This document shows, piece by piece, positions 1 to 37,729 of a stretch of DNA of 37,729 nt. Position 1 is the stretch's first letter. Each line of letters begins with the position of its first letter. Origin of the DNA: Planctomycetes bacterium GWF2_42_9 (GTDB lineage Bacteria; Planctomycetota; Phycisphaerae; Sedimentisphaerales; UBA12454); the NCBI GenBank assembly GCA_001825675.1, contig MHYA01000146.1, positions 1-37,729 of the forward strand, written 5' to 3'. The position numbers were made by a program, and so were the translations under genes. The notes beneath the pieces were generated by a model that saw only the letters and a program-made list of their open reading frames with translations, was not told the DNA's origin and searched no databases.

Positions 1-29
1 CTACTGCAAACTTCTATGAAGCCAGGCCT

Positions 30-277
30 GTCAAGTGGAAAGTTCATGTGATTGGTTCATTCTTCTATCCGGGTCTTAGCAGGCTCGTTTGTGAGCCTTC
101 CCATTCAACTTACTGCGACGATGTTCATTCTCGCAAGCGGGCCATTACGCCCAGAGTTTGCAACGAACCATCGCTAGAACAATCACATCAAACCCACACA
201 CTTAATTCGCCCTTTTATCTCGAAAAATCGCAAAAATCTTTTCTGGAGGGGAGAAAATTCTTTCGAAGAGCCTCCTT
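30..277 (-). ncRNA. Candidate bridge/seek RNA region of the IS
   Basis: This is the non-coding stretch between the transposase stop and the downstream inverted repeat. In IS1111-type elements the guide RNA comes from this side. A clear hairpin is visible (AGGCTC at 81-86 pairing with GAGCCT at 93-98). I cannot fold the whole RNA or identify target and donor loops by eye. The assignment follows from family knowledge plus position, not from a recognised RNA signature. Confidence 0.35.
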
Positions 278-1315
278 TTACGCAGCATTACGCACTTGCC
301 ACATTCTATCCTCTTTTAGCAGCACCCAGCACAACACGGCCAGATGTCTTGCTACCGCCACAATCGCTATTTTCTTCCTGCTCTTGCTGCCACCCATCGC
401 ACGTTCATAAATCCGACGCATCCACGCACTGTACCGAAGCCCCAGCCAGCCCACCTGTATCAGCATCGACCGCGCCAGCTTATTGCCGCATCCGCTGATC
501 TTTCCCTGTCTGTCCGTACTGCCGCTCTGATAACGTCTGGGCGTAAGCCCGAAATAGCTGCCTACTTGTTTGCCATTGTCAAACCTGCTTGCATCATCGA
601 TGGCTGCGTTCATAGCCTCCGAAAGTCTCGGCCCGATACCAGGAACACTCATAAGTATCTGCGTACCCCTGTCAGTCTTGCCGATCTCATCGAGTTTGCC
701 TTCGATCTGCTCGATAGCATCTTTAACTGAAACAAGCTGGGCTAATTCGATAAAAAGCTCGCCACGCCACAATTCCTCTACCTTACATGCACCGGGTTCT
801 CTGGCCTCGCTTTCAAGATACTTCAACCCTGCCTTGTTCCATGCCTTGTCGCCCGAATACATCACCATGCCTTCACGGTCGAATATTGCGCGTATATTGT
901 TGGTTATCGCGATCCGACGCTTGAGCAGACTCTGCCGGTATGCTATCAGCGATCGCTTCTGTCGAACGTCTTTCTTGGGCACATGCACCAAAGGCAAATC
1001 TCCTGCCGCGCTTAGCTTTGCCAACTTGAGAGCGTCTTCACGGTCGCCTTTCTTCTTTACGTTCTTCCACCGCCAAGCATCATGATTGGTGTTGGCTACC
1101 TCAACCTCAACGCCCAAACCCTTACATATATCACATACCCAACCAGCCGCAGGCCCGATCTCAATAACAACCCTCTGTGCCTCAAAGCCGACAATAATAT
1201 TATGCACCTTCGCAGGCTCAGTCGAAATTGTCTCATACCGATGAGTACCTTTGACGCTGTCGAAATAACATACTACCGTCTTGCTCTTGCCCATGTCCAT
1301 TGCTAAAATCTTCAT
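278..1315 (-). CDS. IS110/IS1111-family transposase (DEDD recombinase)
   Basis: Product of 345 aa. The N-terminal RuvC-like DEDD domain starts with MKILAMDMGKSKT, with an acidic residue at D7. The C-terminal Tnp_20-type domain carries SVPGIGPRLSEAMNAAI and a Ser-rich segment YFGLTPRRYQSGSTDRQGK at about residues 254-272, where the family's catalytic serine lies (S264 or S266). Family members move their element through a circular intermediate, guided by an element-encoded bridge (seek) RNA. The start is supported by an AGGAGA Shine-Dalgarno about 9 nt upstream of ATG. Length and domain order are normal, so the gene looks intact. Overlapping frames on the plus strand are shadows. Confidence 0.93.
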   Translation of the reverse strand: MKILAMDMGKSKTVVCYFDSVKGTHRYETISTEPAKVHNIIVGFEAQRVVIEIGPAAGWVCDICKGLGVEVEVANTNHDAWRWKNVKKKGDREDALKLAKLSAAGDLPLVHVPKKDVRQKRSLIAYRQSLLKRRIAITNNIRAIFDREGMVMYSGDKAWNKAGLKYLESEAREPGACKVEELWRGELFIELAQLVSVKDAIEQIEGKLDEIGKTDRGTQILMSVPGIGPRLSEAMNAAIDDASRFDNGKQVGSYFGLTPRRYQSGSTDRQGKISGCGNKLARSMLIQVGWLGLRYSAWMRRIYERAMGGSKSRKKIAIVAVARHLAVLCWVLLKEDRMWQVRNAA

Positions 1316-1433
1316 TGCCAGGTCTCCTTGAAACAGGTTCTAAAAATTTTGGGACATCCCATCCTGGGTAAGCCCGTGTCGCGGTCATTGTACCGCATTA
1401 ACCGTTCCAATCGAGGCCTGGCTTACATAGTTT

Positions 1434-1502
1434 CTCGCAATACTGCGTCCGGCTGCATCGAAAATGCAGGGCATTTCCTGCTTCGCCGTCCTTGTCTTGC
1501 GA
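1434..1502. repeat. Hairpin-rich element next to the IS end
   Basis: An outer inverted repeat, CTCGCAA at 1434-1440 and TTGCGAG at 1496-1502, encloses an inner hairpin, CTGCAT-CGAAA-ATGCAG (1453-1469). It begins a few bases outside the IS inverted repeat. It could be the structured target that the IS inserted into. From 1503 to 1610 I see only a weak AGAGCAT/ATGCTCT hairpin (1523-1546) and no gene. Confidence 0.4.
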
Positions 1503-1610
1503 GTTTTCGCTACGCCATAACCAGAGCATCATATTTAAAATGCTCTAGAAGCATCTAAAAAGCTTTTCGTTTTCCGCTTTATGTTTTTATCCAAACTGAG
1601 TCTGATTGTG

Positions 1611-1910
1611 ATCACAGATTAACTAGGACCTCCTGCCTGATTCATCCCTCATTTTTAATATCAAAAAATGTGTTTTGAAAACAAATCCCAGACAAGAATG
1701 GCACACAGTTGGCACTGGCTTCAGGAATGACAAGTACGCCCGTTTGCCGCCAGGAAATTGACGAGAATGAACTATCATATTTTTTGACAATTGGGCAAAC
1801 CGCCCTGCTCTAGAACTATGTAAAAAGTCATCTTATCCATCAAGCAGCCCTTTTGTAGAACTTCAACAGCCCGCCAAGGCCTTCTTGGCAGACTATTTTG
1901 CCGGTCCCTT
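1611..1910 (-). repeat. Left copy of relic repeat; ends in a transposase 3' remnant
   Basis: This stretch recurs in the same orientation near the right end, split there into 36123-36262 and 36482-36700. Shared stretches include TGTGTTTTGAAAACAAATCC, CAAGTACGCCCGTTTGCCGCC and TCATATTTTTTGACAATTGG. On the minus strand, about 1835-1910 encodes RQGTGKIVCQEGLGG followed by LLKFYKRAA and a stop, matching the last codons of the transposase fragment at 36621-36815. Only about 24 codons remain. The remnant abuts the stop codon of the GH1 gene almost directly. Confidence 0.75.
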
Positions 1911-1917
1911 GCCGTAT

Positions 1918-3270
1918 TCATAAACACTTACCATTTGATTCGATAACAGTTTTATACCAAGTAGCTGAATCCTTAATGGTACGTGTTTGGTCTCGGAAAT
2001 CAACATGCACCAAGCCAAAACGCCTATTGTAGCCAAAAGTCCATTCAAAATTATCCATCAGACACCAATGGAAATAACCCCTAACATCAACACCATCAAC
2101 GGCAGCACGCCTTAGTTCGCGCAAGTAACGATGTGTAAAATCGATTCGCTGCGGATCATGAACCCGGCCATCAAGGCTAACCCAATCGCAATTCGCGATT
2201 CCATTTTCGGTTATAAATACTGGCATGTTATATCGCTCATAAAGGAACTTGGGTCCCCAATAAAGGCTTTGGGGTACTATAGGCCAGTCCATCGCTGTCA
2301 TCGGGAAACCTTGATATCTTGGCGCATCCACAGGTTGTCCCTGCGGCCCCACTGTTGTCTCTCGGCCATTATAAATATTTGCACCGCAAAAATCCAAAGG
2401 TGTGCTGATTATTGCCAATTCCTCGCTTGTTGCCTTGGGCGCTTTTTCGCCATATATATGCAGCCCATCTTCAGGATATCTGCCCAAAAACACAGGATCC
2501 ATCCACCATGTGTTGTTCCAGTATGATTCGTCTGTCATTCTGAACATCGAGGTACGAGCAGCTTCAATATCGGCAGCCGTTTCCGTCGCGGGAACCTTGA
2601 CAACGCCGACCGGGGCGTAACCGATAAAAGGTTTTGTTTTAGCCTGCTCACGGATTACTCGCACAGCCCTGCCGTGTGCCAGCAAAGAATGATGTGCTGC
2701 AAGCAATGCCTGGCTAAGTTCAAGTTTGTCTCCAGGGGCATGATGACCATTTATTATCCCCCCTCCTATAAAACATTGGGGTTCATTGAGTGTCATCCAA
2801 TTGCTGACGCGATCAGAAAAATGTTCAACAACCACACCTGTGTAATCTGCGAACCATTGAGGGCTTGCCAGATTAAGCCAGCCACCCTGGCGATAAAGTT
2901 TGAGTGGAAAATCCCAATGAAAAAGTGTTACATACGGCTCAATACCATTGGCAAGAAGCTCATTTATCAAATTATTATAAAACTCGATTCCTTTAAAGTT
3001 AATTTTTCCAATTCCTTCGGGCAGTATTCGTGGCCAGGACAAAGAAAAGCGGTATGATTTTAGGCCGATCTGTTTCATTAAGGCCACATCTTCCTTGAAT
3101 CTGTGATAGTGATCACAGGCGACATCACCGTTTTCATTCTGGTAAATTGCCCCAGGTTTTCGGCACATCATATCCCATACAGACCAAGTTCGCCCGTCTT
3201 CAACAGCCGCCCCTTCGACTTGGTATGCTGCTGAAGCTGCTCCCCAACTGAAATCTTCTCTAAAACTCAT
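1918..3270 (-). CDS. Glycoside hydrolase family 1 beta-glycosidase
   Basis: A 450-aa protein of typical GH1 length. It hydrolyses terminal beta-linked glucosyl, galactosyl or related residues with retention. The N-terminal signature is FSWGAASAAYQVEG. The acid/base glutamate is E163 in TLNEP (160-164) and the nucleophile is E355 in ITENG (353-357). The late FEWTFGYNRRFGLVHVDF segment, which lines the glycone subsite, is intact. There is no signal peptide, so it acts in the cytoplasm on imported oligosaccharides. It is the last gene of the minus-strand operon, 24 nt after the upstream URO-D-like gene. Its stop is followed at once by the transposase relic, but the C-terminus looks complete. The exact sugar cannot be read from sequence. 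Confidence 0.93.
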   Translation of the reverse strand: MSFREDFSWGAASAAYQVEGAAVEDGRTWSVWDMMCRKPGAIYQNENGDVACDHYHRFKEDVALMKQIGLKSYRFSLSWPRILPEGIGKINFKGIEFYNNLINELLANGIEPYVTLFHWDFPLKLYRQGGWLNLASPQWFADYTGVVVEHFSDRVSNWMTLNEPQCFIGGGIINGHHAPGDKLELSQALLAAHHSLLAHGRAVRVIREQAKTKPFIGYAPVGVVKVPATETAADIEAARTSMFRMTDESYWNNTWWMDPVFLGRYPEDGLHIYGEKAPKATSEELAIISTPLDFCGANIYNGRETTVGPQGQPVDAPRYQGFPMTAMDWPIVPQSLYWGPKFLYERYNMPVFITENGIANCDWVSLDGRVHDPQRIDFTHRYLRELRRAAVDGVDVRGYFHWCLMDNFEWTFGYNRRFGLVHVDFRDQTRTIKDSATWYKTVIESNGKCL

Positions 3271-3294
3271 ATATGTTGCCCTACAAATTATAAA

Positions 3295-4356
3295 TTAATA
3301 ATGTTTATATTCCTGACATGCTTGAACATAGGCTTCTATATTATCCCAAGTCACCTCAGGTTCTAATAGATGAGTTGGCGAACATAGCAGCCCACCTTTC
3401 TTACCGGCAATACGGAGATTTTTATTTGTGAGTTGACGCACATCATCAGGCGATCCGAAAGGCATAGTGCTCTGGGTGCCGATGGTACCACTGAAGGAAA
3501 GGCAAGCTCCAAACTGTTTGTGAAGCTCTTCGAAATCCATGCGCTCGGGCTGAACGGGGTTGAGTATATCAATACCAGTTTCAATAAGATCAGAAATTAA
3601 TGGAAACACAAAACCACAGGAGTGATAATGAATCAATATATCCGACTTAACCGATTTCGCATGGCTAATGACTTTGCTGAGCCTTTGTTTTAGCCACTTA
3701 CGATACATTTGTTCTGACATCATCAAACTATTCTGCATTCCGATGTCGTCGCCAATAAAAATTATATCCGTTCCTGCTTTAGCAAAATTTTCAGCCTTGA
3801 TGCATGCCTGCTGAGTAACTTTATCCAGCAGCCATTCGGCTTTTTCATTATCCGTTTGCATATCGACCATCAACGGAAGCATGCCTCGTAAATACCAGGC
3901 CCTTTCCCAAATGGTTGCTTCCATTTGAGCAACTGCTGCCAATCCACGTTTATGCATACTGTTTACCTGTTGTGTGATCGCGTTTAAATCCAGTCCGCTG
4001 TAATCAGGAAATGGATATTCCCCCATTGTGTTCAATGAAGAACAGCTTTCAAGCGGATGATGCATTCGAAGCATATGCTTTGCTTCAGCACTGCCGGGCT
4101 CATGGGCGACACCCCACGAATCAAATACTGTGCCTTCTTTTAAGTCAGAATAATAAATCCGCCAATCACAATCTGATTTTGCAAGCGCGGCCGCAATATA
4201 TCTGAATGGAAATGAAAATAATTCCTCGTATGCCCTACTAGTTCCATAGCGATTCTTAAATTCCCATTGCAGTGAATGGCAAAGGTCAAACCGCACAGGA
4301 ACAGCCTCATATCCTTGTCGTCTTAACAGATTTAAAAGGTTTTCACGAGGAGTCAC
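3295..4356 (-). CDS. Uroporphyrinogen decarboxylase (URO-D)-fold protein, methyltransferase-like
   Basis: A 353-aa protein of the URO-D/cobalamin methyltransferase superfamily. It starts at GTG with AAGGA about 10 nt upstream. It has the zinc-type H-x-C motif (H245, C247 in YHSCG) and a later cysteine, C325 in GGLLCSPTH, giving the H-x-C-x(n)-C pattern of MtaA/MtbA/CmuA-type methyltransferases rather than true heme-pathway HemE. The LNPVQPE segment is also typical. The product is probably cytoplasmic. It lies between a second URO-D-like gene (46 nt upstream) and the GH1 gene (24 nt downstream), so a role in processing the imported substrate or a demethylation is plausible but unproven. No corrinoid protein is encoded in the window. 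Confidence 0.78.
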   Translation of the reverse strand: MTPRENLLNLLRRQGYEAVPVRFDLCHSLQWEFKNRYGTSRAYEELFSFPFRYIAAALAKSDCDWRIYYSDLKEGTVFDSWGVAHEPGSAEAKHMLRMHHPLESCSSLNTMGEYPFPDYSGLDLNAITQQVNSMHKRGLAAVAQMEATIWERAWYLRGMLPLMVDMQTDNEKAEWLLDKVTQQACIKAENFAKAGTDIIFIGDDIGMQNSLMMSEQMYRKWLKQRLSKVISHAKSVKSDILIHYHSCGFVFPLISDLIETGIDILNPVQPERMDFEELHKQFGACLSFSGTIGTQSTMPFGSPDDVRQLTNKNLRIAGKKGGLLCSPTHLLEPEVTWDNIEAYVQACQEYKHY

Positions 4357-4402
4357 TCTTTGTATCCTTATGAATAGCTACTCTGGCGTGATGTTTTATT
4401 GT

Positions 4403-5431
4403 TTAATTTTCTCTTCTAAAGTTTTCTTGAGCATGCAGTATATCAATAAAGGCAAGCATGTTCTCAAGCGGGACATCTCCTTCGATATCATGCGCGGGAG
4501 CAAAAATATAATTACCCTTTCGACCTGCTTCGAGAAGTTCACGAGTTTGAACCTGCACATTTTCAACAGATCCAAACGGCAGAGTTTTCTGGGTGGATAA
4601 CCCACCGTGAAACGACAATTTTCCCCGGTATTGCTCCATAAGACTGAAAATATCCATCACCTCCGGCTGAAACGGATTAAAGCAATTCAGACCGATCTCC
4701 ACAAGGTCCTCAAATATTTCATCGACATCACCACAGGAATGAATCATCACATATTTGCCGGCATTTCGTACCACCTCGTACATGGATTTCAAGACAGGTT
4801 TGATGAGCATACGCCAGAGCTGGGGTCCCATTTGCAACCCAAACTGCTGACCCCAATCATCTCCGAAATATACCGCATCAATATCATATTCAAGAGCCTT
4901 GCGAATCTCAGCAATATTATATTTGGCAATAGCATTAAACAATTCACTGACAAATTCTGGGTGCAAAACAAAATCCATCATGAGATTTTCCATTCCCCGC
5001 AATGTCCAGGCACGTTCATAAACTGAAAAACCGATTTGAAAGACGCGAAACCGGTCCCCACATTGTGCAATCCTGGCGGGAATGTTATCAAAAAAACGCT
5101 TATCGAGAGGATCCGGGAAATGATAGCCTTTCATCGAAGGCTCAGGGAGCATTATGTTGGCCGCAATACCAATATCCTTATCTGTTGTCCGATCCCATAT
5201 CACTCCAAACACATCCCTGAAATGATCAGGTCCGATCTTTTCAAAAAAACCGATGTTGCTGCCCAGCCTGAGCATATGATTTTGAAGTGCACCTTCCAGA
5301 TTCTGGCCGAAATATTCTTGCAGTTTTTGCCTAGCTTCACATGTAAGCCCAATTGACCATGGCACATAAGGAGGCTGCCGGCCTTCTAAAACCAGGTTTA
5401 TAACCTGTCGTTTTGTTATTATTGCTTTCAA
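4403..5431 (-). CDS. URO-D-fold protein, second paralogue
   Basis: A 342-aa protein with the same fold as its downstream neighbour but strongly diverged. It starts at TTG with AGGTGA 8 nt upstream. It carries H231-S-C233 ([10 protein letters not shown]) and [11 protein letters not shown]. At the place where the neighbour has its second cysteine it reads [12 protein letters not shown], so that candidate zinc ligand is missing. The two proteins may act on different steps or form a hetero-complex. It is in the same operon: 33 nt after the Cys-rich protein gene and 46 nt before the next URO-D-like gene. HemE proper is unlikely given the operon and the sequence divergence. Confidence 0.77.
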
Positions 5432-5464
5432 TTTATTTCACCTTTGTGAACAGTATCAAATTGA

Positions 5465-5911
5465 TCAAACTTTTGGTCTAATTGAATTCCTTGCAACCAG
5501 CCTGCACTGGGCATTGCCGCAATTGCTTAAATCAATGCTATACTCTAAGCCAAGCGTTTCCAATACCCGTCGGTACAATATATCACAGTGCTCACAATAA
5601 CTGTGATAAGGTTTAACATGCCTATCTGAGATTAGCCGGCCTTTACTGGGACAATGTTTCATTTCAATAGTAAACTCATCGGCATTTTCATCCAGTGTTA
5701 TTTTGCAATCGGCGGCTTCTTCAGCAAGAGTTCTGCTCCAGTATTCAAAACATCCAGCCACTCCTTTGGCTTTCACGATCTCACGTAGATTATACAGGAA
5801 TTTATCCGAAAGGCTCTCCCAAAAAGTCACAACAGCTTGTTTATCAGCTTTGTTCTCCAGGAATACAAAAAGTTCATTGTAAGCTGGAATAAATTCAGTG
5901 CATGAAATCAT
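5465..5911 (-). CDS. Small cysteine-rich protein B, unknown function
   Basis: A protein of 148 aa. I place the start at the ATG that overlaps the upstream stop as ATGA (5908-5911), rather than at the longer in-frame start at 5965, because this overlap pattern is repeated one gene earlier. It is rich in Cys and His: KHCPSKGRL, then YCEHCDILYRRVLETLG, then CGNAQCRL at the C-terminus. The pattern could bind metal or a cluster. It aligns loosely with its upstream neighbour (shared K.CP....L..R then a C-rich tail). It may belong to the L-2-amino-thiazoline-4-carboxylic acid hydrolase-like group, but I cannot confirm this. It is translationally coupled in the operon. Confidence 0.7.
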   Translation of the reverse strand: MISCTEFIPAYNELFVFLENKADKQAVVTFWESLSDKFLYNLREIVKAKGVAGCFEYWSRTLAEEAADCKITLDENADEFTIEMKHCPSKGRLISDRHVKPYHSYCEHCDILYRRVLETLGLEYSIDLSNCGNAQCRLVARNSIRPKV

Positions 5912-6372
5912 TTCCAGAACTCCTGTACACAGCACCCAGCGCCGGGCTCGTAAGAGCATGAGCACTTATAATCGGCTGTTTGACATATTGAATGATTCAC
6001 AACCTTTGTCGCTTCACAAAAGCGTTCGGTATAGAATAAACCTCGCTGTTTGAGATGTGCAATTGCCGGGCATGCCTTAACAATCACAGTCAATTTGCCA
6101 GGGACATGTATGGTTTCAAATTCGCCGCCCTCAATTGCAAAAACATCGATTATATGTTTTTCGATTGCGGCAAGCCCCTGAATCTTAATATTTTGAATCA
6201 GATCCTTATATATTGCCAGTCCGACTTGTTTCAGATACTCCGTTGTAGCCTCATGTCCGAAATTATCGTCCAGATATTTTATTGCATAACAAAGTACCCC
6301 GTGAAAATCTTTGTGGAGATACTCATTATCGCTAGCGCGGAATTCAATGCATTTAAACTGACCCATTCTCAT
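5908..6372 (-). CDS. Small cysteine-rich protein A, unknown function
   Basis: A protein of 154 aa whose ATG overlaps the aldolase stop as ATGA, so it is translationally coupled to it. The N-terminal half is helical and hydrophilic. The C-terminal half has VKACPAIAHLKQRG, then FCEAT, then YKCSCSYEPGAGCCVQEFW, a cluster of cysteines. It appears to be a distant paralogue of the next gene, which suggests a hetero-oligomer. I do not recognise a characterised family with confidence. The tight coupling aldolase / A / B implies that they serve one step or complex. Confidence 0.7.
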   Translation of the reverse strand: MRMGQFKCIEFRASDNEYLHKDFHGVLCYAIKYLDDNFGHEATTEYLKQVGLAIYKDLIQNIKIQGLAAIEKHIIDVFAIEGGEFETIHVPGKLTVIVKACPAIAHLKQRGLFYTERFCEATKVVNHSICQTADYKCSCSYEPGAGCCVQEFWK

Positions 6373-7286
6373 TTTCCTGGCAAAAGCACAGTTTTGTACT
6401 CTTTTATCATTTTGTCAATTCGCTTCTGTACGCTTTGAGGCAAAGGATATTCAAGATAGCCCCGTGTGGTTCTAAATATGCCCATTTGCACCAGTGCGTA
6501 TTTTAGTCCGGTCAGCCATGATTTTATCTTTTTGCCACCGTAGACGGTATAGTTGATTTTATCGCATGCCTTTTGAAGCTTGCTTAGATGTTCGAAATTT
6601 CCATGTGCGGCTTCTGCAACCATTTTGCTAGCAAGATAACCAATCAAAATACCTCCTCCCGCAAGTACGCCATGATAACCATCTTTGAGATACGGAGCCA
6701 TATTCAATTCGTAGCCGGTCAAAAGCAGTAATTCAGGCCGTTTTTTTGCGGCCGCTAGTGCAATTTTCTTTACGACATCATTAACAGTTGAATCTTTTAC
6801 GAGTTTGACATTTGGATGATCATACACTTTAGCCAAATCTCTGGGGCTGAGCAGATTCGGCAAACGATTATATATTCCTACAGGCAATGTAGAATTTTCC
6901 ACAATCGGCAGATAATATTTTTCAAAAACATTTGACATCGGCCCAGCAAACCATGGTTCGGCTACAACAGCTATATCTGCTCCATCGGCTTTGGCGTTTT
7001 TAATATTGTTCAGAACTTTTAAAGATGAATTATCTGTAACCTGCACTGCTATCATCATCCCGCCTTGGTTTGCTTTTGTAGCCGTGGTGGTGAGCTCACG
7101 CAAATCCTTTTGCGGCATCCATGGTCCTTCGCCGCAAGTGCCACCAATGAAAACACCCTTTTGATTAAGATGAATATGATGTTGAATCATTTTCTCAACA
7201 GCATTGGTATCGATACCGAGATTTTTATTAAAAGGCGTCGGCGAAGCAGACCAGGCTCCGCACAGGTTGGATCGAGATAATTTCAT
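6369..7286 (-). CDS. DHDPS/N-acetylneuraminate lyase-family aldolase
   Basis: A 305-aa class I aldolase of the DapA/NanA superfamily, the usual length for a TIM-barrel member. It has GGTCGEGP (48-55, equivalent to GTTGE), the conserved tyrosine Y139 in VGIYNRLP, and the Schiff-base lysine K164 in LVKDST. Family members condense or cleave pyruvate-type keto acids. In a catabolic operon with a glycosidase and an SSS transporter, sugar-acid or keto-acid cleavage is more likely than lysine synthesis. Substrate residues do not clearly mark it as NanA. The SD is AGGAG. It is 21 nt from the upstream FG-GAP gene and overlaps the next gene by 4 nt. Confidence 0.85.
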   Translation of the reverse strand: MKLSRSNLCGAWSASPTPFNKNLGIDTNAVEKMIQHHIHLNQKGVFIGGTCGEGPWMPQKDLRELTTTATKANQGGMMIAVQVTDNSSLKVLNNIKNAKADGADIAVVAEPWFAGPMSNVFEKYYLPIVENSTLPVGIYNRLPNLLSPRDLAKVYDHPNVKLVKDSTVNDVVKKIALAAAKKRPELLLLTGYELNMAPYLKDGYHGVLAGGGILIGYLASKMVAEAAHGNFEHLSKLQKACDKINYTVYGGKKIKSWLTGLKYALVQMGIFRTTRGYLEYPLPQSVQKRIDKMIKEYKTVLLPGK

Positions 7287-7307
7287 AAAATATTTCTCCT
7301 ATTTTTT

Positions 7308-10055
7308 CTATTCGTATATGATTTCGATTTCACTTATCTTTGGTGAGCCGCAACTGTTTTTGGCACCGAGTGCCAGCTGATATTGTATCCAGGGTCGCCA
7401 AACTATTTCTGCATCTGCCTGTTGATTGTTTTCAAACCAGCAACAGTTCTTTGATGGGCCATGCCATTTTGCCTTAGGTAGCAATTCCATAGTTTCGGCA
7501 GACCTGATCCGGCCTTTGACCCATGTGCCTGGAGAGCATTTCGCTTGCCATTTAATAGTTTTAACCCGTGAACCTTTCGGAATCTTGAATGGCTTAGAAG
7601 TATAATATTCTTCAGGTCCACGGTCCAGCACATTGCCAACAGGCACGTTAATCATTCCATGCGGACCAATGGTGGGCAATTTGGTGGTATTTTGCTTCGA
7701 AAATCCGTCAGGACCGTTCCACCATACTTCAGATTGCGTAATATGATCTCCATAACTTTTATGGTTTGCAACAGCCAGATCGACAAAGCCATCGTTATTA
7801 AAATCAGCTGCTACACAACCGCAGGCCGAATGAGTGAACAGTCGTGAAAAACGCTCAATTGAAAATTTGCCATCCGGAGAACCCCAATAAATAAACGAAT
7901 CACAATCACGATCACGGCCAGAATTATACGATGTTGCAAAAATATCTAAAATACCATCATTATTAAAATCAGCAATAGCTAATGAATTACAAGCTTTTGC
8001 TGGAAGCTGCATACGGCGATTCTCTTTGTATCCATCAGGTCCGCCCCAGTATATGTAAATATAGGATTCATAGCGGCAAGATTTACTTGGACACTGATGA
8101 CCTCCAATAATGAGATCAAGCCATCCATTACCGGTAAGGTCAGCGGCTTGAGCACAAATGGTTCCTTCTGTAGCAAGCCATTGACACTGGTCAATGCTGA
8201 ATCCATCAGGTCCACCCCATAGTATTAAACTGCGTGGCCCGCAACATTGAGATATAAAAACATCCAGCCAACCATCATTATTGAAATCTGCAACAAAAAT
8301 GAACCGCGGTTCCCAATATTCGCCGGCTTTACCACTGCGTTTAACGCTGACTTCTTTGCCAGGCCTAAAATCATCGGCAAGGGTGTCGTCGAGCAAAATA
8401 CGTTGCGGATTTTCAAAGTCAAAACCGTTCGGGCCGCCTTTAAAAATAAGCAATTCCGGATTGTAAAAGCCTGCCAGAATTATATCCAAATAACCGCTGT
8501 GTCGAAAATCACCTACACCGGCGCCGTGCGCTCGAATAGTTGGAAATACAGTTTTCGCTTTTGGATTGAATCCGCTTGGACCACCGTGGTACAAAAACGA
8601 TCCAGGATCGAGATTAGGAGCATTTTCAGAACAGTTGCAAATAAACAAATCCGGCCAGCCATTGTCGTTGAAATCGCAGCACTTGGCATCAGTTGCTGCC
8701 CACACTGGAAGGTCTACATGGTTTTCGGGTGAAAAACCCTGCTCACTTCCGTAATAAACCCGCGCATTCACATCACCTCTGACATTGCCGCCAGTATGGT
8801 TTACAAATATGACAGAGGGTAAATCGGAATCAGATACCTTTCCGGCCAAAACCGCTGTCGCATCGTGTGTTGGTAATTTCAGAAGTTCTGAAATGCTATG
8901 ATCCAAATCGCAGCGGAATACTAGCGATGATGTGGTATTAGAAATATCTGTTCGGCCTTGACAGATAATGAGTTCTGAAACTCCATTGCAATCTATGTCA
9001 GCAACAACAGCATCTCTTGCATTCAGGGTTTTGATTGCGGTCCTGTTTGAATCTAGAAATCCCCTTAGGCTGCCCCAAAATATCCAAGAATCAACTCTTT
9101 CTTTGGGGCCATCACCGCAAAGTACAACTAAATCCTGAACTCCGTTTCCGGTAAGGTCGCCAGTTATGGTATTTATCGCATTCGGGCAGTCCAGCCGAAG
9201 AACGCATTCATAATTTCTGATGTTATCAAAATAGTAATAACATGCTCTATTTCTTTCTCGGCGAAATAATAGAATTTTCCCACTAAGCCGGATAATTTTC
9301 GGCCGCCAGCCTTCGGAAGAAGGAAGCCAGCCCGGTGTTGTGCCTGAAAATTCCCGATTATTCTTTTCTTTAGACCCAACATCGGTAAATCTGCTAAGTA
9401 GTATGCCATCGTGGCCGCCCCAATACACTCTGGGGGCACTATCAGCTGACCTGACGTAAAGATCAGAAAAACCATCACCATCGATGTCTTCAGCGTCCAT
9501 GCCCAGTACAGGAATGTCAAGGTCAATATAATTCGACGGCATAAATCCGTGGTCATTCTGAAAATAAAGCCTTAGTTTGCCATTGCAGCACAATGCTAGG
9601 TCTATCTTGCCGTCACCGTTAAAATCACCAGCAGCAACCGCGGTGCAGTTGGGTGCGGGCAGTTCAATGCGGTATTTTTCACTTAGTCCTTCGGGGGAGC
9701 CATAATAAATATAAGCTGTCAAATCAGAGTGGGTACCATTATGCTGGTTTGCTATTACCAGATCATCATAACCATCTTTATTCAGATCGGCTAACAATCC
9801 TATATAAGCCCCATTACTAGGTAATTCTGTAAGCACACGGGTTCCGAGCAGGTCCTGATAGACATGGACAGGAACCCGCTCATTCATATCGTGACTATTA
9901 CAGAAAAGTAAATCAACATATCCATCCAGATTAAAATCAAAATGGTGAATTCGCTGCAAAATGCCTTTTTTGCTTACGTACAGATTCTGACCGCCATTGC
10001 CTAAAATGCCGTCAACCAAATCGTCGTAACCAGATTCTCTCCAAACAGGGCTCAT
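7308..10055 (-). CDS. Large FG-GAP/VCBS-repeat protein without signal peptide
   Basis: A 915-aa protein composed of many FG-GAP/VCBS blades with Ca2+-binding D.(N/D).DG..D loops (DFNLDGYVD, DLNKDGYDD, DFNGDGKID, DIDGDGFSD and more), each followed by YWGG/YYGS-type turns. This predicts two or more beta-propellers over residues 1-790. The last 125 residues form a separate beta domain (PFKIPKGSRVKTIKWQA to ISEIEIIYE) that could bind carbohydrate. No signal peptide is visible at this start and the SD is weak, which is odd for a family that is usually exported. The start could therefore be misplaced or the N-terminus lost. It sits in the operon between the transporter (251 nt gap) and the aldolase. 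Confidence 0.8.
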   Translation of the reverse strand: MSPVWRESGYDDLVDGILGNGGQNLYVSKKGILQRIHHFDFNLDGYVDLLFCNSHDMNERVPVHVYQDLLGTRVLTELPSNGAYIGLLADLNKDGYDDLVIANQHNGTHSDLTAYIYYGSPEGLSEKYRIELPAPNCTAVAAGDFNGDGKIDLALCCNGKLRLYFQNDHGFMPSNYIDLDIPVLGMDAEDIDGDGFSDLYVRSADSAPRVYWGGHDGILLSRFTDVGSKEKNNREFSGTTPGWLPSSEGWRPKIIRLSGKILLFRRERNRACYYYFDNIRNYECVLRLDCPNAINTITGDLTGNGVQDLVVLCGDGPKERVDSWIFWGSLRGFLDSNRTAIKTLNARDAVVADIDCNGVSELIICQGRTDISNTTSSLVFRCDLDHSISELLKLPTHDATAVLAGKVSDSDLPSVIFVNHTGGNVRGDVNARVYYGSEQGFSPENHVDLPVWAATDAKCCDFNDNGWPDLFICNCSENAPNLDPGSFLYHGGPSGFNPKAKTVFPTIRAHGAGVGDFRHSGYLDIILAGFYNPELLIFKGGPNGFDFENPQRILLDDTLADDFRPGKEVSVKRSGKAGEYWEPRFIFVADFNNDGWLDVFISQCCGPRSLILWGGPDGFSIDQCQWLATEGTICAQAADLTGNGWLDLIIGGHQCPSKSCRYESYIYIYWGGPDGYKENRRMQLPAKACNSLAIADFNNDGILDIFATSYNSGRDRDCDSFIYWGSPDGKFSIERFSRLFTHSACGCVAADFNNDGFVDLAVANHKSYGDHITQSEVWWNGPDGFSKQNTTKLPTIGPHGMINVPVGNVLDRGPEEYYTSKPFKIPKGSRVKTIKWQAKCSPGTWVKGRIRSAETMELLPKAKWHGPSKNCCWFENNQQADAEIVWRPWIQYQLALGAKNSCGSPKISEIEIIYE

Positions 10056-10306
10056 TGATCACATCACTAGGTATTATTAGTATTAATTTCACAAATAGAA
10101 CATTTACAAATTCTTTTGCCTTATGTAATTGGAAGATCCAACTAAGTGCTCTCGAATAATTTACCCATCCCGCTCCCAACCAATCCGCGTTTCTTTAACA
10201 CAACAAATTTCTTTCATACCATCCACAATCAATTGACAATTTAAAGCATGTGTTCATTTTCGTCTGAACCTAAATCATGTCTCTAATGATCCAACCACCA
10301 AAATCC

Positions 10307-11887
10307 TTATTTTTTGATTTCTTGTATACAAGGTGTAATTATCTCACAGCAACCAACCTTATCATTTTTTAATGTCCAAATAGTAAGATTTTCATTTTTA
10401 TCCAAATTATTCGGCTTCGAACAAAGTTGTGCCAAAAATCCGACGAATATAACCGTAAAAAAACCTGGAATCGAAGTCAGCATAAAACTTATAGAATTGC
10501 CCATACTTTTGCTAATAATATACCAGAATATCATGACCACAGTGATTGCCCATCCGAGAAATACAGCAATAAGAGCGTGCCTGCCATTGCATCTTGGGAA
10601 GACCACACCGATGAAAAATACCGGCGCAATCACCGTACCCAGTGCCCCCCAAATCGTTGCGGCCTCAAAGACTGTTTCACCAAGAGTCTGAGATGTGGCA
10701 TTTATGGCTATCGCTAATGCAATACCACAAAATCCTATCAAGATAATAAAAATTCTAGATACTTTCACTTGCGTTTGTTCGTCAGCATTGTTTCTGAAAA
10801 ACCTTACATAAAAATCCTTTGTTGCTACCGTACTAAGAGCTGTCATAGCCCCTCCGCTGGTTGAAATAGCAGTCGCTAACAATGTCGCCACTAACAGACC
10901 AGGTAAAGGTGAGGGCAAGTTGGATCTTATAAACCTGAACAAAGCCATATCTCCGGGAGGATTCCCCCCGGCTACCGGATGTTGGCCAAAATAAGCAAAT
11001 ACACATAATCCCAAAAACCACAAAATTGACACTAATGGAATCATTATAAGAATAGAACCCAAAAACGAATTACGAGCCTTTTTGTAAGAATTTGTGCTCA
11101 ATAATTGTTGAATTGTAACCTGATCTGCACTGTTGATAAACATATATTGCCCAATTGCACCAATTAATAACAACCAAAAGGTAATCCGCACGTGGGGATC
11201 AAAAGAGAAAAAATCTGAGTCCATTGCCGACAAATTAAATCCCCGCCCATTCTCGAATGCGTATTTGATAACACCGGTTGCTCCTCCCTCAATTTGACCG
11301 AGACAAATCAGAACTGTAGCAATAAGTCCAATAGAGAGTGCAAAAAACTTTAATACATTTACCCAAATTACAGCTTTGAGGCCACCCATTGCACAATATG
11401 CGATAGCTACAATTCCAATACACAAAATCACCACTGGAATATTCCACTCGGCAATACCTTTGAAAACCATGGCACATGAAAATAAAACCATCGCTAAATA
11501 GACAAGACGCTGTGAAAAGAAAACAACACTTATAATACCCCGGATTCGAGCATCAAACCTGTTTTCGAGATATGTATATGGTGTAAAAGTTTTGACGGTA
11601 AAGTAAAATCGCATGAAGAGACAAAAAAAAGCAATTCCAGTAAACGGTATGAAAAACTCTATAATAAAATATCGCAACCCATTAGTATATGCCTCACCAG
11701 GTACCATCACCACTGAAATGGTGCTCATAATCGACATAATGTAAGAAATACTTGTCAGCCACCACGGCATTTTGCCGTCACCTAACAAAAATGCATTTGT
11801 GTTTTTTCCATTTTTCGTAAAAAAAAGACCAACAAAAATGACAACAAAAATAAAAAAAGCCATACAAATGTAATCAAACATTCCCAT
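10307..11887 (-). CDS. Sodium:solute symporter (SSS family)
   Basis: A 526-aa integral membrane protein with about 13-14 hydrophobic helices. It has SSS family marks: an early GD(G)KMPWWLTSISYIMSIMS segment, YTYLENRFD, and GGLKAVIWVNVLKFF. Members couple Na+ to uptake of sugars, sialic acid, amino acids or carboxylates. Given the GH1, the aldolase and nearby sialidase-like proteins, a sugar or sugar acid is the likely cargo. The SD is AGGAG. It is the first long gene of the minus-strand catabolic operon, with a terminator for the preceding gene about 215 nt upstream. The cargo cannot be read from sequence. Confidence 0.92.
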   Translation of the reverse strand: MGMFDYICMAFFIFVVIFVGLFFTKNGKNTNAFLLGDGKMPWWLTSISYIMSIMSTISVVMVPGEAYTNGLRYFIIEFFIPFTGIAFFCLFMRFYFTVKTFTPYTYLENRFDARIRGIISVVFFSQRLVYLAMVLFSCAMVFKGIAEWNIPVVILCIGIVAIAYCAMGGLKAVIWVNVLKFFALSIGLIATVLICLGQIEGGATGVIKYAFENGRGFNLSAMDSDFFSFDPHVRITFWLLLIGAIGQYMFINSADQVTIQQLLSTNSYKKARNSFLGSILIMIPLVSILWFLGLCVFAYFGQHPVAGGNPPGDMALFRFIRSNLPSPLPGLLVATLLATAISTSGGAMTALSTVATKDFYVRFFRNNADEQTQVKVSRIFIILIGFCGIALAIAINATSQTLGETVFEAATIWGALGTVIAPVFFIGVVFPRCNGRHALIAVFLGWAITVVMIFWYIISKSMGNSISFMLTSIPGFFTVIFVGFLAQLCSKPNNLDKNENLTIWTLKNDKVGCCEIITPCIQEIKK

Positions 11888-12100
11888 AACTACTCCTTAG
11901 GTTAATGCAACCCTTCGCACATAAGAATGTCCTCACGGGGCAGGAGGGCTTCGTTAGTCTGGATTTCATAGTTGCCAACAATATCCCATTTTTAAAGGCC
12001 TCTTCAGGAAACCGACTAAAGTGGAACGCATAATGAAAGAGTAGCTGCAAACACTGCTTAATCAATGATATGAAGATATCCATTCATCTACTACCTTCCT

Positions 12101-12134
12101 AAAGAAAAAGCCTCAGCCGATACAGCACTGAGGC
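12101..12134 (-). terminator. Rho-independent terminator after the 12163-14238 gene
   Basis: On the minus strand, GCCTCAG (12134-12128) pairs with CTGAGGC (12116-12110) around an 11-nt loop, followed by TTTTTCTTT. It lies 28 nt past the stop of the sialidase-like gene and separates it from the downstream transporter operon. Confidence 0.88.
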
Positions 12135-12162
12135 TTAGTTCGTAATTCTGGAAACCTGATAT

Positions 12163-14238
12163 TTAGTTACTCACTAGCCAATTCTTCGCAAGAATTGAGT
12201 AATCTGTAAAATTCACGTTGCAGTCGAAATTCAGGTCGGCCGTATCGAATCCTTGTCCCTTGCATCGCTGGCTTACCGCGATTTTCGCAATTTTCAATCT
12301 GTTTTTCGGATCAGGATGCGACCAGAAGGATGCCAGTCTGTTATTGAAATCTGACTCGGTATATGTAACCAGCAAGTCGCCATCTGCATGCTTTGCGATA
12401 CCTGTGTAGCCACAACCGGCGCCAGTATATATCGGATACGGCACGGACCAATTAGTTCCTGTTGCATCCGCAAATTTCAGATACACTCCCGGCCTGCCAT
12501 AGCTTAAAGCAACCCTGCCGTCCTCCAGAACAATTAATCCGGGGTCAACACCTGGAACTCCGAGTGAAACAGGAATAGACCATGTGTTTCCCTGGTCCGA
12601 ACTTATCGCATAAACTAATGGCACCGTCGAGCTATCTGTTACTGTATTACTCATGGTACCTGTACGGGCAACCAGCAGCAGATTACCATTGAGCAGCCTA
12701 ACCATTGCAGACTCATTTGGCCCCTCATCGCCCATCCAAGCAAGGTAGTTTACTGCTGTGCTGCGATATGTCCAGGTCGATCCTAAATCACTTGATTGCA
12801 TTATCACAACTTCGCGAGTAGTAAAACCGGTCTTGATGACATACATTGTCGCAAGAAGCGTGTTATCGTCAAGCAGAATAAGACCTCTGTGAAATACGGC
12901 TTGAGTCGTATCAAACGGAAGATTTGCTGTTGCAGTGTCTGTTTTAAGGAGCATTGAATCTCCCCAGCGTCTACCTAAAAGCGTTGTAAAGGTACGAGCG
13001 TCAACTCTGGCAGTGATAGTACCCAGTGAAATTGCTGGACCAATGCCAGGCAGTTCGGTGTTGATAAGCCAACTTAGGGGCGCACCATGCGGGTCCCAAG
13101 TCAAACCCCAATTGCCTGATATTAACTGAGCTGAAGTTTCATAACCGGGGTGTTTCCCAAACATGTATCCAAGCATCAATCTGCCATTCATGTCCTCAGA
13201 TGTAGCCAAGCCGGGAAATTCGATGTCGGCACTGCCATCAGGCACATCATTCATTTCTACAACTGTTTTCCTGTAAATAATGGTTGGCATAGGGGTATTA
13301 CCGTAAGTAAAACCAACACTTGCCAAATCTTGGTAACCTGCTCCAATACCATTAATAGCAGTTTCAACCAGCGAATTATTCGCATTCGGATCAAAACACT
13401 TTGTTGTATCGGAGTTACGTGTCACTATTACTTCGTTGACGCCATCACTATCGACATCAACTATTGTAGCAGATACAACATTACTGCCGAATGTTTTAAC
13501 CAGGATGGGAATCGTGTCATTTCCGGCCGCTTCAAACCATTGCACGGAACCATCTGAAAGCACTGCCAACATATCAGCAGCACTGTCTCCATCGATATCG
13601 CCGAACCTGACCGCCTGAACATTGGTCGCCGGAATGGTTTTAAACCAGAAAGTACCATCTGATTTCAGCTCAGTCCAGTCAATACCCGTTGCTCTAGCAA
13701 CAAACATCTCGGATTTTTTGTCCCCATCAAGGTCGTAAACTCCGACTGACAACACGCCCGAGGCTATGTTCTGGGCTGTCCCAATAGTGTTATTTCCGGT
13801 ATTGACGAATTTCAAAAGATCGTTAGTTGCTGTTATTGCGTACAACTCCTTTGTACCGTCATTGTCGTAATCACCAACAGCCAAGCCGTTACGCAGAATA
13901 GCCAAAGATGAAATTCCCGTTCTGACAGCAGCAACAGAATCATCGCTGCCGTTGCTTTCATACCATGTCAGACCAAGCAAACTACCCATATTGCGACCAA
14001 CAAAGAGATCCGGGAACTCGTCATTATCAAAATCTCCAATCACAACCGCCTGTCCCTCGCTGGTCAGATTCGCCTTAAATGCCACCGAGTTAGGATTGAG
14101 ATCACTTTCAAAATAAGACACGTTGCCGTTGGTCTGGGAAATTGCAATAAGTTCGTTCTTCTGATCACCATCAAAATCAGCCAGCACCGTGCTTGTCGCA
14201 ACCAGAACTAGAGCTAAAGTAGCGTATTTATTAATCAT
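12163..14238 (-). CDS. Exported FG-GAP plus sialidase-like protein with dockerin-like C-terminus
   Basis: A 691-aa protein. A signal peptide (MINKYATLALVLVATSTVLA) precedes one FG-GAP propeller unit (about 20-300, DFDGDQKNE, DFDNDEFPD, DYDNDGTKE). A sialidase/BNR-like domain follows (about 310-640) with Asp-box motifs SSDLGSTW and SSDQGNTW and a YGRPG..LKF..A.G..W segment. The C-terminus, DLNFDCNVNFTDYSILAKNWL, is the dockerin/EF-hand-like tail common in Planctomycetota. The product is extracytoplasmic, and glycan binding or hydrolysis is inferred from the BNR fold. It is a paralogue of the 1326-aa protein at 21897. The SD is GGAG. Classical sialidase catalytic residues were not verified. Confidence 0.82.
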   Translation of the reverse strand: MINKYATLALVLVATSTVLADFDGDQKNELIAISQTNGNVSYFESDLNPNSVAFKANLTSEGQAVVIGDFDNDEFPDLFVGRNMGSLLGLTWYESNGSDDSVAAVRTGISSLAILRNGLAVGDYDNDGTKELYAITATNDLLKFVNTGNNTIGTAQNIASGVLSVGVYDLDGDKKSEMFVARATGIDWTELKSDGTFWFKTIPATNVQAVRFGDIDGDSAADMLAVLSDGSVQWFEAAGNDTIPILVKTFGSNVVSATIVDVDSDGVNEVIVTRNSDTTKCFDPNANNSLVETAINGIGAGYQDLASVGFTYGNTPMPTIIYRKTVVEMNDVPDGSADIEFPGLATSEDMNGRLMLGYMFGKHPGYETSAQLISGNWGLTWDPHGAPLSWLINTELPGIGPAISLGTITARVDARTFTTLLGRRWGDSMLLKTDTATANLPFDTTQAVFHRGLILLDDNTLLATMYVIKTGFTTREVVIMQSSDLGSTWTYRSTAVNYLAWMGDEGPNESAMVRLLNGNLLLVARTGTMSNTVTDSSTVPLVYAISSDQGNTWSIPVSLGVPGVDPGLIVLEDGRVALSYGRPGVYLKFADATGTNWSVPYPIYTGAGCGYTGIAKHADGDLLVTYTESDFNNRLASFWSHPDPKNRLKIAKIAVSQRCKGQGFDTADLNFDCNVNFTDYSILAKNWLVSN

Positions 14239-14271
14239 ATATACTCCATAGAATTAGATTCCTATTAGAAA

Positions 14272-15354
14272 TCAATTTAACCACTGATTACCGAAAACCT
14301 GTAAATCCTTGAAATTGACTGAACAATCACCATTCAGGTCAGCATTCAAGCCACATGGACGTGTGATTTGAAAATCCTTGGTAGTCTGACTTACTGCAAT
14401 TGCCCGGCTCGGTTGTGTAAGCCCCGAACCTATCAACTCAATTAAAGCATTTGCATCGGAACGCCCCGTAAACCATCTTATATTGCCATCACTGGTAACT
14501 GCAACTACCTCGATTCTACCATCCCGATCTACATCTCCTGCAGTTACACTGACAAAACCGCCTATTGCCCGTCCACGATAAGCTGGGCTATCTATATATC
14601 CATCGTTATTGGAATCTCTGAATTCATACCAATACATTGTTCCAGTACCCCAAATCGGATCGTCTTTGATGAAAAAGAAATCTGTGTTACCGTTTTTGTC
14701 CAAGTCGCCCATTGCTATGGAGTTTATATTTTTAAGACTATCCCAAGCCCAGTAGTTGGCGGTGTAAACATTATCCGGCGTTGATTCTGCCCACACTAGT
14801 GCATGATCAGCTGCAATAAGAATGTCATTACCGTCCTGATGATCCACATCCCCAACGACAACGCATCTGACATTGCTATACGGCATTAGCTTCCGGTAAG
14901 TTACCGTATTATCGCCTGTGCTTTCAAACCAACTCAACTTTCTATTTGGGTCAGTGCAAAAAAGATCACCATAATTATCGTTATCAAAATTACCTATATT
15001 CAGGCTTATAGATTTCGTGCCAAACGGAGAAGCAACTACCGCAAATTGATTGTCAACTCCTGTTGCTTCATACCACGTTAATGGCTGATTACTATCGACC
15101 CTAGAAAATAGTAAGTCCGCTTTTCCGTCCATATCCAAGTCACCCGTCGCTATTGAACGGACATCACCGCTGGTCGTTCTTACATATTCGACCATACGAT
15201 ATTGATTTGAGACAGTTTCAAACCAGTCAAGGCTTCCATCAGGTCGTACGCTGAATACATCAGACGTGTCATCACCATCGTAATCAGCATACAAGGGCAC
15301 TGCAGAAATCAAAATAAGTACCATGCACATTAGTACGGCCAATCGTTTTTTCAT
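14272..15354 (-). CDS. Exported FG-GAP/VCBS protein with dockerin-like C-terminus
   Basis: A 360-aa protein. A signal peptide (MKKRLAVLMCMVLILISAVPLYA) is followed by a single propeller of FG-GAP blades with Ca2+ loops (DYDGDDTSD, DLDMDGKAD, DFDNDNYGD, DLDKNGNTD, DVDRDGRIE) and W(Y/F)E turns. The C-terminus, ADLNGDCSVNFKDLQVFGNQWL, is a dockerin-like EF-hand tail. It resembles the N-terminal unit of its neighbours without the sialidase-like part, so it may be a binding or scaffolding module. The SD is GGGAG, and it lies 33 nt upstream of the sialidase-like gene. Confidence 0.82.
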   Translation of the reverse strand: MKKRLAVLMCMVLILISAVPLYADYDGDDTSDVFSVRPDGSLDWFETVSNQYRMVEYVRTTSGDVRSIATGDLDMDGKADLLFSRVDSNQPLTWYEATGVDNQFAVVASPFGTKSISLNIGNFDNDNYGDLFCTDPNRKLSWFESTGDNTVTYRKLMPYSNVRCVVVGDVDHQDGNDILIAADHALVWAESTPDNVYTANYWAWDSLKNINSIAMGDLDKNGNTDFFFIKDDPIWGTGTMYWYEFRDSNNDGYIDSPAYRGRAIGGFVSVTAGDVDRDGRIEVVAVTSDGNIRWFTGRSDANALIELIGSGLTQPSRAIAVSQTTKDFQITRPCGLNADLNGDCSVNFKDLQVFGNQWLN

Positions 15355-15407
15355 ATTACGTCTCCCAATAAAATGGACTATCAGACCAAATCTGCTTTGC
15401 TATAATA

Positions 15408-15445
15408 TGTTGCGGGAGCGATACTTTGCTCCCGCAACATTTTTT
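15408..15445. terminator. Strong stem-loop, probable (bidirectional) terminator
   Basis: A 12-bp perfect stem (TGTTGCGGGAGC at 15408-15419, GCTCCCGCAACA at 15428-15439) is followed by six T on the plus strand and by ATATTATA on the minus strand. It lies just past the stop of the PEP-CTERM gene, so its main job is to end that minus-strand transcript, although the T-run is better placed for plus-strand transcripts. Confidence 0.75.
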
Positions 15446-15451
15446 GACACA

Positions 15452-16219
15452 TTAACAGCCGGTGCGTTTACGAAACGCCAGAAAACCCAATCCCAGCAGG
15501 CAAATAGTAGCAGGTTCAGGAACTTGGTTCCAAGCTATATAATCAACTTGGTATGTGCCAAGATAATTGGTACCTGTATCATCGCCAAGACGGAAACGGC
15601 TATAAAGGGTAGTTGGATTACCTGTAAAGTCTCTCCCTACAGATGAACTCAGCAAATAAGACCAATCCGTACCGTTATAGTAGTAAAGATCTGCAGTTGC
15701 AGTACTAGATTTATAGTTCAACTTGTAAGTCACAAAATCAGTTGCAGTGTCAAATGTCACTTTAGTACCCTGACCACCGGGTAAAGCGCCGGTTTCAACA
15801 ATATAATTCGAAGCAAACATAAAACCACGGACTTTCCATTTGCCGGTTGTTTGGGATTGGTCGTCACCAACAAAAATCTGCATAGCCTCATAAGCAGGAT
15901 TAGGCTGAGCTGTTATCTTGAGCCTGAACTCAATTGAACTGTAAACTCCTAATTTGGGATTATATACACCATTTTTACTCTCGACGTAAGTACCATTGGC
16001 GACCCAGGTAGACTTTGCTTCCCATGCCTTGTTACCTCCGCCAATATCCACAAGAGCTTCCTGCTGAATGCTAATTGTCTTTGCATCAAGCAAAGTTCCT
16101 CCATTGTAAAGATCCGGCAACTGGTCCGCATTGTAGACGGTATCGTATGGAACTATAGTTGCCATGACCTGGGTTGCAAACAATGCAACCAACGCTAACA
16201 TAAAACTTCTCTTAAACAT
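15452..16219 (-). CDS. PEP-CTERM sorting-domain protein
   Basis: A 255-aa exported protein. The start chosen is the ATG at 16219 (MFKRSFMLALVALFATQVMA, a clear signal peptide) with GAGGAGAG directly upstream. A longer frame from 16285 adds a non-signal leader. The middle is beta-rich and resembles a LamG/concanavalin-like domain. The tail, VPEPATICLLGLGFLAFRKRTGC, is a PEP-CTERM signal: PEP, a hydrophobic helix and a basic end. It is processed by an exosortase encoded elsewhere. It is expected at the cell surface or in extracellular matrix. The binding partner is unknown. Confidence 0.85.
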   Translation of the reverse strand: MFKRSFMLALVALFATQVMATIVPYDTVYNADQLPDLYNGGTLLDAKTISIQQEALVDIGGGNKAWEAKSTWVANGTYVESKNGVYNPKLGVYSSIEFRLKITAQPNPAYEAMQIFVGDDQSQTTGKWKVRGFMFASNYIVETGALPGGQGTKVTFDTATDFVTYKLNYKSSTATADLYYYNGTDWSYLLSSSVGRDFTGNPTTLYSRFRLGDDTGTNYLGTYQVDYIAWNQVPEPATICLLGLGFLAFRKRTGC

Positions 16220-16426
16220 AGTCTCTCTCCTCAAAAAATTACTTCGGGTATTTTTGACCTCTTGAGCAACACACTCAAATATCAACTTAAAACCCTGATT
16301 CCGCCGTTTTATTTAATATCTAAGAAATGAGAATGCAAAAACCAGTTGAGTCAGATCATCAAGACTCATCGCAATAATTCTGTATAAGCATTTTTCTCTC
16401 CTCCGATAATATGGGTTTACAAAATA

Positions 16427-17239
16427 CTACAGACTACTAGCCGGCCTCCCAGTTAAGCCGTCTTTACGCCAGATTATTTCCTTTTCGCTTTTTACACGTT
16501 CAACGTGACCGTCAAGAAATATACCATTAAAGGAACGGTTGTTTGGTGCGGTTTTTGTATCAGATGTGCGGTAAGGATTGGTGGTAAAAGTTTTTTCACC
16601 ATGCCAGCGGCCAATTCGTGCAAATGTATCCGTTGTCCATTCATCTGAATTTATCCATACCCCACTGCATACCGTTCCGTTATCAGCGCTAAGATCTGTT
16701 GCAAGAACTGTACGTCCCGGAGATTTAATTTGTGTAATTTTCCATCCATCCACATCTCCGTTAGTTCCATATGTAATCCAATACCCGTGAGGTGAACCGT
16801 TTGCCTGCACCGTTTTTTTACCCTTGGTGACAGGACATGTAAGTTTCTTATTAGCATACTCACCCATCTCAAAATACGATGATGTGTCACTCATGGGCGA
16901 TTTGTTGAAAAACAAAGGCAAAATCATTTGGCGATAGCTGAAATTCTGCGGCGCGTTGCTTTTACCGGTAATGCCCATTTCATCCACCCACTGCGAGAAA
17001 TTACTCCGGCAGATAATTTGCCCGTTTAATGTATTCATCGGAGCTATGTAATCTTTGTAATTGGACATGTAGATCATGTATCCATTACTGAGATTTTTGA
17101 GGTTGGTTGAACAGACAATCGCCCGTCCCTGATCACGAACTTTATTTAATGCCGGCATTAGAATCGAAAGCAGAAGCGCAATGATCGAAATGACCACAAG
17201 CAATTCCACCAATGTAAATGCAGATTTTTCTCTTTTCAT
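16427..17239 (-). CDS. Type II secretion pseudopilin-like protein (prepilin N-terminus)
   Basis: A 270-aa protein with a prepilin signal, MKREKSAFTLVELLVVIS, then a long hydrophobic helix and PALNKVRDQGRAIVCSTNLKN. The C-terminal FLDGHVERV resembles the H-x9-DG tail of the large pseudopilin families in Planctomycetota. Ala replaces the usual Gly before FTLVE, which is common in this group. The SD is AGGAG. It lies 34 nt after the GntR gene and may share its transcript. These proteins are numerous in such genomes, and their individual roles are mostly unknown. Confidence 0.85.
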   Translation of the reverse strand: MKREKSAFTLVELLVVISIIALLLSILMPALNKVRDQGRAIVCSTNLKNLSNGYMIYMSNYKDYIAPMNTLNGQIICRSNFSQWVDEMGITGKSNAPQNFSYRQMILPLFFNKSPMSDTSSYFEMGEYANKKLTCPVTKGKKTVQANGSPHGYWITYGTNGDVDGWKITQIKSPGRTVLATDLSADNGTVCSGVWINSDEWTTDTFARIGRWHGEKTFTTNPYRTSDTKTAPNNRSFNGIFLDGHVERVKSEKEIIWRKDGLTGRPASSL

Positions 17240-17273
17240 AAACTCCTCTTTTCAGCTTGTCTAAGCGATTTAT

Positions 17274-17963
17274 TTAGTATCCTTCACTTTCAAGATACTC
17301 CAATATTTTTAAAGAACTCTTCACGGCTGCCCGCAAATGTATACTCATAAATTTTTTGGCATCTTCAGAATTGTGATTTTTAATGGCCTTACAAATTCGG
17401 CTATGAATCTCAAATACTTCTTTGGCATCAGTAAGCCAATGATCGATAGTGCGGTTCGGACCTAAAAATAAAAGAATTTGATCGCCATGTGTCACGTGCA
17501 GAACGCCATTCAAATGAGAATTTTTGCTAGCATCTATAATGCTGGTGTGAAATTCATGATCACTTTTGACCTTATCAGCTATGACAAGTTCGCCTGTATT
17601 TTCGAGCTTTTCTATAAAGACCCCCATTGACAAATAGGCACGTTCAATAGCCTTTATCTGCTTGTCATCGGCAAGTTCGGCTGCTTTACCGGCAGCATAA
17701 ATTTCTATTATTTCGCGAATTTCAAAAAGTTCAATTACATCTTGCTTGGTGTATTTGCGAACCATAAAACCCTTATTGGTTTCACTGGTAACAAGCCCCT
17801 CGGCCCGCAGGCGAATCAATGATTCTCGAATAGGTACCCTGCTATATCCGAATTTTTCAGCCAGAGTCCGCTCCACAATTCTTTCACCGGGTCTCAACCT
17901 ACCCGTAAGAATCATTTTACGCAGACCGGAATATATGTTTTCTTGAACTGTTTGTATTTCCAT
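17274..17963 (-). CDS. GntR-family transcriptional regulator, FCD (FadR-type) domain
   Basis: A 229-aa protein. The start is placed at ATG 17963 (MEIQTVQENIYSGL) with GAGGA upstream. The longer frame from 18017 would begin inside the operator. The winged helix covers about 10-75 (RPGERIVERTLAEKFGYSRVPIRESLIRLRAEGL). The FCD domain has the usual metal-binding D and H positions (DHEFHTSI, HSRICKAI, SIHLRAA). FCD regulators bind small carboxylates or sugar acids. A GTATAC-box promoter/operator sits just upstream (17985-18018), and similar boxes lie in the 21606/21897 divergent region. This supports autoregulation and control of those genes. Confidence 0.9.
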   Translation of the reverse strand: MEIQTVQENIYSGLRKMILTGRLRPGERIVERTLAEKFGYSRVPIRESLIRLRAEGLVTSETNKGFMVRKYTKQDVIELFEIREIIEIYAAGKAAELADDKQIKAIERAYLSMGVFIEKLENTGELVIADKVKSDHEFHTSIIDASKNSHLNGVLHVTHGDQILLFLGPNRTIDHWLTDAKEVFEIHSRICKAIKNHNSEDAKKFMSIHLRAAVKSSLKILEYLESEGY

Positions 17964-17984
17964 TAGGCTGTCCTCAATTTCTGT

Positions 17985-18018
17985 ATTTGGTATACCATGT
18001 GTGTATACTAAATGCAAG
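17985..18018 (-). promoter_or_regulatory. GntR autoregulatory promoter/operator (site 1)
   Basis: Two GTATAC boxes, 17990-17995 and 18003-18008, are 13 bp apart (start to start). On the minus strand the site reads TTGCAT, then a 17-nt spacer containing one GTATAC, then TATACC, so it looks like a -35/-10 pair with the operator built in. The sequence closely matches site 2 at 21611-21642. Confidence 0.65.
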
Positions 18019-18056
18019 TAAAATTTTCGTCTTTTCCGATTAATCTTAAATTTGTA

Positions 18057-20378
18057 TTAGCTCACGCACTTATCGAACTCCGGCACATCGTCAGAACCGG
18101 ATTTACAGTTCTCGTTTGGAATCAAATCAGTTTGTAAAATGCACGGATAACTCAACTCATCAGAATTACACGTTACGGTTACTTTTTTTGAATTTCGATT
18201 TCTTACATAACCAAAATTTAATTGTGTCTCCCTCAGTTTTCGCGATATTTGAACACTATCCCAACTTGAAGGCAAACAGGGATTGATTTCAAGCCCTTCC
18301 ATCGTGGGCTTAATACCAAGAAATCCTTCCATAACTAACTGATAAAGCCATGCAGCGGCGCCGGTATTTATAATTCCGCTTGTAAGCCCTGGCGTGATGG
18401 AATGAGGACCGTGCCAGAAGTTCGGTATCCACAGCGGAATAGCGTTAGTAACATCAGTACAATCCTCGCCTCTGAGCGGCAAAACATGGTTAATGATTTT
18501 CAATGCCTCATCTGGCCTGCGTGCAACCACTTCTGCCACCGCAAGCATCATTGCCGCATGAATATAACAAGAACCATTTTCACCAGTCCCGGGCTGCTTA
18601 GCAGATTCCCTGCCAACGTTAGGCCGCCACTTCATAAATGGGGGGCTGTAGAGTATCGGCCCCATGCTGGTTTTGATATGCTTGTCTATGGATCCCAGCA
18701 AAATAGGCATCCTGTCATTGGGTACGACACCTGCTATAATGGCCCATGCCTGCATTAACAGGCTTATCCTAGCATCATCATCACTCGATACACCAAATCT
18801 TATGCCATCGTCCGTTATACCGCGAATATACCACTGGCCGTCCCATGCGTGCCTGTTGACCGCTTCCACCAATTCCGTTGATACATATTCAAATTCTTTT
18901 GCCTCAGCATCTCTGTCGAGTTTGCGAAGTAATGGAGCAAAATTTTTGATTGCGTGTACAAAAGCAACGCTTGTCCATGGCGATTCACCGATACCTCTTC
19001 TGCCTGCCTCTTCAAGAGGATCACTCCAATCACCATCAAGCAGCAGAACCATTCCGTGCTTGCCCCTCTGCTTGCATAACCAGCGAATACCATTAATCAA
19101 GCAGTCGATTACTGTTGAAGTGTGCCTCCCCTCAGCATACGCAACTTTTTCATAGAAAAATTCCAAATCGCCGGTCTCCGCAGCATACCGACCAGCCAAA
19201 AGTCCTGCCCAAGTGGCGATATCATTATGTCTTTGATATAGATAATACATACCTTTTGCGACTTCCGGTACCCTCGGCGATGAGCGTGGTAAAAACCCGT
19301 CATCTTTTGCAATTTGGCACACTTCTTTTAAATAGTACCTTGCCCAAGTGGGATCAAAGATCATCCAGCCCCATGCGTCTTGCAGATTATTACGCCAGTT
19401 ATGAAGGAAACTGAATCTCGATGTAATTACCTGCCTGTGAAGTTGGACTTTGGTCCATTTATTCAGAAGTAAATTGAGCTTTTCGTCAGGTGTTTTGATG
19501 AAATCAACCGTCAGTTCATCAAACGCTTGTTGTGAACGCATTTGGCCGTGAATCGCCAAATCAGGTTTCCTAAATGACAATAATTGATTTTCGGCATCGT
19601 CAAAATTATCTGCAAGACCATAGATGAAATTGATTTTGTATTCCTGTTTAGGTCGCAGTTCCAGCTCATAGGATAGGGCCTGAATCATTTTTGTTGCATG
19701 GGCATCTACATTGGGCAGCACCCCCGTTTTGAATCCCTCCGCCTGCTCAATGGACACATCAGACCCAAGAAATGCGCCGTATGAACCGCAATAAGATTTG
19801 GGCTGTTTATCAGCCATATAGTATGACGCATACTTGTACTTCGCCGTACCGTAATGACAACGCTGTGCAAGCAAAGCACCGGCACTGGCATTGTATCTGG
19901 TTTTTTCCAACTGATGGTCATTGCCAATGCCGTCAAGCTCTGTAAAGTGACTACCAACCAATACAAATCTTCTAGTTCCGGTTGAATGATTACAAATAAT
20001 CAGCCTAGCCAATTCTGCTGGTTGGTCAAGATCAGCAGATATCACCAGCGTGCTTTCAATTTGAGAGTGTTTTATATAAAACTCAGTTCTGCCGGGATAA
20101 TGGCGACAGGCATATTCATCAGTAACGCCAAAGCCGGTTAGTGACCATGACTGCCCGGAATCTTTATCAACCAAACAGTAATTTCTGCCTCTGGAGACTA
20201 GATTTGCCTTTTCGCAAATGTAAAAAACAGGTCCCAGTCCACGCTGTGAAATTACTATTTGAAATTTGCCATCACGTCCATAAATGTAATTGTCCCAAGG
20301 CCGAGGTGTGTCGGGCCGGGTAATCGTGTAACAGTCGCTACTGCTGTCAACAAATCCCCACTTACTTCTGAATTGCAT
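18057..20378 (-). CDS. GH94-like (former GT36) phosphorylase-family protein
   Basis: A protein of 773 aa from the ATG at 20378 (MQFRSKWGFVD, upstream GGAAAGG). A frame from 20408 would add 10 residues. It has an N-terminal beta-sandwich (YGRDGKFQIVISQRGLGPVF) and an (alpha/alpha)6 barrel with NWRNNLQDAWGWMIFDP and LLLDGDWSDPLEEAG (about residues 441-455). The latter corresponds to the GDWND catalytic-acid motif of GH94, here with Ser in place of Asn. GH94 and relatives phosphorolyse beta-glucosides such as cellobiose or chitobiose. There is no signal peptide, so it acts in the cytoplasm. It overlaps the upstream gene by 17 nt, so the two are coupled. Substrate unknown. Confidence 0.78.
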   Translation of the reverse strand: MQFRSKWGFVDSSSDCYTITRPDTPRPWDNYIYGRDGKFQIVISQRGLGPVFYICEKANLVSRGRNYCLVDKDSGQSWSLTGFGVTDEYACRHYPGRTEFYIKHSQIESTLVISADLDQPAELARLIICNHSTGTRRFVLVGSHFTELDGIGNDHQLEKTRYNASAGALLAQRCHYGTAKYKYASYYMADKQPKSYCGSYGAFLGSDVSIEQAEGFKTGVLPNVDAHATKMIQALSYELELRPKQEYKINFIYGLADNFDDAENQLLSFRKPDLAIHGQMRSQQAFDELTVDFIKTPDEKLNLLLNKWTKVQLHRQVITSRFSFLHNWRNNLQDAWGWMIFDPTWARYYLKEVCQIAKDDGFLPRSSPRVPEVAKGMYYLYQRHNDIATWAGLLAGRYAAETGDLEFFYEKVAYAEGRHTSTVIDCLINGIRWLCKQRGKHGMVLLLDGDWSDPLEEAGRRGIGESPWTSVAFVHAIKNFAPLLRKLDRDAEAKEFEYVSTELVEAVNRHAWDGQWYIRGITDDGIRFGVSSDDDARISLLMQAWAIIAGVVPNDRMPILLGSIDKHIKTSMGPILYSPPFMKWRPNVGRESAKQPGTGENGSCYIHAAMMLAVAEVVARRPDEALKIINHVLPLRGEDCTDVTNAIPLWIPNFWHGPHSITPGLTSGIINTGAAAWLYQLVMEGFLGIKPTMEGLEINPCLPSSWDSVQISRKLRETQLNFGYVRNRNSKKVTVTCNSDELSYPCILQTDLIPNENCKSGSDDVPEFDKCVS

Positions 20379-21606
20379 CAATGCCTTTCCGCCAGTTCTT
20401 CTGTACAAATTCCGAAACCGGATCCCAATATCCGGTCATATCCTCTTCCAGTCCGGCAACCTCATGCATGCTGCCTCCGTTCGCCCCCGATTCATCAATG
20501 GCTTTTATCATTTTTTCCAGCACATCCAAATCAGTTCGTTTCGCTGTTTGATAATTAAAAAGTTGTATCCAGAATAGAATCCGCTGGTTGCTTTTGGCGA
20601 CAGATTTAAATTCTTTTGTCCCTCGTGCGATTGCTTCTGGAGGCACAAAGTTATGCCCTGCAATTATTGCATCTATATATCCATCTTTGACCCAGCTTTT
20701 CCACGGCAGAACGGCATTGCCATAAGGCCAGCCATACTTTTCATTTTCGGCTGTTTTGATTCCCAACCAGAGTTCCTTCCCAGACTTATGCACTATATGT
20801 GAAGCGTTCTTTAAAAATTTTGTAAACCCCTCTGCACGAATCTGGTGCCAAAGGTTGGCATCAAACGGCTCTTTTTGTATGTCTTTACCATATAGCCTCT
20901 TATATTCCTGAATTACCGGCATATTATAACCATAATCATCGCCTTTATCAGTATTTCGATAAAATGCGTGAGTCCTTGTGCATAGGTAAATCCCATCAAA
21001 GTCATAGGAACAAAGTTCCGCGATTTCGGCAAGTTTCTGTTTGCAAACCGCTGGTTCACTATAACAAAGGGTTCCGACCATGGCGTTCCCTGTTTTATCA
21101 AGCAATGCGCAATGCGGATTTTCGGTAATAAACCTACTTTCGCAATATTTCTCAAACCCATTCGCTTTGATCCCGCCCTCGTCACTGATGGTCATCCACG
21201 CAAATATTTTTATACCGTTTGCTTTGGCTTCTTTAACAGCAACATCAAGTGGATCAAAATCCTGCAATATCCTAGCCATTTCTAAATACTGGCCTTGCAA
21301 TGAGTTGCAGTCCATATTACCGGGAAAAATGGTAGCTGTTTTAGATTGATAAGCAACCTGTCCCAGCACCGAAACTCGCCAGAGCACACCGTCAACCCCC
21401 ATTTGTTTGCATTTCTGAAAGAACTGTTTTATTTCGGGCTTCCGGTAAGTGGTGTAGCCGAATTTCGACGCATAAATCACCTGATCGTAATAATCAACAT
21501 TTATGAAATATTGCTGATCTGAATGCGATGCAAATACAACAGGCACTTGCCACAATAGAAATCCCAGAAACAAAATAATGCTCGAATATTTTATAAAACT
21601 TTTCAT
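20362..21606 (-). CDS. Exported TIM-barrel glycosyl hydrolase-like protein (GHL10/COG1649-type)
   Basis: A 414-aa protein from ATG 21606 with a signal peptide (MKSFIKYSSIILFLGFLLWQVPVVFA). The body resembles glycosyl-hydrolase-like family 10: FFQKCKQMGVDGVLWRVS, DPLDVAVKEAKANGIKIFAWM, LCSYDFDGIYLCTRTHAF, WLGIKTAENEKYGWPYG and a late IKAIDESGANGGSMHEVAGL. These are alternating strands and helices of a barrel with candidate acidic residues. It is probably periplasmic or anchored. No Shine-Dalgarno precedes the ATG, and a -10-like TATACT ends 8 nt before it, suggesting a leaderless message. It forms an operon with the GH94-like gene. Exact activity unknown. Confidence 0.65.
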   Translation of the reverse strand: MKSFIKYSSIILFLGFLLWQVPVVFASHSDQQYFINVDYYDQVIYASKFGYTTYRKPEIKQFFQKCKQMGVDGVLWRVSVLGQVAYQSKTATIFPGNMDCNSLQGQYLEMARILQDFDPLDVAVKEAKANGIKIFAWMTISDEGGIKANGFEKYCESRFITENPHCALLDKTGNAMVGTLCYSEPAVCKQKLAEIAELCSYDFDGIYLCTRTHAFYRNTDKGDDYGYNMPVIQEYKRLYGKDIQKEPFDANLWHQIRAEGFTKFLKNASHIVHKSGKELWLGIKTAENEKYGWPYGNAVLPWKSWVKDGYIDAIIAGHNFVPPEAIARGTKEFKSVAKSNQRILFWIQLFNYQTAKRTDLDVLEKMIKAIDESGANGGSMHEVAGLEEDMTGYWDPVSEFVQKNWRKGIDAIQK

Positions 21607-21610
21607 AGAT

Positions 21611-21642
21611 GCGAGTATACCATACTTGTATACCAAATGCAA
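21611..21642 (-). promoter_or_regulatory. GntR-type promoter/operator (site 2)
   Basis: GTATAC boxes at 21615-21620 and 21628-21633, 13 bp apart. Reading on the minus strand: TTGCAT, a 17-nt spacer holding one box, then TATACT, then ATG 8 nt later. Compared with site 1 over 29 bp, about 24 positions are identical, including the TTGCATTT lead. Confidence 0.65.
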
Positions 21643-21727
21643 TGTTTGCGGCATAAATATTGTAAAAATTCAGAGCAAATTTTTTCTGTGTTTTCAAAAA
21701 ATGTTCTTGCATTTCTTAAAATCATAG

Positions 21728-21759
21728 GTATACCAGATAAGTATACCGTTTACGTATAC
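21728..21759 (+). promoter_or_regulatory. Triple GTATAC operator (site 3)
   Basis: Three GTATAC boxes at 21728, 21741 and 21754, each exactly 13 bp from the next. It lies between the divergent genes at 21606 and 21897. A TATAAT at 21826-21831 could be the -10 for the plus-strand gene, with no convincing -35, so the array could act as an activator or repressor site upstream of it. Confidence 0.6.
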
Positions 21760-21896
21760 TGCATCTTGCGAGTTGTAGTCAAAATAAATCTGCAAAAAAG
21801 CATCTAGCCTGCTACCTTGTTAAAATATAATCGAGTATCTAGCTGTAATTTTATCAGATTATTATCTGATTCGACTCTATATTAAGGAGAAGTATT

Positions 21897-24800
21897 ATGA
21901 CTAGAAAACAAATGTTTTATTGCATCATGGTATTGTTTTTTGCAGGGTTGGGCAGGGCAGATTTCGACGCGGATAATTTTGCGGATGTATTCACAATTGA
22001 AAGCGGCACAGTCAAATGGTATGAGCGAGTACTAAATTCTAATAGTGCCGCCTATCTTTCACAGATCTCAACAAACACCGCAGCAGTAGCTATAGGCAAT
22101 CTTGATGGTGACCTATATACCGATGTGATCATTGGAAAAACTGGAACCAACAATAGTTCCTGTTGGTATGAAGCCAACGAGACAGACAATACGCTTACTT
22201 TGGTAAGTTCCAGTCTTATCGGCTGGGTCATCCCAAACGGCGCTGCAATCGGAGATTACGATAATGATGGGGCAAGGGAAATATTCCTTGTTGGGACCAA
22301 TGGAAATGTAACCCGTTACGAATGCACGGGTAATGACGCAGTCTCGAGTCTTGGAACTCTGACAGGAAGCGCTACCGCTGTTGCCACCGGCAATCTTGAT
22401 GGCGATAGTTATGATGATCTCCTTATAGGCAAAAGTGGTGGTATTAACTGGTATGAAAATAACGCATGGAAACGCCAGTTCGGTACAGATTGCAGTCCAA
22501 AAACGCTTTTGCTTACCAACATTGACGGTGATCCTAATGGCGATTTGCTTCTGATTACATCTGGTAATGTGGCCAAATGGCTTGAGGGCAGCACAAATGA
22601 TGTAAACCCTGTCAGTGTGCAAACCTTTGACAGCAGTTGTAATTCGATAGGTGCTGCGGATGTTGATAATGACGGAATCTGCGAAGTCATGCTCACACAC
22701 AGCGTTTCGGCAGTGACATGGTGGGAAGCATACCAGGACGACTATGCTCCAAGTGGTTATCTTGCTCTTGCCAGAAATACAATCCATACACTCGAAGGTA
22801 TTCAATTGTCAACAGCCGCTACAGAAATCAAGGGCGGCAAAATTGATTCCGACGGCCTTACGGATATTGTAGTTATTGAGAACGGCAACGCTAAATGGTT
22901 TGAATCCGACCGTCCGGATAACCGTCTTACCAAAGTGAAGACTTTTGGCACAAATGTTCAGGCAGTGGCTTGCGGAAATTTTGATAATGATTACTACACA
23001 GATCTCATCGTTGCTTGTACCGGCACGAGCAAATATACACAATGGTATGAGCATGATGTAAACGATGACAGTTATAAATTAATCAAAAACGATTTGATTA
23101 CCTGGACAAAAACAAACGGCATCGGAATTTGCGACTATGATGCTGATGGGAATCCGGACCTGTTCATCGTAGGAAGTAACGGTAATGCCAATAGGTATGA
23201 AGCCACAGGTGATAATGCTTATACCTCGATTGGAACTTTGACATCAGGAGCAATAAGCTGCACTGGAGGTGATCTTGACGGAGACAGCTATGATGACCTT
23301 CTCATAACCAAAAGCGGCGGAATTTACTGGTGGGAAAGTAGCACCGCCCGAACGACATTCGGCGATACGAGTGCTCTCGGCCTGGCACTGGGTAACATAG
23401 ATGGCGATACATATCCGGACCTGCTGGTCGTAACATCAGGCAACGCGGTAAAGTGGTATGAAGCAAACGGTAATAACGCCACACCGGTTTATCGAGCAAC
23501 TATCAGTGGTGCATCTAGTATTACCTCTGCCGCAATTTTTGATATCGATGATGACGGCACCAACGAAGTAGTACTCACAAAAAGTAGCGGCGCGACCTTA
23601 TGGTATGAAAGTCCCGGAAATGACCGAATCCTTGCAACTACAGGCGGTTCGGCAGGCAGTTCTGCAACAGGAATTGCTGGCGGATTCTTTGACAAGGATA
23701 TCAAATCCGATGCATTCGTTGTGAACAGTAGCGGCTCTGTTGACTGGTACGAATTTATAGATGACAACAGGCTCGCCTATGTCAAAGACGTTACCACAAT
23801 CGCCACCTCTGTCGCCGCCGGCAATTTTGATAATGACAACAAATATGATCTTATCGTCGGTAAAACTTCAGCAACATCATGGTATGAGGCAGATAACACA
23901 AACGGCGGAAGTACTCTGATTTCCAGTACAATGGCGGGCGTAAGCAGCGCAAATAAGATTGCAATTGGCAAAATAGACAAAGATGCTTATGGCGATGTGC
24001 TATTGATAGACAGTTCCGGTAACGTCCACTGGTATGAGGCCACAGGCAACGGTACATATACCGAGCGGTCGTCGGCTGTTACAACCGGAGCTCAGGCGGT
24101 CACAATCGGCGATTTTGACAGGGATAGCCTTACTGATGTGTTCATTGCAAAATCTTCAACTCTCAGTCGTTATGAGGCCACCGGCTCAGATAATACGTTA
24201 GCTCTTGTTAGAAGCTATGATTCCATTGCAAATGCTAAGGCATTGGCTTTGGGTAATCTGCGATATGAAGCAGAGATTTACGGGGCAGACGATTTGCTTG
24301 TTGTAGATGTAAATGATGCCGCAAAATGGTATGAGACCCCCGATTTCAACAATCTTGATTATAAATCGACGCTTGAAACCGGTGCAAGTTCGGTTTTAAC
24401 AGCAGATATAGATGCAGATGGTAAAGTTGAAATAATGGTGACACATGCCAGTTCTGCACCCAATTGGTATGAATACGATCCTCAGCAGGTTTCAGTCATA
24501 TCTAGGGCAGGATCCGGGATATCGGCAGGATGTTCTACCCTGGCAGCACTTGGCTTCACCTGTGAAAATATGACGCTGCCTGCGAAAATTTCAGATAGTA
24601 TCTGCTATCCTAGTTACGATGATGTTTATTTTCCAGCAATGGGTGTAAAAGAAACGTACGGCTGGGATAGAATTCGTGCAGTAAACAGCTTTGGATCACA
24701 TCCAACAGATGAATGGCCGCTCGCTTTCCAATCTTTGAATTATGGTTCTAGTTGGAGCGGAGCCAGCAGCTTTAGTATAGGTCCACTCAACTGGCTTAAC

Positions 24801-25877
24801 CTTCCCGAAGAGAGCAACGCAATTGCCTTAGGATTCAGTGCGACACTGGTTAATGCTAGGCTTTTCACTGGTACTGTTGGGTTTGTAGATCGAAATGGCA
24901 CCACTTCTACACAAACCTGTAACATTACATTTACCAGTGATGTTGCAGAAGCATACTTCCATAGAGGCGTTATAATGCTCGATAATGGGAATCTTCTTGC
25001 GAATATGTACATTAAATGGTCGGGCCAGAACTATTTCACTTCTGTTGTCGTGGAATCTTCGGACAGGGGTCTTAACTGGACATATAAATCCACTCTGGCA
25101 TCACGCCCAGGCGGTGTAACTAATGAGGGCCCGTCAGAATCCTGTCTTGTAAAACTTTCAAATGGAAATGTACTTGGGGCTGCCCGAATGGGCGAGCCAA
25201 TGGTGGATAGTTTTGCTAATTGTGAGTTGGTTATCAAAATCAGCACGGACGGAGGTGCCACATGGGCTACTTTAACATCAATGGGGGTATCATCAGTTGA
25301 TCCTTTTCTGCTGCAGATCGATAATGGTCAAATAGTGCTTAGCTATGGCCGGCCTGGAGCACATTTAAAGCTTTCCGATGCAAACGGCCAGAACTGGTCA
25401 GAACCATTCGCAGATTTTTTTGGTCCGGGCTGCGGTTACACCAGCATGGTCAAAAATGCCATAGGCGATATTCTGTTCTTCTACACCGAATCTAATTTTC
25501 AGGTCAATAATCTCCAGACATACGGAAAGCATGTCAATCACCAGAGAATGACAAGAGTCGCCATGCCTTTACCTGCTACACCGCTCGTATCATACGGTAC
25601 CAGTCCTCGGACTGGGGGTACTAATGTTCCTAGAAATTACATTTTTCAATGGGTACCAGGTAAGAATACGGATTCAAGCGATGTTTATTTTGGCACGAAT
25701 TTCAATAATGTTAAAAATGCCACGACTGCTTCTGCCGAATATAAAGGTAACGTATACGGCGGGGCTTATACTCCGGCTACATTAGCTGCTAACACAACAT
25801 ATTATTGGCGTATAGATGGCAGAAACAGTTCAGGAGTAACAACAGGATATGTACGATCATTTACAACCGGCAGCTAG
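21897..25877 (+). CDS. Giant exported protein: three FG-GAP propellers, sialidase-like domain, FN3-like end
   Basis: A 1326-aa protein with a signal peptide (MTRKQMFYCIMVLFFAGLGRA) and an AAGGAGA Shine-Dalgarno. FG-GAP repeats fall into three tandem units of about 280-295 residues each (about 21-315, 316-596 and 597-870), each with Ca2+ loops such as NLDGDSYDD and matching WYE turns. A sialidase/BNR-like domain follows (about 890-1235) with Asp boxes SSDRGLNW and STDGGATW and a YGRPGAHLKLSDANGQNW segment. The last 90 residues are FN3-like (YRWRIDGRNSSG-type: YYWRIDGRN). It is a paralogue of the 691-aa protein at 12163 but without a dockerin tail. Likely surface or secreted, and linked to glycans. 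A triple operator and terminator flank it. Confidence 0.83.
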   Translation: MTRKQMFYCIMVLFFAGLGRADFDADNFADVFTIESGTVKWYERVLNSNSAAYLSQISTNTAAVAIGNLDGDLYTDVIIGKTGTNNSSCWYEANETDNTLTLVSSSLIGWVIPNGAAIGDYDNDGAREIFLVGTNGNVTRYECTGNDAVSSLGTLTGSATAVATGNLDGDSYDDLLIGKSGGINWYENNAWKRQFGTDCSPKTLLLTNIDGDPNGDLLLITSGNVAKWLEGSTNDVNPVSVQTFDSSCNSIGAADVDNDGICEVMLTHSVSAVTWWEAYQDDYAPSGYLALARNTIHTLEGIQLSTAATEIKGGKIDSDGLTDIVVIENGNAKWFESDRPDNRLTKVKTFGTNVQAVACGNFDNDYYTDLIVACTGTSKYTQWYEHDVNDDSYKLIKNDLITWTKTNGIGICDYDADGNPDLFIVGSNGNANRYEATGDNAYTSIGTLTSGAISCTGGDLDGDSYDDLLITKSGGIYWWESSTARTTFGDTSALGLALGNIDGDTYPDLLVVTSGNAVKWYEANGNNATPVYRATISGASSITSAAIFDIDDDGTNEVVLTKSSGATLWYESPGNDRILATTGGSAGSSATGIAGGFFDKDIKSDAFVVNSSGSVDWYEFIDDNRLAYVKDVTTIATSVAAGNFDNDNKYDLIVGKTSATSWYEADNTNGGSTLISSTMAGVSSANKIAIGKIDKDAYGDVLLIDSSGNVHWYEATGNGTYTERSSAVTTGAQAVTIGDFDRDSLTDVFIAKSSTLSRYEATGSDNTLALVRSYDSIANAKALALGNLRYEAEIYGADDLLVVDVNDAAKWYETPDFNNLDYKSTLETGASSVLTADIDADGKVEIMVTHASSAPNWYEYDPQQVSVISRAGSGISAGCSTLAALGFTCENMTLPAKISDSICYPSYDDVYFPAMGVKETYGWDRIRAVNSFGSHPTDEWPLAFQSLNYGSSWSGASSFSIGPLNWLNLPEESNAIALGFSATLVNARLFTGTVGFVDRNGTTSTQTCNITFTSDVAEAYFHRGVIMLDNGNLLANMYIKWSGQNYFTSVVVESSDRGLNWTYKSTLASRPGGVTNEGPSESCLVKLSNGNVLGAARMGEPMVDSFANCELVIKISTDGGATWATLTSMGVSSVDPFLLQIDNGQIVLSYGRPGAHLKLSDANGQNWSEPFADFFGPGCGYTSMVKNAIGDILFFYTESNFQVNNLQTYGKHVNHQRMTRVAMPLPATPLVSYGTSPRTGGTNVPRNYIFQWVPGKNTDSSDVYFGTNFNNVKNATTASAEYKGNVYGGAYTPATLAANTTYYWRIDGRNSSGVTTGYVRSFTTGS

Positions 25878-25895
25878 TTTCAGCGTCACTTTGAA

Positions 25896-25937
25896 TTTAA
25901 GAACGAGGCCGGTGTTAAAACCGGTCTCGTTCTTAAA
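25896..25937 (+). terminator. Stem-loop terminator after the 1326-aa gene
   Basis: A 17-bp stem with one G-U pair (25896-25912 with 25921-25937), an 8-nt loop and a weak T-rich tail (GTATATTTTC). It lies 18 nt past the stop codon. Confidence 0.75.
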
Positions 25938-26182
25938 GTATATTTTCGCTCTTCATGTAATTGGGGTGTGGGTTTCTAAAAAAACACATCTTTATGATAG
26001 GTAGAACAATTTAAAACTTGGCAAGGACTTGAACCTACAATCATCCCGACCACGCCTGTTGTTATTCTAAAGCATCATAATCTGACCGCCATAATATTTT
26101 ACTATGACACCACCGTCCCAGTCGGCAGAACAATAGACCCGCCATAACTTTTCAGTTTAAAAATTATCAGAGCTGATATTTC
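25938..26182. other. Intergenic stretch before the recombinase
   Basis: No gene seen. It contains a tRNA-like T-arm string on the minus strand (TAGGTTCAAGTCCTT at about 26028-26042) whose stem does not pair beyond three bases, so I do not call a tRNA. No promoter of good quality is visible for the recombinase gene. Confidence 0.3.
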
Positions 26183-27031
26183 TTGCCCGTCATTACTATT
26201 ATACGATCCATCCCAATTGTTGAGCTTTGGCTGCATGGGCGCAGCGTACACACGCAAAAGGCATATAGGAAAGATATTCGCAACTTCCGCTTACAAGTAT
26301 CCAAGCCATTTGCCACTGTCACTCTTGGCGATCTGCAATCGTATGCTGATCAGCTTGCAAGCAATGAACTCAAAGCGATATCGTGCCATAGAATATTATC
26401 GTCAATTAAGAGCCTTTTTACTTTTGCCCATAAACTTGGTTATTTGAGATTCGATGTGGGAAGACCGTTAAAGTTACCCAAATACAAGGATGAACTGGCA
26501 ACACGTATTTTGACTGAGGAAGAAGTTCGTAAAATCATAGAAATGGAGCGCCAGCCCAGAAATCATTTAATGCTTAGAATGCTATATCTTGAAGCTTTAA
26601 GAGTTAGCGAACTTTGCAGGCTTAAATGGGGCGATTTACAGGAGCGTGAAAATAACTCTGGCCAACTCACTGTACTCTGCAAGGGATCAAAGACAAATAC
26701 GATTATTATCCCGCAATCATTGTGGACTGATCTTGTTACATTTAGAAATACGGCTGTTGATATTGCGCCAGTATTTCGCAGTCGCAAAGGCGGGCATCTT
26801 TCGCCTGTGCAAGTTTGGAACATTGTAAGAAAAGCAGCAAAAAGAGCAGGCATAAACAAACCTGTTAGCCCACATTTTTTTCGCCACGCAAATTGCTCAC
26901 ATTCGATTTCGAGGGGTTGCAACCTTGCGGTCGTATCAAAAACTCTTAATCATGCATCGTTAATTACTACACAAAAATATATTCATATTAAACCCAACGA
27001 ATCAAGTTCGCTTTATCTCGAAGATGTTTGA
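26183..27031 (+). CDS. Tyrosine recombinase (phage integrase / Xer-like)
   Basis: A 282-aa protein with a SAM-like N-terminal core-binding domain (about 10-95) and a full catalytic domain: R140 (ALRVSEL), K167 or K170 (CKGSKTN), H231-x-x-R234 (HFFRH), H257 (LNHASL) and Y266 (TTQKYIHI). All catalytic residues are present, so it is probably active. It cuts and rejoins DNA at att or dif-type sites through a 3'-phosphotyrosine. It starts at TTG with only a weak SD; no upstream ATG fits. It is collinear with, and 122 nt upstream of, the lexA-like cassette, so it may mobilise that cassette. XerC/D-type chromosome resolution is less likely given the accessory setting. Confidence 0.88.
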   Translation: MPVITIIRSIPIVELWLHGRSVHTQKAYRKDIRNFRLQVSKPFATVTLGDLQSYADQLASNELKAISCHRILSSIKSLFTFAHKLGYLRFDVGRPLKLPKYKDELATRILTEEEVRKIIEMERQPRNHLMLRMLYLEALRVSELCRLKWGDLQERENNSGQLTVLCKGSKTNTIIIPQSLWTDLVTFRNTAVDIAPVFRSRKGGHLSPVQVWNIVRKAAKRAGINKPVSPHFFRHANCSHSISRGCNLAVVSKTLNHASLITTQKYIHIKPNESSSLYLEDV

Positions 27032-27116
27032 CTGCGCCATGAGCTTTGCTTTGATTCACTCAAATTCACAAGCAAATCAATAAGCAGCATCTAGAAACAT
27101 CTCCCAAATTTTGTAT

Positions 27117-27146
27117 TTGACATCTATGGTTAGATAACCATATACT
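27117..27146 (+). promoter_or_regulatory. lexA promoter with palindromic LexA operator
   Basis: TTGACA at 27117-27122 and TATACT at 27141-27146 are 18 nt apart, a near-consensus sigma-70-type promoter. The spacer and start of the -10 hold a perfect 18-bp palindrome, TATGGTTAGATAACCATA (27125-27142). Its position predicts that LexA blocks polymerase and represses its own cassette. The box differs from the E. coli and B. subtilis SOS boxes. Confidence 0.75.
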
Positions 27147-27152
27147 CAAAAC

Positions 27153-27764
27153 ATTGAAACTTTAACCGCAAAACAGCAGACAATACTTGATTTTATTGAG
27201 CGAAAACTTGCCAATAACGTCTTTCCAAGTCAAAAAGAGATTGCCGAACATTTTGGTCTTGCTCAGAATGCAATATATCAGATTATAACGTATCTTAAAA
27301 AAAAAGGTTATCTTGAAGACAACAGCGTCCATAGAGGCTTAAGACTATCAGAAGAATATATCGCTTCTAAACAGCAGCCCAAGGGATTTCCAGTTGTTGG
27401 TCGAGTTGCAGCTGGAGAGCCTATTCTTGCCGATCAGAACATCACTGATTATATGGATATTAACAGCATCATAAAAAAACAAAGCAAAGATGCTTTTCTG
27501 CTGCAAGTTGTTGGCGACAGTATGGTAGATGCTGGCATAATGAATAACGATTATGTCATCGTAAAACCTCAGAGCACTATCGAAAGCGGCCAGATCGGCG
27601 TAGCTCTTCTTGACGATGAGGCGACAGTAAAACGGATATTCATCAAAGCCGACCAACTGGTACTCAAGCCTGCCAACCCCAAATACAAGCCCAAGACCTT
27701 CAAGAGAGGCGATAAGGCTGTGCGTATCATCGGAAAAGTAATAGGCTGCTTCAGGAATATTTGA
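27153..27764 (+). CDS. lexA: LexA repressor with no standard start codon
   Basis: An open frame of 203 codons, the length of E. coli LexA (202). Residues 4-65 form the winged helix (LTAKQQTILDFIERKLA; QKEIAEHFGLAQNAIYQII). The autocleavage site is A87-G88 in GRVAAGEP. The serine is S123 in VVGDSMVDAG and the lysine K160 in EATVKRIF, with the same 37-residue spacing as E. coli S119/K156. The frame has no ATG, GTG or TTG before M101; a stop lies at 27135. The best start by homology is ATT at 27153, near the expected transcription start, so it would be leaderless or nearly so. It could also be a lost start or sequencing error. The DUF72 gene follows 2 nt after its stop. Confidence 0.82.
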   Translation: METLTAKQQTILDFIERKLANNVFPSQKEIAEHFGLAQNAIYQIITYLKKKGYLEDNSVHRGLRLSEEYIASKQQPKGFPVVGRVAAGEPILADQNITDYMDINSIIKKQSKDAFLLQVVGDSMVDAGIMNNDYVIVKPQSTIESGQIGVALLDDEATVKRIFIKADQLVLKPANPKYKPKTFKRGDKAVRIIGKVIGCFRNI

Positions 27765-27766
27765 CT

Positions 27767-28630
27767 ATGACTTGTCCCATTTACATAGGTATTGCTGGTT
27801 GGTCATATCCTGACTGGAAAGGGATCGTCTATACTAAAAGCGGAATTGATCAGCTTGAGTATGTTGCTCGATTTGTCGATTGTATTGAAATCAATAATAC
27901 TTTTTATCATCCGCCTGAACCAAAAAACTGTAAATCATGGTTATCAAGAGTTGCGGGATTACCTGATTTCTTTTTTACCGCTAAACTGCACAAGGATTTT
28001 ACTCATGAGGGCAGGATCGACCCTGTAATGGTAAAACAATTCCACGAAGGTTTTGAGCTTATACTTGAGGCTGGCAAGCTCAGAGAACTACTGATACAAT
28101 TTAAATTCGATTTTGAGGATACAACGTTTAACAGAACATATCTTCAACAACTTATCAAACATTTCAGCAAGGCATTCAATATTGCTTTGGAGGTACGGCA
28201 TAAAAGCTGGCAAAAGGATGATGCACTGAATTTCCTTACCGATTTGGGAGTATCGGTCTGCAATCTCGATTATCCTCATTCATCGACTTCTTTTGATATG
28301 CCGCTGTGCACAGTTGGCAAGCACGGCTATCTCAGGCTTCATGGCAGAAATGCTGCCAAATGGTTTGCCAAAGATGCAGGAAGTGATGAGGTCTATAATT
28401 ACTTTTATTCCCAGCAGGAATTAACCGAGATAAAGAAGCGAATTGAACAGCTTGCAGATGCTTTTCAAAGTCTTACCGTTATTGCAAATAATCATTTTAA
28501 AGGACAGGAACTGGCCAACTCACTTGAACTCAAATCAATGATCACTGGCTTGCCTCAGTCTGTCCCTGAAGGTCTCTTAAAGGAATACCCACAACTGGCA
28601 CGGATTGCCCGAAAAACTAACCTGTTTTAG
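27767..28630 (+). CDS. DUF72 (YecE-family) TIM-barrel protein
   Basis: A protein of 287 aa from ATG 27767 (AGGAA about 10 nt upstream). A TTG at 27761 would add two residues. It has DUF72 marks: IGIAGWSYPDWKGIVY at the N-terminus, EINNTFYHPP, FFFTAKLHKDFTH, IALEVRHKSW, GYLRLHGRN, and VIANNHFKGQELANS near the end. The fold is a TIM barrel with conserved polar residues, but no activity is established for the family. Its place between lexA and the DnaE2-like gene, with almost no gap to lexA, puts it under LexA control and suggests a DNA-damage link. Confidence 0.88.
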   Translation: MTCPIYIGIAGWSYPDWKGIVYTKSGIDQLEYVARFVDCIEINNTFYHPPEPKNCKSWLSRVAGLPDFFFTAKLHKDFTHEGRIDPVMVKQFHEGFELILEAGKLRELLIQFKFDFEDTTFNRTYLQQLIKHFSKAFNIALEVRHKSWQKDDALNFLTDLGVSVCNLDYPHSSTSFDMPLCTVGKHGYLRLHGRNAAKWFAKDAGSDEVYNYFYSQQELTEIKKRIEQLADAFQSLTVIANNHFKGQELANSLELKSMITGLPQSVPEGLLKEYPQLARIARKTNLF

Positions 28631-28651
28631 AAGTATGACAATAGGTGAATT

Positions 28652-31534
28652 ATGAGGGCTGCTGCACTTTCATGCAGAAGTTATTTTAGTTTATTGAGGG
28701 GAGCAGTATCTCCTGAGCGATTGGCACAGGCGGCGTTAGAGCTTGGTTATGGAGCGATTGCTCTGGCGGACACCAATTCTCTTTACGGAATCGTTGAATT
28801 CTATAAAGCTACCAAGCAGACAGGCATAAAGCCAATCATCGGGGCCGAGATACTCACCGACTCTCAAAGAGCTATACTGCTCATAGAGAATGAACAAGGT
28901 TATAGTAATTTATGCAGAATCATATCGGCCCGTAATCTTGACCAGCAGTTCTGTTTGATAAAAGAACTTGCTCAAGGTAGCAATGGTCTTATTTGTATCT
29001 GCTCTTTGCCGCAACTGGCTCTCCAACTAAAAAGCATACTCGCCAAATCCAATGTGTTCTTTGGCTGTAAAGATATCGAAGATGCCAAAGCAGCAAGACA
29101 ATACAAAATAGAGCCTGTTGCCAACGACATTTATAATGTCCTTGATAAAGATGACACTATTCGAGCAAATATCCTGAATCGCATACGTCACATGAGCGTT
29201 GGGGGGGCAGGTTGTGAGGACAACTGTGGGCTTAATTCACTTGTGCCCGAGACACAGGTTAGGGCATTATTTTCAGATTATCCCAAAGCTGTTTTCAACT
29301 CAGAGCAGATTGCCATGCGTTGTGAATTTGAACTATTTACAGGCAAATATTATCTACCGAAAGTTGAACTTGGCATTGAGAAGAACTCTGATACAAGACT
29401 GGCCAAGCTCTGCCACAGACTTCTTGCTTCAAAATATACTCCTGTCAGTCATCAAATAATAAAAAGGCTTGAGAATGAGCTTGTAGTTATAAAGGGCAAT
29501 AAATTCAGTGATTACTTTCTGGTCGTAAATGAGATTGTTTCTTTTGCGAAAAGTAGGAATATCCCTGTTGAAATAAGAGGTTCTGCCGCTGGCTCGCTTG
29601 TTGCCCATGTACTTGGCTTTACTCGTGTTTGTCCTGTTGCAAATGATTTATACTTTGAGAGATTTATGAATCCTGGCAGAAAAGACTGCCCTGATATTGA
29701 TATAGGCCTTTGCTGGCGTGGAAGAGATGATGTAATCAAATTCTGTTATGATCACTGGGGATATGATCATGTTGCTATGATTTCAACGATGAATACTTAT
29801 CGCTATAAAGGGGCAATCAGAGATGTCGGTCGGTATTTATCATTACAGCCAAATCAGATTGATGAATTTGTTGAGAGCAGACGGACAAGAAATGATTCCG
29901 CAGTATATGAACTCGCCAAAAAGATAACAGGAGTTCCACGGCATGTTGGTATCCATTGCGGAGGTATTGTAATTACACCACGACCTGTCAGCGAACTTGC
30001 TCCGCTGCAATACACAAATAAAGGCATAATAGTCACGCAATATGAAAAGGATGCTGCTGAGGCACTTGGTCTGATTAAAATTGATCTCTTGGGCAATAGA
30101 GCATTATCGACAGTAAATGAAGCGGTGATTCTCGTAAATACACGGCAGTCTCTTGATATCGATGCAATCAGTCATACCGACAAGAAGACAGGCAAACTGC
30201 TCACCGATGGGAGAACCATGGGTGTATTCCAATGCGAGTCACCTGGCATGAGTCAACTATGCAGAGGGCTTAAGGTCAAAAGCCAAAAGGATATCATGAT
30301 TGCTCTTTCACTGATTAGACCTGGACCCGCTTCAGGTGGTATGAAGAAAGAATTTATAGAACGTCATGTAAATGGCAAACCATTCAAATACCTCCATCCT
30401 AAACTTGAGAAGATGCTCAAAGATACTTACGGATTATTATTATACCAAGAAGACGTAATGAAGATTGCCGTTGAGGTCGCTGGCTATACTTTAGCAGAAG
30501 CAAATCAGTTCAGAACGGATGTATCCAAGAAAGTATCTTCTGTCAGAGTTCAGAAGCAATATAATGATTTTGTTTATCACAAAGCAAATGAGGCTGGTAT
30601 CGACCGTGATACCGCCCAAACCATTTGGGAACAGGTTTTAAAATTTGCAGCCTACTCATATTGCAAGGCTCACGCCACTGTTTATGCAAATATAGCCTGG
30701 CAGACAGCATATTTGAAAGCTCATTATCCACAGGAGTTTTATACCTCTCTCTTTAACAATCATCACGGTATGTATCCGTTAAGAATATATGTTTGGGATG
30801 CGATACGCTCAGGAGTAAAAGTATTGCCGCCTCATGTAAATTATAGTCACATCGAATGGACAAAGGAAGGCAAGGCAATCAGGGCAGGACTTGGCATTGT
30901 GAGGGAACTGAGCATCAAAACCATCAATAGCATTATTGAGCAGCGAAACAAAAAGTCCTTTGCTGATATTGACGATTTACGGTCAAGGGTAAAATTCACC
31001 AAACCTGAATTGCAGAACTTAATTCATCTCGGCTCTTGTGATGGAATTGGCTTGAGTCGTCCGATGATGCTTTTAAAACTCAATACTGCTCCTGCGAATG
31101 CTGGGCAGTTACTGCTTTTTGATCTTTATAGACAGCCTAAAGAGAAACTCTTGGATTACGACAGGATTGCGAAACTGAAAGCTGAGGTGGATATGACTGG
31201 CATACCGTTCAGCGTCCATCCAGCCGTTTATCTCGATACTGAGCATGTTCTTGCCACTGAACTGTATAAGCATGTTGAGCGAGAAGTGACTGTCGCTGGT
31301 TTTATTGCAACTGCTAGGACTGCTCGAACTGAGGATGGAAGGACTATGGCGTTTGCGACTATAGAGGATGCATCGGGACTGGCGGAGGTCAGTTTCTTTC
31401 CTGATAGAATAGATGACTATTATCAAATCTGTTCTGCATCAGGTGCGGTCTGGGCAAGAGGAATAGTGAATGATCATCTGTCTTCAATTACCATTGATTG
31501 TCGGAATTGCGGTAAGATAAAAATACCAGCTTGA
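28652..31534 (+). CDS. DnaE2/ImuC-like C-family DNA polymerase alpha subunit
   Basis: A protein of 960 aa, shorter than DnaE (about 1160) and DnaE2 (about 1050). The PHP domain (1-270) is degenerate: LSCRSYFSLLRGA replaces the H.HS.YS metal motif. The palm has GSAAGSLVAHVLG (310-322), then PDIDIG at 347-352. The usual motif is PDxDxD, so the third Asp is Gly (G352, codon GGC at 29705). The other catalytic Asp, D478 in LIKIDLLG, is present. Fingers, HhH and an OB-fold (about 880-935) follow. QLLLF (819-823) resembles a beta-clamp motif. SD AGGTGA. Third gene of the lexA cassette; probably translesion or mutagenic, if active. Confidence 0.87.
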   Translation: MRAAALSCRSYFSLLRGAVSPERLAQAALELGYGAIALADTNSLYGIVEFYKATKQTGIKPIIGAEILTDSQRAILLIENEQGYSNLCRIISARNLDQQFCLIKELAQGSNGLICICSLPQLALQLKSILAKSNVFFGCKDIEDAKAARQYKIEPVANDIYNVLDKDDTIRANILNRIRHMSVGGAGCEDNCGLNSLVPETQVRALFSDYPKAVFNSEQIAMRCEFELFTGKYYLPKVELGIEKNSDTRLAKLCHRLLASKYTPVSHQIIKRLENELVVIKGNKFSDYFLVVNEIVSFAKSRNIPVEIRGSAAGSLVAHVLGFTRVCPVANDLYFERFMNPGRKDCPDIDIGLCWRGRDDVIKFCYDHWGYDHVAMISTMNTYRYKGAIRDVGRYLSLQPNQIDEFVESRRTRNDSAVYELAKKITGVPRHVGIHCGGIVITPRPVSELAPLQYTNKGIIVTQYEKDAAEALGLIKIDLLGNRALSTVNEAVILVNTRQSLDIDAISHTDKKTGKLLTDGRTMGVFQCESPGMSQLCRGLKVKSQKDIMIALSLIRPGPASGGMKKEFIERHVNGKPFKYLHPKLEKMLKDTYGLLLYQEDVMKIAVEVAGYTLAEANQFRTDVSKKVSSVRVQKQYNDFVYHKANEAGIDRDTAQTIWEQVLKFAAYSYCKAHATVYANIAWQTAYLKAHYPQEFYTSLFNNHHGMYPLRIYVWDAIRSGVKVLPPHVNYSHIEWTKEGKAIRAGLGIVRELSIKTINSIIEQRNKKSFADIDDLRSRVKFTKPELQNLIHLGSCDGIGLSRPMMLLKLNTAPANAGQLLLFDLYRQPKEKLLDYDRIAKLKAEVDMTGIPFSVHPAVYLDTEHVLATELYKHVEREVTVAGFIATARTARTEDGRTMAFATIEDASGLAEVSFFPDRIDDYYQICSASGAVWARGIVNDHLSSITIDCRNCGKIKIPA

Positions 31535-31574
31535 TTTAAAACTTCATTCTTTTAAGAAACTATTACTGCTAGAA

Positions 31575-32087
31575 TTAATGTTGCAACTCCAACTGATTCG
31601 CTCGGATAAACCGCAAAGCTTCTTTTACATGCTTTTCAGTAATCATCTCTTCAGATTCAGCACGACTTATGCGGTAAGCCAATTCAACAGTTTTTAAGGC
31701 CAGGGATATGTCATTGAGTTTTGCGAGCATCGCAATTATGTTTTCATCCATATTCCAGTTGACGAGTTTCATACGCTGCTTCAATATAGCAAATATCTGC
31801 TCTGGTGAGTATGGTTTACATTTTATTATGATTGAGAATGAATCAACTACATGTGACAATAGGCGTTGAGGTTCGTCCACGGATACAACAAGCATATTTT
31901 GAAATGGATAGACCACGTCAGCACCCTTGCCAATTTCATGTATGGAAAGTTCCCTTGCCGTTGTGATTCTATAAACGATATCCTCTAAGTGAAGAGCTAA
32001 TCCATCGGCACACCTGATATGGATAACTGTGGATGGGGCTAAGGAGAATATCACAGCCTTGAAAAAACTGTTATTTGACCAGCCCAA
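31575..32087 (-). pseudogene. AAA+ ATPase C-terminal fragment (RuvB-like)
   Basis: The frame spans 170 codons but only the part from about residue 40 looks real. It contains MLVVSVDEPQRLLSHVVDSF, like sensor 1 and the arginine-finger region, then IIIKCKPYSPEQIFAILKQR and ITEKHVKEALRFI, the AAA+ lid seen in RuvB and relatives. Walker A and B are absent. The first residues run across an integrase tail read on the other strand, so the gene was cut by a rearrangement near 32000. It is convergent with the DnaE-like gene. Probably not functional. Confidence 0.5.
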
Positions 32088-32202
32088 AAAAAAGGGAAAG
32101 GATACAATAACTACGCAGAAGTACTACTTGCATAGTAGCGATGCCAACGAGAAAAAAGCTGTTGAGGCGTTGGAACAGCTGGTTGTCACAAAATCAGCTT
32201 GA
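31993..32202 (+). pseudogene. Tyrosine integrase C-terminal remnant
   Basis: An open stretch ends with DTITTQKYYLHSSDANEKKA, then VEALEQLV and a stop at 32200-32202. TTQKYYLHSSDA is the signature around the catalytic tyrosine and the C-terminal helix of site-specific integrases. No R, H-x-x-R or upstream domain is present, and the frame has a stop at 31990. It overlaps the AAA+ fragment on the other strand, so the junction of two remnants lies here. Confidence 0.5.
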
Positions 32203-32357
32203 GTATGGGTTAGTTTTCGTAAGGTATTCCAGATTATCAAAAGGAGGCACCAAAAGCCTCAATGGGTGGGGTTGGCTCAAAGATTAAGTTCGTATCAAAA
32301 TAAGAAAGGCTGCTTTGAGGGCTGCCTCTGAATAATTTGATTAAATTAATAATCGGG

Positions 32358-32752
32358 TTAGTTCATTTTTCTGCTCAAGATTAATCCCCCCATGCCGAGT
32401 AGGATTAGAGAACAAGGTTCTGGGATACTGTAGATAAAACCATTCAAATGACCACTTGGGTCAACATAATTCCCTACAACGTTATTGCCAACAATGCCAT
32501 AAGCAGTTGTTTGAGATGCACCTGGTACTGCAAGTAGCGTCCATTTTTGAGTTGCCAAATTATAAATATAGCCGTTACAAGCCGTATTGGCATAGCAGCC
32601 AACAATGTTATTGCCACTTATCCCATAAACAGACTGAGTTTGCGGCATACAGCTCCAAGTCTGGGTTGTTAAATCATAAAGATAACCTCTGCCAGCTGTA
32701 CGTATCCCGCAACAAACAGTGTAATAAAGCTAATCAAACTTAATCGCTTCAT
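32358..32752 (-). pseudogene. Frameshifted short PEP-CTERM protein gene
   Basis: ATG 32752 with SD GGAGGAGAG begins a signal peptide, MKRLSLISFITLFVAGY, which soon stops. Shifting frame near 32700 gives GRGYLYDLTTQTWSC, then MPQTQSVYGISGNNIVG, a second unit GYIYNLATQKWTLL, GIVGNNVVG, and a PEP-CTERM tail, SIPEPCSLILLGMGGLI with SRKMN. Two tandem copies of a G(Y)(L/I)Y(D/N)L.TQ.W repeat are seen. The gene therefore appears broken by one frameshift, or there is a sequence error. An in-frame second ATG with its own SD lies at 32812. Confidence 0.65.
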
Positions 32753-33058
32753 CTTCTCTCCTCTCCAAAAATTAAAATTATATGAAAATGAGAAAACCCC
32801 GAGTACGCAGGCATGTTTTCTCTCCTCCAAAACCAGCTAAAATATACCCATTATAGACTTCTATGTCAATATCTGATTAAAAATAATCTAGTTAGCACAT
32901 TAGCCAAAACATTTATGTGTTCAGATATAAAGGTCAAAGTGTCAGCCCTAAGCATGAAAACGGAGGCGATATTCATTCCAGCCTAAATTCATTCATGGTT
33001 TGAACGAATTAGTTTTCCGTTGGCCCCTTACGATTACCTGTTAAAATAAGATCTAGGT
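32753..33058. other. Intergenic, AT-rich
   Basis: Apart from the SD sequences and alternative start of the PEP-CTERM gene (up to about 32828), I see no gene, hairpin or clear promoter in this stretch. Confidence 0.4.
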
Positions 33059-33484
33059 TTAGCCTTTATTGATTTTCGGCTTTTTTGAGCCATGAATCAG
33101 ATCTGCCAGCGTCACACCTTTCAGCACCTTGTTTCCTTCAGCAAGTGCCTTATTGCAGACTCGCTCTATGTTAACCCCAAACCGTTCATGTTTGGTCTGT
33201 TCTGCGATATTGTGTTGAGGTATGTATGGACCATCGATAGCTTCAAAAATTTCAAGTAATGTGATCTGGTCAGGTTTTTTGCCCATTATAAAACCACCAC
33301 GGGGTCCACGCCTGCTTTCCAGAATGCCCACCTTGGCCAATGAATTAAGCGTTTTGTAAAGATATTCAGCTGGAATGCCGTATTCTTCTGCAATTACATC
33401 AGATACTATGTGACCATCTTCGGCATGCGATGCAATATAGCCTACAGCCATTAGACCGTATTCGGAATTAGTACTCAGTCTCAT
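33059..33484 (-). CDS. Rrf2-family transcriptional regulator
   Basis: A 141-aa winged-helix regulator of the Rrf2/IscR group. The N-terminus, MRLSTNSEYGLMAVGYIA, the recognition region IPAEYLYKTLNSLAKVGILESRRGPRGGF (three quarters of the HTH and wing), and a late VTLADLI are typical. It lacks the three-cysteine cluster ligand pattern of IscR; a single C is present in ERVCNKALAEG. It therefore probably does not hold an Fe-S cluster and may sense another signal. SD AAGGA. No target operator could be found by eye. Confidence 0.9.
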   Translation of the reverse strand: MRLSTNSEYGLMAVGYIASHAEDGHIVSDVIAEEYGIPAEYLYKTLNSLAKVGILESRRGPRGGFIMGKKPDQITLLEIFEAIDGPYIPQHNIAEQTKHERFGVNIERVCNKALAEGNKVLKGVTLADLIHGSKKPKINKG

Positions 33485-33696
33485 GTCAAATCCTTATAGC
33501 CTAGTATTTTACAGGAGTTTAACTGAAAGCTGCTAAATTTCAATCTTTTTCGCAAAGAGGATGAGTCATAAGGTATCCAGTGAAGCAAAGAATAGTTGTG
33601 AGATGTTCTACCAGCTGTCACCAGACTGCGTATGCGCCTCACCAGAGGGCGAACTCCAATAAATGAAAAGATGCCTTATCATTTTGCTCTTAACAA

Positions 33697-33724
33697 ACAA
33701 AAAGGCGGGTTACAAACCGCCTTT
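33697..33724 (-). terminator. Terminator downstream of the pentapeptide-repeat gene
   Basis: AAAAAGGCGG (33697-33706) pairs with CCGCCTTTTT (33715-33724) around an 8-nt loop. The T-runs on both strands allow bidirectional use. It lies 14 nt past the stop codon at 33738. Confidence 0.88.
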
Positions 33725-33737
33725 TTGAATCATCGAA

Positions 33738-35849
33738 TCAAATGCGTTGACTCACCTGCTTGCTTCGTCTGTTCAATAGTATCCCTCCAATCGCAAGCAG
33801 AGAAAGTGTTGCAGGTTCAGGAATTAAGGTCACTGTTCCAGTTGTGTAAAGCTCGCTTAAATCCCACTGTGTGCCTGTCGCATAGATAATACTGTTAAAT
33901 ACATCACCTTGCTGTAATCGTCCGTTCCAGTTAAACAGTTTAAAGCTTGTCCCGACAAGGCTTGAGTAGCTTATACTATCAGCAAAAGTAAGTTCAAGAG
34001 TTCCGCCAAGATCAACGCTGATGCCGCTCATCATTTTGACAGCAGATGCCCACTTGTCGTCCAGAATAAACCGCACCGTTCCACCCTCATTTACTTTCAT
34101 GGATGTATAAACTGAAACTGCTATCGGGAATGTTATGGGGGCACCAGAAAAGGGCGGTACGCTAACATTTCTTATATTCAGAACATCACCGTCAATCAAA
34201 TTTAATCCGCTGACCTTGCCATTTGCCTCAATTGTATTTCTTGCAATTGCACCAGAATTAACCCCACCCCAATACATGGAGCCTCTTAAATCTGAAAGGC
34301 TGAAATCCGTTCCAACCAGAATAGCCTTGTTAAAATCCGTCTTTGTCAAATTTTGACCAGAGAAATTCCAGCCACTCAAATCATTATTGCTAAACTTAAT
34401 TCCTGACAGGTCTTTATCTTTGTAGCTTTTGGTAGAATACATTTGACTGCTAGTAAAACCCGTATTTTTACTAAAGCTTGCACCTTTAATCTCTGCATCC
34501 GAAAAAGTTGTTCCAGTAAGATTTGCATTATCAAAAGAAGCGTTTGTCAAATTTTGACCCGCAAAATTCCAGTTGGTCAGATTATTATAACCAAGGTTAA
34601 TACCTGATATGTCTTTGTCTTTATAGCTCTTAGTAGAATGTAATTGACTGCTTGTAAAGCTCGTATTGTTACTGAAGTTTGCTCCTCTTATTTCCACATC
34701 AGTGAGATTGGTTCCAGTAAGATTAGCATTATTAAAATTTGCATTCGTCAAATTCTGTCCCGCAAGGTTCCAATTAGTCAAATCACTATAAACAAGGCTG
34801 ATTCCTGATATGTCTTTATCCTTATAGCTCTTTGTGGAATATAATTGATCGCTCGTAATACCAGTTCCATGGCGAACGATATTGCCAGCGCCATAATTAT
34901 CATAAGTTATATCGAACTTTGCCCCTTTAATCTCAGAATCAGTAAAGCTTGTGCTTGTAAAGGTGCAAGACGAAAAATCAGCATCTGTCAAGTTCTGATT
35001 CGCAAGGTTCCAGCCACTTGCGTCAGTGTGTACTATCCTGACCCGTGACAGGTCTTTGTTTTTATAGTTTTTAGTAGAATACAATTGACTGCTACTTATT
35101 CCAGATAAGTAGGTTCTAGTAATATCGGCGTCTGAAAAAATAGCCCCAGTGATTTCGCCTAAGTAAGCATTTCTTAGATTCTGACCCGCAAAGTTCCAGC
35201 CGTTCAAATTTGTGAAAAGGATTATTCCAGACAAGTCATTGTCCTTATAGCTCTTTGTTGAATACAACTGGGTCGATGTAAGTCCACCAGAAGCATAATT
35301 TTCAAAACGTGCACCGTTAATTACTGCATCACTGAAATCTGTGCCAATTAGAGTTGACTGGTCAAAATAAGCATTTGTCAAATTCTGATTTGCAAAATTC
35401 CAGCCTGTTAAATCATAACATTCAAGTTTGACCCCAGATAGGTCTCTGTTCTTGTAACTTTTTGTAGAATACAATTGGTTACTGCTAATGCCCGTGCCAG
35501 AAATACCGCTCTGAAGACTAAAATTAGCCCCCTTAATTTCTGCATCCGTGAAGTCTGCTCCAATGAAAGAAGAGTTGGTGGCAAAAAAATTTGTCAGATT
35601 CGAATTTTTAAAGTGTGCATAATCGAACCAACTCCAATAACCACTTGCACTGGGCATATCTTTATTTGCAAGGTCAGCATACATCAGGTTCTTGCTTGAG
35701 GTATTCCAGTTTGAAAGAAATACCGAACATTGTGGTATGATGTCTTCTGTGCCTGCAATTACATCACCCGTCTGCCAATTTCTAATTTCTGCACACAAGG
35801 TTTCTGCAAAACAAAACAGGCAAATCAACCCAAATACAAATGTCCGCAC
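33738..35849 (-). CDS. Exported pentapeptide-repeat protein with PEP-CTERM tail
   Basis: A 703-aa protein starting at GTG with AGGAG upstream. A signal peptide (MRTFVFGLICLFCFAETLCA) precedes about 450 residues of A(D/N)LxG/F-type pentapeptide repeats. These are arranged in six longer modules, each with S.QLYSTKSYKDKDLSGI, then LTGWNFAGQNLTNA, then a TGT.FSDAEIKGA.F segment, so each module is about 57-65 aa. A beta-rich region (about 540-670) and the tail LIPEPATLSLLAIGGILL with NRRSK follow, a PEP-CTERM signal. Such proteins form right-handed quadrilateral helices, and this one is presumably surface-attached. Partner and role unknown. Confidence 0.88.
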   Translation of the reverse strand: MRTFVFGLICLFCFAETLCAEIRNWQTGDVIAGTEDIIPQCSVFLSNWNTSSKNLMYADLANKDMPSASGYWSWFDYAHFKNSNLTNFFATNSSFIGADFTDAEIKGANFSLQSGISGTGISSNQLYSTKSYKNRDLSGVKLECYDLTGWNFANQNLTNAYFDQSTLIGTDFSDAVINGARFENYASGGLTSTQLYSTKSYKDNDLSGIILFTNLNGWNFAGQNLRNAYLGEITGAIFSDADITRTYLSGISSSQLYSTKNYKNKDLSRVRIVHTDASGWNLANQNLTDADFSSCTFTSTSFTDSEIKGAKFDITYDNYGAGNIVRHGTGITSDQLYSTKSYKDKDISGISLVYSDLTNWNLAGQNLTNANFNNANLTGTNLTDVEIRGANFSNNTSFTSSQLHSTKSYKDKDISGINLGYNNLTNWNFAGQNLTNASFDNANLTGTTFSDAEIKGASFSKNTGFTSSQMYSTKSYKDKDLSGIKFSNNDLSGWNFSGQNLTKTDFNKAILVGTDFSLSDLRGSMYWGGVNSGAIARNTIEANGKVSGLNLIDGDVLNIRNVSVPPFSGAPITFPIAVSVYTSMKVNEGGTVRFILDDKWASAVKMMSGISVDLGGTLELTFADSISYSSLVGTSFKLFNWNGRLQQGDVFNSIIYATGTQWDLSELYTTGTVTLIPEPATLSLLAIGGILLNRRSKQVSQRI
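34330..35490 (-). repeat. Six-fold tandem module within the pentapeptide-repeat gene
   Basis: The sequence for S.QLYSTKSYK recurs about every 170-240 nt (near 34430, 34630, 34830, 35070, 35250 and 35460). Conserved DNA in these modules suggests recent tandem duplication and possible copy-number change. Confidence 0.75.
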
Positions 35850-36122
35850 TGAAATTTCTCCTAAGGTATTGATGATATACTATAGCAGAAAATTGTCATT
35901 TTAAGAAGAAAAATGTGCTAACTTATACTTGTTTTCACAATGCATTTCATGGCAGATTATATTCAGAACTGAATATCTTGGCAAATGCCTATACGCTTCC
36001 ACCAGCAGGCGAACGCCATCATGAGTGTCTACCTCTCAGCTGCATTAACCTTTTGGCATGTTTGGCATTCAGATCCAGCATAATCATAGCTCACTTTTGC
36101 TCTGAACTAAGCTTAATGTTTG
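35850..36122. other. Intergenic before the right relic repeat
   Basis: No gene is supported. Short frames here lack an SD and family features. The sequence joins the relic repeat at TGTGATCACAGATCACTAGG. Confidence 0.35.
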
Positions 36123-36262
36123 TGATCACAGATCACTAGGACCTCCTGCCTCATTTACCCTCATTTTTAATATAAAAATGTGTTTTGAAAACAAATCCCA
36201 GACAAGAATGGCACACAGTTGGCACTCAGTTCAGGATTGGCAAGTACGCCCGTTTGCCGCCA
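36123..36262. repeat. Right copy of relic repeat, part 1
   Basis: It matches about 1611-1755: GATCACAGAT, CTAGGACCTCCTGCC, TGTGTTTTGAAAACAAATCC, GACAAGAATGGCACACAG and CAAGTACGCCCGTTTGCCGCC, in the same order and orientation. It is followed by about 220 bp not present in the left copy. Confidence 0.8.
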
Positions 36263-36344
36263 GAGGGCAAAATCGGCTCATTTTTGAGAGCTTGATCAGA
36301 GGAGAAGCAGTTGTAAGTAGTTGATTAGAATGAGGTTAGAAAAA

Positions 36345-36387
36345 TGGGCGATTAGGGACTCGAACCCCAGACCCCCTGCGTGTAAAG
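36345..36387 (-). other. 3' half of tRNA-Val (UAC), probable attachment-site remnant
   Basis: On the minus strand the sequence gives the anticodon loop TTTACAC, stem strand GCAGG, variable loop GGGTC, a paired T-arm around TTCGAGT, and acceptor strand ATCGCCC with discriminator A. All 3' features fit tRNA-Val(UAC). The 5' half is missing: the bases that should pair with GCAGG and ATCGCCC are not there. Integrases often use tRNA 3' ends as att sites and leave such copies. No CCA is encoded. Confidence 0.65.
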
Positions 36388-36481
36388 TCTCCACTCCATT
36401 CATAACAGCTGTATTTACAGGCACTTACAAGCGGTTTTTGGGGCGAAAAAACAAGATTGGCACAAAAGTGGCACTGGCTAC

Positions 36482-36700
36482 AGACAAGAATGGCACTCAG
36501 TTCAGGATTGACAAGTACGCCCGTTTACCGCCAGGAAATTCACGAGAATGAACTATCATATTTTTTGACAATTGGGTAAATCGCCCTGCCCTAGAACTAT
36601 GTAAAAACTCATCTTATCCATCAGGCCGCCCTCCTATAGAACTCCAAAAGTCCCCCAAGCCGCTCATGGCATTCTATTTTGCCGCTCCCTTGCTGGGGTG
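36482..36700 (-). repeat. Right copy of relic repeat, part 2
   Basis: It matches about 1688-1910: GACAAGAATGGCAC again, then CAAGTACGCCCGTTTACCGCC, GAATGAACTATCATATTTTT, CTAGAACTATGTAAAAA and the transposase 3' end. A short motif, GACAAGAATGGCAC up to CCGCCAG, thus occurs twice on this side and once on the left. Confidence 0.8.
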
Positions 36701-36815
36701 GTGCTATGATTTTATTGTCCAGAGATTGATGCGCACGTTCTTGGTGGTAATGTTCTATATAATTTTCTATACAATACCGCAAATGCTTTTCACCAAATAT
36801 AAGCATTCTATTCAT
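36621..36815 (-). pseudogene. Truncated integrase-type transposase (DDE, C-terminal end)
   Basis: The 64-codon frame encodes the end of an rve-type transposase (IS3/IS481-like): LIFGEKHLRYCIENYIEHYHQERAHQSLDNKI, then GGLLEFYRRAA. HYHQERAHQSL is the signature near the third catalytic acidic residue, whose surrounding domain is absent. It starts at the stop codon of the oxidoreductase, so the 5' part of the gene has been lost. The left remnant at 1835-1910 is a diverged copy. Confidence 0.75.
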
Positions 36816-37729
36816 TCGACGTTTATGGTCTTGCGCTTCAGTGCAGATTCATAGCAAGCCGTCAGCACCTTTTGGCTCTGCAGGCCAATGGCACTATTTG
36901 CTGCTTTGCGTTTTTCTAGGATCGCGGCACTGAATTCCTCGACCTCAGCCTTATAGGTATTGACAGGCTTTGGCGCCATCACAAGTGCTTCACCGCTTGC
37001 CCTTGCCTGCTGGGCATCATAGCCGCTCGTCTCGCCTTCAAGATACGCAACCATTTCACCAGCAGCGCCCTGCCCTATGGTACCCTTTGCCAGGATACTG
37101 CCGTTTGAACCATACAACTCAAGGATATTTTTGCTGCTGTTATCAGGGATGCAGAAGAATGTATCAACAATACCTATCGCACCGTTCTTAAATTCGAGCA
37201 TCGCAACTGCACTGTCTTCTGATTTATATTTATGAACACTGTTGCGAGTTATGCATGAAACGCTTTTTACAGGTCCGAAGAACATTTCAAGCAAATCAAT
37301 GCAATGGCCGCCCATATCCATCAGTGAACCACCGCCGCCCTGCTTGGGGTCCTGTCGCCATGCGCCTTTAATCGGCGGATACCAGCACGAAAGCTGTGCA
37401 CGCCCGTAAACAGGTTTGCCAAGCTTGCCATCCTGGATCAACTTCAATACCGCCTGATGCTGTGATTGAAATCGCATCATAAAAGCCGTACCAAGTTGTA
37501 CCCTGGCTTTTTTGCATACCTCGATCATCTTCTGAGTTTCTTTAACAGTCATGCCAAGCGGCTTTTCACACAGAACATGCTTCTTTGCCTTGGCACAGGC
37601 CATAACCTGTTCACAGTGAAGGATTGCAGGCGTAGCAATATATACCACCTGAATATCAGATGCGAGCAACTCATCAATACTGCCTGCTGCGGATGCGTCA
37701 AACTGCTTAGCCACTTCCTCATTTGCTTT
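36812..37729 (-). CDS. Gfo/Idh/MocA-family NAD(P)-dependent oxidoreductase (partial)
   Basis: Open to the window edge, so the N-terminal GxGxxG Rossmann start is not visible; 305 codons are seen. Family marks include VVYIATPAILHCEQVMACAKAKKHVLCEKPLG (catalytic K in EKP), FMMRFQSQH, GGSLMDMGGHCIDLLEMFFG (substrate-binding D and H) and the C-terminal beta-sheet domain. Members oxidise or reduce sugars, inositols or related polyols. The C-terminus ends at the transposase fragment, but KTINVE gives a plausible natural end. No other catabolic gene is adjacent in the window. Confidence 0.9.
   Translation of the reverse strand, partial: KANEEVAKQFDASAAGSIDELLASDIQVVYIATPAILHCEQVMACAKAKKHVLCEKPLGMTVKETQKMIEVCKKARVQLGTAFMMRFQSQHQAVLKLIQDGKLGKPVYGRAQLSCWYPPIKGAWRQDPKQGGGGSLMDMGGHCIDLLEMFFGPVKSVSCITRNSVHKYKSEDSAVAMLEFKNGAIGIVDTFFCIPDNSSKNILELYGSNGSILAKGTIGQGAAGEMVAYLEGETSGYDAQQARASGEALVMAPKPVNTYKAEVEEFSAAILEKRKAANSAIGLQSQKVLTACYESALKRKTINVE

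Follow-up and report, generated by a model that had tools for sequence, protein, structure and literature searches.

A recurring lexA-DUF72-dnaE2 cassette in Planctomycetota, probably an autonomous SOS translesion operon

We find that lexA, a DUF72 gene and a dnaE2-type polymerase gene form a real cassette, both in the window (the whole 37,729-nt stretch of DNA analyzed here) and beyond it: the order lexA-DUF72-dnaE2 is present at 17 of the 22 informative loci with this polymerase type, all 17 in Planctomycetota by record title, so the arrangement is not unique to the window, a possibility that the initial annotation had raised against itself. Judging from the sequences, we favor, at a probability of about 0.6, the view that the cassette is an autonomous translesion operon of the SOS response whose polymerase can be exchanged and whose DUF72 protein handles damaged DNA. 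The association is also seen at the level of genomes: cassette-type LexA (at least 284 bits) occurs in 11 of the 298 class genomes, and each of these 11 also carries cassette-type DUF72 (at least 387 bits), compared with 7 of the 287 others, that is, seven class genomes with this DUF72 and without the cassette LexA (Fisher p 9e-16). Three of the 22 loci have lexA-dnaE2 without DUF72, and at 4 of the 17 the polymerase gene lies 139-428 nt after DUF72, which makes co-transcription less sure there. Besides the cassette genes, no neighbor is common to most loci; one gene cluster is a fourth neighbor at 6 of the 22, at varying distance. A helicase-like neighbor, named UvrD by eye, occurs in three close relatives, and two further clusters occur in three, among the 22 loci. 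None of the open-access papers that we searched describes a lexA-DUF72 operon.

The four plus-strand genes described by the initial annotation are all present by Pfam and NCBIfam profile matches: a recombinase, to which we return below, LexA (27153..27764, 203 aa; TIGR00498, 177 bits against a cut-off of 110.95), a DUF72 TIM-barrel protein (27767..28630, 287 aa; PF01904, 5.3e-46) and a DnaE2-type C-family polymerase (28652..31534, 960 aa). Both claimed gaps are correct as read from the coordinates, with 2 nt between the end of the LexA stop at 27764 and the DUF72 ATG at 27767, and 21 nt between the end of the DUF72 stop at 28630 and the polymerase ATG at 28652. LexA has an HTH domain and a self-cleaving S24 domain, and an alignment of eight cassette-type LexA proteins bears out that its autocleavage residues are intact: A87-G88, which we take to be the cleavage site, and S123 and K160, presumably the self-cleavage residues, are all kept. 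No ATG, GTG or TTG is found at the conserved N-terminus of this lexA; by homology its start would be the ATT at 27153, at which the other seven of the eight aligned rows have Met, and every other row of our 28-row table of cassette lexA upstream regions has an ATG start.

Immediately upstream of lexA, a plus-strand promoter can be read directly at 27117..27146 (TTGACA at 27117-27122, an 18-nt spacer, TATACT at 27141-27146), and its spacer is filled by a predicted LexA-type operator, TATGGTTAGATAACCATA (27125..27142, plus strand); the initial annotation had overlooked both. A similar layout precedes many cassette lexA genes: 18-bp palindromes (at least 6 of 7 paired half-site bases within 120 bp upstream, any sequence accepted) lie upstream of 23 of 27 of them, compared with 5.9 expected from shuffles, and in 16 of the 27 the palindrome has a TTG[AT] no more than 9 nt upstream, compared with 0.46 expected (the 27 rows being those of the 28-row table minus the duplicates L169 and L170, plus L081 under a looser start rule). 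No TATGGT-type palindrome was found upstream of three host-type lexA genes. Thus the operator within the promoter, together with the tight gene spacing in the window, makes the single LexA-controlled transcript that had been proposed likely. With a search pattern built from the cassette operators, the window operator is the sole exact consensus match in its 4.86 Mb genome, and 12 genomes hold four exact sites, three of them before a cassette lexA and the fourth (G050, contig C401) with no clear gene start beside it. Because exact sites are so rare, the cassette LexA may mainly regulate its own operon. This idea rests on exact matches, since with one mismatch allowed the pattern finds only 34 forward matches in the 12 genomes, compared with 22 for a control pattern; a 16-bp version finds 22 in the window's own genome, compared with 11 for its control. 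Even with one mismatch, the pattern misses the cassette promoters of G004, G058, G306, G262, G279 and G290.

The window polymerase has a PHP domain, a polymerase core, an HhH region and an OB-like region (PHP-Pol-HhH-OB by Pfam, the OB match falling below its curated cut-off), and its C-terminal domain appears to be absent, judging from the 960-aa length and the lack of a match. In the alignment, the PHP HxH motif is found in 0 of 24 cassette rows, compared with 7 of 7 DnaE1 rows. The 24 cassette rows form one clade (support 100), beside Y-family-partnered polymerases, away from the seven DnaE1 references and outside the ImuAB-associated clade, which is formed by three references of its own; this is a quick tree, and midpoint rooting puts the ImuAB DnaE2s on the same side as DnaE1. 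A predicted beta-clamp motif, QLLLF, lies at residues 819-823 (31106..31120, plus strand) and resembles the clamp consensus QL[S/D]LF given in PMC3919608. The QxxLF form occurs in 22 of 28 rows, compared with none of eight polymerases with an active-looking Y-family partner and none of three with ImuAB, a contrast that tracks phylogeny. A phage origin of this polymerase was considered and rejected: 1,323 phage records match it, all below 60% identity, in a comparison confined to the matching genes.

Y-family genes are often missing from the genomes that carry the cassette: PF00817 is absent in 10 of 19 dnaE2-cassette genomes. Six cassette genomes contain seven PF00817 matches, all DinB/UmuC-like in frames of 388-419 aa, of which five were aligned and retain the catalytic acidic residues; the PF00817 search recognized no ImuB-type gene in these six. 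Among 17 further genomes, 10 have no PF00817 match and 7 have eight, in frames of 394-541 aa that include the cassette umuC of G252 and G284. A profile from three plasmid ImuA proteins found no match at the 79 loci scanned. The cassette lacks imuA and imuB, as stated in the initial annotation, and looks like an SOS mutagenesis variant.

The ImuA-ImuB-DnaE2 mutasome (DnaE2A) is, like the cassette, a LexA-linked operon with a proofreading-poor DnaE2, but the cassette has DUF72 and no ImuA or ImuB, its polymerase lies outside the clade of the three ImuAB references, and its clamp motif is QxxLF, in contrast to the PLPLF-like motif of the mutasome. DnaE2B and DnaE2X (Timinskas 2026, PMC12926913) are described, in the accessible part of that paper, from genomes without imuA/imuB; it mentions a few DnaE2B for which no partner was found, and the partners named are Y-family proteins, RecA and ImuB-C, whereas the cassette neighbor is DUF72, a term with zero occurrences in the main text of that paper, and 10 of 19 cassette genomes lack a Y-family gene. 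The damage-induced lexA-imuB-C-polY operon of Geobacter, as described in the accessible part of PMC6511836, is likewise a translesion operon headed by lexA and lacking imuA, but it encodes an active Y-family polymerase and ImuB-C in contrast to DUF72 and DnaE2. The PolB2 operons with DUF72 in the accessible part of PMC11791011 have a B-family polymerase, and no operon like the cassette is given there; for Tm1631 (1VPQ), the accessible part of PMC3828134 describes no polymerase context.

The DUF72 protein combines the PF01904 match with the TIM-barrel fold of the family, and all 22 aligned rows agree at residues E41, K73, E142, D168, R190, H192 and N242, which lie at strand ends or adjacent to them. 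The family is widespread, with members in 9 of 14 control genomes, and our search of papers found no tested function for it. DUF72 is also seen in 17 phage records, at 26.8-28.4% identity. In the sister genomes G252 and G284 the order is lexA-DUF72-umuD-umuC, with umuDC in the place of dnaE2, and G306 and G262 have lexA-umuDC with DUF72 elsewhere in the genome (names by profile; all four UmuD pass their curated cut-off, and the four cassette UmuC fall slightly short of theirs, 431 bits). On three Burkholderiaceae plasmids the DUF72 gene comes after imuA, a Y-family gene and dnaE2; on a Desulfosarcina plasmid and in three Spirochaetes it stands ahead of dnaE2 and of a Y-family gene that is inactive; and on two plasmids Ku or LigD is nearby. 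Repair polymerase, imuA, Ku and LigD are absent from 9 of 16 plasmid DUF72 regions, hand-chosen from 30 listed among 40 records besides D. ovata, a sample that deliberately omits Staphylococcus, Enterococcus, Legionella, Burkholderia multivorans and Agrobacterium rows. Three of the four umuDC-linked DUF72s fall among the dnaE2-linked ones in a DUF72 tree; because this tree is only partly resolved, with the Spirochaete and Desulfosarcina proteins apart on long branches, neither a single nor a multiple origin of the linkage is proven. The accessible part of PMC11791011, the only open-access paper we found on DUF72 and translesion, reports that DUF72 is somewhat enriched near damage-inducible polB2. 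This repeated linkage to translesion polymerases supports the proposed damage-response role of DUF72.

A broader reading, which we offer tentatively and at less than even odds, is that DUF72 is a general translesion partner, repeatedly recruited to DnaE2, Pol V (UmuDC), ImuA-ImuB-DnaE2 and PolB2, and supplying one lesion-processing activity for any error-prone polymerase; the Phycisphaerae cassette would then be a plug-in SOS unit, with LexA and DUF72 fixed and the polymerase swapped. Alternatively, the protein could be a TIM-barrel enzyme of metabolism or housekeeping that is only a passenger in the operon. Its fold matches UV-damage endonuclease with a score no better than sugar epimerases, and these and methanobactin proteins fit as well or better; elsewhere DUF72 genes have unrelated neighbors, for example Suf genes upstream. 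Nevertheless, DUF72 proteins of unlike subfamilies are linked to translesion polymerases in several separate contexts, and this linkage, with the partial evidence for enrichment near polB2 and the proximity of Ku or LigD, makes a passenger enzyme unlikely.

The same genome contains a second cassette on contig C41, an orphan lexA on C2 and dnaE2 3'-end fragments with no common flanks. These additional genes and fragments, together with the lexA ATT start and a unique residue in the polymerase, would fit a window copy that is a decaying duplicate of a working cassette on C41, but we consider this unlikely. The residue is Gly at codon 352 (29705..29707, plus strand), where Asp stands in the other 87 of the 88 aligned polymerases that span the position. 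It aligns to E. coli D405, while the equivalents of D401 and D403 are retained; the E. coli catalytic set is D401, D403 and D555, which weakens the idea of catalytic death. General decay is unsupported: all three cassette genes are open, and the window polymerase is the sole exception at six polymerase columns that are otherwise invariant, while such counts run from 0 to 9 over the 21 rows compared (excluding the G004 dnaE2 row, which is out of frame with 35 stops). Between the two copies dN is 0.16-0.20, with dS not estimable and taken as saturated, which indicates that protein change has been restrained; moreover, the window operator is a full consensus match, and C41 may belong to another strain, since contamination stands at 7% in this MAG. 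Because of the ATT start and the unique Gly in an active-site motif, the window copy may be poorly functional or reflect an assembly error.

The recombinase upstream (26183..27031, plus strand) is a cassette neighbor rather than a member. It is a XerC/D-like tyrosine recombinase (Pfam Phage_integrase, 3.7e-26; best NCBIfam matches XerA, XerD and XerC, each below its own cut-off) with catalytic residues judged by eye only, and it ends about 120 nt before lexA with the lexA promoter in between, which places it outside the unit. A profile of its single sequence, which may miss distant recombinases, found no match at 79 other loci with flanks of up to 8 kb (0.7 to 7.9 kb upstream at the informative loci), so the "recombinase-linked" label of the initial annotation falls, and with it the recombinase-borne form of the suggested mobility. 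A weaker form of mobility stands: the copy in G004 adjoins a divergent run of genes that includes a phage-type annealing gene, Sak4-like (5.6e-42, named from the profile match), and a weak excisionase-like match (0.0045), the C41 copy shares part of this run, and a related cassette sits on a mobilizable plasmid. These observations would suit a cassette carried by, and working for, an integrative element or phage, with LexA as an immunity-type repressor. Against this quite improbable account, no non-cassette neighbor recurs at most loci, several cassette copies are on chromosome records, and a search of viral contigs for relatives of the window DUF72 gave 81 pattern matches, none confirmed. Finally, it is very improbable that DUF72 replaces ImuA/ImuB as polymerase accessory factor in a recombinase-borne mobile cassette, as the initial annotation implied from its middle position and the missing imu genes, given that three plasmids carry DUF72 together with imuA, a Y-family gene and dnaE2, and that it also lies beside umuDC and an inactive Y-family gene and accompanies a polymerase with its own clamp motif and, at the 79 other loci, no such recombinase; DUF72 does not look like an ImuA/ImuB stand-in.

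For the autonomous translesion operon that we favor, we propose the following mechanism. Judging from operator position and spacing, LexA bound within the promoter would repress the operon. LexA proteins cleave themselves when RecA filaments form on damaged DNA, and the cassette LexA, with its residues intact, would respond in this way, upon which DUF72 and the polymerase would be made together. The DnaE2, without PHP proofreading residues, may load directly without ImuA, ImuB or a Y-family partner, as its own clamp motif suggests, and DUF72 would most likely recognize or trim lesion-bearing DNA before or after bypass. Many cassettes keep DUF72 whether they carry dnaE2 or umuDC, so it probably performs a task that different polymerases share, and because some cassettes lack it (3 of 22 loci; G306 and G262), it is not strictly needed within the operon.

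That one lexA-DUF72 pair stands before different polymerases amounts to a natural experiment: the role of DUF72 can be told apart from that of any single polymerase and put to a direct test. The cassette DnaE2, moreover, may not need ImuA, ImuB or a Y-family partner, contrary to the common picture in which DnaE2 is a component of a larger mutasome. If the reading of DUF72 as a general translesion partner is true, it would provide a function for a widespread uncharacterized family.

The window covers the initial 37.7 kb of contig C146, which is 83 kb long and belongs to a 4.86-Mb MAG of 92% completeness and 7% contamination. All four plus-strand genes described in the initial annotation are present: an XerC/D-like recombinase (26183-27031), LexA (27153-27764), DUF72 (27767-28630) and a C-family polymerase (28652-31534), with the same gaps of 2 nt (LexA to DUF72) and 21 nt (DUF72 to polymerase). 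By homology, LexA starts at ATT 27153, where the other seven aligned rows have Met. An IS110-type transposase (278-1315) lies close to the contig start, and a 170-aa minus-strand frame (31575-32087) shows weak Orc1/Cdc6 and RuvB similarity, below cut-offs, with no match in a Pfam search.

A scan of genome contigs detected 181 relatives, and the best 80 of these yielded 79 loci. The cassette polymerase type occurs at 27 of them (51-78% identity in the best segment; ≤40% at the other loci). Contig ends cut five of these on the 5' side (L078, L090, L098, L103, L116), leaving 22 informative loci: 17 have lexA-DUF72-dnaE2, three have lexA-dnaE2 without DUF72 (L086, L091, L097), one has DUF72-dnaE2 without lexA (L093), and one has dnaE2 alone (L095). 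Six of these loci also belong to genomes with handles of their own (L085, G052; L092, G050; L094, G004; L096, G290; L097, G058; L102, G279). With gene starts picked by pattern, the lexA-DUF72 gap at the 17 loci is ≤15 nt or an overlap in 11 and 57-334 nt in the remainder; DUF72 and dnaE2 are separated by 29-79 nt at 13 of the loci and by 139-428 nt at the other four. No fourth neighbour common to most cassette loci was found; in L078, L080 and L082, close relatives, a helicase-like gene (UvrD-like by eye) lies 101-184 bp 3' of dnaE2. The noted gene arrangement is confirmed, and its reading as a recombinase-linked SOS mutagenesis cassette with DUF72 in place of the Imu proteins is partly supported. 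No recombinase match appeared at any of the 79 loci. Among 298 genomes of the class, with thresholds placed at score gaps, cassette-type LexA occurs in 11, all within the window's taxonomic order, and cassette-type DUF72 in all 11 of these, compared with 7 of the 287 others.

In the class sample, a translesion polymerase follows lexA at all 12 non-orphan cassette-type loci (eight dnaE2, four umuDC), with DUF72 in between at nine. Genomes G252 and G284 have lexA-DUF72 and then umuD-umuC; in G306 and G262, umuD-umuC follows lexA and DUF72 is on a different contig (the umuD/umuC names in these four were separately checked). DUF72 also lies 5' of an S24-type umuD frame and umuC in G041, without cassette lexA, and is convergent with umuDC in G047. 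Polymerase exchange fits the DUF72 tree, because three of four umuDC-linked proteins sit among dnaE2-linked ones, partly in unresolved branches, with G041 outside. The sole orphan cassette-type lexA is in the window's genome (contig C2, L052:632-1243) and is followed by neither DUF72 nor a polymerase. That genome also has a further umuD-umuC (L055:2953-4637), with no lexA or DUF72 beside it in the 6-kb region covered.

Upstream of the window's lexA are TTGACA and TATACT, with the 18-nt spacer filled by TATGGTTAGATAACCATA (27125-27142). Similar palindromes (TATGGTYNNNNRACCATA and variants) precede lexA in many cassettes, and TTGA or TTGC frequently lies directly 5' of them. Of the 120-bp regions upstream of 27 cassette lexA genes, 23 contain an 18-bp palindrome in which six or more of the seven half-site positions pair (5.9 expected from dinucleotide shuffles), and 16 contain one with TTG[AT] within 9 nt (0.46 expected); these rows are not independent trials because they are related. 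The exact operator consensus has four sites in 12 genomes: three are 5' of cassette lexA, and the fourth is without a clear gene start beside it. With one mismatch there are 34 sites versus 22 for the control, little better. A second LexA, host-type, is encoded elsewhere in the window's genome, on contig C188. We infer from these sites that the cassette LexA would serve mainly its own operon, alongside the host-type LexA.

In a quick tree (support by SH-aLRT only), the cassette polymerases form one clade adjoining Y-family-partnered polymerases, apart from ImuAB-linked and DnaE1 references. The PHP HxH motif is found in 0 of 24 cassette rows. In the clamp region, 22 of 28 covered cassette rows carry QxxLF, five LF only and one neither. 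QxxLF is also present in 6/7 DnaE1 and in all four DUF72-linked polymerases with an inactive Y-family partner; it occurs in none of eight with an active-looking Y-family partner and none of three ImuAB-linked ones. One section of PMC3919608 describes usual DnaE2 clamp motifs with proline at positions 1 and 3. A search with PF00817, the Y-family profile, of 19 distinct dnaE2-cassette genomes gave no match in 10, most of them without stated completeness and one of only 1.5 Mb. Cassette DnaE2 could plausibly load on the clamp directly, without an Imu partner.

DUF72 also accompanies polymerases in other lineages. In Spirochaetes it is found at three loci (L112, L126 and L138, the last with a broken frame), where it is followed by a Y-family gene and then dnaE2; a Desulfosarcina ovata plasmid has lexA together with DUF72, then a Y-family gene and dnaE2. 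All four Y-family proteins at these loci lack the catalytic acidic residues; partners at loci without DUF72 keep them, one with Glu replaced by Asp. A plasmid survey covered 16 further DUF72 regions, out of 40 additional records that gave a match: in three, DUF72 is preceded by imuA, a Y-family gene and dnaE2; imuA is 4-6 kb away in two, and Ku or LigD end-joining genes lie within ~5 kb in two (L180, L188; Paraburkholderia). The other nine have none of the imuA/Y-family/dnaE2 set, Ku or LigD, three of them being unannotated and judged by profiles only. An excerpt of a 2025 paper reports DUF72 as somewhat enriched near polB2 (PMC11791011).

Gly at position 352 is unique to the window's polymerase, since the other 87 rows have Asp there; protein change in this copy looks restrained despite Gly352 and the ATT start. 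A second cassette occurs in this MAG on contig C41, whose end coincides with the dnaE2 stop. The MAG also contains dnaE2 3'-end fragments (C108:24721-24811, C108:31057-31213, C127:2447-2623), comprising the final 30-60 codons, each extending to the gene 3' end or a contig end, with differing 5' cut points; no common flanks were found among the three. The dnaE2 3' end is possibly an integration site. Divergent genes 5' of the G004 cassette include a Sak4-like annealing gene and an HTH gene with weak excisionase similarity. C41 has a comparable gene run; the two stretches are L034:159-4368 and L039:1-2276.

DUF72 is a frequent, unexplained component of the cassette, for which the likeliest reading is an autonomous SOS translesion operon whose polymerase can be exchanged.
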